From Toxonevra muliebris (lineage: Eukaryota; Arthropoda; Insecta; Diptera; Pallopteridae): a DNA stretch of 64,000 nt. Under the pieces are notes generated by a model. It saw only the letters and a list, made by a program, of their open reading frames with translations, was not told the DNA's origin and did not search any database. The position numbers and the translations under genes are program-made. Of the stretch, positions 1 to 64,000 are shown piece after piece. The stretch covers positions 19,642,878-19,706,877 of the forward strand of contig OY829326.1 of NCBI GenBank assembly GCA_963691655.1. The letters run 5' to 3'. Every line of letters starts with the position of its first letter. The stretch's first letter is position 1.

Positions 1-1574
1 TCTGTGGTGGTTAGCCATCGCCATATACTTTGGTAATTTGCTGTTGTTTTGTTGTATTGATTTTGCACTGGCTTTCAAACAATTATATCAGTGGTCAAAA
101 TTTGTCCTCTGGTGTTTTTATTGATGATTGGAAAATCACTGCTATCTCTCCTATTTTTAAAAATGGTAATAAAAATGATATCTCTAACTATAGGCCTATT
201 TCTAAGTTAACTACAGTCTCTAAACTCTTTGAAAGCATTGTAAAAAATAAGGTTTATTTTGCGGTTAAAAACATAATATGCTCAAATCAACATGGTTTTG
301 TCTCGTGTCGTTCAACAATTACTAATCTTTCAGTTTTTACCGAAGACAGTATTGTTGCGTTTCAAAATGGTTTCCAAATTGATTCCATTTACACCGATTT
401 TTCTAAAGCGTTTGACAAGGTCTCTCATAATTTATTGATTTTCAAATTGGCAAATTTGGGTTTCCGCTCTGTCTTTTTGAAGTGGATTAGAAGTTACTTG
501 ACAAATAGGCTTTCGTTTGTTGTTATCGACAATGTTGAATCAATTCCCTTTAGGGCCACCTCTGGTGTTCCTCAAGGTAGTATGTTAGGTCCATTACTGT
601 TCGTCGTATTTATTAATGATATTAGTAACTGTTTTTCTAATTCAAAATTTTTATTGTATGCAGATGATTTGAAGCTTTATTCAGTAATAAAAAATCACTC
701 TGACGCCTTAACATTGCAATCTGATTTCGACAAAGTTCTGGATTGGTGTTGCATAAATCGTTTATTGTTAAATACAAATAAGTGTTTCCACATGACGTCA
801 ACTAAATTCAATAGTAGTATTCCTACTTCATATCATATTGGTCATTCTAACCTAAAATCTGTATGTGAAATAAAGGATTTGGGAGTTGTCTTTGACAAGA
901 AGCTTTCTTTTGTTTCTCACTTGAACTATATAATACCGAAAGCTTACTCTTTACTTGCTTTCATTCGTCGCAATAGTTCCGATTTCTTGAACCCATACAC
1001 ACTTAAAGTATTGTATACCTCCTTCGTGAGATCAATCCTTGAGTATGCGGCTTTCATTTGGAGGTCGCATTATCAATACCATATCAACCGTCTTGAACGG
1101 ATTCAAAAAATGTTCCTACGTTACGCTTTGCGTTTTTTGCCCTTTGTAGATCCTACTCCATCATATGTAGCCCGCTGTAAACTGATTAATTTAAGATCTT
1201 TACAGAGTCGTAGATCTATTCTGTCCTTATTGTTTGTATATGATATTATTAGTGGGTCTGTGAATTGTCCAGCTCTCTTAGAGTTGATCCAATTTAACGT
1301 ACCTACGAGAAATCTTCGCCACTGTGTTTTATTTTATTCTGGGGTTTGTAAGACAAATTATGTTTTCTTTGCTCCTATCCATAGAGCTTTAATAGAATTT
1401 AATTCTGTCTCAAATTCTTTAGCGTTAGATTTCACTGTTTCTAAATCAGCATTTAAAAATATGCTTAATTCTTTTTATTCGTAAATTTAGTTTATTTTTA
1501 AGTTACACTGAAGTACTACAATTTGTATAGTCTGTAAGGAATTTCTGTTCACAAATAAATAAATAAATAAAAAA
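1..1574 (+). mobile_element. Non-LTR retrotransposon (jockey/CR1-like LINE), 3' part
   Basis: This is a LINE whose left end is outside the window or 5' truncated near base 60. It contains the reverse transcriptase reading frame, a short 3' untranslated stretch (1485-1540) and a simple tail of TAAA repeats (about 1552-1574), as in LINEs that prime at a short tandem 3' repeat. No endonuclease domain is present in the window. The clade call rests on RT motif style and the tail; I cannot separate CR1 from jockey by eye. Confidence 0.9.
30..1484 (+). CDS. Reverse transcriptase of a non-LTR retrotransposon (partial, N-terminus missing)
   Basis: The product copies the element's RNA into DNA at the nicked chromosomal target. 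Motifs appear in order: SNYRPISKL near residue 53, DFSKAFDKVSH near 123 (motif A, first catalytic Asp), GVPQGSMLGPLLF near 180 (motif B), and YADDLKLY near 210 (motif C, the YADD catalytic pair). A thumb/C-terminal region follows, with ILEYAAFIW and RLERIQ near 340-360. The 484 codons have no stop or frameshift, so the copy looks young compared with the other LINE pieces here. The first ~25 residues do not resemble the family, so the annotated start is only the first ATG of the open frame; in the full element this domain would follow an AP endonuclease in one ORF2. No RNase H follows, which fits jockey/CR1 and not the I/LOA-type remnants elsewhere in the window. Confidence 0.9.
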   Translation: MVICCCFVVLILHWLSNNYISGQNLSSGVFIDDWKITAISPIFKNGNKNDISNYRPISKLTTVSKLFESIVKNKVYFAVKNIICSNQHGFVSCRSTITNLSVFTEDSIVAFQNGFQIDSIYTDFSKAFDKVSHNLLIFKLANLGFRSVFLKWIRSYLTNRLSFVVIDNVESIPFRATSGVPQGSMLGPLLFVVFINDISNCFSNSKFLLYADDLKLYSVIKNHSDALTLQSDFDKVLDWCCINRLLLNTNKCFHMTSTKFNSSIPTSYHIGHSNLKSVCEIKDLGVVFDKKLSFVSHLNYIIPKAYSLLAFIRRNSSDFLNPYTLKVLYTSFVRSILEYAAFIWRSHYQYHINRLERIQKMFLRYALRFLPFVDPTPSYVARCKLINLRSLQSRRSILSLLFVYDIISGSVNCPALLELIQFNVPTRNLRHCVLFYSGVCKTNYVFFAPIHRALIEFNSVSNSLALDFTVSKSAFKNMLNSFYS

Positions 1575-2206
1575 AGGAATTACAGTTTAAATTTATTTTC
1601 TTTTCAGCCGAGTTTGATAGTTTTGAAGTATTATTATAGGAACTATAGCACTGTTTCAAAAAAACTCTATGCTCAAATCAAAGGCCATGCTTGAAATAAT
1701 ATATAATTCAAAACACTAAAAAATTGCACCAGTATATTATTCATAATCTAAAATATAAGAAAAAATATTTTCAATCTTAATCGAGTTAAGTTGTTTTTCC
1801 TTTTTACCACAGATACGAGTATGTATACGGACTTTCGTCAGGTAGGAGTTGAACGCATTATACACTGGTCTTCGATGTACGGTGAATAGAAATTCGACCA
1901 CAGAAATTTCATATTACGTTCAAGTTATTTCAACTTAATGGAGAAAGATTTAGATATTTATTACTTATTGTAGATTGTTGCTTCTAATCTCTAAGCAAAA
2001 TTTTTCGTTCGGCTCATAATTGTTTTATAGAAAAAATTATGTTTGGTTACTTCCCTCGAAACTTTCAAGAATATCTTAAATTATAGGTTCATATTTTAGC
2101 TGTAAGCTTTAGTTAGGAATTTCAACTCTTATGACCTTGAAGAAAATTCTGTTAGTAGTGCTGCGTTTTTACATTACGGACTCACCAAATAAATAACAAA
2201 AGTGCA
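1575..2206. other. AT-rich DNA, no recognised feature
   Basis: No open frame of interest, no terminal inverted repeat and no RNA gene was seen between the LINE tail and the hammerhead element. Confidence 0.6.
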
Positions 2207-2384
2207 AGTATTTTTCAAATATTAATAGCTCATAAAGGATATTGAAAGACTAACAACTATCACTAAGATCACTGATGAGGAATTGTGGCGAATTCCGAAA
2301 CGACCGTCTGATTTGTCTGACTCTATATACACTGTTGTTGTTTTGACTACATTTGTTCATTAAGCCTGGTTATATATTACTTCC
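2207..2384 (+). mobile_element. Short hammerhead-ribozyme retroelement, copy 1 (5' truncated)
   Basis: About 178 bp align with the 3' part of the 57.1-kb element, from TTCAAATATTA through the terminal TTCATTAAGCCTG and TATATATTACTTCC. The sequence AAAGTGCA occurs at 2199-2206 and again at 2385-2392, consistent with an 8-bp target-site duplication around a 5' truncated insertion. It carries an intact hammerhead motif (2265-2315). There is no coding capacity, so it must be mobilised in trans. Confidence 0.7.
2265..2315 (+). ncRNA. Hammerhead ribozyme (type I, minimal helix III)
   Basis: All catalytic core blocks are present in order. Helix I 5' strand is AGAUCA (2266-2271), followed by CUGAUGA (2272-2278). 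Helix II pairs GGAAUU (2279-2284) with AAUUCC (2291-2296) around the loop GUGGCG. Next come GAAA (2297-2300) and C2301, the loop GACC, then the cleavage triplet GUC (2306-2308) and helix I 3' strand UGAUUU (2309-2314). Helix II has six perfect pairs. Helix I has six pairs including one G-U. Helix III is only A-U plus C-G, as in the minimal hammerheads of Penelope-like elements. Predicted cleavage is between 2308 and 2309. Structure was assigned by eye. Confidence 0.82.
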
Positions 2385-2392
2385 AAAGTGCA

Positions 2393-3630
2393 CTAAGTTG
2401 ATTGGAAAAAACATACAAAAAAAAAATTTTATTTCACATCATTTCAATTAATTTCAAGTCATTTCATAAGTCGGGAAATCTGTTCTTCAAAACATTTTTC
2501 AAAATCATATACTTAATGTGATAACATCTTTACTGGGGGGTATTTCAAAAATTTCTAGAACACACTTTCCATATTATTCCTTCCATGTATACGTTCACAC
2601 TTTTCGTTTTCTTCTTTGCAAACAATTTAATTTTCTAACTTACTTTAAGCCCAAAAGTATGCAACACATAATTTCTGTATCAAAAATGGTTGAGGAGTAT
2701 TTGTGTATTATTGAAAAAACCGTGCATACTGTTACTGTTATTACACCATGTGACGAGTGCAGAAGAAACTCACTTAAGTTTTTTTTTCACTTTTTAGACT
2801 TCATACCTTGAAATGCTTTTAAAAACTTTTAAGGAAATATTGGCCAAAACAAGCACTTGCTTTGTTTTGACCATCATTCAAAATCACAGTTAATTCTCTA
2901 TTATTCGTGACACAGTAGTGACATTCAAACTCAGTTCAAAACCTAAAATTTTAATTTTCACCAGGGCGATCAAAATTTTCGTGTGACCTTCACGAGGGTC
3001 GCCTTCCCCAGAAAAATGTCCGGCCTGAAATCTTTGAAGCCCCTTGGAAATAGACACAAGGGGTGGCACATTTACACTTGACTTTACATTTAATGAAAAC
3101 TATGTAAACCAGCAAGTCTTGTGAATTCAGAGCACAGATCTGAGTCCTAGACGCCAACTTTTGATTGGGATAGTCACGCAAAAGGCGAAAAAAATTTACG
3201 ATAGATTCACTCAAGTGGTCATAAAACAAAAACTAGAATTAATGGAAAAATAAATTAAAAATTTCTTACAAAAGTCCGTTTTCCAACTTTGTTGCTACTT
3301 TGCTATGCAGGTATTTCTTTTGATATCACAGAAACTATGTGGAAATAAAGTTTCCAGGTCGAACTTCTAGGAATTTTAAAATCTGATACTGAAGGTTTGA
3401 AGTAAGCAAACTTATTTGTTTTGAAGTTTTAAAGAGGTTTCGAACTAAGCAAATAGTAAATTTATTTTCTTAAGAATTTCCAAGGGGTTATCTTTTTCCT
3501 GCAGAAGATTTTAATAATAATGCCAATTTGATTCAAGAAGGGAATTAATTGGGCCATAAAATTATTTAAACCAATATTTAGCGAATCTTACTACCTCAAG
3601 TTACACTAGGTACTCTTATTATGTGCATAG
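2393..3630. other. AT-rich DNA without recognised genes
   Basis: Only short open frames without family features occur (for example 2518-2811 + and 2990-3229 -). Nothing could be assigned. Confidence 0.6.
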
Positions 3631-3631
3631 A

Positions 3632-3706
3632 TTTTTTTTTTATTTTTTTATTTATTCATTCATTTGTAATACAAAAGCCCAATAGGCTAAAAAATATATT
3701 ACATAG
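3632..3706 (-). mobile_element. 3' tail of a LINE, minus strand
   Basis: Read on the minus strand this is a GCCTATTGGGCTTTTGTATT-like 3' untranslated end followed by AAATGAATGAATAAATAAA and a poly(A)-like run. It is the same kind of tail as the LINE at the left edge. No coding part is attached, so it is a severely 5' truncated insertion. Confidence 0.55.
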
Positions 3707-4155
3707 CAAGTATGTGCGAAACTTAAATTAAAATATGAAAATTTAAATTAAACGAAATTAACTGAGTTACTTTAATTAGTTAAAACCCATTCCAAAACTA
3801 TTCAATATTGCCCATCATCAAAAATATTTAAAGCAGATAATCTATGTCAAGTGATTAAGAAAAGTAAAATGAGATTCCTTCGAATTATATATCGCACGAG
3901 TAGTTAGTGGCTTTAAAATCAGAATGCTTGGAAGAAAATTTATGATCAAAATAAGGTAAATCGTTAACCACAAAAAATAGTTAGTAAAAACAATGGCAAA
4001 ATGAGGTTAGGGCTAAATTCGTTCCTGAAAACTTTTCCTGGGTGAGATATTTTGATTTGATTTTTGGTTACGGTTTATTATAAGCTGTCTGTCATTAAAT
4101 AAACTAATTAATATGAATATTGATATATCTATTATTTAAAAAAAAATAATAATTA

Positions 4156-4758
4156 CACTGCACAACGGAATTTACCAAAAAAAAAAAAAAGCTCAAGAGT
4201 TTTGAAAGTTGATCTTATATAATTCGAGTACGCTGAACATGATGGCGTTTTTAGTTTTTCTGTATAAGGTCTTTCTTTTTTTTTATAACGGTTTAAAAAA
4301 ACCATATATGTATAGAAACACTGCACTATGGGATTGACCAAAAAGCAAAGCTCAAGAGTCTTGATAGTTGACCTCATATAATTCAAATATGCGCTGAACA
4401 TAATGGCGTTTTCAGTTTTTCTCTGTCTCGTCTAATTATAAATTATAACGGGTTGAAAAAAATGGACGTTTCTTTTTTAACCCATTTTAAAAAAATTAGA
4501 CAATATAGAGAAAAACTGAACGCCATCATGTTCAGCATACTCGAAATATATAAGATTAACTTTCAAAACTTTTGAGTTTTTTTTTTTATCAATTCCATTG
4601 TGCATTGATTTTATACATATATGATTTCTTTTTAAACCATTATAAAAAAGAAATTAGACGTTACAGAGAAAAACTAAAAACGTCATCTTGTTCAGCGTTT
4701 TCAAGTTATATAAGATCCACTTTCAAAAGTCTTGAGCTTTTATGGCCGTTGTACAGTG
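4156..4758. mobile_element. Foldback element made of nested inverted and direct repeats
   Basis: The ends are inverted (CACTGCACAACGG at 4156-4168; CCGTTGTACAGTG at 4746-4758), and each is flanked by TTA (4153-4155 and 4759-4761), a candidate 3-bp target duplication. Inside are four units of roughly 105-125 bp. Two lie in one orientation (about 4156-4281 and 4319-4440) and two inverted (about 4494-4608 and 4655-4758). All share GCTCAAGAGT, a TTGAAAGTTGATC-like block, and GCTGAACATGATGGCG followed by TTTTTCTGT. The centre near 4455-4490 is itself a hairpin. There is no coding capacity; the short open frames across it are by-products of the repeats. Confidence 0.75.
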
Positions 4759-4761
4759 TTA

Positions 4762-7700
4762 TTATTAAGAAAAAATATATGCAGATTTATTATTTTCTAT
4801 TTGCAAAACTATATTTAGAACCGCTCCCATCAGTATTACTGAACGTTGAATGAAAAATTAATATAGTTATGAGTTAGATTAACCTTAGACAACTTCAAAT
4901 GGAAATAGTAAACAAATTTCTTTTCACATTTTTCTACTACACTCCTCGCCACATTGCTGCATTCTAAAATATTCTAAATATTTTAAAAACAAAAAATGTT
5001 AAAGTTCATTTTAAGCACTTGACTCTGAGTAGTAAACAACAGAATGCCAAAAAAAAAAAATAAACAATTAAAACTAAAATATCTCAACTTCAAATCAACA
5101 AAAATATTTACAAGATTAATTCCTGTACCTAAATACATCCAAAAAATTAAAAGTATAAAAAAAATTCGAACCGATGCGATGTGAAACGATTGCGATGAGG
5201 GGCCAATGCTATTTTGCTTTAATTTGTTAAAATGCAATCAACTAACTGCGCGAGCAACGTAATAACAGCAACAACAAAAACAAAAACAGAAATTCAGAAA
5301 TTAGAAATAGAAAATTTGCAATTCACCAATAGAAATTGGTTCTAAGTGCGACAGATATTTTGTTCGTACTTCATATACATATGTATGATACATATGGATG
5401 TACAAATATATAAAAATATACATATATATTTATTTTGTTGTTATGATTATTATTGTGCTGTTGTTGTTTCAGACGTTTTTTATTTTTATTATTTTTTTTC
5501 TTTAATTTTATTGTGCGTCAATTTGTGTGGTTTGGTTGGTGTCACTGCGGTGATTGACGTCAAACTTGACAATCAGTTCACAGAGGAAACATACGATCGA
5601 TCGTTTTTGTTGGTTATCCACCGAACGCCGTACACCACCGTTTCACCAACGAGACAAAAACCAATTGTTTGTCTTGATTTACATATGTATACATATACTA
5701 TAAATGTGTAGAATGAATACATGCATATGTATGTATAAATATATAATTGCTTTCATATACTGATATGCTGTTATGATGCTTGTTGTAGGAGTTGAGTTGT
5801 CGTTGTCGTTGTCAATGGCGATGTCGATGTCGATTTTTTTTCGCAAATGAAAAAATCAAATAAAAAAATTATTATTATTGAAAATGAATGGCGAATTATG
5901 AGTAAATTGAAATAAATTGTTGATAATTTTTCAATGATGATGTTTATTGATTTATAAGCGCGCAATCAACGTTGCTGTCATTCATTCCTTCGCCCCTTAT
6001 CTCTACCAGCAGCAGTTTTTGCCAATAGCAGAAGCAGTAACAGCAGCAGCATTGCTACCAATGCATACACCGACGCCGCCAGCGCAGGCAAGCAAGGCAG
6101 GGCAAAGCATTCGTGCAATGGCATTTTAAAAAGTGTTACTGATATCAATACATATAAGCGCTTATACAAACATACCTCCATATATTTTTAGCTGATAACA
6201 AGCAGTTTTTTTTCTGAAGTGAAATATTGCTTATTCATTAAAAATAATTTTTATGCTATATAGAATTTCTTCAGAACAACAACAACAACCGAAAAACGTT
6301 TGTTGGCGCTTCTAAATACACGTTTTTTTTTATAGGTAATTAGATATTTATTTTATTTTTTTTATTAAAATATTTTGTGCTATTGCTTCTTCTTCTTTGT
6401 ATGATTTTGTAATTTTGCTAACAATTTTTTATAATTATTTTGTATTATTATTTTGCAAATTCTTTTTGGTTTTTGTTTTGTTTGCATTTACAAATTACTA
6501 AAATAAATAAAAAAAAATTGCCGCCGTAGCGTAAATACTTGAAATATTAAACGAGCATTAGGTTACCGCAATATTGCAATATCACTTCTCGTATCTATAA
6601 TATTTATTAAATAATTTTTTTTTTTCAAACATTTTAAATATTTAATGTGAATTATAGATTTTAAAGATTTTGGTTTGATTTACATATAACCGGCACGACA
6701 TGATACTGCTGGAATAGCAATGAAACTGTTCCACAAGACATTATCAAAATCAACATCAATGTCAGGTTAATATTTCGGTTATGTTATACCTAACTGGATC
6801 AATATATTCGAATAAAGGACATTTCTATTAAAAATAATTTTCTATTGTAAAAATTCTTGTCGTCCTGAGGCGTTCAATATTCCCAGCTATGAGTGTTTGG
6901 CTATCGTGGGGATTGAGGATGATTATGTCGTGTCGTTTCATACCGATTAAGAGTGAATCATCGCGATTATTTCTTTATTTTGATATTTCTGATGCTGCTC
7001 TTCTGATTGTCCTGGGCTGACCAGTAATGTCAGCAATGAGTGCTTTACTGGTATGGTCGTTGATGCCGTTTCTGTAGTATCATGCCCAGTTGTTAATGCA
7101 CAGATTTGACCATTGCCATTTGGAGTCGATTAAATATAATTAGCCTCAACCGCACATAAGTTTAACAGTTAGAATAATTAGAAATTCTTAGAGTTACTTT
7201 ATAAAATTGAGGGGAGTCGGTTGGAAAAAGTCAAAACAGTGTATCTCAAGTTATGCTGGAGAAAAGTGAAATAGAATCCAAACTGTTCTAAGTTCTTAAT
7301 TTGCATCCATCGTTCATTTTGTAAATCGAATCAGTCGCAGGTGATTTGATATAATGTAAAGCGGCAACTAAAATTGAGCTGAGGAAAAGTAAATCAGCGG
7401 CTAGAGAATGAGAAGTCGATTTTGGTAAATTCGGAGTCGTGCGTTGATTTTAGTTTTCGAGATATTTTTGATGAACCATTATTTGAACTTTACAAATCGG
7501 AGAATCGGAAAAAATCAGTATTTTAATCAATGTCGCAGAATTTTTTTAATTTTATCCCCCTGCGTATTTTCTTTGAATTATGTACTTTTCAAAATCCTTT
7601 TTTTTTAAATAAAAACATTTTTTTTACTTGTTTACTTTATTTCGACCAACTATCAAACATGAAGCAATAATAAAAACAAAAATGAATCAATTTGTTAGCA

Positions 7701-8487
7701 ACTACGGTTGTATGTTAAATAATATTTCGATTCAACCGAGAAAGGATATATAAAGGAAAATCTATGCTAGGGAGTCGAGTTGTCATTTCAGTACTATACT
7801 CATTTGGAATCACCTCCAAACTAGTGTAAAACTGTTTGAGCAAACTCAATCAACTGGGAAAAGATAATAAAGTTGCTCTTTAATGGGTCTTTGAAAACGT
7901 TGCAATAGAAATGAGTTTACTAATAAAAATCAGAACTTTATTGTAGATTATGGGACAGCATAATCATATTTGAGTTGTAAATAAGTAAGGTGCAAAAACT
8001 GTTTGCTAATATTCTGGGCCCGACGCCAAGTCGCTGCTTCTTCTTTTGTATGGCACCCCATGGAGGACCTAGATCGAGCTTTTGTTTGTAAATGATTAGT
8101 CAACACACAGGGAAATTGCCCCTATAAATGCAGAGCATTGTGTTAATTTGGAAAGGAAGATAGGTTCATGAGAGGAGGAAAGAGGGCATTTATTCATGGT
8201 ATACCACTTAAATTTGTACACGAATAGAATCCGAACGGGGAAGTGAAACGTTTTTCTTAATCAAGTTTTACTTTGCCATTGTCCGCTAGCTTTCTTTCTT
8301 TTATGATTTTTGATGCCGAGCGTCAAACTCGGCCACCCTACGTGAAAGAAGCTTATCTTAGGATATTAAGAAGCACTGACTTTTACATACATATTTGCTG
8401 CTATGACCAAAATAATCGCATTAGAAAAGTGTTGCACTAAAATAATGATTCTAATATTCTGTAGAGATATGCAGAAGTTTAGTTCAC
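4762..8487. other. Host-like AT-rich DNA with simple repeats
   Basis: The region contains catatgtatgta-like tracts, CAG/CAA runs (6005-6050), a GATGTC/GTCGTT run (5795-5830) and long poly(T) stretches. A GC-richer block at 5530-5670 holds a CRE-like site. No gene was recognised. The stretches 6850-7130 and 8000-8350 are less repetitive but match nothing I can name. Confidence 0.5.
5555..5562. promoter_or_regulatory. CRE-like palindrome
   Basis: TGACGTCA is the full consensus for CREB/ATF-type bZIP proteins. It sits in a GC-richer, CpG-containing block within AT-rich DNA. A single 8-bp match is expected by chance about once per 65 kb, so function is not shown. Confidence 0.25.
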
Positions 8488-9106
8488 TAGATTAGATTAG
8501 ATTAATACGGAGGTGGGCAATAATTTCCCAGATCACTGCCTATTGTTATATACCTCAAAGATTTATTGTGTTTATAGTTCTCCTATGAGTTTATTTCCTT
8601 TGAGAAAATTTAATATCTCTTTAGGAGAACAATCCGCAATGTCTTGCGGTTGTAGGATGGAGTTTCCCAAGTAACGAAGTCGGGTCCTCATTAGACCTTC
8701 ACAGTGGCATAAAATATGTTCTGCTGTTTCTTCCTCCTCGTTACATATTCGGCACGTATCGTCTTGTGCTAGACCCAAGTTCGATAGGTGTTTTTTGACC
8801 CTACAATGCCCTGTTTAGAACCTTGTGGCAATTCGGATTTGGTTCCTGCCTAAATTAAGCAGTTGTTTAGTTCTGCGTTGACAGATCTTTGGCATGAATG
8901 ATTTAGCTTGTCTGTTACCGGGGGTTTCCCTCCAGTATTGTAGCGAGTTACTGTCCAGCCAATTTTTTAAACTGATTTTAACGGAACTCCATGGTAGACC
9001 GCAGAATGGTCGTGGTCCAGTGAATTCACTGGATGATCCTTTCCTTGCAAGTTCGTCCGCCATTTCATTGCCTACATGTCCTCTATGCCCTGGCACCCAA
9101 AATTTA
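8488..9106 (-). mobile_element. RNase H-type LINE, 3' remnant
   Basis: A 5' truncated LINE on the minus strand ends in TAATC tandem repeats (8488-8505 when read in reverse). It retains only the end of the RNase H domain and the C-terminal Cys/His knuckle of an I/LOA-like element. A MITE begins 38 bp beyond its truncated end. Confidence 0.75.
8572..9105 (-). pseudogene. RNase H and C-terminal Cys/His domain of LINE ORF2 (broken)
   Basis: The frame starts inside RNase H at WVPGHRG and continues with GNEMADELARKG, which holds the last catalytic Asp of LINE RNase H domains. One TAA stop (8815-8817) interrupts it, after which the same frame runs on through TGHC and the knuckle CRICNEEEETAEHILCHC to the natural end at 8572. 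RNase H in these elements degrades template RNA during target-primed reverse transcription. The copy is inactive: endonuclease and RT are missing and there is an in-frame stop. Confidence 0.8.
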
Positions 9107-9143
9107 AATAATAGAAACACGAATTACTTACCCAAAATAATAA

Positions 9144-9442
9144 CTGTGTTTTATTCGCCAGTCAGTTTAACATGCGTGAATGTAACGACCAAGTTGTTAA
9201 GTCTCTTTTTCGTTAAAATGTTATTCACCGCCAGACATTTCAAATACTTTCCTTTTCTATTTTTTGTCAAAATGTCATGCTTCTTGTTTCGCTATTAGTA
9301 GTTCACAATAAAATTTGATGTAGTTAAGTATACATAACAGCTATAGTTATACGTGTTATCTCTGCCGCTTTGTTGTCGTTTTTCCATGCAATTATCGCTG
9401 CTAGTTATACATAACTAGAAGAAAGTGGCGAATAAAACGCAG
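9144..9442. mobile_element. MITE with CTGYGTTTTATTCGCCA terminal inverted repeats
   Basis: The left end CTGTGTTTTATTCGCCA (9144-9160) is matched in inverse by TGGCGAATAAAACGCAG (9426-9442), 16 of 17 bases. The 299-bp body has further internal TTATACATAAC-type inverted motifs near 9335 and 9405. No coding capacity. Flanks are AT-rich, so the target duplication cannot be read with certainty. Confidence 0.6.
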
Positions 9443-9499
9443 CTAATATATTTGTATTTAAATATCAAGCCCTGCTTTTTTTGACGAGTAAAATCAAAG

Positions 9500-9735
9500 A
9501 AAAATGGCAACAAGTATATAACTAGAACTGATAGTTCTTTTTAATAATATTTACTATTCAGTGAAAATAACTGTCTTGTAATTCTCATTTACTTAAAAAG
9601 ATTTTCACTTATGTAGATTGTTGAAATGAGGGAACTATCACTCCGAAACGATCCTCTGATCTGCTAGTTCCATGAATTTTTTGACATTCTTCTGGCATCA
9701 TTGTTCATTCAAAGCCTTTTAATTTTAAATAATAA
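9500..9735 (+). mobile_element. Hammerhead retroelement family, decayed copy 4
   Basis: It aligns in patches with the 57.1-kb element: an ACTATTCAGTGAA block near 9550, GGAACTATCAC with TCCGAAACGATCC near 9631-9655, and TTGTTCATTCAAAGCC near 9701. A deletion between CAC and TCCGAAAC removed the CUGAUGA core and most of helix II, and the cleavage triplet reads CTC, so the ribozyme is dead. Confidence 0.55.
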
Positions 9736-10258
9736 ATCAGAAATGTGAACTGCCAAATTTGGAAGAAATTTGCAAAATTTTTTTCCAAATTAAAAATATT
9801 AAAATTATTTATTTTCAAATTATTATTTCTTAAAACGAACTTAAAAACTATTCCAATGAGAACAAAACAGAATCAAAGAAGTCTCATTCATTCCTTAAAA
9901 AATAACCCGTAATTGCAACTCCAGCAAAATAATTTAACCCATATTGGTAAATCAGATGAGAATCTCCGTTCAGGGAATTATGGTGTAAATTATGTATTAA
10001 TATGAAAAAAAAGTTAAATGAAAAAAAATTGCAAACAAAAATATTTGTTTCTAGTATAACAAACTGTTTTCTACAAACCATGATATATCATACATATGTA
10101 TGAATGTATATGTGCATGCTAGAATATATTAGCAATAATCGCTCACGTGATTAGCTTTGTGCGCAAAACTGAATGATGATGATGATGTCTCCTGGCAAAC
10201 AGTATCAAGCACAAGAAGAACAGCATTATTAAGTACAAGTATCACTAGCACACATACA

Positions 10259-10282
10259 TGCGTGCGTGCGTGCGTGCGTGCG
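10259..10282. repeat. (TGCG)n microsatellite
   Basis: Five to six tandem TGCG units. Confidence 0.9.
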
Positions 10283-10597
10283 AGTGTATCATCATCAAAA
10301 GTATCACTAAGCGATGGATGCTCGCGATGACAAATGAGGAGCACACTGCAAACTGCACATGTCAATGTATTTTGTGGCCTTAAAAAGGTATAAATTACTA
10401 ATGAATGACATACAATTTAATTGCCAAGCGCGCATAAAGTCAATGGAGGAAAACCACAAACAAGCATGTGTTGCTATTGTTGTTGTTGCTGTTGCTGCCG
10501 CTGTAAAACGCAGTAGCGCACGAAGAAAAGTGTGCAGTAAAATAGCAAAAGTAGCAGCAATTGATCCAACAATGGCGGCGATAGACTTGGAAAAGAA

Positions 10598-10632
10598 ATG
10601 CTGCTGCTGTTGCTGTTGCTGCTGCTGCTGAT
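10598..10632. repeat. CTG/TTG trinucleotide repeat
   Basis: An imperfect GCTGCTGTTGCT array. Its translation gives the poly-Cys and poly-Ala ends of short open frames on either strand, which are not real proteins. Confidence 0.85.
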
Positions 10633-12123
10633 GCTACCAATGAAGATAAAGTAGAAAGAAAAAAAAATATTTATGCGTAGTTATTGCACTTTTGAAGTGC
10701 GTGCATACAAATTTGTCATTCTTATGGTATTTAACTACTAGATATAAAATATTTTCTAGCATAAGTATTCCCTTTTCTTTAAATTATTATTTTTTTCCTG
10801 TTTCTCTTTCATTTTATATACAAACATAAATATGTATTTTATTTATTTAACATGAAAGGTGTAAGCAGCCGCAGCAATTGCATTATGCATCATACATCAA
10901 ATGTATTTTATAAAATGTTGTTCAGCCATATTTATGCTGAAAATGGTAGTCTACAATCGTTGCTAATGGACATGTTGACATACCAATGTTCCAGATTTGT
11001 GTGATTTTAATTTATGTATTTACAGCAATTAAAGGGTGATTTTATTGTTGTTGTATGTTGTGTGTATATTGCATAATGTTATTTGGAACATGGTGTTAAA
11101 ACGCATACTTTATAATTAAAACGCGTTTTCTTTTAATTGTTTTTAAATTCTTTTATACCATATGCACATAAAGAGAAACCGAAAGCGCGCTATAACGAGC
11201 TCCCCAGGGATTCATTTAAATAGTGATTAAGTCTCTAATTTCTAGTTTATGTTTTTAGAATATTAAAATGGTAGATATACTAAGATTATGTACTGGTACA
11301 TCAGTACTGGATATTTTATAATTATGAAACCTCACGTAATTCCAGAAGTATTCGCACAAAATTTGTAAACGATGTTTCTAAGTTTTTAATGATTATTTCC
11401 ATGAAAGCCAAGTAGAAAGATTTTGAATTGCGAGAAAAATGTTATGTTCTCTACTAATTTATCAATCAGTAATGGTAGTAAACATGGTAAAGAACCATTT
11501 AAGAAATGATTAAAAATTGCGCAAAATTTTAATTGGAATTATAATGTTCTTCTACAGTAAATCTTTCAAAGAAATGTGGAAATCAAAAATCCTGAACGTC
11601 TGGTTATCTTAAGTGCAGCCGAAGGTAAGGCTGAAAGAGAATTATTTGCTATAGCTTTAAATAAATAGGTTTCATTAGAATTAGGTTAAACCGTCGAATG
11701 TATTTAATTCAGTATTGTAAAACTAAAATTTGTAATAGCTTTTTTTATAAAATTTGGACTACTTCTGTGCTACTTTCATGAACAATTCATTAAGAGTTGA
11801 TAAGGTTGGTTTATGATGGTGGAATTACTCATCACTATTTTTAACTTGTCAAAGAGAAATAAAAAATCTTTGAACTATATCTGGACTCAAGGACCAGAAA
11901 GTCGTTTCTCATAAAATTTGTTATTGCGAAGTTTAATGAGTAAATTTTGAGGAGGGGTATGAAACAATTTTGAAATACTCAAAAAAGCAATGAAATAAAG
12001 GAGTTGAACTGTGTTTCATTGTACCAGGGATGCCAACTCATTTTTCTCTCTCCCCGATAACCCACTAGAAATTCCCCGATTTTCGATCGAACTCCCCGCA
12101 TTAGTATAATTTCGTATAAAGTA

Positions 12124-12158
12124 TGCGTCGTGCTGTTATAATATCAGCACGACACGCA
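12124..12158. repeat. Short hairpin
   Basis: TCGTGCTG (12128-12135) and CAGCACGA (12145-12152) pair around a 9-nt AT loop, and the pairing continues as TGCG/CGCA after a 2-base bulge. It lies in a block (12026-12160) with unusual CCCCG repeats. Confidence 0.6.
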
Positions 12159-15100
12159 CTTTCCATATAAAAAACATTTTACAAAAACGAAAAATTACAT
12201 AAAATTGACCTCAATAAGTGTTATATTAAGGCGACCCTGAACTTTCTCGGTAAAAAACTTAACCAATTTTTATGGGCTAGTAGATTAATAGAAACGTACT
12301 TTCTGACTACGGAATTCTTAACATAAAAGCTTTAGCCCACTTTTGGACATCAAAGTTCTCAAAGGAGAAGATATGCGATTTTTTTAACCCAAAAAAAAAA
12401 AATGGTAAAAACTTTGTTTTGAGTTAAACGGGTTCAAAGTTTTTACTATCGGTTTTTAACATATAAAATATACTTCATCTTCTTTATGATAGCTGACCGT
12501 AATTTATAAGTTTTGCAGATTAGTCAGCAATGATTAAGAGTTATTAATCAGGAGGTGCTGGACGAAGGCATAGCTAAGCCTTTCTGAATGGCCGAAAGGG
12601 ATTCGCAGAGCCGCGCGACTGTTTTGGCCTGACTGAAACTCGTCGCCATAATATATACGAAAGAATTATCTTCGAAAGCACTCTGCGGTCTCTGAAATTT
12701 TTACAAAATATTTTCAAAATATAATACTTTCAAATAGCACACTTTTTTAAAAATCGATTTTTCTAAACCAGCAGGGCCTGCTTAAGAAAAATTGAAGATT
12801 TTAAGACCCAAAATATGAAATATTTCATAAGTTAAACGTTGCTTAATATGCTTATCTTTTTTATGTGGTAATTGTTGTTGTAATTGTCATATTAGTCAAC
12901 ATCATGCAAAATTAGTGTCAAATTGAATTATATTCGTATAGGTCAAAGAGTAGCACTCGCTTGTGTAGGTGGCCAACGCTGTAATAAACTCACACTGTTA
13001 TGATAATTACTTCCATATTTTCATGGTTTTTTGTTGTTGAAATTTTAGTACATAGAAATTTATAACGCTCTCAGTGAATCCTGGAGAGGGAAGCAAATTT
13101 ATTTGAATAAAATTAAAAACACAAGCTTTGCTTAAATTGCAACAATAATGGCATGAAAAATTCGCGAGGAGTTGAATTCTCCCATCCATGCTACTTATGC
13201 TCATTTCTCATTTGTTGTTGTAATTTTTCAACAAAGCAAAGTATTTTGCGGGATTCAGTATCATGCACCATACACATTAACGACGGCAGCTACAGGACTA
13301 CATCTGTCAAATTATAAAAACAACATGTTCTTATGGAGACGATTATATTGACGACGACACGACCACATGACCACCAACCACAATTGTAGCTGTAGCCAAT
13401 TATAAATCTATTTCTAATTTGACAAGCGATAGAGAGAGAGAAGAGAGCTTGCTTTTGTTTTTTTTTGGCTGTGTTTGCTGCAGGTGGTGCCGCTTCCATT
13501 GTGTTTAGTAGCTGACTATACGGCGAAAGTTGTAGTCGACAGAATTTCGTAATCGTGTATTCGTGTAGCTGCTGTCGTCAATGTGTATAGACCATCAGTT
13601 TTTAATCAGAGCGCTCACAATTGATTGTGAATGGTAATAGTAAATAGTGTAAACTTGAAATATGACGAAACTGTGAACACGACAAATATTTTTTGGAATA
13701 GTTGTTAAGAGAACAACAAATATCAACAGCTGCCTTTTCCTCCTGCCGCCTTGTTGTGAAACGTTATCAAAAATTTTGTAAGGCTCCACATAACCTCCAT
13801 ACGGAGGGCAATGAATTAGTCTTAATTTGTTTCCATTTTACTTAAATATTATTGTAAAAAACATTTATACTTAACTTTACTTAAAAGAATTTAGTTGTAA
13901 ATAGAAAATATCAGCAATAATAATCTATATATTTTAACTCTTTTTGTGTGATGGCGACTGCAAATTATAGCAAGAGTCTAGACGGCAGACAAGACGCAAA
14001 AATTATACGCAATATAGAAAAAGAAGAAACAGAAGCTGCTGCAAGCAACAAAAAAAAAAAAAAGTTATTGCATTACAATTCAAAGTCGAGTCGAATCGAG
14101 GCTCTCGAGCGATTGATGCGATCTTTTAGACCGTTTTTTTTTTAACTATTTAACTTTATTTTGTAGCTGTTGTTGTTGTCGTCGTTTTATTGATCACAGA
14201 TAAATGCAACTTGCCATAAAAATGCACCCAAATATGGTCATTAAACTATTGCACATTTCTCAATATGTCGCGCGAGCGAACAAGTGTTGTTGTTGTTGGC
14301 GTAGCAGTTGTAGTTGTCCTTATACTTATACGCTTAAAGCCAAAAATGTCTGGCTACCTGGCTGACTGGCAGACAGGCAGCTTGAAAATGTGATCAAACA
14401 AACAGACTGCATGACATAGCGTCAAACAATTGCAGCCGCTGACTGACTGACTAACGTCTTGTTGGTGGTAGTGTGGCTGTCGTTTGTTATTCTCTTAGTG
14501 CGACGTTTGCACTCCCGCCCAAAAAAAAAACAAATAAAAAAAAATCAAAGCACCGAAAGAAAGAAAGAAACCCGAACATGATCGATGCTGACATATATTA
14601 AATTTTCTATGCTTTGCTTTGCTGCTTGCTGCCTGTTTCCACTGTGAACTATTTTAATACATACAAATATTCGCGTTCGTTCGTTCACAAAATCACGCAC
14701 GCGTGTTCGTTCACTTTATTCATATTATGTATAATGTTTATGCGTGCCGCTTGCGACAAAACTCCTTTTCGCACTCTCTTCACAAAATTTTATGTTTGCA
14801 CTAAAGCAGCAACAAAACTAGCAACACCAACCACAGTTTCGAACGTCATCATGTCGTCTCTGTATGCGATGCGAGTGATCGTTGTTGAATTTCTTTCGCT
14901 GCCGTCCGTCGATCGATCGAGATCCAACGATCGAATGCAATTGATCTCGATTGCAATGTGTTGCACATTTGCTACGTGCTGTTTATGTATGTGTATCAAA
15001 AGAGTCGATGTCATTGTTGTTGTTGCTGTTGTTGTCGTCACATGTCGTCGATGTTGCAAGTACAAGTGACGAATGAACGTGTGCGTTAAGCATTTACTGC

Positions 15101-16106
15101 ATGCTTTTTTTTCGTTGGTTTTTTCTTTTTGTTTGTTTTTGTACCTGGTAAACGCGCTTAAATCCGAAAAACCTGATGTGCATTTTAAAAACTGCAACGT
15201 TTCAAACAGATTTTCGTTTTTCTGTTAACGTACTTGACCATATGCGAAAAATACAATAACAGCAGCAAAAATCTATAACGTCTGTCGTTGTGGTTGTCTA
15301 AATTTTTGTTTAAGCGCATCAACAGCAACAAAAACAACAACAGTAACAAGAAAAAGTATATGTGAAAAAGTTATATATCAAAATGATCTCATGAGATGAT
15401 ACGTAATAAAATGTTTGCTATAGCAAAATAAGAAAAAAAACGCAAAATTTTAAATGAAATTGACTTGTGGCAGCATTTGGTAGTTACACACCAAAATCAA
15501 GCGGGTGACAAGATTGGGCAGTAGACTGAAGGCTTAATTTTTGTTATTTTTTGAGGGTTTGTGGGTATTTGTTAGCTCTGTGCTGAAAACAACAATAAAA
15601 GCCGTAATAACTTTGTTGGTGATTGGCCATTTGGTATAAATCACAACCTTGAAAGGTTTCTCAAGAGCTTGAATGGGATTGTGATTATATTGCAATACTG
15701 GGTACTAGTTCTGATGTAGCTAAGGTAGAATTGCACTTTTTCAATTTGAACCTCAATTTCATTTTCGTTTTTTGCAGCTTTTTCAGAAGTTAGGTACTGA
15801 AATTATAGTTTTTGATGCAATTATAGCGCAAAAGTCTGCGAGTACTAGTTAGAATTCATGCTTGATAGTTTTCAAAAAAAAGCTTTGCGCTTTTTTCTTA
15901 TCAAGAAAAGGTCATTGACTTCAGATTCCTACTTTGCCAAATTTTTCCTACAATTTCTTATTCAGAGTGTTTTTAATGAGCTCAAAGTCAAAAAACTCTT
16001 AGTGAAATATTTCATAAATATTGATGTGATTTGTGAGTATGAAACTAAAAAATTTCACAATATTTCTAACTCTATCCATCGCTGATATGTTTCAGTACTT
16101 GAAGTA

Positions 16107-17263
16107 CAGTAATCCCCGGTTAATTGAGTCGAAAAAAAGCACAAGCAGGGAACCCAATTAACCGGATTTCCTTTCAATTCTTAAAAACCCTGAGAATAGC
16201 AATCGCACGAAATAGATGAAATATATCGTTATACAACTGTTATTTATGCAGATTGCAGCCCCCTTATGGGGCTGAACCATACGGAAAGGGCTTTCTCCAT
16301 CTGGCCACAAGTTCCACTTTTTATTCGCCATTTTTGAGAAATTTCTAAAAGGTTTTCAACTCCGATTTGTTTACACCATTATGCGACCATTTTGAATTTT
16401 TCCTTCATTGTTAAACTTGAATATTTATTTTTCTAACGAAATACAAACGAATTTGTAAAGAAATCAGCGGTCGTCACGTAATTTACTCAAAAATATATAA
16501 AAAATTCAATCGATTAATTCGGTACCAGATGTTGCCCGACCATTTATTTTAAAGTACTAACAAAATTATTGAATTGCTACCATATTTTTTTGAGCAGATT
16601 GGGGAAGAAAACGTGTGAGAGCTGGTCTTGAGAAAGAACTCTACATCGACGGGTCAAAGATGGACTGCAGGGTCGGTGCTGGAGTCTACTCAGAACACAT
16701 CAGTATTGTCGAATCTTTTAGACTCCCGAATGAAGCCTGTGTTTTCCAGGCCGAACTTCTGGCGATCAGAGAAGCCTGCAAAGCACTGACCAAAATCCAA
16801 AGGAAGGCTAAAGTAGCCATCTTCACAGACAGCCAAGCGGCTATTAATACCTTAGGCTCAGGCATAATATCTTCTAGATAAGTTAACCAATGCAGGGAGT
16901 TACTCGCCACCCTAAGTCACAGGCTGGACATTGGCCTTATTTGGGTTCTTGGTCACAGGAACATTGAAGGCAATGAAAAGGCCGATGAATTAGCGAGGCG
17001 AGGTTCAGCTCTGGATTTAAATCAGGTGCAATCTGTATCAATTCCCCTGAATCAATTATTATTTATAAGTGCAATTAACGGGGTATATTTTAGTACTTTT
17101 GAATGTGAAAGAGCAGAATTATTGGCCCAATTTAAGGGGGAACTCAATTAAACGAGGACCAAATAAGCGGGGAATGATATGAATACTTTTACTGGCTATT
17201 AAAATTTTCACAAATACTTATATGCTCAATTAAACCAGGAACTCAAATAACCGGGGCTTAATG
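16107..17263. mobile_element. pogo/Tigger-like TIR element containing a LINE fragment
   Basis: The left end CAGTAATCCCCGGTTAATTG (from 16107) is mirrored at the right by TCAAATAACCGGGGCTTAATG (17243-17263), and TA lies on both sides (16105-16106, 17264-17265). The CAGT start and CCGGTTAATTGAG-type end resemble pogo/Tigger termini. The end motif recurs inverted at 16148-16166, making a left-end hairpin, and again at 17144-17175 as a second right-end unit. No transposase is present. An RNase H fragment of a LINE occupies much of the interior. Confidence 0.6.
16612..17055 (+). pseudogene. RNase H domain fragment of a LINE
   Basis: The frame shows YIDGSK (first catalytic Asp), FQAELLAIREA (catalytic Glu), FTDSQAA (second Asp), then one stop (TAA 16879-16881). 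In the same frame it continues through CRELLATLSH, WVLGHRNIEGNEKADELARRG (last Asp) and ends without the C-terminal knuckle. Both ends are truncated and no LINE 3' tail is present. That is unusual for an ordinary LINE insertion and suggests internal deletion or capture inside the TIR element. Confidence 0.8.
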
Positions 17264-17265
17264 TA

Positions 17266-20200
17266 TATTTTTTTTTTTTTTTTTTTTTTTGCTTTTTAGA
17301 GATGATAATGAGTAAAGTCATACTAGGTTTGCTTGATTATAGAGACAGGATTTATAGCTCTTGTTACAGCCGCCATTTTTTATGGCTAATAAAGACACAT
17401 TGATTAATCCTATTGCAATTGCAAAGTAATGTATTGATTATGAAAGGAAGAAAGATAAGAAACCATTCCATAACCTGAAATCGATTGCGGGAACCCAACG
17501 GCAAGAGTTTAGCATGCTGCCACAATACAACTTGATTTATAGATGGTTCCCAAGTTTAGAAGGTAACAACATCAAAGAACGGAGCCTCACAATACCATTT
17601 TTGCACAAATTTTTTATTTTTTGTAGTAAACATACTTGCAAAACTTCGTGGCCTGCCGAAAATGTGAAACTTTTTCCCAATATCCTCTTGGAGGTATTTA
17701 TTTTTTAAAGAATAAACTGTGCCCTAATTTATACCACGACAAATTTTTCAATCGCCGTTGGAAGCTAAAATCCGTTAATGTTTGTTTCCGTTATCAATCA
17801 CCTCAGTCTAGAACAATGACGCCTATTTTATGCGCGTGAGAACAAAGCTTCAGTCTCAATTATTATATTTGAATCCTGGCAAATGACTAATCTTTGGGCT
17901 TTAAAGTAAGGTGAAGATCTTGAATGTACGACTATTTGAAAAATACTATGAATAGATTTCTTTGGTTTTTTCGTCTATAAATTTTACAGACTAGAAAAAT
18001 ATAGTATGGGTTAGCACGGAATCAGGCTCATTGTGGTACCACAAAATATAATATAAAAAGTATAATAAGGTAATGTTAAACTCCAATTAAAATTAAGACT
18101 AGATAAAATTATTCAGTAATCTTTTAAAACAATCCAATGCAAAAGTGTTGTACAACAGAGAAATCACCCGTAAATTTTCATGTGCCCCATAATAAATGGG
18201 CAACAGGCTCAGTTAATTATAAACTTAAAATTTAATTTTTACAAACTTTTAAACGTAAATATTTTACTACCACCACGTTTGCTTTACTCACTCATTCACT
18301 GCTCTCAATAATAAAATGTTTCAACATAAAACTCAAGCATACGCTCGCTTTGCAGCATTTAACACTCCCAAGTAAATGGCATGGACTTATTTAAACAAAA
18401 TGAGCCACCATCAAACCATGCCACCAAACATATCAAAATTTATTGTGTAACGCACAATTTAACGACTTTATAGATACATTTAACACATGCACACATTTTG
18501 CCAATACATACAAACAAGCGAGTACAACGAATGAGGCCTTAACAAAATGAAAGAAAAAAAGCAAAAAAACAAAAAAAAGGCTAAAAAGGACACTTCAGTG
18601 TGACGCATAATTAATGTTTATTAAATCGTTACACACACACATGCATATGTAGTTGTAAATACAAAGAAGAAGTACAACTTACAACAATAACAGCAATAAC
18701 AATAAAATTGAATACAAAAACAAGCAAGCAAGTAAATGCTAATGTAAGTATGTATGAGTATGTAGATATTTATGCATATGTGGAGCTTGCACCCGCGCCT
18801 CATTTTGCATATTGCCAATTTGCATAAAGGAAATACGCATACGCTACAAATATGCATACGGATGTATATTTATAAATATTTTGCTTTGTTTTTTTTTTTT
18901 GTAAGTGCTTCAATGACAATATGTGCCTTTATTGTATGCGTGCATATTGTATGCATGTATGTGTATTTACATTTAAAATTTATAAAATGGGTTAAATTGG
19001 TTGCTTGGCAGTAGAGCATTGGTTAATTTATTTTCAACCGCGACAATGAGTAAATGTATTTATGGGTATTTACGTTTAAAACTTAAATAAATGTGTAAAT
19101 GCATGTATGTATATAAACAACAACTACAAACACAACACAAAAATATATACATAAAATTAAACATACACATACATATGCATGCTGGCATACAATTGTGAAT
19201 GTATACGCATTAATCAGCATACATTGCATACATTAAAACATTACAAATGCCTTGGCAAAAAGTCTTTATAAATATTGGCAACGTAATGAATTAAGTGCAG
19301 ATTTTTTCTCTTTTAAAGTCGCTAAAGAAATGAAAATCTGAAGTAGAAGGTCAAGGCATTCATAGTTACCAATTTTATAGTAAAATACCATTGGGTGGAA
19401 TTTTAAAAGTTCCATGAAAGAATTGAAATTCATGGGAATTTTCAGTTGATATAGAAAATGTTAGCCTTTTGAGAAATTTGTTTCAAAAATTGCTTAAAAT
19501 AAATCTCAAGTGTCAAAAACAAAACCAGCGATGTTACAGAGGAGACCCAGTGGAGGGTAGACTCCGCAGGGGAATGGTAAGCCCAGTGGGGAAAGAATAG
19601 ACTCAGAAAAAGAAGCAGACCCAAGATCAAGCTCGTAGTAATTTTTTGGAACATATCTCAGGCAAAGAAGTTATGATCGAAGAAACCAAACACCTTAAAT
19701 TCTACTTCCGGAACCTTTGGACCCATGGAGTGATGGGAAGGATATGTAAAATTTCTTGAAGGTATATGAGACAATGCAGAGCACTAAACAATAACAGAAA
19801 AAAAAATATTTCTGCGCATCTACCAAGAGCACAGTACGAAAGTAGCATCAATAATACTAAAAAAGCAATACTCAATCTCTTAACCCTCTAGTAGACCAAT
19901 TTTTTCAGCAATAAAAAATATGAGGATTGCTTGATTTTAATTCATAAAACTCGGAAATGAAGTCGAAAATCGTCCATCAAAAAGCTTGTAGTCGCGATAT
20001 GTGGAAAATTAAAAAATTATTATGTATTCAAATAGCATAAATGTAAATTATATTCAATTCCCTACTTACTAATACCTTTTTCAACTCCAACAAACAACTA
20101 TATGTAAATATTTTTTTTTCAATAATTAAAAGTATCCATTATAATTTTAATATTGGTGATATTAAATAATTTTTTTTCATGATTTACACGAAATCTGATA

Positions 20201-22490
20201 TATGGCGATAAAAAACGAAACAACGCACAGAGTACTAAAGCTACGCAACGTGCAGCTCCGGTCAAGGCCGTATTTAAAGAGGAGGTTTTGGGGGTTCTGA
20301 CCCCCCGAAATGTGGAAACTTTACTCTAATTTTTGAGATTAATTGCCAATGGATGGAAAAAAAGTCCAAATTAAATCTATTTAACGATATTTTTTACTTC
20401 CATCGGTTTTTTTTTTTTTTAAAAACTCAAATATAATAAATAAATTTGAAATCTTAGTTACACTATGCGATCAAATTCGATTTGTTTTCTTCGACATGAG
20501 GTTCGTCTACGGATTCAAAAAGAAAAGGTGATACAGAGCACTGCTGCATTCATAGTTTTTCTGGGTCAGTTTGAAAAGTTTAAAAATTAATAAAAATAGA
20601 GAAAATTATCGGATCCTTGTAAAATTAGACTTGCTTTTTCCTAAAACGTGGCGTGATGGGAAGTTTTTGACCTCAGATTCGTGTTTAAAGTGAAAAATTC
20701 TTTCGCAAAAACTCCATCTTATTAGCAAAACCCATGCAGTTTTAGGAAGCAATCTTAAAATATAATTAATTTTTTAACGCATTATTGCTCAGAGCACCAC
20801 GACTAGAAAGATCTCTTTCAATGCTGTGACTTCACGAATTTAGGGAATATAAGCCAACCTCCTCCGGGTTCCTTATCATTGATAATGGCTCAAATTCCCA
20901 ATGATGATCATTTGAAAAAAATGAGCCTCTACTATTTTTGGTAATTTTTTTGAGGCTGAGTACATCATCAGTAGTAGGAAGTCAATGAGTTAATGAAATT
21001 ATGTCCCTCGCGATAAAAAAAATGCATTAGAATGCACATTGAATAATATTTATTTAAAAAATTTAATTTGATTATTCTGGGATTTTTTTGTCACTTTTGG
21101 ACATTTTTTTGAGGTTAAGATTAAAAATAATCGAAAAATTTTTCCTAAAATTTTGATTTTAAAGGGTCTATCAAATGTATCATTTGTTATTACAGAAGTA
21201 TGAGCAAAACAAAATCCTCTATTTGAACTGTTGTAGTCTGGTTCCTTTTTTTAGAATAAAAAACAATGGAATGCCAGCAAATGTCTAGCTGGTTAGGCTA
21301 CTTTGGTTGAATGATGAACCTTTAACTATAAAGCATTCAGTTATGTAGTTGTGGCTACCAAAGTATTTATTTTTACTTAATAAACGAATCATGATTTTAA
21401 ATACTGTTACTATCTATAATTTAAAAAAAAATAGTATTTGTATAGTAATAGTATTGCAGTCGTGCACATGATTTATTTTCAATCATCAAAAACGAATCAA
21501 TTTTCTAAGGTCATTTGACCACTTTTTTGAAAAAAAAAGAAAAATTCATCATCATAAATGTGTGATAAAAAATAAACAAAATTTTATATAAAGTGTTAAT
21601 TTTATTGGTAAAGTCAAGTAAAACAAAAACACTGGAAAAATTAAACATGTAAATAAAGCAAAAATAATCTGCCCAAGATCACTCTGTGGCCAGATTTTAT
21701 TATTTGAATTTTTCTGGGATGTACAAAAAACTAGAAATTAACTACACTTTTTGATTCGCTAAATAACTTTATCTTTGATCTGTCTAAAACAAAGAAAACG
21801 AAACCTCTAGGTGATAATCACACCCCTTCAATTAGCAACAGTTGGTAAATTTAATTCAATTAAAAATGTAACATATATACAGAGTATAAAGAAGTAATGC
21901 GAAGTTGTAAATTAAACGTGAGTAGCCATTTTGGAATAAATGACATTAAAAAGTAAAAAAAAAAACAAGATTTACCTCATTGTACTATTGTTCATTTAAA
22001 ATTGAATCAAGATGTTTGAAGCCGCTCATGTATTCATTATCGTGGCTCAATGTTTAGTGCGTGAGGTGAAGGCAACTTGTATTCCGGTCAAAGCAAATGA
22101 CGTAGGCTATGGTGAAATTTGGCACGTGTGTATCTATTAATCTCCTTCACATGTGCAAAAATATATTATGATCGCTTCAAATGATTATAGAATGCAAAAA
22201 ATTTCAGTCTTAGCTCATAACTGAGAGTAGATTTTTGAAATATAAATTCAATGAATTAAATATATTAATTTTACGTTTTTTCGTTTTTTTTTTTTTTTGA
22301 TTTATGTCATTATATAAAGGAAATATACCCGTAATAAAATAAATTAATATATTAATTATAATTTTTTGTGTGTTTTCTGTTTTGTTAATAACATAGAGTA
22401 CTCATACCCACTGGGAAATGGCGACTACCACATACCAAAGAAGACCAGGACCATATTAAATTACTTAGTCATTAAGAAAATAATTAGTTT
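17266..22490. other. AT-rich DNA, mostly unassigned
   Basis: A run of about 23 T starts near 17268. Tracts of catatgtatgta and (CA)n occur at 18600-19240. A 14-bp palindrome TTGTGGTACCACAA lies at 18031-18044. A GGGGG/CCCCC hairpin at 20290-20306 lies in a block starting GGCCGTATTTAAAG that resembles one end of some hAT elements; no partner end was found. No gene was recognised. Confidence 0.5.
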
Positions 22491-22494
22491 ACCC

Positions 22495-22988
22495 AAAATT
22501 TAAACGAAGAAAAATAAGCATATTGATCAAATGAAGAAACATTTTTGAGGCACGAATAAATAGCCAAGAATGGCATCAAATCAAAAAGTAACAGCATAAT
22601 TAAGTGTCTACTTATCCTGATATACAGAAGAGGAAATAAATTTTTGAAATCACGCAATATCTTCAGGTTCCAAAAGGGCCTTGAAAGTTCCGAAATTTTG
22701 AGTGAAAATTATGATTTTTTCTAATTTTTTGGCCGAAAATTTTTTGAAATTTCACAACTATCTTATTGGCCTTTACAAATACAAACATAATGCAAAAAGA
22801 ATTTTTGAGATCGTATAATTTTTATTGATGCCGCAAAAGTTCAAACTAGTAAGTTTTTAGAAATTAAGAAAAAATTGTATGAAAAGTATGAATTATGGTT
22901 GGAACTTGTTAATTGTTTTTTTCTTGTGTTCTGTGCTGTAACTTTTCTCAAAAATGTTCCTTCATTCGAGCAATTTTTTGAGATACTG
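22495..22988. mobile_element. Degenerate Tc1-type MITE
   Basis: Left part AAATGAAGAAACATTTTTGA (near 22529) is inverted at the right as TCAAAAATGTTCCTTCATTC (22948-22967). The right end runs TTTTTTGAGATACTG up to 22988, followed by TA. The segment 22570-22700 matches the minus strand of 26985-27130. The left boundary is approximate. Confidence 0.4.
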
Positions 22989-23149
22989 TATAAGGGTTGA
23001 ACCTGGGATTTTTTTGGATACTTTTCAAGTATTGTATTCAAGAATTGTATTTAAAAATACACAGAAAATGGATAGAAAAATTATATTGGAAAATAATCTG
23101 AACCAGAAGCATTAGATTTGAACTTTTTTTTCTTAAATATCAGCTATGG

Positions 23150-23378
23150 TGTTTTTTTCAGCATCTTTATTCATTGAACATATTTTCCATTAATCTTGTT
23201 ATTCTGTGTTACAATTTCAGATATTAAATAGCTTATATAGGTTGCTAAAATACTAATAAGAACCAACATAAAGATCACTAATGAGAAATCGTGGCGAATT
23301 CCATTTGCTCGCCCTATAGACATTGTTCTCACTTTGCCAATTTGACACTTTGACTGAACTGATGTTCATTAAGGATCG
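23150..23378 (+). mobile_element. Hammerhead retroelement family, decayed copy 2
   Basis: It aligns with the 57.1-kb element over TTATTCATTGAA, TTCTGTGTTAC, ATATTAAATAGCTTATATAG, AAGATCACTAATGAG and GTTCATTAAGG. The core reads CTAATGA where CUGAUGA is needed, and GAAA is replaced by ATTT, so no active ribozyme is expected. Confidence 0.55.
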
Positions 23379-23393
23379 TTTTCTCGATGTCGA

Positions 23394-23516
23394 GTTAAGC
23401 ACTAATCAGAACTAAATACTACTAATAACCGACGATTAAAGTTCTGATTAGTGCTTAACTAATTAGAACTAATTACTACTAATAACCGACGATTAAAGTT
23501 CTGATTAGTGCTTAAC
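23394..23516. repeat. Tandem 57-bp repeat with inverted arms
   Basis: AGTTCTGATTAGTGCTTAAC occurs at 23440-23459 and 23497-23516 (period 57), together with a shared ACTACTAATAACCGACGATT block. Its exact inverse GTTAAGCACTAATCAGAACT is at 23394-23413, so the left arm can fold on either copy. Confidence 0.85.
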
Positions 23517-26500
23517 CGGACGATAAGTCGGATAATAATCATTCTAAAATATCAAATAAACTTGTCATAACCGACTCTATTATCTTCTAGTTATGTGAAA
23601 ATATGAACAAAAACTTTTGCAGCTCGAAAATAAAATATGTTTCGTAAGCTAGTCCCTTTTTACAAGACCTTAAGATTTCCAACTGGGTGTATATATATAT
23701 GTATATATATATTATATTGACCGCAATCGCATTTCGTTTCCCATGGTGGTGAAACATTTTGCTGTGTTATCAATTCTTTCTGCCGTGCACTGACAAGCAT
23801 ACTAGCTAGAGAGGCGAGCAGCGATAGCGACAAACTGTGTGTGACCACTTTATTACTTACTACGTCAAATGAAATTATCATTTTCTTATTATTTAATAAT
23901 AATAAAGTAATATTTTAAAGTGGGCTATATTTAGTGGGTATAGAAACACAAATACACTGAAAAAAATTTAGAAAACCGAAAAATTTCAAGCCTGTTGGAT
24001 TGTGCTTAAAAATACTGTAAAAAAAGTTCAAGTCTCATGGAACGCAAGTCTCTCCTAACGTGAACGCAAAGCCTGTTCGGTAATACTTCCAGATATTATT
24101 CCATATTCAAAGCATTGTTAAAATTTATTAAAAACTAACAGATAGAGACTTCACGTTGACAACAAATTGTTTTAAATTTAAATGAATTAATAAATTGATG
24201 GAATAGAACTTTCCATTCGAACCATCATACAAAATTAATGTAATGTATGCTCTGCCGAATACGATCAACAACCAGCGAAACACACAAGATATGCGAAATC
24301 GAAAATTTTTACAATTTTAAAACTCAGAAAATTTAAATGGATCGGTTGTATGATGCAAAAAAAAAAAAAATCCAATCCAAGCCAGATTTCTTGTCTGGTG
24401 CTTGACTGTAATCCGCAAAAAAACAGAAAACACCGCCCTAGTACACCAGCAAAATCGTTGAGTTAACTAAAGCCATTGGAGAAAAATGGAACTCAATGGC
24501 GTGGGTGTATTTAGTCCCATTATACTCCGCTTAAAGTTAATTCGGAACTGATGATGAAAAAAACAATACTAAGAAATTAGCCTATGATTAGAAGAAAAAG
24601 ATGAAAAAGTTTCAGACTAAAATTGTATACACAGTTTTATAAGCAACCAAAATGAGAAATATTATTCCTGGAGACAACATGTTCAATTGTTCAATTCTTT
24701 TAGCTTTCTTCCTGGAATATTGCTGGAGAGAATAGTTTAAATAAGTTGAAAGGAAATATGCTTATAGTTTTTGGAATATTGTTTCACAAAATTTTAATTA
24801 TAATTGAATGGCTGATTGATTGTATTTTAAGTACTTAATAATTAATTATGACATACAATTGAATGCTTTGTTTATTTTACTAGAATACGCAGAATTATTT
24901 TATCTATAATTTAGAATACAATTAATCTTAGCCTAACATTAAAATTCAGAGATTATATTGTTCAGGCATTCATAGCTAAGTTAATCACTAATATTAACTA
25001 AAATTGTAAACCAACACATACCCTGTACCTTTTAAAATTCTAATTTAAATCATACTGACAAAACTGAAAAACAAAACAAACAAAAAAAAAAAACTACTAT
25101 GGAAACCTTTTGCACTTGAAATAGTCTATAAACAAAAAATTCTTTATCTGAATTGCTTTCAATTAACGTCATTGGAACGCCGAGAACGGCGTGACCACTC
25201 TAATAAACTATTCGCTATAGGCATGGCGTTGTTTGTATTTGTTTTTGTTATTGACCACCCACCCTTAGTATGTGAGGCTGGCCAATATTAGTAACAAGGC
25301 CAAATGTTTTTTTTTGCTGTTATCAATAATAGAAAATTTTTTGTTGGTACATTCAAAGTTTTCATTGAACATTATCAAGTAGGAATATTCATTTAATTTT
25401 TGTTTTTTTTTTTGTTTTTAGTTTTTTGCTATTTTTATTATTATTAGTTATTGTTGTGTTCTGAGTACTCGTCTGTCCATTTCGTTTTATTTACGTCACA
25501 TTATTAAAGCAATTAAGCACAATCTATATGAAATTGAAAAAAAAAAAAAAACAAAAACACAAACCTATTAACGTACGTAAATATTAAGCAATTTTTTTTA
25601 GTTAACTTTGTGTAAAAAGTAAACTGAGAGCACTTGTAAATATGTTTACCACAAGTACAATAGAAGTAGAAGTTTTCTTTTGTAATTTTGTATTTTGTTT
25701 AAATTTTATTGAATTGATAGTGCAACTAATAAAATTTTGTTATTGCTGCGTGCTGGTTTTTCTCATTTTTTTATTGGAATACGCGGGTGTTAATGGGAAA
25801 ATATGTTCATTGCTCATAATCACTTCATAAAATTATAGTTTCATTTAAGTATGAGCAGCCACTTTTATTTTTATGACTATGTTGAAAATTATGTAAGTGA
25901 AATTTTTGAAGTTTTTATTTTTTTACTATTCACTTGGGTTTTGTGTGATTTTTCGGTTTGTTTTTAATTTATTTTATTCAGTAAATTGAAAAAAAGGAAA
26001 AATATATTAAAATTAAGTATACTTTGCACATTGCCAGCTGCAGCAGCTAAAAAGCTAAATAGCATTTAATTTCATTCTTCATCAGCAACAACATCATGCT
26101 CATCAGCTTCTTGATCATAGTCAATTTCATTGTCGTCGTCAACATAATAATCACCGGCATCAGCATTATCAGCAACAGTATCTAGCAAAGCATAGTGTAC
26201 CTGCCTCAGCCTTTGAGGAGATATGATTGCTAGAGATTGGTAATTGTTGTTAATCAACTTTTAAGCTTGTATTGCAAGTGCATGTGATATCTGTGAATAC
26301 CAAGACATGGGAGTAGTTTCAGAATATTATTAATAGTTGAAGTTTAAGCATCAAAGCTGCGTATTCGAACTCATGGATACGGAAATATTTTTTGTTGTGT
26401 TAACTAGTTTTGTGATGGAAAATTGAAGCCTGAGAGTTCTATGTGGGAGTAGTCAGTATTATAAAATTATGTGCTGAAATAGACGAAGTCAGAATATTTC

Positions 26501-26984
26501 GTTGTAGTGAAGTTGAAACTTAAAAAACTAAATCATAATCAATTTCGAAGGTGTTAGACTTGCCAGAAAATTATTTTTAGAAACTTGGAAGTATTCTGCT
26601 CTAGAAGTTTTGGCCCTAAAGCAATCTAGTACGAAAAATATATTATGAGAGAGTGGATATCAAGCAAACTACGGTGGAAAAGTCGGAGTCAGAATATTCT
26701 ACATATAGTAGAGTCAGAAAATTTTGAGTAGGAGAAATCGGTATCTGAAAATTGGAACAAAAAATTTCTATGGCAGAAAAGTCAAAGTCAAAAAATTTTT
26801 ATATGAAATGAAGGGAGGAAGGGGAAGAGGGAGAAGTTTATATTAGAATCTGTAAAAAGTCATTATTAATTTATAAGATAAGCTATAAGATATTTAAAAA
26901 ATTATTGTTGCATAATATTTGTACTTCTAAGGAGCCATAAGAGAAAAAATTTAAAAAAAATGTAGCTGAAAATTTTTAAAAATC
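23517..26984. other. AT-rich non-coding DNA
   Basis: An AT dinucleotide tract lies near 23690-23715 and poly(A)/(T) runs are frequent. From 26400 to 26830, GTCAGAATATT-like words recur as a degenerate repeat. One short acidic open frame is listed separately. No other gene was recognised. Confidence 0.5.
26072..26257 (-). CDS. Short acidic open frame, possible terminal exon or repeat artefact
   Basis: A 61-codon frame ends in a very acidic tail (DDDNEIDYDQEADEHD, then DEE and stop). A splice-acceptor-like CTCTAG precedes ISPQRL, and ATTAAA follows the stop closely. No family is recognised. GAT/GAA-type repeats are common in this DNA and can produce such a composition by chance, so a real exon is only one possibility. 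Confidence 0.2.
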   Translation of the reverse strand: MINNNYQSLAIISPQRLRQVHYALLDTVADNADAGDYYVDDDNEIDYDQEADEHDVVADEE

Positions 26985-27180
26985 GGAATTAATTTTTCGA
27001 ATTTCGGGACTTTCGAGACCATTTTGAAACCTAAAGATATTATCTGATTTCAAAAATTGTTTTCCCTTTGTATTCATCGAGATGAGTAGAAACTTTTGTG
27101 CTCTATTATTTTCCGATTTGACGTCATTCTAGGATAATTATCGTGTAGTTTCTTTACGTGAACAGTTTTTTGAGTCACTG
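26985..27180 (-). mobile_element. Tc1-type end fragment, inverse copy of the 22.5-kb repeat
   Basis: The reverse complement matches 22570-22700 over about 130 bp, including TTTTTGAAATC, AATATCTT and CCGAAATT. It ends at GAGTCACTG (27180) followed by TA, a Tc1/mariner-like terminus. The other end was not found. Confidence 0.45.
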
Positions 27181-27182
27181 TA

Positions 27183-28354
27183 TAAAAATAGAAGTTAGTG
27201 ATTGTTTTTAAGAGTTAAAAATTTTCTTAGTGGGGCACTCTGTGTATAATTTTAATGTACGCCCATGAATTTCTTATACCACCCGCTCATTCTCCTTCTT
27301 ATGACTATGCCAGAGACACAAATAAAGTTTGCTGCTGCAACAAGTTTATTTCATTTAATTTTTAGTATTTTTTTTCCTTCACGTTTACTGATTTTTTCTT
27401 CGATTTGTAGTTAGTGCTGTTGTTGCTGTTGTTTTTATGCATTTTAATCTAACGATAATGCGCCAAAATAATGCAGCAGTCAAATTTAACGATGCTGCCT
27501 GCCCCTCATTGGCATATAATAGTAGTATACGAGTATGAGTATGTAAGTTGTTGTTGTTGTATTATAGTATGTTTATTTGTCTGACTGTCTGTTAGTTTGT
27601 CATGTTGTAAGATAGAAAAAAAAAACAATAACAACAACAAGCAAAAGTGCGTTAGCTGACTACTATTACTAACCAAAGCCAGAAAAAGGCAACCTGACAA
27701 ATAAGTTTCAAATATATGCAAGTGAAAAAATTATAAAAACAGTATATATATATAAAAAAAATTACATATATACATAGTTAATAGATATACTTAGTTCGAT
27801 GTGTTGTATAAATAACATTATAGCTTAAAATTGACTTTTTATGGCAATAAGCAAAATGCTTTTTAAAACAAACTTATGTGCATTTAGTCAACAAAAAATA
27901 AATAAAATATGAAATGTTTATCAACAACAAACAACACAGCCACAGCGCCATGGAGCACCACGCAAGCGCAAAGTCTTATTAGTATCCACACGCATACATA
28001 CAAATTTGGTACACATACATATGTACATACACATACGAATTTGTATAAAAACTCAAATTACGCATAATATTTTTACATGCAGCAGGTTAAGCTTTTACTA
28101 AATTGTTTAGGTAAAACCATGATAAAGGTAAGGTTCTTTTTTTTTTTTGAGGGGAGTTTAGTGAATAAATGGAAATTGAAGCAAAATTTTTCAAAGCATG
28201 TAACAGACCATGAAGTATACTTACCTTCAGTTTTTTATCTTAGCTGATTTTTAATTTAAAAATTGTTGACTTTAGTGAATTTTAGCTCGTCTCTTAAAAA
28301 CTCTTAAAAGATTTAAATAATTATAATATTAGTAAACAAATTATCATCAACCAA
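27183..28354. other. Host-like AT-rich DNA
   Basis: Simple CAA/TTG runs and catatgtatgta tracts. No gene was recognised. Confidence 0.5.
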
Positions 28355-29405
28355 TAGCATCGGTGTAACCACACAGCGGAGGTTAGTCCGATTACACAGT
28401 GCAACAAAAATGTTATGCGCGAAACTTTCCAACGGTTTTATAGTAATTTAGGATTGCTGATTACGACTGCGTACAGTTTTATAACAAGGATTATTTTTAT
28501 AATTTTTTACAAGGAACATTTTCTTCAAAAACAATATAATTGTTTTCTCAACGGTTTTTATTTTATCGCCTATTCATTGGAAAAGGGGGTTTAAACCCTC
28601 ATTTTCAAGAGGACGGGAAGGAGATGGAGGAAAAGCGTATAGCCAAAAATTGTTTATTGCTTTATGCTTACCAGCTTTGCTTCAGACTTCAAATTTCTTA
28701 ACAGACCACTGAAGACCCCATTTTTCCGGCTTCAGGCTCATATTGTGGGACAACTGGATGTGATGGAGAAAAACTTAGTACGCAGTCGTAATTAGCGACC
28801 CTAAATGACTATAAAACCGTTGGAAAATCTTGCGCATAACACAAAAGTTGAATTCTTGTTGCACTGTGTTATCAAATATGGGACTACAGTTTGGGGGCCA
28901 GCCCTTAGTAAGAACTACTACTAGAAAAAACTAGCCAGAATTCAAAGAACAGCTTGCGCTGGGGCAGCAGGGTCAATGAGATCATGTCCAATTGAAGCTC
29001 TAAACATGCTGATGAATCTAGTACCCATTGACATACTACATAAAATAACGCGATAAAAATAAGAAATGCTGGATGCTGGGCAAGTAAGATCTACGGTTAC
29101 GGCAACACTTAAGGAATTTACAGACTACCTTACAGACTAAACACCGAAATTCAACTGAAAGGATGACAAGTACCATAAACCATCCGACATAACTCTCTAC
29201 ACAGACGATTCTTAATAGGATTGCGGTGTGGGGCGGGTGTATACTCAGCAGATTTAAGTATATCGAAATCCATTCGCCTTTCAAACACAGCTAGGGTCTT
29301 CGAAGTAGAAGTTATGGCAATCAGAGAGGCGTATCCCATCCTAGATAGTTGTAAGAGGCAAGAAACCCAAATTATTCTCTGATAGCCAAGCAACAATCAG
29401 AGCTT
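28355..29405 (+). pseudogene. LINE ORF2 C-terminal RT/RNase H coding remnant
   Basis: Pieces are recognisable across shifting frames: SPIIKYG, split by the MITE, continuing TTVWGPALS, then ARIQRTACAG and CPIEALNML. Next is a degraded RNase H with DCGVGAGVYS, VFEVEVMAIREAY and FSDSQATIRA. Several stops and frameshifts occur, so it is inactive. Bases 28395-28868 are not part of the gene. Confidence 0.7.
28395..28868. mobile_element. MITE with long TIRs, TTA target duplication
   Basis: The ends are CACAGTGCAACAA (28395) and TTGTTGCACTGTG (to 28868). The TIRs extend about 80-90 bp each (28395-28474 and 28778-28868), sharing TTATGCGC, TTTCCAACGGTTTTATAGT and ACGACTGCGTAC. The right TIR has a 14-bp insertion. 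TTA flanks both sides (28392-28394, 28869-28871). Removing the element and one TTA restores a continuous LINE frame (SPIIKYGTTVWGP), which confirms both boundaries. Confidence 0.88.
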
Positions 29406-29815
29406 ATGACTAAGTCCAAACTAGTCTCAGAGGAAAATATGAGAATGCATCATACACCAACCAAACCCCTGATGGGATGGCATGCAGATATGCAAAATAA
29501 CCAAAAAATTCTGGCCCGTTTCAGTGCTGCAAGCACTGATAGCCTACTTATTAGAACCCAAACTGATGATGAACGGCCATCCCTTTCAACAATCATTGCC
29601 GCAACTGCATCGAAAGCAGTGAGGCTCTTGCAAAAAATTTTCGACAGTAGACTTCAATGAAGTTATCATGTTCTAAAATAAAGGATTTAACTCAGTTTGT
29701 AAATTCTTATCCGAAATGAACATCTTAAATACCAGGGTTTTGTGGTTCCAAAATGCTAATTGGACTGAAGCAGCTAGTGCTATGCACTCGGTCACCACCC
29801 TAACCTAACAGCAAG

Positions 29816-30408
29816 TTTGCAATGTTAGCTCCGCCAAAATAGATTAACATGCCCTTTTCTCCCTGAACCCCGAACAGAAAATTTTTTTTTTTTTTTATAA
29901 ACATGATATTTTTACTAAGAGGAAATGTCGTGTGAAATTCCAATAAAATCGTGGAAACTTTTATGGTATTCTCAAAAACTGAATAAGGAGAGGTTTACTT
30001 TGTAAAAGCCATCCGTTCTCTTCGATAAATATCTCAATCATTATGATCAGCTCCAAAAGTAATAGGTTTTTTAACGAACGAAAAGACCTAAACTTTTAGA
30101 TTCTTTCCCTCCCTTTTCTGTACTAAACTCTTGATCCCCTGGTGATTTACGATGTTAATTTAACTAAACCGAAGTTGTCTTTGACAATTAATGAGTTATC
30201 GATTTACCAGATCCTTTAAAATATTCTTTAGAAAGAGGACAAAGACGGAGAGTTACACACGAAATTAGGAAAAACTGACTGAATGAATTACATATGAATA
30301 TGTATTCTATGAATATGATAAAATTCCGACTTTTCAAATGTCTACAAATTTCAGATGTTGAAAGAGTTGCTTTTCAAAGCATCTCATAAAAGACATTTAT
30401 TTCCAAAA

Positions 30409-30449
<41 letters not shown>

Positions 30450-33400
30450 GCAATCGTTGATTACCGATTTCACAACTCTGAAAAGAGGCGTTGTGGTGTT
30501 GTGATGGCTTTAGCTTCATTAGAAAATTGAACAAAATCTGCTACCCATGCCAAGACTATTTGTCTGTTTGTCTATTTATCTGCGTATCTATCTCAAGTCT
30601 CAATTTGATATCAGACTATAATTTAGAATATATGTTTATTTATTTATTTTATAAGTATAGGTTTCAATAGCAGTAACACAAGTGCGGTAAGTGTATACGG
30701 GTGCATATGTCACAAAAAGCAAAATACCAGGAGTGAAAAATCGAATCGAATGCAGCTTTGGCAGCAGTAACAGCAACACTGCAGCTATAGCAATGAGACA
30801 AACAGTAACACAACTGATTACCATTTGATTTAGGCAAATTTGAATGGATTGTTGCAACAATTGCTTAAACTACACATACAAAAATTTGTTGTTGTTGTGC
30901 ACGGTACGCATGCGTGCATTTACAATTTCATTTGTACATACAAACACATACATATGTATTCATGTGTATATAAGTGTGTGTTTAAGTGGAAAATGTGCTC
31001 ATAATTTAAAGTTTGTTTCATTCATTCATTAATTTCACTGCTACTTGCTGCTTGTTGCTTCTGCGTTAACATTATAAAATGCTTACAGCTTTTCAATTAT
31101 TTAGTTTTTCCGCATGTATGTGTGTGTGCGTACATTTTTCATGCGATAAATTATTGCACGCTATATTGGATAAATTAGTTTGATAAATTGTGTTTTTTTT
31201 TAACTTTAGTTTTTTAATTGACAAATATAAACAGGCAATTATGGCTTAATTTTTAATAGAAATTCATGTTAGATGCTGCTAATTTTTTATTTTTTTGCTG
31301 CTTTTCTTATAATTTTTTTCTTGTCTTTTTTGTCTCTGGCACGCACCTGTCATTTTTGCTTGTTTGCTCCTTTGTTGTCAATTGCTTTTGTTGCTGATTG
31401 CTGCTGCCGTTCACACAAATTTGCATAAAAATTCCACTTGTTGTTTGCAGTAGTTGATAGAAATGAAGATTCATCTAAAGTAGCTAACTAACAGCCGTTC
31501 GATCACGAGCTGCTTAAGCTAAGCGTATAGTTTTTTGAGCTCATAAATTACAATATCTGTAAATTTGTTAGTCAGCCTATTAAAATTCCAATGATTTAAG
31601 CTTTCAAAACTTTGTATATATGTATTGATACTCGCATATGTTAATTTCCGAATTAAAATATCAACAAAAAGAAAATATCAAAATTTCCGTAAATCTTAAA
31701 AAATCTTAAAAATGAAATGAAATGAAAGAAACCAATCAAAGTTATACAAAAGTTAAACAAGAAACAAGTGGTCAAATGCCCAAATGGTCTGAAGTGGCAG
31801 ACGGCAACCTTACGACAGATGCGTGAACTCATTTGCTACTAAAAGTGTGATGAAAAAATATTAAAAAAAAAAGAGGAATTTTTGGTATTTTATTTATAGT
31901 TGATAACAAAACTAAGATAATAATGCACAGACAACAACATTCTTCTTTTAAACACAACAATTTATGATTAGTTAGCAACACTATTGTTATTGGCAGCTAT
32001 TGTGAGCAGTAGTAGCAGCAGTCGACAGTCAGCAGCCAGCGGCAGCAGATGACACAAAGACAGCAGCAATATTGATTGTATTGTTATTACTGCTGGCTGC
32101 TGATAGCTGCTTGCTGCTTATTTTAAAGCTTTTTAGGCTTACGTTTGCCGGTGCTTAAGCTTACTGGTGAAGCGTGCGTCTGATATTAGAGTTTATTTTT
32201 GGGAGTATATTGAAAAGAGATTTCGTTTCTTTTCTTGTTCACTTTTCAGCGACATTTTCAAATAATGTTTACATTGTTGCGTTGGTTCCACTCATTTTTT
32301 CTTTTTTTTTTTGTCAATATTGATAATAAATAACAGCAACAACAATAAGCAACTGCACCAAGAACAACAACTAAAACTGACAACAAATACAGACAGAAAA
32401 AATTTAAAAAAAAGCTGAGAAGGAAAATAAAGTAAAAGAAAATACGGATTAAGTCACTGTAGAAGTTGTTGCTGTGATCTTAGTTTTTGTTGTTGTAGCT
32501 GGTGTATATGGCTGTGTGTGTGTGTGTATAATTCTAAAAGTCTTTGATTTTTTGTAAGCAAATAAATAATAAAAAAAAAATTATAAAATGAACTGTGTAT
32601 AACAAGAAAGAAGCAGAAAAACTTGGCTCAAAAGTTAGACATCTTCTTTAGTAAATAGCTTGGCACATTGAATGACTACGATGACGACAACAACACCTCA
32701 TGCTGTTGCTGCTGCTACAGATGGCTGCTTTTCCCTACTCTCAGTTGTTGTTGTTTTATTTTTTGCTTTAGTTGTGATGCCTTCGTTGTCTCTTTTTTAT
32801 TCTTGTGGTTGTTGTAGTCTTTTAACACAAAAGTTTACCGCCACATCGAAAAGTGTCAACTCTAATTGCCAGGCGTTATTTCTTGTATTTGTATTTGTTT
32901 TTATATTTGCATTTTCAATTTTTTCGTTGTATGCACGAGTATTTGCTTTTTTCGTTAAAGATTTTATTCTCCCTCTCATTCTCGCACTCATTTTCTCTTC
33001 CTCATTTACACACATATATAGGCGCATTGATTGGTTTTTGTTGTTTTATCATCATTATTATTGTTGTTGATGATGTTGTTGTTTGCATACTTATCTACTT
33101 AGGTGCAACTTTACTTCTTGGCTATAGACGCCTTCACTTTTTTTAAAAATATATATCAGCAAATATCTAAAGTAAGTAATAGAAATGTGTTTAAACAATT
33201 TAAAACGATTTCCTTTATCTCAGAGTAAGTAAGGCTTCATTTGAATTTTTTACTCTTGAAGGGTAAAGTATCATGTCTAAGCGGTTTTAGGCAATTGAAT
33301 GGCACACATCGAAAGAAGAGCAGATCACAGTTGCACTTAGTATCATCCATGCGGATAAATTAATGGTCTTTACCTCCAGAAAAGAGTAATATAGGTGGGC

Positions 33401-34335
33401 ACGATGGTGTGCAACAAAGCTCTCATCTCCCTCTCTCTTTCTCTTCATCTCTCTGAGAATAAATCAATTTTATTACTGCTTTTTGAATATCAAGCGATAA
33501 ATCGATATTACTCCATTTAGGAACTCAATCCATCAGCGGAAATGGGTGACACTTTTGATCTCACTTATTTTTATACATTTATATCTCCGTACCTCAGAGT
33601 AAAATCGCATTAAGTCACAAAATGCAAATTTCACAAAATACAAACAGAATTTTTGTTTACTCCAGAAGCGAAGTGGACTTCATACTTTATAATATGCTAT
33701 TTTCGTCATTTTAAGTTCAATCGTCTTATATAGTAGACGACTGAATGGAAAGCGATATTTAAATTTAGGTGAGCCAAAAACCCGGAAAATTAAAATTTTG
33801 GCCTTTGGCTTTTACTCTAAACTACTGATATTCATATATCCGTATCACACGCATTTACAACTAAGCCAATCACACTCAATTCAATTCTACTTTTTGCACC
33901 TTCAATGCCTTACATTTGCAGTGAAAGTTTTTCATTCTCATATTGAGTGAAGTCAGCCATTTTCCATTTTCTCTGACTGAAAGGTGAGAAGTCCAAAGAA
34001 TATCACAGTGTTAATACCCTATATTTAAAAAAAATTTAAAATTAAAAATAAACTTAAGTGCATCAATATAATAATGCCCATTTAAACCAAACCAAACATA
34101 ACCACGCTTTCCACATTGAACAGTAGACTCTTTTACCTTAAACCACTGCTTTCCTCTTAACTAGCCTCTTTACCGCTAGAGCTCATCAAGTCTCTATACC
34201 TCATCCCATTACCCACAAATAACACTTGGCCTTCCTTCAAGATTCGACCGCCATATAATAATGTCAACTCAACTGCACTCCGGAGTTGAGTAAGTACTTA
34301 CCAACAATGTATGCTGGGTATATATGACATTTATG
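29816..34335. other. Host-like non-coding DNA
   Basis: CAG/CAA-rich blocks (31980-32120, 32680-32710), poly(T) runs and a TC-rich block (33420-33460). Open frames here (for example 32672-33070 +) are low-complexity hydrophobic translations of simple repeats. No gene was recognised. Confidence 0.5.
30413..30450. repeat. (AT)n microsatellite
   Basis: Alternating TATATA with interspersed CATA. Confidence 0.9.
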
Positions 34336-34337
34336 TA

Positions 34338-35865
34338 CACTTGTGGACATACAATTAAGTCATACACTAATGAGCAAAAGAATTTTAAGAAAAAATAAAG
34401 TCTCTATTGAAAAGAAACAAAACCAACGGTTAAATAAATAAATAACAGTTCAATATTTAAAATTATAAAAGAAATAAATAGTTATAATGTCAAATATGTA
34501 AAAATTTTCCAAATTATCGTATGTCTATTTGCGGTCATATAATTAAGTCATATGCTAAACAAAAATATTTAAAAATAATAAGTTTGATGATTTTTAATTT
34601 TGAACTGAAATTTTAGTACTTTGTGGAAACCATTTTTGCCTGATAATTTCTGTACATCTCTTCGACTAGTACCAGAGCATTGGGCAGCAGTGATTTGATT
34701 CTATTCCTCCTGGATAGCCATAAGGAAGACTTATTTGAAGGTTTTTGCGCTATCATGACCCTTTTTAAAACTTTGGGCTGGCCACTCGAGAATTTTTATC
34801 TTGTTTTCATTTAACCAAGACTTAACGACCCGATATGTGTGTTTCGAGTCGTTATCATGCTGAAAGATCTAACCTCGGAGAAGATGATTTTTAAGGATGC
34901 CTTTGTACTTTTCTTCAGTAATTCTGATATCGATTTAAGCAATTGGACTAACTCCAGATGAAGTGAAACACCACCAAACCATTACACAAGGGCCCTATGT
35001 TTTACAGTTTTTTTTAGTAAATTTTGGGTCCAGCTTAGTACTTGATGGGTACCTAACAAAGAGCCTTCCATCGATCCCAAATACATTTAAATTGGATTAA
35101 TCGCTCCAAACAATCGTTTTCCAAAAATGCTAGTACTAGAGGAGATATCTTTTAGCGAACTGAATACGATGCGCAATTTTTTTTTTTTTTTGACCGTTGG
35201 GTTTATGTCTATTAATTCGTCCTAATATTTTTTTTTCGTTTAATCGCTTGCGTATAGTTCTGGCTGATATTTTCAAATTATAATCTAAGTCCATTTGTGA
35301 TCTTAGTTTGATAAAAGTTAAGAAATCGTTCATTTTGCTGAGCCTAATCAAGTACCTATCTTCAGCTGGAGACGTTTTAGTTGTTTTTTTGCATTGCAAA
35401 TTGTGAAATGATTTGAATTTTTTGTAGTATCTTATCTCATTGACCACTTTCCACGTAAAAAAGCTAGCTCTTCCAGGACCATTGCTATAATCCCAAGGTT
35501 CTGGGAAGTTTTCCAAATAAGCTCCCTCTTCGAGGGAGTGGAACTCTTATTTTTGCCCATCTCAACCAAAATCAACAATTGTTCAACTAAAGTATACAGA
35601 AATGTGTAAATGATCAAGTTGATTGCCAAAGAGTATAAAATGACTTAATTATATGTCTACTTCTAATCTTACTCCTTCACACACAATTGTCGACTACGCG
35701 CTGAATACGTCACTCTTTTGTAATTGTTCTTAATATTTTTTAAGGGTACTAATGGTACCGCTAAATGACATTATACAAAATTCTTGGACTGCTACTTAAT
35801 GCAAAATATTTTTCAAACTCAACATAAAATATTGTTCTAGTGACTTAATTATGTGACCACAAGTG
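34338..35865 (-). mobile_element. Tc1-like transposon with IR/DR ends
   Basis: The ends CACTTGTGGACATACAATTA (from 34338) and TAATTATGTGACCACAAGTG (to 35865) are inverted and flanked by TA (34336-34337, 35866-35867), the Tc1/mariner target duplication. Inner copies of the end motif lie about 190-200 bp inside each end (near 34521-34556 and 35641-35662). This is the IR/DR layout of the Sleeping Beauty/Minos type. At 1,528 bp it is near full length; the transposase is on the minus strand and dead. Confidence 0.9.
34640..35560 (-). pseudogene. Tc1-like transposase (broken)
   Basis: The start MGKNKSSTPSKREL (ATG at 35558-35560) leads into the DNA-binding region, but a frameshift follows within about 40 codons. 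The next frame carries SPAEDRYLIRLS and ISARTIRKRLNE, the second helix-turn-helix region. Later frames show VWSD (first catalytic Asp) directly followed by a stop, and QHDNDSKHT (second Asp). The LEWPAQS motif is also present, but the downstream part with the third acidic residue is lost. Many stops and shifts make it inactive. Confidence 0.85.
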
Positions 35866-35867
35866 TA

Positions 35868-38770
35868 TGTGCCAACATATTCACAGGTGTATATAATCAA
35901 TACCATCATCATTGAACCACCAATGGTAATCATCATCAGCAGCGCGTACTTCAAACTTCTTTTCATCTTTCTTCGGTGTTTTTTGTAAAAACTGATTTTT
36001 TTCTTCTTCTTCTTCTTCATTTATTAATATTTTTATTTTTTATCTACAAATATTTACTTTGACTTTGCTCAATAAATACTAATAAAATTTTGGTTAATTT
36101 TTAAGTTAATATGTTGGCTTGTTGTAGTTATTGTTGTTGCTGTGCGAGCGTTGAAGTTGTGAAGTTGAGTTGCACTTTTCTTAACTCGTTTTAAATTTTT
36201 TTTTTTTTTTTTAAGTTTTTGTTGATGCTGTTGTATTCATCTTCTTTTGCTGTTGTACTTCTCTCTAATGGATTTGTTAACAACAAAATATTTATGCAGT
36301 GACGTTTTCGTTTTTTCTCAGATTTTTTCTTTTCTGTTTTTTTTTTATTGTTTATTTTGTGGATTTGAAAATAAATACGAAATTACATAAATTAAGTGAA
36401 TTTAGCGCTTGTTTAATGTGGACTTTTGTTTTGTTTTCATTATTTATTTTGGTTTTTAAAGTATTTGTGTATGTTTATGGAATGTGCTTTTCAGTGGGTT
36501 CACTGTTTGCATATCAATTTTTAAGAGTTTTTCTCATCTTTTGAGTGCAGCATTATTGAAATGAATTATCGATTATCCATTGTTTTATGTTTGTGTTTTA
36601 TTTATTTATTTATTTTTTTTAGTTTTAAGCGGCTTTTGATTCATCAGTTTAGTAAAGCTCTTTAGATTCAAGATATTTAGTTTACAACTAATGAAACCAT
36701 AAAATTTTTAAGATCCAAGACAGATAATTTCAATTCATTAGGCTTAGATCAAGAATGTTGACTTCATACCACTTACATATATTTTTTTTAATGATTGGTC
36801 CAATTCAGCATTTCTCAATTCTTTTGCTTCTGGAACCAGTCATTCTGTTACAGTTATATTCACCTGCTAAACGCAAAAGCTATAGAATCGCAGAAAAATC
36901 CAAAAGGAAGAGAAAGCTTTTGAAAACCTTTTTTATTAATACCTCTCAATCCATGCTGAAGATTGCTTCGGTCTGAATTAAAAGAGAGCGAACCCATAAA
37001 TTTGAACTTTTTAAAACTTATGTCCACAATTTGCACTTGATTAATTTTAAATAATATTTTATTTTCCACACAAATGAGTTTGCGACAAGTTTAAAAATCG
37101 AAAAGAAGGGTAAAAATAAATATCAAAATCACGAAACAATTCAATGTGTCTCGTGTATTAGACATAAACGTGCTGCAAATATACATACTCTGGTATATAA
37201 ATATATGTATATAGATACACAACACTAAAAAAAACAACAAAAAAACAGGAAAAGGGAAGCCTGTTGAGTGGCACAAAGTTATTTCCGATGTCAGTTTATA
37301 AAATCAAATAAAAGAGGCAGAAATAAAGACAAAGACAATATAAAGAAGTAAAACAAAACCTGCACAAAGTTACTTAAATTCCGCACTATGACAGACTAAA
37401 GTCATTTGCAGACACAAGTTTACTTTTGTGGTTGTTGTTGTTGTTGGGATATTGTCCTGCTTGTTTGTATGATATTTTGTTGTGAATTTGTTTAACGTCT
37501 TGGTATATGGCTTTGGTATTTTGTTATTTGGTTTTGTTTGCTGCTGTTGCAAACATTTTTTTTTTTTTGTTTTACAATTTTGTTGGCATTTAAAAATGAG
37601 CTTCATGCCGCAAAAGGCGCACACTCTGGCAGCAGCAACATATTACCTTCAAACGCCTCCTCAATATATATTGACAGTATAAAAATTGAAATCACCTTTT
37701 AACGAAGAAGAGAAAGAGGACAAAAAAAAAGAAGACTAAGGCTTTAGCTATAGACTGCATACAACAACAATAACAACACTATCAAATGCCAACTCTCTTG
37801 CTATTCTTTTACCGCTCTTTCTCTTCTCAACCTGTCGCTTCACTCACTTGATAGTGAGAGTGCCTACATATGCTAGTGTATTAAAGGATTGAGAATGCAA
37901 TTCAAGTACATATCTACAAAAAATAAAACAACAACAAAATAGAAGAGAAATGTGAAAAAAAACTTTACACAAAAAATAATCTGAATCCGAATGCATTGCA
38001 GCAATTGCGAAAAGGGACGTCGTCATCAAAGAGGAAGAGCATGCAGAAATGCAAAACAAAACGAAAAAAAAAATTGAGAAAGGAAGAAAGAAAAAACGAT
38101 TGAAAAATCAAATCAAAATCCGGTCGCTCGCGTTTTATATGACGTCGACGACGATGACGACGTGTGGAATGAAGTAAATTGATACTTTGAAAGCGGTGCA
38201 TGGTTCCCACGTTTCAATTTGGTGTTGGTGTTGGTGTTCGTACAGCTCAAAGACGATGACAACAACAAGCACTCTCAAGCTCTGCCTTGTACTTGGATGA
38301 ATGGACTATTGTGGTTTGGTTTTTTTGTTTTATTTTTATATTTTGCAAAAGGATATGTTTGCATTAAGAATCTTATTAACCACAATATGTGTATATGCTT
38401 AAGAAGAGAAGACCAGATGAAAAGAAGGAAGCAAGAGCAACTGCTACGGGAACAAGTTAAAACTCCCACAACTTTTATAGCCGTTTTTGATGATCACTTT
38501 AAGCTTTTTTTTTTTTTTGTTTATTCCATTCTTGATGATGATGATGACGACAATGATCATGTTGCTTTATTGGCTTCTTTCACTCGCTTATTTTATACAA
38601 CATTGAAACCGCAAATAAACACAGAACAGCATGTTTCAGTTTTCTGTTTAGACTTCTCTGCATATCTTTTTCAGTTTAATAAATTCCACGGAAGGTTTAT
38701 GAGAATTTTTATAGCATTTACCTAAACATCCAAATCGCATATTATAGACAAATATTGGTTCCTTTTACCA
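35868..38770. other. Host-like non-coding DNA
   Basis: TTC-rich and poly(T) runs near 36000 and 36200, CAA/CAG repeats, and a TATATGACGTCGACGACGAT block near 38138 with overlapping open frames on both strands (38219-38725 +). None resembles a known protein. Confidence 0.5.
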
Positions 38771-38862
38771 GTGACCTTTGTAAAAGTTGTCGCTTTGAGG
38801 AGGATGAGTTAAATGCCCATTACCACTCCTCTGCTCTACAAAACCAAAATAAAGTTAATCAT
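38771..38862 (+). pseudogene. Possible LINE C-terminal Cys/His fragment
   Basis: DLCKSCRFEEDELNAHYHSS resembles the knuckle region (C-x2-C then acidic run then H) of the RNase H-type LINEs seen elsewhere in the window. It is only about 30 codons long, so the call is weak. Confidence 0.35.
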
Positions 38863-39096
38863 TTTCTCTTTTACACGTTAAGTAACTTGTTTTAGATTCC
38901 TTATAAACTTATTTGTTTCATATTAGGTAAAAAGGCGAAGTTTTATTCGAGTTCCTTCTTTTTGATTAGTGATTCAATACGAAGTCGAATATTTTGCGAC
39001 ATTACCGACTTCTGTGAAAGAGAAATAAAGACAAAGAGCAAACATTTGGTATAGCAACAGAACAAATTCAAATTGTGTTTTTTTCTTAGTCCACGG

Positions 39097-40354
39097 TAGT
39101 ATCCGACCGATTACTCGGCTTCGGTTCTTCGGCTATTCGGCCTAAAATTGCACCTTCGGCTTCTGCAAAAAAATGGCCGAAATCTTGCCCGAAGTATTTT
39201 GCCGCAGCCGAAGATTATAAGCATTTTATTTTATAATAATTTTTACTATAGATTGGCAGTAGGAATTTATACAAATAAATAAATGTGAAGTGGTTATATA
39301 AAGTATTTACATTACAATTTCTGTGTTATATTTTCTCCGTTTGCTTGTTCCATTTTTAATTTTGAAGTAACCCACAGATTTACAACAGTACAAACAGTAA
39401 TCAGTGATTTTTTTTAACGAACAACCTGCTGTAGCTAATACAATTAGAGGTAGCAGAAGCAAGCCAAACTTTTTTTCTTTATAAGGAAGACTTGAAACGT
39501 ATTGAAAAGAAGCGTGAATTGTTAGAGAAGCCGACATTTTCCATTACTGGCGCTTCACTTCTTTTTTTGCTTTCAAGTAGGTCAAAAAAATTTAAATTTC
39601 CCCAGCTTTTAAAAAAATGCATTAGTTATGTGTTATTATGATGTTAGCGACAGTTAAAGTCAAAATTTGTCAAAAACAGCAAAATTAATTAAGTATTTTG
39701 TTTGAATTTGAGATAAAAATAAATAAAATACTTCCCTTCATACTTGCCAATAATTTTTTATACAAAATATTTATGTAGTAATTAAAAAAAAATTGATAAA
39801 AAGTTTATTCAACAATAAATACTTTTTGGCATTCAGCTTTTCCGGCTTCATAAAACCACACCCATTAAATTTTTTAGGGTTTTGAGATCAGATTTATGCT
39901 TTTTACATTCAAATTTATCAATCCCAATTTTTTTTAAATCAATCAAAAATTTGGGAACTACAGGGTTCTGGTTCCGGCTATAGGTCTATCGATTAATACG
40001 CTGACTTTTTTTTGACACAGGTTTCATTAAACGACAGTCGTTCTACAGATATAAAGTCGATGTAACTGTATATTTTGACGTAAACAAATTTTTAAATGAT
40101 TCTTGAAATAAATAATATTTGTCAGCTCCTTCGACAGTGAACAGTAATTTAGTGTTACTGGTCAGTTTTTTATTTGGAGTATCTACTATTTATATTTTTC
40201 TGTATATATTTGAAAATACATAGCTGGAAAAAATTTACTTTCAGATTTTTATTTTTTATATTTTAAAAATCCTTCAGTCTTCGGCTTCGGCCGAAGGTTA
40301 GATGAATGGCCGAAGTTCGGCTTCGGCCAAAAAATCACCTTCGGTCGGTCACTA
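39097..40354. mobile_element. Non-autonomous hAT-like element
   Basis: The ends are TAGTATCCGACCGA (39097) and TCGGTCGGTCACTA (to 40354), inverted with few mismatches. The flanking octamers GTCCACGG (39089-39096) and GTCCATGG (40355-40362) form an 8-bp target duplication with one change, as in hAT. Both subterminal regions are packed with CGGCTTCGGC-type words that can fold on each other. No transposase frame was found in 1,258 bp. A further CGGCTTCGG block at 40,584-40,625 lies outside the element and may be a fragment of a relative. Confidence 0.75.
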
Positions 40355-40650
40355 GTCCATGGTCCATGGCGTTAAATATATGTATTAAGTAGAATTGGCT
40401 TTATCAAAAGAGAGCTAAAAATGCAGAAAGAACGTAATTCGTATAGGAACAAATGAAATTCAAATCGTTGTTGTTTTTTCGATAATCTAACAAACATTAA
40501 AATGCAATGAGCACGCAATTAGTATAAGAACAAACTTTTGTGGGTTTTTAGACCATTGAATAGTTCTGAAGATTTTTTTTTTGCTAAGATTTCGGCTTCG
40601 GTTCTATGCATGGTCGGCTTCGCTGGAAGAGAGATCGATACATTACATTG

Positions 40651-41130
40651 CATTATTATTATTTTGGAGATGTGCACCGTGTCCTAAAGAACTATTGTGC
40701 CCCTTTCGACGATTATAGTATTATCATAGTATAGTATTCCTATGACCCCTATAATCCTTAAAGGGTTATAGTATTTCTATAAGTCCTATACCCGTTATGA
40801 ATTTTAGTATAAAGCCTATTTCTAAGTTCTTCAGAATGCCGTCTGGTATTTGGTGATCTTCCAAGTACGTTTTCCGACTTTCCGTAAGCGAAGGACATTG
40901 TTCTAGAATGTGTTTTGGAGTTTCTGTTTCCTACACACAAAATCTACATAACTCATTATTACACGTTTTCAGGTTTGTCAGGTGATAGTTCAGATTGCAA
41001 TGCCCTGTCAGAATACCTGTATATAATTCTCTGATTATTTTTTGATAAATTCATACATACCTTAAATCTTTTTAAATGAGTTTTTGATTGTTCTATTCCT
41101 GGTACATTATCCCAGTATGATGTTCGCAGT
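40651..41130 (-). mobile_element. RNase H-type LINE, 3' fragment with ATT tail
   Basis: The minus-strand 3' fragment ends in AAT repeats (40651-40663 read in reverse). GAGATCRATACAT occurs at both sides (40631-40643 and 41131-41143, one mismatch), a candidate 13-bp target duplication. A second repeat pair, TGGAAGAGAGATC at 40624-40636 and 41162-41174, also brackets it. Confidence 0.65.
40762..41128 (-). pseudogene. LINE ORF2 C-terminal region (broken)
   Basis: Starts at SYWDNVPGIEQSKTHLKRF, followed by LSKNNQRIIYR, a frame change, NELCRFCV (knuckle cysteines), a stop, then KHILEQCPSLTESR and the tail IPDGILKNLEI. The order matches the extreme C-terminus of RNase H-type LINE ORF2 proteins. 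Stops and at least one frameshift make it inactive. Confidence 0.7.
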
Positions 41131-41174
41131 GAGATCAATACATATAACCAGTAAATTTCATTGGAAGAGAGATC

Positions 41175-43355
41175 AAGACAGAGAGGAACAAACAAAAATA
41201 AAGTTTTGAAAAGGTTAAGGGGAAAAACCGTTTGTCAAAGTTTAATCAGCTTTTTTGTGCCCAAACCATTGCAATAGGAGCACAAATAATTTTGGAGTTA
41301 ATAATTTTTAACAGCAGGAATTTTCAAAAATTAAATCTATAGAAGAAACAAGACACTTGTCTTCAGCTTCACTTGCTCATTAGCAGGCTCTTAAATTGCA
41401 TCCAAAGCAAAACATCACTAAAGATCAATTGGAAAATTTTATAAAACTTCGAATCTTCTAATAAATATTTTTGTCGATTAATGACAACAAATTAGTTCAA
41501 ATTAAAAATTAATTTCCTACTACTTCCGGTAGTTTAGAGTTTTTTTTTCTATGATATTTCCTATTGATTGCATGCAATCAAAACAAATCAGAATACCAAT
41601 TTCGATTAATCATTTCTTCCGTTGCCAGCAGCTAATCATTCAATAACCCCACACTAAAAAAAAGAAGAAAACGATACAATTGATTATTAACAAATTATTA
41701 AATAATAAATACAATCATACAATAATTTGTGTAATATCATCATGCATTAATGCTGTGTGTGTTGTTCTTGTTGGTTGGTTGCATTTAATACTTTCTTTCC
41801 GTTTTTGTTAAAATTCCAACATATCATCTTGCTAACAAACATACACACACGCATACATGTCTGCACCTTCTTCGTTACCTATGCATTTTTTATAATTTTG
41901 AGTTTATAAAACTATCTATATATATATATTTATTCTTAATAGAATTTCACCTGATTTGTTTTTTAGTTCAAATCATGTAGCAACAACAAGAACACAGAAC
42001 GCATGCATTACAGATTTAGAGTCTGGTAAAATAAAACAAAAAAAAAAAAAAAACAGCACAGCTTAGAGGTTTTTTTTCACTGTGTATGAGTACATTACAA
42101 ATACCGCGCGTCACTTGTACGTCGAGCAAGAGGATACATTTTTATCGCTTAGAACCGCAGATACTTTACGTATGTCATTCATCGGCGCGTAAAGTGCCAA
42201 GCAAGCGGGTGTGTGAGTCTGCTCGTATGTTTGTGTCTGCGTTTGTGTGCTTGTTCTTTTTATTCATTTTTTTTTCTTAACTGACTTTTGATTGTAATTG
42301 TTGTTGTTGTTGGCGGCGTCGGCGGTATTGAAGATGATGTTCTCTGCTATAGCTATAGCTGCTTGCTTTGCTAGTCTTCTTCTGCTAGCTGGATTCTGCT
42401 GGTGGCCGGTTTGACAGGTGTTTCTTGCTTTGTGCTCCACTGTGCTTTTCGCGTTGCTTTCGATATGAGATTTTTGTCTTTTGTGTGTTGTTTAAGTGTA
42501 CATTTGTATGTGCTTTTTTTCCTCTAGCTTCAGCTGCGAGCGCGCTAAGTGTCTTTGCTGTGTTGTTCTCTGTAGCGTGATTCTTGTGTTGTTTTCGTTT
42601 TACTGTTGGCGTTGTTGCTGTATTGCCGACGCACATTGCAACTTATTCTGATATAAAATGAAATTTCTTTTGATTTTTTTTTTCGTTTTCGGGATTTTAT
42701 TTAAATTTTTTGTTTTTTTGTCGTTTTTACTTAAATATGTGTGTTTTTAGTTTAATGTGCATTTTTTTTTGTTTGTCTTTGTGCATGTGACTTGTTTTAT
42801 TTTTCGTATACAAGTTTTTTTTATTTTTATTTTTGTTTCTTTTTTTTTGTATTTTTGATTTTATTTTAGTATTTAACTTTTATTTTTTTGAATTATGACT
42901 TATCGATCTCGCATTGATCGCGTCGTCGCATCTCAAATATCACATAGTAGTTAGTGAATTTTTGCTGGCAGGCAAGCAATCACAGGTAGTGCAGCATCAT
43001 TAGCTTTGACTTTTATCTCGCAGTCTCTCATGAATTGATGAGACTATAACAAGATTTTATGAACTGGATTGATAAGTAAGCAGAAATGCCGACCGGTCGC
43101 GAAACGATCGATGAATTCATACGACAAGTTGTCTGTCGCTTACTTAATTGTATTGAAAGAAAAAAAACTAAATATTTATTTTTATCGATTTGCTGCTGTT
43201 GAAGTAAATGAAGTTAATAAAAATCGTAAAGATTTTTGCATAAAACAAAAAAAAAAGGGCAATTGCTTAAAGAATTTTATGTTTTCTTACACTATTCAGC
43301 ATAAAAAATTGCCGACAACATAAAATTTTCGAAAACTCGCTAATATTTGAATTGT
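41175..43355. other. Host-like DNA with a GC-richer block
   Basis: 42080-42640 and 42900-43140 have higher GC and CpG content than the surroundings, with GTT/GTC runs. Open frames (42086-42280 +, 42385-42636 -) show no known domains. These blocks could be host untranslated or regulatory sequence. Confidence 0.45.
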
Positions 43356-43540
43356 TTAACCTTTATGTCAACAGCAGAAAAATTATATGTACGTCAACAG
43401 TAGCGTACCCGAGTATGCACGTACATTTTGTTGGGGAAATGACATGGTGTTGTGACAAAAATGCGAATATTTAACGCATTTCTTTTAATCTGCCTAACTT
43501 TTTATTGTTAAGTTCTTGAAAAATATATTTATTTTAAGTA

Positions 43541-44596
43541 AGGAGTGAGATTGAAAAAATCTTAACACACGTTTTACCAAATAATTTTTTTTGGGTGTAA
43601 AATTTAAAAATTTCTTTGATTTAGTTATCTTTGAAAAATATGTCAGTTGTTATTTTTAATGACAAACATGTTGATTTATTGTGAGTTTGATCAAAATGAG
43701 TGAAGAAAAAGAAGTACATCTTAAAATTATTAAAAATTTTCAAAAAAATCCAAATTGGTCCTACAAAAAAAGAATTGAAGGTCTGCCGTCAAACTGTTTC
43801 CAATATTATTAAACAGTTTCAGGAGAATTTGACCATCGATAGGAAACCTGGTTCGGGAAGAAAACAAGGACCACATGATATTCGGAAAGCCAAGAAATTA
43901 GAAAGCATATTGAAAAGATCTCCAAACACATCTGGTAGAAAAGCTGACCGGTTAGCCCAGTGCGAGAAGTTAAAGCCAATGCAGGTTTGAAAACATACAA
44001 AGTCCCAAAAGTCGAAGAACAATTTAGAATCCAAAAGCAGACAAAATTTCCTAAAAAATTCCTGGTATGGCAAGCTATATGCAGTTGCGGCAAAAGAAGC
44101 AAGTTATTGGTTACAGTGGACTCTATAAATACCGAAATATAGCACAATGTGTCCATCTATTTTTGACCCAATTTGGCAGCTTGTCACTATGGCAAGAATG
44201 CTCTGGAGTGGTACAAAAATAATAACATAATTTTTGGCCCAAAAGAGAGGCCAATCCTCCAAATTGTCCAGAGCTAAGACCAGTTTAGAGATATTGGACT
44301 CTTGTGAAAAGAAACTTAAAGAGCACAAAAAAGGTGTCCCAAAATATCAAAAATTTTAAAAGGAGATGAGCAAACGGCTCCAAAAAGGTGTCTGAAACAA
44401 CTATCAAATCTCTAATGGAAGGCTTACCAAAAAAGGTCCACGAGTTCATAAATAGTGGTTAGAACTATAAAAGTTATATTTTTCTGTAATTTGTCAAATA
44501 TTATCAATTAAATAAAAAAAGAATCAAAACTCTAAGATCAACCGTTTAAAAATTATTGAATTTTATATATGTTAAGATTTTTTCGGTCTCATTCCT
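43541..44596 (+). mobile_element. Tc1/mariner-type (ITmD37E-like) relic nested in piggyBac
   Basis: Left end AGGAGTGAGATTGAAAAAAT continues CTTAACA (to 43567) and is mirrored at the right (44570-44596) with three mismatches. TA is on both sides (43539-43540, 44597-44598). The 1,056-bp length is short because the transposase gene has an internal deletion. Family placement rests on transposase motifs and is tentative. Confidence 0.8.
43696..44462 (+). pseudogene. ITmD37E-like transposase (broken)
   Basis: ATG at 43696 begins MSEEKEVHLK. After a frameshift near 43770 the DNA-binding part continues with CRQTVSNIIKQF and the linker RKPGSGRK. A deletion between FRIQKQ and KKFLVWQAICSCG removes the region with the first catalytic Asp. 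Further on, PNLAACHYGKNALEWYKNN has Asn where the family has the second catalytic Asp. A degraded CPELRPVERYW-like segment (third acidic residue) and KKVHEFINSG then stop at 44460-44462. The gene is inactive. Confidence 0.75.
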
Positions 44597-44639
44597 TATG
44601 TGAAAAAAAATTTGAGAAATTAATTATTTTAAAAAAGGT

Positions 44640-45400
44640 TGTTTAGGTACATTGAGTGCGACAATTTCGTCACCAGCTACAAGTTGGCAAAAAGTTTACT
44701 GATGGACAGCAATTTATCGATGTTGGGCATAGTGAATAAAAGACGAAAATTTGTGCAACCACAATTTGCTATTCCAAAAGGACGTGCAGTGGAATCGACT
44801 ATATTTAGTTTCAGCAACAATATTACCATGTGTTCCTACATGGCGAAGAAAAATATTTCAGTTGTGGTCCTTTCAACAATGCATTACACAACCGAAGTAG
44901 AAGGTTCAAAGAAAAAGCAGCTAATGATATTAAATTACAACCAAACCAAAGGTGGCGTCGATAATAGGAATAAATGCCTGACAGGATACTTAACTAAGCG
45001 GCGAACGAATAGATGTCCTTTGGCATTCTTTTAAAATATTCTGGATGTAGCTGCCTTAACTGCGTACATAATTTACGTTGGGAACAACCCACACCTGAAG
45101 GCCTCTACAAACTGGCTAGGATGTTCTTTCATCAACTTGGTGAACAACTGGCGAATCCTTAAATAGAAGTAAGAGTCTATAGTACTTGAATACCAAGAAT
45201 ATTCTCTATAAGCAACGCCATCGAAGCAATAAACGGCGGTCCCGGTTAGGTTAATGAATGCTGCAGTGGGAGGTGAGGAAGAACGTGACAGCACCGGCGG
45301 AAATAAAACAAAGGGTAATTGCTATGTATGCGCTAAACGTCGCCCAACAAGGAAAGCCTGAACATTAAGCAAAAAACCCAAGTGTGCAGAACATTCTACT
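44640..45400 (+). pseudogene. piggyBac-like transposase, C-terminal remnant
   Basis: The first segment (44639-45034) has CDNFVTSYKLAKSLL, the DNF-x-TS catalytic Asp motif, then YNQTKGGVDNRNKC, the second conserved motif with a catalytic Asp. After a stop the same domain goes on with ILDVAALTAYIIYV and NNPHL. A Cys-rich tail CYVCAKRRPTRKA with KKPKC near 45320-45395 fits the C-terminal RING-like finger of piggyBac proteins. The N-terminal half is absent and several stops are present. Confidence 0.8.
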
Positions 45401-45731
45401 GATACGTCACAATGCATTAAATTTATTTAAAAACTTAATAATTAACAGTTTATTCATAGATTTTTGCATATTCATATACATACCCGGGTATGCAGCTGTT
45501 GACGTAAGGGGTAGAAAACGAAAAATGGTCATATCACTGGACCAGGTGGTTCAATCTCACTCAAATTTTGTAATATTATGTAAAACACTTTTTTTGAGGA
45601 TATCATGAATTTCAGGTCGATCCGACTTCTATTTTCCAAGATATAGCGATTTGAAAATGCAAAACATACCCGGGTATGTTGCTGTTGACATAAAGATTAA
45701 TGACATTTAACAATCATCCATTTAAGTTTAA

Positions 45732-46324
45732 GGGGGTATTCTACCAGAAATGGTGCGAAATATCGATGTTTTCAAATCGTTGTAAATGAAAAGCTTTTCA
45801 ATATTTTTATTCGAGGTTTTTCGCAAGTTTTTCTACAGGTTTTAAACAATAATTTTCGTTTTTAATGTTAAAAATATCTTTGTTAATAATAGTTCATTCG
45901 ACGCATCGAATCATCTAGGGAATAAGAAAAAACAATTTTCTTCAATTTAAATCAGATGTTTGAAAAAAATGACGATTTTTTATCCTGTTTCGTTTGTATT
46001 TTGCATTAAAAACATTAGCTAAACAAATGCTTTCGCCATAATCCTAGATAAGGCCATATCTATACATTTGCTTAGTAGCCTTGTAAAATTTCAAGTCAAT
46101 TGGATAAGTGGCTTTTTGTGAATCGTGTGCACCGTCCCGAAAAAAATGGTTTCGAGAAAAACGAGTTTAAAGATTTACAAACATGGTACTTACAAATGAT
46201 GTAACTTACGGTTTATCAGCGATTCCAGGACCCCCTTTTCTTTCTCATAAAACTCGTTATCTGCATCAAAAATATTAAATAAAAAAAAATCGATTTTTCG
46301 GACCATCTCGGGTAGAATACCCCC
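45732..46324. mobile_element. TTAA-flanked MITE (piggyBac type)
   Basis: GGGGGTATTCTACC (45732) and GGTAGAATACCCCC (to 46324) are perfect inverted ends. The similarity extends about 40 bp with GARATGGTSCGAAAWATCGA. TTAA is present on both sides (45728-45731, 46325-46328). There is no coding capacity. Its ends differ from those of the neighbouring piggyBac relic, so that relic was not its obvious source. Confidence 0.85.
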
Positions 46325-46328
46325 TTAA

Positions 46329-47504
46329 TCTGATTTCTGGCTAGCAGTAACAGGTTGCAGCAGACCTTTTAGGGTTTTTAATGAATTCAAAAAGTCTTTA
46401 AATCCAAGAGCAGTTGAAATATTTACCTGTTCATCTACCACCAGATAGTAAATTAAAGGCCCTTTTTATGAAAGAAGAAATTAAAATGCCCTTCTCTAAT
46501 CTTTGGATGTACAAGTACACAACAGATCGCACGCCTACATCACTCTAGGTTCACCTTACAGTAGGGTTCCTTGGACTACAGGAAGGCACAAGGCTGCTAC
46601 AAACAACAATTGATGAGGAAAATTCCTTTTTTTCAAAATCTTTGACAATTCCTAAACAATTTTCTTATATTTGTTATTATTGCCTTAGTGTACTGCCGAT
46701 TTGATTATTTGATATGTTTTTTTAGCTTTCAGATCCAGTTCTAATATCAATGTGAAGAACGACAAATTCTAAAACAGCGTATGATTTGCATCTTCACAAA
46801 AATAATGAGCAAAAAAAAGCGCTGCCACAACCTCTAATTCTATAAATTATGCTGAAAAGCAACACTCATTTTACCATTGTGTTACTGTGTTTATGTGTAG
46901 TTGCATTCTGTAGTTAAATATTTTTTATGTAAATAGAATTTAATAATTTCAAAAAATTTTAATTAGAATCTACAAGTATGTTTATAAATATTTCTTGTAG
47001 AAAGAACTTTGCAAAATATATTTTGATATTCTATTTAATTGTTTAATTACATTTTATGTGTGCATTACTTACATTAATTTTTATTATTATTTTTTTCCAT
47101 GGAATTTTGACTATAAATTTAATTTTGCGAACAAAAAGAAAAATAAAAATAAATTATTATAGCAATTAGTATGAAAAAATGGAAAAAAATAAGAAAAATA
47201 AAACACAAATCTCATAATTATAAGCAATTATAATTATTATTAGTAACAAACGCAAAAGTAGCAAGTTGCAATGGCGACAACGACAACAACTATGTCTAAG
47301 TAACGAAATGTGAAGGAAAAAAAAAAAACTAAAATTATAACATAAAACAATTTAATCCTTGACCCCCTACAAAAATACATATATAAATACATACAGAGAG
47401 AAATACATATGACTCTGTGTATGAATATGAAATTTTAGGCCACATAACTATTAGGTACAAAATAGTCAAACAAACTGGCAAAAGTGTAATGCATAAAACT
47501 CAAA
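46329..47504. other. AT-rich DNA, no recognised feature
   Basis: No gene, TIR pair or RNA structure was recognised. Confidence 0.5.
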
Positions 47505-47582
47505 TCGTCGCCGGAGAATTGATTTGGCGTATAGGTATACGAATTTGTACAGACATACGCCAAATCAATTCTCAGGCGACGA
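47505..47582. repeat. Near-perfect 28-bp hairpin
   Basis: Arms 47505-47532 (TCGTCGCCGGAGAATTGATT onward) and 47555-47582 are inverse copies with one mismatch, separated by a 22-base spacer. The arms are much more GC-rich than the flanks. It could be a miniature palindrome or a small-RNA precursor-like hairpin; neither is shown. Confidence 0.85.
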
Positions 47583-48204
47583 AATAGCGAATATACTCAT
47601 ATGTAAATTATATGAAATATAGAGTGCATGCAGATTTTTCTTTTGTAATAGCGAAATTTATAAGCGTAAAAAACAATTAAAACTACGATGAGAAAAACTT
47701 GCAACAACAAACAATTTTAACATTTCAACACGCATTTACTGCTACTACTGGGTTCGTACTTTTATAGTGAGTACAGGTTTTTTTGAAGATTTATTGTTGT
47801 TGCAATTCACCGTGTTGCCACAGCATTTTACATTTTTTCCTCCCATACCTTGTATTATTGGTGCCGCGTGTTTGTTGCCTGCCAAGCTGTGATTATATAT
47901 CAATTAACAAATAATTAGCAGGACTGGCTAAGGAAAGGAAAGAGGATGGGGAACAAATCACGGTTAAGGAAAAAGAACCAAAAAAAAAAAAAAAATATCG
48001 AAAAAATCTCAAAAAAGAAATATGTGGAAAGTTATGATTTTAATTAGAAATTATGAAATTAAAGCGAAGGAAAATTAATTTTAAAATATTTTAATAATAA
48101 TTTTATATGCAAAATTGGCATAACTGCATTATACATATATACTACAGCCATAAAGAGCTATAAAATTATTTAGAAATTGATTTCTGTATTTTTTATATTA
48201 ATTA

Positions 48205-48243
48205 ATTAATTATTTTCCTTTGTTTTCTCTTTTACAGGTAAGT
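48205..48243 (+). promoter_or_regulatory. Recursive splice site (ratchet point)
   Basis: A TTAATTAAT branch-point-like stretch and a pyrimidine tract (CCTTTGTTTTCTCTTTTAC) lead into CAG ending at 48237. This is followed immediately by a consensus donor GTAAGT (48238-48243). A fused acceptor and donor with zero exon between is the signature of recursive splicing in long fly introns. It implies + strand transcription through this part of the window. Confidence 0.7.
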
Positions 48244-49121
48244 CGATTTTATACACACTGTGGAATACGAAATTATGTACTTACTTTAGTAATCGCTGAG
48301 CACATCTACAAATAATTTTACACTATGCTTAGAAGGAGAACAAAACTCTTTCATGAATCTAATGCATGCAAAATCAACCTGTTTTCATTTAACATAACCG
48401 CAAACTATGTAGCAATACAAAAGAAAAACGAAAAACTTTAGTCTTGATTGTCTGCAGTAACTGCAATATCTACGACCAGTACTCCTCCACAGCAACAACA
48501 ACAACACGTAAAGTGGCAAGTAATTCTGACGTCAAAAGTATAAAATTGTTTTTGTTTTGTTTTGTTTTGTTTTTGCAATTGCTTATGCTTGTTAAAACTA
48601 AAATAGCAACAACAACACTAAAAAAAACATTCTATTTAACAAGAAGTTGGTTGGTTTTTGTGTTTGCACTTTTCCATTTCGACTGCAATGCGTGTGCACG
48701 TGACGCGCCAAACGCTCTCGTGTGATACACTAAAAGAAAATGAGCCCAGAAGTTGAATAAACTGACGGGAGCTTTAGTGCAGTTTAAAATTATTTTATAG
48801 CTGGTTTCAATCATAAGTAAAGAGAGTAAATATCCCGTGCTGTGCTTTCAATTGACCAATCGTGGTCGTTGTTCCCTGAGCGTCAATAAAGTCCTCTTTA
48901 TTGTATACTCAGAAAAAATATCAACTCAAATTGTTTTTTGAATCGCTAAACGATATTAGCTATTATTTGCCAAGTTTTATGTGTTTTTGTTTCTTCTTCT
49001 ACATGAGTATCACAGTTTCAACAAATAAAGGCATCTACATGAAAGCTGAGAGAGAGCTGAGCTTACGAGGTGAGTAAATCTTCCTCTTACGAAACTCTGT
49101 TGAAAAGCTAAGTCAATTTAT
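48244..49121. other. Host-like intronic DNA
   Basis: CAA runs and poly(T). A donor-like GAGGTGAGT sits near 49065. No coding exon was recognised. Confidence 0.45.
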
Positions 49122-49339
49122 AGCGAGGAACAGAATGTGAAGCTGAAGCGTGAAGTAACAATCTGTCAAAAGTAAAATGAATACATTTTCATTGTAATCA
49201 AAGACAATATGAAGTTGTCGCTGCTGCTGAAGATGAAGCGCAAAATTTAAACTTTTTAACTTTGTCGTGCTTCATTGTTTGCTACGCTACATTTTGTGCT
49301 TCAGCTGTGTACTTCACGCTTCACATTTTGTTCCAGGCT
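49122..49339. mobile_element. Small MITE-like inverted repeat
   Basis: AGCGAGGAACAGAATGTGAAG at the left corresponds to CTTCACATTTTGTTCCAGGCT at the right. Both continue into CGTGAAGT, with a 6-base insertion in the left arm. GAAGCGCAAAAT and its approximate inverse occur inside. The target duplication is not clear. Confidence 0.5.
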
Positions 49340-51295
49340 TAAATCACATGCTACGCTCTCTTGCTTCAATGACAATAAATGAAATGAGATCACGATTAAT
49401 GAATTATAAAATATCTACATAAGCATTAGAATTTTCAATTTTTTTTTTTAAGTGTACTTGAACCTTGCATACATTAGCTCTCTATCAAAAAAGTATCTGC
49501 AGCAAAGTCAATTGATGTATATACATTTAAACAAATATATGCGAGTATATATGTAAGTATGAATGTCTGTAGCATTACTGCGAAATGTTTTCATGCCATT
49601 AAACACGATTTAAGGAATATTTTTGCGCACGGCATAGAAACACATTCAAGCAAGTACACACACATTCATAAAAACTTGTGCAAAACTTTATAGCAACGCT
49701 GACTTCCACCACCACCGCCACCAGCAAAACCTTCATCGACACCGCCAAATGCCAATTGAGAGTTAAGCTAAAAGAAACGGAAATTACGGGTGTCGTTGGC
49801 GGCTTATAAAATCGCAGCAAATAGCTAAATAAATGCAGATAGTTAGCAAAGAGTTTGGGGTGGTGATAAAGACGACAACGATGATGATGATGAAGATGCG
49901 AATAAAAGGAGGGTGTATGTATAATAAGAAAAGGAGTTTGTACTAGTTTAGCCAGAAGAGGTTTAAAACTCAGAAGAAAGTGCGAATAAAATTGCATGAA
50001 AAATTGAATTGCAAATAGAGTGTGAGGGTGTCATGGCTTGCATGTTAATGTGATGTAAGAAGAAGAAGCGGAAGAAGTTCTACATGCATACACCTGTATG
50101 CGCAATTATTTGAGGCATATGCAAAATGCTTTATTAAAGCTTATGAACTATATTGCTAGTTATATTTTGTGTAATGTTTTTATAACTTTATTGTGACATA
50201 CAACATGAAAGCGAAACATGTGTGCTTGTTTGAATATAAGCACAATGAAGTCTACATGAATTTACATTGATATATGCATATGTATAGGTGAATATGCACC
50301 TTAGTAGAGCAAATCAATGAATTTTTGCCAAGCGACATGTGAAATTTGTTCTATGGTGCGTGTATATACAAATGTGTAATGTAAAATGCATGTTCTATAA
50401 GCTTCAAGTAAAAATTAACAAGCATTAAAAACTTTAAGAATTGTCACAACGATTTATTTTTAAAAATAAAGTAAATTGAGAAAAAAAAACAAGAAAAATC
50501 CAGGAAATCTAACAAACAACATTGAAGTAAAAGCAATTTTAATATCTTCCTTTATTCAGTTACAATAAAGGAAAGCGCATGCAACAAACGTTAGCGTGTG
50601 AGATGAAATTCGGTTTTTCTTTTGAAACTCTCATTGACTTGTAAATTCATGCACTTATTCTTCAATAAACAACATTATATCCCAATCGGAAAAATCACTA
50701 TAAAAAACATTTTACAGTGTTTTCCTTCAGCATGTCACCCTATTACGTTTTTTACATTGTTTACCCTAGGGGATCAACAAATGCGCACAAAGTAAACATA
50801 AAGCAGCGAGAGCTGTATTTGTTTTTTCTTGTAGACCATTACTTTCTTCTAGGTGCTCTACTTAGCATCCGCAGTAAGGCGGAGGAAAAGCATTACTGCA
50901 AGCGATTGCTGATTGCAGTGGAATTATTCAAACAGCAAATACGAAATCAAATTTCTGATGTTCATTTTATCATTCCCTTGTAAAGCAATTAAATACTGTG
51001 TAGTGTTTTTCATCAGGCTTACTATGCAGGTACACGGAGGAAAAGAAAGAGATTTAACTCATTAATGCTGGATGGGTATTTAAATACCCAAACAAGAATG
51101 TTGGCAGGAAATTGAATATCTTCGGACTGGTAGCAAAGATCGGGCCCACGATTTCTTTATTAAATTAAGGAAGAATAGAGCTAGAAATTATCTCTAGCAG
51201 GTTAGGTATTATTGCAACGTTTTCCTGCCCTTCTCAAAGGTCAAGCTTAGCGAATTTGCAAAATCCTAAAAATTGACATATGTGTATTGACATAT
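49340..51295. other. Host-like non-coding DNA
   Basis: ATG/CAT repeats (49880-49900) and catatgtatgta tracts. An 88-codon frame at 50717-50983 has no recognisable family. Nothing else was assigned. Confidence 0.45.
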
Positions 51296-51298
51296 GTG

Positions 51299-51540
51299 TC
51301 GTTCATTATAATAGTGGTGCAACTTCATTTATTTGTTTTTTGTACTATCAAGTGTTTTGCAAAATGTTCTATAAAAAAAAGAGCAAACATTATTTAAATG
51401 GTTTTTCAACTTTTATTGCAAAATAATACACAAAATTTTATGAAAGTCATTATAAATTGATGGTTTAAGTCAAAGTTTGTTATAAAAAAATTAACATATA
51501 TATATGTTTTTGGAGTTACTTCATTGTTATAATGAAATAT
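51299..51540. mobile_element. MITE-like repeat with ATTATAATGAA ends
   Basis: TCGTTCATTATAATAGTGGT at the left pairs in inverse with AGTTACTTCATTGTTATAAT at 51514 onward. Related end units recur in the right-end orientation at 53004-53030, 53098-53123 and 53174-53200. A 15-bp direct repeat GACATATGTGTATTG/GACATATGTGTCG lies just outside the left end. Confidence 0.45.
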
Positions 51541-51647
51541 TATTTATTACGAATTTCGTTAGGATTGGAAAAGGAAAGTTAGCTGAAATTTGGAAAGTTT
51601 GAAACAAAAAGGAGAGAAGTTTCTATTTTAATACATATATACGATCA

Positions 51648-51960
51648 TTGGAGCTTGTCCCTCATCTCGCTCTCACCCAATCTTTTTTCTTATACAAAGC
51701 GAGTCTCAGACTGGTAGTGAGTTTTTTCCCTGGTGTGGTCAGATATCACCAAAGTAAATTAAATCTGTCAAACGATACAGAGTGTCGCCTATGTAAGGAA
51801 GATGATGAGATGACATCCCACATTCTGTGTGAATAGTTAGCCTTGGCTTGGCAAAGAAAGGCAAACCGTTTCAAAAGATAACGAAATTAAAACCTCTCCC
51901 ACAAGAGATGTTGTGGCCTTCATTAGGATAGCAGATCGCCTTTTGTCTTAATATTTTCTA
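51648..51960 (+). pseudogene. LINE ORF2 C-terminal Cys/His region (broken)
   Basis: VVRYHQSKLNLSNDTECRLC leads to KEDDEMTSHILCE, i.e. the C-x2-C...H-x-C knuckle of RNase H-type LINE proteins. A stop follows (51834-51836), then LALAWQRKANRF in the same frame. A short AATAATAATGAT stretch near 52000 may be the remains of the LINE tail. RT and RNase H are missing. Confidence 0.65.
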
Positions 51961-52019
51961 AGCCGCAATGCCTGACCTTCGAGTTGTCTCAACTGTACCA
52001 ACAATAATAATGATACGAA

Positions 52020-55000
52020 TCATACATAATTTCATTATGAGATGAATGTTCATCAACGTAAGATGCACTTAAATGGGTTGAAATATTGACTGGAATATTT
52101 TTATAGGAATTGTGATAAATTGGTGGAATAAATGCTATAAGATTAAATAAATCGTTTTTCTTTGTACTAGTAATAGTGCTTCTCAATGGATAGAGAGGGC
52201 CCTATTAACCCTTTGATGCCCGAATTATAATGGGGCTTGAAAGAAACCTTTTGTTGTGAATTATGGCTACTTAGGTCTTCCACAATCATGACACCAAATT
52301 TCTTGCTTCTACATTGATTTGTATGTCCTTTATTAAAGGTTAAAAAAAACATAGCTATGAAGCTGTAGATAACTACTCCAATTATTTGATTTTCATATTC
52401 TCTTATCTTTTATACACATATCAGATAAAAAAAAATTTCCGGTTAGTAATAATTTAATGCTATTATTTTTCAAAAAATAGTGCAAAAGATTTCAGATTTT
52501 TCTAAAAATTACTTAGGTTTTTTAGGTTTTTTGCTGGACTTCAAAGACAAAACATTAAAAAAAAATTACTTAAGCAAGAAATTTCAAATATTCGGCAATT
52601 AGCAAATATGAAGAATACCTAACAGAACCGAATACAAATAGCGTTAAAAGTAATATCTTTCAAACATTTTACTTATGATCCATAAAAGTGAATGTTGCAT
52701 ATGCGCTACATTGGCTATGAAAGAGTTAAATGTAAGTTGCAAGTACTGACCTAGAATCACTACAATCTTCCGTATCTATCATAAAATATAAAACCTCGTA
52801 TGAAACTTAAGTATAGAGAGTAACTAAAACAAATCGACAAGTCCTGTGAATAGTAATCGTTGCTAGACAAAATTTATTTATTTGGGGTTTCAATCCCTTG
52901 CAAGTACTTTTTATCAAAGTACATTATACATTCTGCACTATCAATATTTCATTAAAAGAGGCTACTAAACCCTTTATTTACTTTACTTTTATGGTGACTT
53001 AAGACTTACTTCACTATTATTGTGAACTATTTTGTTTTTTAAGTTCCCTGAGTGGACAAGGAGCACAATATCTTAAGAATGAAAATCAAATTTGAGTCAG
53101 TTCACTTTTATAATGAAAGATATAATAAGACCTGATAATTTTACACAAAAAACTGTATATTAACAAAAAATGGAGTTACACCATTATTATAATGAACGAT
53201 ATATATGAGTCATTCTTTTACAAATCGTACGGATTTGAGGAAAAAATTTACTTCACTCTTTTAAATGGCACAACATTTTTTTTGCGGTGCCTTCTTATTA
53301 ATTTAAAAGACACGTATATCGGGATTTTGCCGTAAATGCATTTTCAGAATTATGTGAACTTTTAGTTTTGCTTTTTTACTGGGTTCTGTTTCACTTAAAA
53401 TTCATTATCTCCGGTTCCAGTTGTCGGATCGACCCCATTTTTTCGCCATTCTATGCCATATTATATAAGCTTTTTAGTTGCATTAAAATTAAATATATAT
53501 AATAAATTAATAAATAATAATAACAATTGCATTCTTTAAATAGTTTTTTTCAAGCTCGCCCCCACAACGAAAAAAATCGAAAAAAAATGTCACATATTCT
53601 ATGTGATTTTATTTAAAAAGCCCAAGTTTCAGAAAAGTGGAGACTTAATTGGGTCCGAAGATATTAAACAATATCTAGCGCAAGTCATATGAAATCCAAT
53701 ATTATGATTTTATTTTTACGACAGAAAATTATTCGAATATAAAAAAAAAGAAAATGAAAAGACTAAAAAATATTAAAAATAAAATATTAATATTTGTTTA
53801 CTTCACGAAACACATGACAAAAGAATTCTGATATATAAAAAATTTCATATACACTAAGAACCCAGAAAGGTGTGAAGTTACCAATCTGAAATTTAGCAAG
53901 GAAAAGGAAAGGACACTTCCATTGCCTATGTAAACATCTCCAACGATTTTTAAGAAAATCGTGCTGCGGGATCTATGGGCAGGCTTTAATGAGTTAAATC
54001 TCTTAAATCTCTTAATATTGTATTTTTGTCTATTTATTCATTGTCAAAAAAAAAAATATTTGTTCGAAAGCAATTATATTTTTTTGTAATAAATTATTTA
54101 TCAACTTACTCACGGCAATCTTTGCAAATAAAATATTAAATTTTTCAATTTCAATTTATTCAATAAGAAATATAGTAGTACACTAAGATATGAAATCTTT
54201 TCCAACACAAATTTTTAGTTCTAAACTTTCTTTACATATTTAGAAATTCCACGCTAATTGGAATATGCCATTAATTTAGTTGCACCTAATATAAAACTAA
54301 TTGAAATTACAATTTTAATATATTTTGCTGCAAAATTTACTCAAGTTGTGTATGTGCCATGATGCACATTTTAATAAATCAAAATATTTTTGCTCATTAA
54401 CACCTAAAAACAAATTTGAAATTCAACACCGCAAGATCACGATCAACTCCTATCGTTGGATAACGATCAAAGTTTTCCAAAGCAAGCAGGCAGCAAAATG
54501 TAAGCAAAAGATTGTTATCTCTAGCTCAAGCTAGCCAGAAGAGAGCTTGCAAGCGGTTTGTGTAATTTGCGCAAACAGACGGGCAGAGATATGCAAAGAA
54601 CAACAAACAACAACTACAAGAAGTAGAAGAGCAAGAGGTTGATGAAGATGATTAAGTGTAATAGTAGAATACACGCAGAAAACAGGAAATTATGCGTATA
54701 GAAAAACACGTTTAATTATGCTTTAAACCACATTGTATTAATGTACAAACGAAAAAAAAAAACAGAAAACAAAACTCAAATATCTACAAAGTTAATGTTA
54801 AACTGGGCAAATGCGCCCACTAGTATGTAAATGAAAACAAAAAACAAAGTAACTATACACACATCATCATCAATATCCTCAGAAACAGCCAACATTAGCT
54901 AGCATTAGGAACGTCAAGCAGTAATCAAACGTGCAACATGCTGAATACATGTAACTATTTTTTACATCAGCATTTGCATTTATCGATGGATGGAATATCA

Positions 55001-57095
55001 AGAAGAAGAAGAAGAAAAAAAAAATAAGATGAAGGCATAAAGACACTAACGTTGATGCTGTTACAGCCTGCTACCATATTTGCTTTATGGCGCAGCGAGG
55101 CGTTACCTTAACCACCCACCCACCCATGCTATAACAAAAACGAAGTAAGTTATTGATGTGCACATGTTGTGTTTTACACAGTGAGTGTGTGTTGCATGCA
55201 AAAAGGAAAGAAGTTGCAAAAATTACCAGTGCAGTCAATCAAGCAACGACGACTGCGCATAATTATGCACATTCATTGGTATGTATATGACTGAAAATGA
55301 GGATGATGATGTTGAAGCACTTTGTTATAATGCAATGATAATGAAAATGATGATTATGATGAAGATGCTGCTGCTATGAGTTGATTGTATAGTGTTGACG
55401 ATGACTATGATGGCTACGTCATTTTGTCAGCCGTAACTATTATGCAGTCTTAAAGTTAAAGTTGACTTAGTCATTATTTGTTGATGACCATGGCGCATCA
55501 GCATAATACAAAAAAGTTGAACACTTCTCCTCCCAATCCATATAAAAAAACAACTCAAAGAGAACCTGTATATGGCCAGTGAACACCGACAGCGTCGCGT
55601 CTCTATCACAACTTCCAAGCAGCAGTTAGTCTCCAGTAATAACAGTAGCAAATATAAACTTCATGCAGCCCCACCGCTACAAATATAATGATGATAATGA
55701 TGATGATGATAATACCAACCAAGCGGTGACTGAGCTAGTGAGGGTAGACAACAACAAAAACAACAACAATAAAATATCTTTAAAAAAAAAACAAAAAAAT
55801 CCTACAAAGAAGTTTTGCGCATAAATAATTATTAGCAATTGCTTTAAAAGAGAAAAATTTTGCGCAGGTGCAGCTGCAGCCCAAAACACAAAAAATATGC
55901 AAGCAACCAACGCCATCAACAAAAACAACAACAGCCACGAACTAAAGTAACAACAATAAGAAGAAGAACAGCAACAGTTCTTTTTTCCTCTTCAATTTTT
56001 GTTTTTGCTACTTTATACTTAATGTTTATATTGCACAGTAATTTTAAACTTCTTATTCTTTGTTGTTTTTGCTTAATACATTTTTCACATTTTAACACAC
56101 AAGCGAATTTGTGCATTCGCAGCGTAGTGCAGTGCAATCAAAAAGAAGAAGCTGAAAAACTCAATGGGGAAGAAAAAGGAATTCAAAAACAAAAGACTTA
56201 AGCAACGAACTTACTTTCATTACTATACACTGGGAATAGTAGAGCAATTTGCTGTCATCATCACCATCAGCACCAAACATCATTATGAGCATTCAGTTGT
56301 TGTTGTTGTTGTAATAATTCTGTTTAACACTAATTAGCTAAAAGGATAAGGTTCAAAATTTCAACAGCAGCAACCGCCGCAACAGCTACTGACTTCAGCA
56401 ACGAAATTTGTTGTGACTGGATGCCTGCGCTTTTGCCACTTTAAGAAGGGGGCAATATTTCTTTTAGAAACAAAAAATGAAAAAAGGAAACCCTAAACTG
56501 TTTCAGAAGTACCTAAAGTATCTGTGGTAATTGTTGCAAAGTTTTTTTTTAAGCATTTTTCGACGTTGTTGCTTACGTTGTTTCACGTACTTGCATTTAT
56601 GCTGTATGCATTACGAAGGAATGCTACCTTATATAGGGGAGTTTCCGGTGTTTGGCGTTTTGCTGCTGCTTAATGCCTTTTTTGTTGCTTTTTTCTTTTG
56701 CGTTTTTTGTGCAGTGCGTTAAAATAACAATGTATGTTTGTAGCACATACGGATACATAACTTCAACATAAACCACAAACCAACAATTTCCTGGCCAGTT
56801 GCTGCATGGTGCGAGACTTACTCGCATATGCATAAATATTTATTGCTTGCAACTGGTTAGCTTTAATTAGCTAAAGTGTTAATTTCGGAAGCTTTTTTCA
56901 AAGTTTTGAATAAGTTCTTTTATACTAGAAACTATTTGAAGTAAACTTATGCCAAAGTAATTTAACTTTAAATAATTTATGTTCTAAGAAAGTGCAAGTT
57001 AAAAGTTTGGTAATATTTGTGAAGTGTGTACACAAAAAATATCCAATACAAGGCATAATTTTTTATGAAAAGAAATAATCAAACAAAAGCTAAAG
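52020..57095. other. Mostly host-like AT-rich DNA
   Basis: 53004-53200 holds three ATTATAATGAA-type repeat units (see the 51.3-kb repeat). 54300-56450 is rich in CAA/CAG, GAT and AAC runs with many spurious open frames. No gene or RNA was recognised. Confidence 0.45.
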
Positions 57096-57098
57096 ATG

Positions 57099-57633
57099 TT
57101 GTGATGACTACATTTGTTCATTAAGCCTGTTTATATATAACTTCAAATAACGAAATTGACATGAACTTAAGTCATGACTTTGAAAAATTAACCTCTAGAT
57201 TTAATTTTCATAGTCTCCTAAAAAACTATCATGAACTGATCGAATGGGGACCGTTCAGAAAAAATGACACCTAGAATCATTTTCTCACAAACACACACAC
57301 TCTCCCATGTACTAGACTTTCAAATAACGAACTGTTATGCAGACTAGCTACAATGGGAAAAAAACAACCACATAAGTGTATAGAACGGTAGTGGTAGTTT
57401 CTTTCAATATCTCTATTCAGTGAAGATATTTGGAATCAAATCCGTAATTCTGGGTTATGATTTCAAATATTAGTAGCTTATATGGGATATTGAAAGATTA
57501 AGAACTATCACTAAGATCACTGATGAGCAATTGTGGCGGATTCCGAAACGGCCGTCTGATTTGTCCGTCTCTATATACATTGTTGTTGTGATGACTACAT
57601 TTGTTCATTAAGCCTGTTTATATATAACTTCAA
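57099..57633 (+). mobile_element. Hammerhead retroelement, best copy, with direct terminal repeats
   Basis: AAAAGCTAAAGATG at 57085-57098 recurs at 57633-57646, a 14-bp target-site duplication. The insert starts with a repeat of its own 3' end: 57097-57147 and 57584-57634 are identical over 51 bp (TGTTGTGATGACTACATTTG onward), period 487. This fits insertion of a cDNA that read through one unit into the end of the previous one. A hammerhead ribozyme lies about 70-120 bp before the 3' end. There is no coding capacity. Confidence 0.8.
57514..57562 (+). ncRNA. Hammerhead ribozyme (type I, minimal helix III)
   Basis: Core blocks: AGAUCA (57514-57519), CUGAUGA (57520-57526), helix II GCAAUU/GAUUCC around GUGGCG (one C-C mismatch and one G-U), GAAA (57545-57548), C with loop GGCC, cleavage triplet GUC (57554-57556), then UGAUUU (57557-57562). 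Helix I has the same six pairs as at 2.3 kb. The two copies differ in helix II and in one loop base of helix III, while every core base is kept. Confidence 0.78.
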
Positions 57634-58550
57634 AAAGCTAAAGATGCTGTATTAAAGAAAAATTTGAATTTACATGCATTAAATTAACCAAGCAAACAAA
57701 TTTTTCAACATAGAATTTCTCAAATTAATATAATGTGAAAACAACACATTTTTTTCTAACAAACAACAACATATTTTCCACATTTCATTTAAGTTGTTTG
57801 TTAGCGGCGCTTGTTAACACTCCAACAACATGCAACATAAATTTGTTATTATTAAATTTGTGATATGATTTTGCTTCATTTTAAATGTTTTTCGGTTTTT
57901 TTTTTTTTGCGCTGCAATTAAAAAATTTACTCAACACCATAACTTTAATTAAATATGCTCGTTAATATACAAAGTAAAAACAAAAATGGTAAGAAAACAT
58001 GAGCGCATGCGCAAAGCGCAGAGGCACAGGTGCTGCTTCAATTAAATTTATAGCACACAGAAAAGAAAAAATAAATAAAAAGAAGAAGAAATAGCAGCAG
58101 CAGCCAGTCAACAGCAAATAAATTAAAATGTTGCTAAAAGCGAGCGCATCATTAATTTTTTGCAGCAGTAGCAGCAACATCTTTTAAAGCACCAATTTGT
58201 GAGGTGCTGAAAATACAATTTAAAAGCATAAAAATTTCAAAAATATGAATGATGGTTAAATTTAATATGTTAGAAAACGCAACTTAGATAAACAAAAATA
58301 TATTAATTTTATATTTGGAATTATAAATATTTATAAAAATTCTGCTGCAATCATTCATTCATGATTCGAGTGAACTATAGAAGCAACAACAATCACAGTC
58401 ACTAACAACAACTTGGCAGCTGAAGGCAAAATAAGATAGAGAAAAAGAAGAGTTTACCCTATAGTAATATAAAACCACCCAAGTGGTCATCAATCATGTA
58501 TTTTCTACACACGCTCTTGCACTCATATCTAGATGCTATTAACCAGCAAA

Positions 58551-58582
<32 letters not shown>

Positions 58583-60130
58583 ACAACTTTTTCCACATGT
58601 AACTACCCAACGGGAAACAACACTTTAGCACATTGAATGCCCCGTCATATAAAATTATACTACATAATATCAATACGATAAGTAAATTAACTCCACTAAG
58701 GGACTTAAAAGGATTTCAAACCACAGGATACACATAGAAAAATTGGAAAAATACATTGAATCCAGGCTATAATTTTACTGATTTAAAATGAAAACCAAAA
58801 ATTAATAAATAAAAATCACATGAAAAAATTTTAGTTGTAGTTTAGAGTCACGACAATTCAGTACTCTTCTCTTTTCAACTCCTTTCAAGAATTGAATTAT
58901 AAAAGAGAGAGCGATAGAGAGAAAAGAGAGTAAACCAAAAAGGAAAAAAGCAGAATGAAACAATTTCACTCTTTTTAGCTTTCATCAGAAGCGTTTCAAA
59001 TACTCTTTCAATATCTTTGTCCAATGTCAAGGAAAGAGAAAATAAGTAAAGTATCCTACAAAGATTACACGCTCGCTACTAATATGAAGTCACTCCAACG
59101 TTAGAAAAAAAGCGCTTTTTTCGTACATCCTTCCCATTGGGTATTGCTCTGCCTCGTCATTGCATGTGCACCTATAGAAAATTGTTTGTAAAGCGCAACT
59201 AAACTATCACTTGTGTGTCTGCGCAGGCGTGTGCACACTCATACACATATACATAGTATAACAAATGTATGTATATAAAAAAAAAATAAAAATTCAAAAA
59301 AATTAACTGACATTTTAATGATTATAATGATGCAAAGAAATGTTTTTGTGCATGCTGTAAGATTAAATTATACCTTCATTATTGCTGCTGCTGCTGTGAT
59401 CAACATGATTTTTATCAATTGTCATCATTATATGACAGCTAGTAATAACAAGCAACAACAACAACCACAACCAACAAAAAACAAATAGAAAGAACATCAA
59501 GAAGAGAAAACAAACAACGAACGCAACGCGCGCTCAATCGTGCGTGATGTAAATGTCTCACGATGCCACAGTAGAAAAGCAGCAACAGAGAGGTGAAATA
59601 CAGCAGAGAGGACAGCAAACTGTTGAAGAAACCAAAGTAAATAAACATTAGTTTTTGTTGTTATGATTATTGTTGTTGTGTTGGTTTTTGTTTAGATGGC
59701 GCCAGTTTTTATGTTTCCAATATTTCAATTTTAACTGCGCTCATCAAAAAGTGAAATGTGAAAATAATTTTTTTTTTTTTTTTTTGGAAAACAAACTCAC
59801 ACACTCACATATACATTGGTTACATATTGGAGCTGTGCACGCACGCGTGTTTTTCTATCTTCAAATATTCTAATGAAGTGATGTTTTGCGTTTTAACTTA
59901 TATAAATTGTTGAATTTTGAGCTTTTATTTTAATTTAACCCATTTTTGAATAGTCTCAATTTAAAAAATTTCTAACAACATTTTTTTTTTTTTTTTTGCA
60001 GATTTAGAATTTTTATTTTTATTGGATTTATCAGAATTTAATTATTTTTGTTCTCATCAAGCAATCAGAATAGTTAAACAAATTTTAGAACAAGTCTATA
60101 AATAGAGCTGGTAAAAATATATCACTGTAT
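57634..60130. other. Host-like non-coding DNA
   Basis: CAA/CAG runs, GAGA-type purine block (58900-58935) and poly(T). No gene was recognised. Confidence 0.45.
58552..58581. repeat. (ACT)n microsatellite
   Basis: About ten tandem ACT units. Confidence 0.9.
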
Positions 60131-60132
60131 TA

Positions 60133-60357
60133 CTAAAAGACTGTCATAACTCAAAAAACGCGATTTTGCAGAAAACGCGTTTAAAGTTTTCAATTGACTC
60201 CCACTTTGCAGAAAAAAGAAGAAATCTCATTATTCTCACGCGCAGAGTATACAAGATATTAATATGAAAATTTTTCACAATATGAAGCGTGACATAATGA
60301 ATAATTCTGCATCATTAACTCAAAAATCGTGTTTTTTGACTTATGACAGTCTTTTAG
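60133..60357. mobile_element. MITE with TA duplication
   Basis: CTAAAAGACTGTCATAACTC (60133) is mirrored by ACTTATGACAGTCTTTTAG (to 60357). The similarity extends about 36 bp to AAAAACRCGATTTT. TA flanks both ends (60131-60132, 60358-60359), as in Tc1/mariner-derived MITEs. It is 225 bp and non-coding. Confidence 0.8.
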
Positions 60358-60359
60358 TA

Positions 60360-62275
60360 AATGAGCTATATGTGTATGGAAAAAACTCTCTCAAGTCTTT
60401 CTTCTCAATCAGTTCAATGCCGATTACACTCAATTCTTCATTTGTATCTCCCATAACTCAATTTTACGTTTTGAAGTTTTTCTTGTCTTTCCAGTTTTTG
60501 TGACAAACTCAAGAAAAAGCTTTCATATTCTTTAATTTTTCTGTCATAACCGCATGCCATCTTTTCTTCCTACCTTTTTTTTAACACTTTTTAATACTCG
60601 TACTACTTTCATATATTTTTACGAATTCTTTTAATAAGTTACCCTTAAAACTTATAAAACTAATTTTAAAAAAAATTATATTTCTTGAATGAAATTCAAA
60701 TATAATTTTCATAATTTTCAAATCCTAATCCTTGCATCAGAAAGGGTTAAAGATTTCATTTCTATGATAAACAAAGTAGAAAAAAAATGTTTAAAAAGTT
60801 ATTTTTCACATGATTTGAATGCAGTTTGAAGTTTTATTTTAATGGAGCACTTAAATGCTCATTTCATGCGCATTTCTTGTTCATACTCGTAGTCATAGTT
60901 TCAAAGAAGCACACGAAGAAAAATGAAAAGAAGCAGCAACCTAAGGGGCAGAAGTGTATTTGTGTGTGTCTGAGAGTGTGTTGTAATTGAAAACACCTTC
61001 ACACCTTTTAAACAGGAAAAAAATAAATATATATTTTTTTTTTTTTTTTTGTTATTTTCTTTGGTACCTACACGTAGACGAATGGTATATAACTATTATT
61101 ATTATTATTATTTAAAAGGTCGCATGTAGCACTGAGGTCCCCGCAAAAAGGAATTTTGCAATTTGTTTCCTTTATTATTTTATGTGATATTTATAGGCAT
61201 AGAAGAATCGATTTGCTATGAAATTTAATTGAAAATTTTTTCAATTTTTTTTTTTTTTCAAAAAGGTTTGTATTTTTATTTTTGAAACCAAAGCCTTCTG
61301 CACAGCAGTTGCTGCTATTGGTACAACCTCGACGGGCAACAACAGCAGCACCTACCAACATATTCTTATGTGAAGTTAATCATTTAAACTTTCGTTATGC
61401 TTTTTAAGTGTTAAGCAGCAAACGAATGATGACTTCGTATGGCATATCAAGCGTAAAGCAAAAATGATGATGCATTTTTGTCTAGGTTCAACATCAGCCA
61501 CAACAACAAAAAGTGCACCAGCGCTTGTGTGCAACAATAAAGAAAACAAATTGTTTGTTGTCTTCTTGCAACTAATTTCAAAATCTATATTATTGTCTGA
61601 GACTGACACTATATATGTTTGTGTGTGTGTATGTGTGTGTGTGTGTAAAATTCAAATTAAAATTTTGCGCGCTTAAAATGTCATAAAAAAGCCTACAATA
61701 ATATTAGCTAAGCCCAAAAAAGTGCAACAAATATTTGCAACACTTTTTTGTTGTCGGTGAATAAAATAAAATTCAATTTTCCCATATGCTGCTGCTGCTG
61801 TTGCTGTTGTTGTCGCTGCTGTTGCGGCACACATGTCATGGCACCCACAAGGAAATGTTCAAGTTAAGGAAATGCAGCTTTCTACTTGCGTATTCTTAAT
61901 GCCATTATTGCATGTGCGTATAGCTTGTGCAACAAGTTGCAAGTTGTCATGCGTCATTCAATTCATGCGGATCATGTTGCGTCGCATTCTGTTTTTATTA
62001 TTAGCACTAAGCAGCATGATTTTTTTTTACTCTAAATTTTATTCTGAGTTAATTTTCGAGGTGATTTGAAATTTAATAATTTTTTTTTACTAATTTTGGG
62101 GTCATGATTTGTACTTATTTCTTAATAACAATTCTAGTTAGATTGAATGAGACTGTTGAACTGTTTTCAGTATTGTTTTATATTTTATTTTTTATTTTTA
62201 GATCATTGATTTCTACCTGACTCACTGATCTCGACATCTTCATTGTATATTTTCTTTTAAAGCTTCTAATTATAA
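60360..62275. other. Host-like non-coding DNA
   Basis: Poly(T) runs and CTG/TTG repeats (61790-61825). No gene was recognised. Confidence 0.45.
61612..61647. repeat. (TG)n microsatellite
   Basis: TG dinucleotides with one TATG interruption. Confidence 0.9.
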
Positions 62276-62279
62276 CATT

Positions 62280-62507
62280 AGTGATATTCACGAATGGAAG
62301 GGAACTACAGTGAACTACAGCGAAGTGAAAAGCTTTTCGTAGGCATTTTTTACTCTTGGAGGTTTGCCATTGCCACCTCTTGGCTGGGGTGGTGCCGTGT
62401 AGAAAAATTTTTATTTTCTATTTTGGATTTTTGAGCGTGCCAAGCTATGAACCCGGGCACCTCTGCGTAGCAGTACAACACTCTAACCACTGGGCTACAG
62501 CTACAGT
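62280..62507 (-). mobile_element. tRNA-derived SINE
   Basis: The minus-strand head (62437-62507) has a box A TAGCCCAGTGG (62488-62498) and a box B-like GGGTTCATAGC (62444-62454), spaced as in a tRNA. The box B departs from GGTTCGANTCC and the acceptor ends do not pair well, so this is not a tRNA gene. A non-tRNA body of about 150 bp follows, through GGCAATGGCAAACCTCC and AAAAGCTTTTC. The downstream end is uncertain. Confidence 0.65.
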
Positions 62508-62529
62508 AATTATTAAATATTATTATTGC

Positions 62530-62720
62530 TGTTAAATGCAATGCGATCGATTCAAGGACTTAGAAGTTTTAGTATTCATCCTGCATTTATAGAATACAGA
62601 CTGGCGTCTAGTATTTTATGGTTGCTCTGATGCCTTCTTCGAATCCGCATAAGTGCGGAGCACTGTTCTAGGATGTGTTTCGCAGATCATCTCTTCATCT
62701 TCTCTGCAAAACCCACGTGA
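62530..62720 (-). pseudogene. LINE ORF2 C-terminal remnant
   Basis: On the minus strand, GFCREDEE leads, after a frame change, to HILEQCSALMRIRRRHQSN and KILDASLYSINAG before a stop. This is the same C-terminal segment as at 40.8 kb (HILEQCPSLTESR). AATAATAATATT after it may be the LINE tail, directly abutting the SINE head. Confidence 0.6.
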
Positions 62721-62749
62721 CTCACCCTAGAGCTTGAACAAATTTTGGT

Positions 62750-64000
62750 CACTGAGCTTTTAACCTAATTTTAAAAAAATGTCCCTAACTTTGGACACAA
62801 AAAAGGAAATTATTTGATTGAAAATTATTAGAAGAACTATTAGCGAATCCAGAAGTTGCGGAGAGGAAGGTTTGTGGATTTTCGTTCCTTCTATAAGATC
62901 CTGTAGTCAGCAGAACAATTTTTTTCTTTTGGTTCAAAATATATCAGTCAGCTGAACAAATTTCTTGTTCTTATTCCTGTTGCCTAGTGTAATAATAATT
63001 ATGATAATAATATTGTTGCTGATGATAATGATCATGATCATGAAAACGATGGCAATGGCGATGACGACGGCTTAAAATTTATACATACAGAAAAGAAGAG
63101 GACAGATTAGAGGCAAAAGCAAATGAAAGAATGGGCAAACAGACGCACAACGAGACAGAAAGATGGTCAGACAGACAGACAGACAGATATACAGATAGAC
63201 GGTAAAATTCATATACGGGTGTATATGAATGGACACCACAGCTTCATGCAACATGTAGCAATGTGGCATTTGCAATAATCGCAATCGCAACTTAACGCAT
63301 CACAACTGACTGATGCGATTATTTGCAAGATATGTTGTATGCACAATGCACGAGGCTGGATGCCGCAGTAAAGCGAAATGCTTATCTACGGTGATCCATC
63401 ATTGCAGCAGGAGTTATTTTCAACTTGTTTTTCCATGTGCTTTCTTTATTTAAACTTGAGCTTATCCCACAGGCATTAAACATACAGACAGGCAAACATG
63501 CATGCAGAGACACAGAGGAATGCAAGGCAGCATGCGTAGCTTTATGCGGGCGTGCGCATGCGCACATGTGCAGCATTCAATGCAAATGCATCAATTTAAT
63601 TACAAATTCGATGCATCAAAAATTTAGCATGCAAAAAAAAAATAAATAAAACAAAAAATAATCAGAGAAAAAATTTCATAAAATTAAGTATGAATTTGGA
63701 ATTGAATATAAAAAAAATAATAATAATAATAAAAAGAAATGGGTTTTCAGGGTTTGTTTGTTGTTTTTGTCTCATTTTTGTTATGCCAAGTACAAAATGT
63801 CTTCATAAATTTATATTTATACTTTTGTATTAAAGCGTAACTTAAGCGTGTCAATGTCATTTCCTTTTGAGAGCTGACATGACGACAACAATAACAACAG
63901 CAACAACACCGACAACTACAAGTAACAATGTCAACAACACAAAGTAACAACTACAGCAACAGCAAAACAAAAAAAAATATGAAACAGGGTAACTATACCA
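62750..64000. other. Host-like non-coding DNA
   Basis: GAT repeats (63000-63070), an ACAG tetranucleotide run (63167-63187) and CAA/AAC runs near the right edge. No gene was recognised. Confidence 0.5.

Follow-up and report, generated by a model that had tools for sequence, protein, structure and literature searches.

A Hammerhead-Bearing, Protein-Free Tandem Element with Two Fixed 3′-End Sites and Penelope-Like Insertion Ends in Toxonevra muliebris

INTRODUCTION

Which machinery spreads ribozyme-bearing elements in animals is an open question. According to a 2020 review (PMC7761336), animal retrozymes have no conserved motif from which their mobilizing machinery could be deduced. Within a 64-kb window of Toxonevra muliebris DNA, the whole stretch analyzed here, a sequence-only reading had marked a hammerhead-bearing insertion between target duplications, taken it for an RNA whose copying ran on beyond its junction, and called it a retrozyme or Penelope-derived element. 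What kind of element is this, and what copied it?

RESULTS

The window copy is a partial tandem flanked by a target duplication

The features of the element and of its three copies in the window, designated A, B, and C, are collected in Table 1. The exact 51-bp direct repeat reported by the sequence-only reading was found as described, with 57097-57147 identical to 57584-57634 at a spacing of 487; a repeat-finding program returned 59 nt at 95%. Because the outermost 2 + 2 bp of this repeat lie inside the target duplication, copy A's own repeat is 47 bp, and it looks like a 5′-truncated equivalent of the Penelope pseudo-LTR. The reported 14-bp flanking duplications are also exact, and a match of that length arose by chance in 0 of 5,000 simulated pairs of 22-mers and in 0 of 5,000 pairs drawn from the window. 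These observations fit and support the claim of an RNA copied past its own junction, with a 3′ end 75 nt past the predicted hammerhead cut and not at the cut.

The element has a GC content of 34%, where retrozymes are below 45-50%. As in retrozymes, coding capacity is lacking: 57099-57632 contains no stop-to-stop frame of at least 90 aa, and with no such frame the window copy lacks the reverse transcriptase (RT) and GIY-YIG coding region of a Penelope-like element. A 13-bp repeat (57142 and 57319) had prompted the idea of a nested insertion of 164 nt into a 310-nt unit, which we dropped for the living family because genome matches that span this region show the long unit, repeated at a step near 486. 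The 164-nt segment folds no more stably than its own shuffles, and an older origin for it is possible.

TABLE 1 Coordinates of the element, its copies, and its predicted RNA features in the window
Feature	Position	Strand	Basis or remark
Copy B, 5′ truncated	2207..2384	+	Shares the 3′ end of A; identity to A, 90.6% over 171 nt; all of stem II paired
Copy B flanks	2199-2206 and 2385-2392		AAAGTGCA
Copy C, old	23147..23302	+	Ribozyme core partly deleted; 74.5% identical over 157 columns
Left target-site duplication	57085..57098	.	AAAAGCTAAAGATG; identical to 57633-57646
Copy A, inserted element	57099..57632	+	47 nt of preceding unit plus one full 487-nt unit; genomic copies with same end structure
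One repeat unit, u1-u487	57146..57632	+	Repeat spacing and genomic units
Start site 2 of reverse transcription ("tail" end)	57217..57239	+	Putative, from 3′ ends; within CCTAAAAAACTATCATGAACTGA, about 160 nt past cut
Long hairpin directly upstream of ribozyme	57376..57516	+	z of -7.4; 0/200 shuffles equally stable
Type I hammerhead	57514..57562	+	RF00163 alignment below gathering; descriptor scan; intact-type motifs in 39 loci
Hammerhead stem I			AGATCA/TGATTT
Hammerhead core	57520-57526		CTGATGA
Hammerhead stem II	57527-57544		C.C mismatch in copy A
Hammerhead GAA	57545-57547
Hammerhead stem III with loop	57548-57555		Loop ACGGCCGT
Predicted hammerhead cut	after C57556
Start site 1 of reverse transcription	57627..57632	+	Putative, from 3′ ends; ACTTC/A, 75 nt past cut
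Right target-site duplication	57633..57646	.	Exact match to left one

The hammerhead is conserved in the family

A pairing descriptor applied to both strands of the 64 kb identified exactly two motifs, that of copy A and a relative at 2272-2308, against a mean of 0.037 motifs in 300 simulated 64-kb sequences (10 of which contained any). The Rfam model RF00163, applied to short stretches, matched copy A with 23.7 bits (E of 0.0004) and copy B with 21.8 bits (E of 0.0024), both below the gathering score of 34. The covariance-model check that had been proposed thus yielded a match that stays under gathering. No hammerhead match at gathering was obtained on the window, nor on either of two loci that each contain five intact copies, and a 751-nt stretch gave no Rfam hammerhead match at an E of ≤10. 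A SNORD24 match, at 28.1 versus the 41 needed, was taken as chance.

The core described earlier as complete is borne out by the descriptor and the RF00163 alignment, with the exception of stem II, where the mismatch is private to window copy A and absent from the family. An intact-type search of 39 fetched loci found 98 of 104 hammerheads to be identical, and loop 2 (GUGGCG) is common to copies A, B, and C. Stem III of the unit consists of two pairs and a tetraloop. On the matches below gathering, the descriptor, and the genomic copies, the motif reads as a type I hammerhead with a conserved core, as in retrozymes. The predicted minimum-energy fold differs from the hammerhead, both for the window copies and for a 58-nt family stretch. 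A hammerhead of the mosquito Aedes that others tested gave no cleavage in vitro (PMC3088659).

The whole unit folded as a circle gave a z of -5.7 (60 shuffles), consistent with the highly self-paired RNAs of retrozymes; 30 random window stretches (15 shuffles each) ranged from -2.8 to 2.6. Comparison of copies A and C lends the hairpin upstream of the ribozyme weak support, with 7 of 56 pairs changed on both sides and still paired (shuffling leads one to expect 3.5, and 3 of 500 shuffles reached 7) and 15 broken. For the main hairpin alone, 13 of 50 usable pairs are broken, and the good fold is lost in copy C, whose weak similarity runs on to about 23375. By chance alone, an 8-bp flank match such as that at copy B would arise about 1% of the time.

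The family forms short, dispersed tandem arrays

The further genomic copies anticipated with a period near 487 were found, and they constitute a family scattered through the genome as short tandem arrays whose step is near 486, many of them with 98-99% identity. One 28-mer next to the 3′ end has 803 exact occurrences in the genome and none in a reversed control. The genome search itself returned 126 matches from 40 scored of 2,385 candidate places. We fetched 39 loci, the top-scoring matches to a query starting 29 nt past the cut, left two 74% fragments beside L036 and L043 out of the counts, and added three two-armed inserts from 53 further 28-mer clusters on C1, picked because they were listed as inverted. 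Compared with the 487 nt of copy A, the majority unit in the fetched loci measures 486 nt, one A being missing at u38-42. It is slightly longer than the 150-450 bp (170-400 for RNAs) given for animal retrozymes in PMC7229834, a range that is descriptive and not a rule.

The 27 one-armed inserts comprise 1.10-4.99 units arranged head to tail, as do the dimers to multimers of retrozymes, and are spread over C1-C5; arrays of more than about 5 units, as in long satellite arrays, did not occur in the 39 fetched loci. These sizes and this distribution argue against a satellite-type repeat spread at the DNA level by extrachromosomal circles or recombination, in which the ribozyme would be a relic or serve transcript processing only, as in pDo500. 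Such a repeat would explain tandem arrays with largely uniform units, and PMC2837043 documents an insect satellite of roughly 500 bp that carries a hammerhead. DNA circles, however, do not predict fixed 3′ ends, variable 5′ ends, and target duplications in many copies, and we regard this origin as very improbable.

Of 13 locus-site cases at four polymorphisms of the family, 11 had the variant in all units, and in L049 and L040 it was present in both arms. Two family polymorphisms were mixed within a locus (L055 and L064), and in L038, L053, and L066 private changes, three in all, set one arm apart from the other. Counting all substitutions at multiply covered positions, 17 were in every unit and 18 in some. 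Identity within arrays is also compatible with transcription of an already uniform array.

Insertion ends fall at two sites, and two-armed inserts use one of each

All 27 one-armed inserts end 3′ at site 1 (12 inserts) or site 2 (15 inserts); the two site windows, chosen with the data already in view, together span 11% of the unit. The two-armed inserts are head to head in 16 of 16 cases, and 15 have one end at each site, the remaining one running into N. The site 2 end is present in all 16, and the site 1 end in 15 with a wide window or 12 with a strict one, three being shifted by 8-16 nt. Independent use of the sites would make about half of the inserts mixed, so that 12 or 14 in a row has a P of 2e-4 or 5e-5. 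The two fixed 3′-end sites, and head-to-head inserts with one end at each, are new here. Among the papers listed by searches of an open-access collection, no title or abstract beginning reported this arrangement; subscription papers lie mostly outside that collection, and a prior description is possible.

The two sites are about 85 nt apart, which is the length of the tail. Two internal start sites with a tail on one end are characteristic of Penelope-like elements, in which the published tail is shorter, at 30-40 nt.

The 5′ ends are variable. Two inserts, L041 and L051, start directly behind the cut, whereas L045 starts one base ahead of it and L063 three bases beyond it, placing 4 of 27 one-armed inserts at or within 3 bases of the cut. 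Within 30 nt past the cut there are 7 of 27 (P of 0.001). As the window copy accounts for one of these 7, and the loci were retrieved with a query that itself begins 29 nt beyond the cut, such ends may be overrepresented. Ends exactly at the cut are less exposed to this bias. Since an intact ribozyme lies inside L041, L045, and L051, the ribozyme was uncut in those templates.

Target duplications of at least 12 bp were found in 18 of 39 loci (null of 0.25%) and of at least 10 bp in 20, and none was found in 5 of 39. Those of at least 10 bp are 85% AT, versus 67% for the loci. Retrozymes likewise have target duplications, when present, of >4 bp. Among the two-armed loci of the first set, 11 of 13 have a 12-18-bp match; head-to-head inverted arms with a target duplication are a further trait of Penelope-like elements.

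The same ends allow a second enzyme to be considered, since 5′ truncation, variable target duplications, and AT-rich targets would also suit a LINE-type enzyme that mobilized the same retrozyme by target-primed copying with twin priming, and the window contains a LINE-type RT frame (15-1484). In twin priming, the inverted arm begins at an arbitrary internal site, yet in 15 of 16 inserts here the outer ends of both arms coincide with the start sites. By eye, the ends inspected also have no poly-A or simple-repeat tail beyond the content of the target duplication. We therefore consider a LINE-type enzyme quite unlikely. The named relatives of the window LINE RT come from Haematobia irritans (47-49%).

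The genome contains Penelope-like genes

We detected 148 Penelope-like RT matches in the genome, with open frames of up to 866 aa. L071 has RVT_1 and GIY-YIG domains in neighboring broken frames, and one open copy of family ii and one of family iii can be aligned, over their C-terminal parts, with the GIY-YIG frame of L071 (57%, E of 1e-41, and 40%, E of 3e-23, respectively); this assignment rests on pairwise alignment, the Pfam GIY-YIG model being silent on both C-terminal parts. Genome-wide, that model gave two matches only, one of them beside a Penelope RT, and L070, which has a GIY-YIG match, had no RT frame among those listed. For the Penelope RT piece of this genome, the named sequences heading the list of relatives are all from flies (Eurosta, Rhagoletis, Calliphora, and Haematobia). 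Scans of viral contigs with two patterns gave no matches.

Because hammerheads and pseudo-LTRs with a tail are carried by Penelope elements, and open-frame Penelope-like families reside in this genome, the unit might be a terminal repeat left behind by an autonomous Penelope-like element whose coding part was lost, and not an independent retrozyme lineage. Against this, the unit showed no similarity to the 5′ regions of three Penelope families (one copy each; best E of 0.019), and 2 of the 3 have a different, smaller hammerhead-like core, as read by eye. A stem III of two pairs with a tetraloop is, moreover, the form given for invertebrate retrozymes in PMC7229834. Descent from such a terminal repeat is in our judgment unlikely.

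DISCUSSION

The dispersed arrays with a step near 486, together with hammerheads conserved in the family, identify the element as an insect-type non-LTR retrozyme. We consider it probable that this retrozyme is nonautonomous and is spread in trans by a Penelope-like RT/endonuclease. The two end sites, the head-to-head arms, and the target duplications match described Penelope signatures, and Penelope-like genes are resident; copying in trans by such an enzyme is the explanation we favor. The earlier choice between "retrozyme" and "Penelope-derived" need not be one between alternatives, as the element has no RT of its own yet has Penelope-type insertion ends.

The unit, its arrays, the two end sites, the head-to-head rule, the target duplications, the intact ribozyme sequence, and the Penelope-like genes can be read directly from the sequence, and from them we infer cleavage, circle formation, the type of enzyme, and the following course of events. 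Single copies or arrays of the protein-free 486/487-nt unit would be transcribed, and the hammerhead would cut the RNA, generating either the 5′ termini of a fraction of the templates or monomers to be rejoined into circles. A Penelope-like RT/endonuclease would bind the retrozyme RNA in trans, cleave an AT-rich target on both strands, with the two cuts often separated by 12-14 bp, and begin copying inside the RNA at one of the two putative start sites. Copying beyond one unit length would leave a tandem array with a partial terminal repeat, and extension of both strands, one from site 1 and the other from site 2, would produce a head-to-head insert.

Among Penelope-like elements, the unit can be compared with Poseidon of Anolis (PMC11167929) and the Penelope families of the rotifer Adineta vaga (PMC3846280), which share partial tandems, short target duplications, and head-to-head arms with a tail on one. 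Poseidon also has a hammerhead, two internal starts past the cut, extension of both strands, and AT-rich targets: the enzyme is described as starting internally at two adjacent sites and preferring AT-rich DNA, with the cut 26 nt into the ORF and the start at 111-118, that is, 85-92 nt past it. Uncut RNA was the main template there. In that in vitro study no difference in start site was seen between the strands, so that the one-of-each rule is not predicted by it. For the rotifer, where inverted pLTRs may have a tail on one, the authors attribute inverted arms to self-priming. Our unit differs from both in lacking an RT or GIY-YIG gene, in its stem III with a tetraloop, and in a site spacing of about 85 versus 30-40 nt.

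In the parts of Cervera and de la Pena 2020 (PMC7229834) that define animal non-LTR retrozymes, which name insects among the hosts, the type I hammerhead, short tandems from dimers up, low GC, absence of a coding region, target duplications of >4 bp, and strongly self-paired RNA all resemble what we observed. Those parts speak neither of a pair of fixed start sites nor of head-to-head arms. The class is further characterized by tertiary contacts between loops 1 and 2, self-cleavage, and circular RNA in tissue. The pDo500 repeat of Dolichopoda cave crickets (PMC2837043) is likewise from an insect, with a unit of about 500 bp and a hammerhead, but it is described as a satellite amounting to about 5% of one species' genome, unlike the short dispersed arrays with target duplications here. 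The Aedes aegypti repeats (PMC3088659) are similar by description in being dipteran, multicopy, and interspersed, with a loop III able to pair in a dimer; no analysis of insertion ends was seen in the sections describing them. Plant LTR retrozymes, as outlined in PMC7761336, share a hammerhead in a noncoding retroelement and a proposed circular RNA stage; their type III hammerhead, 4-bp duplications, LTRs, and primer-binding site were not seen in this element.

More tentatively, and with somewhat less than even confidence, we suggest that the element may be a minimal parasite of Penelope enzymes that keeps only the RNA signals required by them: a hammerhead for the template's 5′ end and two start sites used as a pair on one and the same RNA, which would probably be circular, each site serving one cut strand of a single target. 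Head-to-head inserts would then be products of a regulated, asymmetric two-strand reaction and no accident, and animal retrozymes generally might be Penelope satellites.

The insertion ends bear on which machinery spreads ribozyme elements in animals. Because they point to Penelope-like enzymes, and because the same genome contains open-frame Penelope-like genes, that question becomes directly testable. The rule of one end at each site also constrains how Penelope enzymes handle the two DNA strands.

The hammerhead element and its family

At copy A, the window copy at 57099..57632 (+), we confirmed the hammerhead core and the 51-bp direct repeat with a period of 487 that the sequence-only reading had described, and the claimed flanking duplication is an exact 14-bp match on both sides. 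Searching both strands of the 64 kb with a pairing descriptor, we detected only two hammerhead motifs, at 57520-57556 and 2272-2308, against a background mean of 0.037 motifs per simulated window (300 simulated windows). The proposed covariance-model check had a divided outcome, as the Rfam type I model aligned to both motifs in short stretches (23.7 and 21.8 bits) and every score fell below the gathering score of 34. At gathering, this model gave no hit in the whole window or in two loci with five intact hammerhead copies each, and a 751-nt stretch gave no Rfam hammerhead hit at E ≤ 10.

Features in the window and Penelope-like reverse transcriptase (RT) places in the genome assembly (G000)
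Feature	Position	Description	Identity
Copy B	2207-2384	5'-truncated; same 3' end as copy A; 8-bp duplication	90.6% over 171 nt
Copy C	window	old copy; core partly deleted	74.5% over 157 columns
Other transposon fragments	8818-9123 (-), 16594-16878 (+), 35139-35546 (-), 44633-45031 (+)		
Penelope-like RT places	C2:62381971, C4:32220825, C3:82088232, C5:20204534, C14:3936, and others		

Two 57-bp tandem copies (23401-23514, 96% identity) lie about 100 bp past the aligned part of copy C. In copy A, a 13-bp repeat (57142-57154 and 57319-57331) brackets a 164-nt segment without excess structure, which the family may have acquired long ago; the rest of the unit is strongly paired. Elsewhere in the window, a 489-aa open frame at 15-1484 (+) matches the Pfam reverse transcriptase domain RVT_1 (E 2.9e-30) and is taken to be LINE-type; downstream of it, near 1552-1577, are (TAAA)n and a run of A. 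The other transposon fragments are two RNase H pieces, a Tc-type transposase HTH, and a DDE_Tnp_1_7 piece that is presumably piggyBac-like.

Scoring 40 of 2385 candidate places in the 491-Mb assembly yielded 126 matches to the unit, many of which are tandem copies of 98-99% identity spaced near 486 nt apart, in line with the further copies of period near 487 that the sequence-only reading had called for. A 28-mer adjoining the 3' end has 803 exact occurrences in the genome and its reversed control 0. With a regular expression that misses most broken hammerheads, we found 104 intact-type hammerheads in 39 loci, 98 of which were identical; in these 98, stem II is paired throughout, with one G-U pair, and their 57-base core is present in 38 of the 39 loci. 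The window unit shows five differences from the majority unit, including one indel and one in stem II. Numbering the unit u1-u487 (window 57146..57632), we also observed a 12-base insertion within the A-run at u212 in two of five units of locus L036, so one array can contain units of unlike length. In a unit-length variant array at C1:7097666-7099602, the 28-mer occurs exactly five times, every 484 nt rather than every 486.

Insertion ends

End mapping covered 39 other scored places and the window copy. The 3' ends of the 27 one-armed inserts fell in two places only, with windows defined after the ends had been inspected: site 1 (12 inserts; u487 to u13) surrounds the ACTTC/A junction, which is 75 nt downstream of the predicted cut after C57556 (u411), and site 2 (15 inserts; u83-94) lies about 160 nt past it. 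Each end site is narrower than mapped because chance matches extend the alignment by a few bases into flanking sequence. Two-armed inserts (13 from the mapped set and three chosen from the contig C1 positional list for their inverted look) were all head-to-head (16/16), with both 3' ends facing out, and 15 had one end at each site. Twelve of these 15 used site 1 strictly, and in L039, L053, and L066 it was shifted by 8-16 nt; the two-armed insert L040 runs into N. Independent site use would give about half mixed inserts (P 2e-4 for a run of 12, 5e-5 for a run of 14).

Target duplications of at least 12 bp flanked 18 of 39 loci versus 0.25% of random pairs, and those of at least 10 bp flanked 20 of 39 versus 0.75%. 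The AT content of the latter was 85%, compared with 67% across the loci. The same test found no duplication in five of the 39 loci (L039, L040, L045, L055, and L067).

5' ends and templates

Among the one-armed inserts, the 5' ends of L041 and L051 coincide exactly with the base that follows the predicted cut, that of L045 is one base before the cut, and that of L063 three bases after. Ends within 30 nt past the cut occurred in 7/27 one-armed inserts (P 0.001) and 6/26 arms of two-armed inserts (P 0.004), an enrichment that may be partly selection, given that the query used to pick the loci starts 29 nt past the cut and that the seven include the window copy. L041, L045, and L051 extend from one predicted cut across an intact ribozyme to a start site, indicating that their templates exceeded monomer length and had not been cut at that ribozyme; such a template would yield the terminal direct repeat.

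At four variant positions, each in at least three loci, the variant was in every unit in 11 of 13 locus-site cases, and three such variants of L049 are shared by every one of its six counted units across the two arms. Across all substitutions at multiply covered positions, 17 were in every unit and 18 in some units, the latter mostly private changes of single units. The shared variants fit a single monomer-type RNA that was copied over and over, most simply from a circle; a transcript of a uniform array would explain them equally well.

RNA structure

Folded as a circle, the 487-nt window unit is far more stable than its own 60 shuffles (z -5.7), with 30 random window stretches ranging from -2.8 to 2.6; much of this excess comes from a hairpin directly upstream of the ribozyme (z -7.4). 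The active hammerhead fold lies about 14 kcal/mol above the minimum-energy fold in copy A (121-nt context) and 3.6 kcal/mol above it in copy B, and in a 58-nt family stretch it has -6.1 versus a minimum of -12.8. Since the active fold is not the minimum, any cleavage that occurs would need help from tertiary contacts, from a partner RNA, or from protein. In the family, the sequence of stem III and its loop (ACGGCCGU) is perfectly palindromic, so that two RNA molecules could pair with each other at this place. Such palindromes are known for several ribozymes, and an assayed Aedes hammerhead was inactive alone, according to the sections of PMC3088659 cited here.

Penelope-like genes and proposed mobilization

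The unit contains no coding frame of 90 aa. The genome holds 148 matches to the RT piece of the Penelope-like locus L071, in several identity classes with open frames up to 866 aa, at least three classes, at the tabulated places, having frames of 827-866 aa. L071 has RVT_1 in one frame and GIY-YIG in another. One database relative of its RT piece has both domains and none carries a source-assigned Penelope name, so the label rests on the RT and GIY-YIG pairing. For families ii and iii, two of the three Penelope-like RT families sampled, the C-terminal region of a single open copy aligns to the L071 GIY-YIG frame, at 57% and 40% identity respectively; the Pfam GIY-YIG model reports neither, and genome-wide it reports two places only. 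Together, the Pfam, homologue, and GIY-YIG comparisons support the label. Upstream regions of families i-iii (one copy each) showed no similarity to the unit and no Rfam report at E ≤ 5; by eye, we read small hammerhead-like cores upstream of the frame in families i and iii and a short stem-loop with a GCAC-containing loop common to all three.

In the portions of PMC11167929 used here, copying of an Anolis element begins on both DNA strands at two adjacent sites inside the RNA, which by calculation from the published positions lie 85-92 nt downstream of the ribozyme cut, and uncut RNA is the main template. Rotifer Penelope inserts are described as completed by an inverted pLTR, one of which optionally carries a 31-bp tail, with self-priming as the authors' preferred explanation of the inverted arms (PMC3846280, in part). 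Such a fold-back copy would repeat the start of the first arm, whereas the two arms of our family start at unlike sites. The tail, inverted arms, and internal starts resemble those of Penelope elements, at distances of the family's own, and lead us to favour a Penelope-like enzyme acting in trans as mobilizing the retrozyme.

Type I hammerheads are already known from animal non-LTR retrozymes, whose hosts include insects, and the cited part of that work proposes Penelope elements as a strong candidate for mobilizing them (PMC7229834); a review of the same year states, in the part cited, that no motif reveals the partner (PMC7761336). Our family is a member by most features, with a unit that is a little long. 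As far as our literature searches show, what is new is the insertion-end evidence, comprising the pair of start sites, the head-to-head inserts that have one end at each of them, and the AT-rich duplications, all in a genome that also carries Penelope-like genes.
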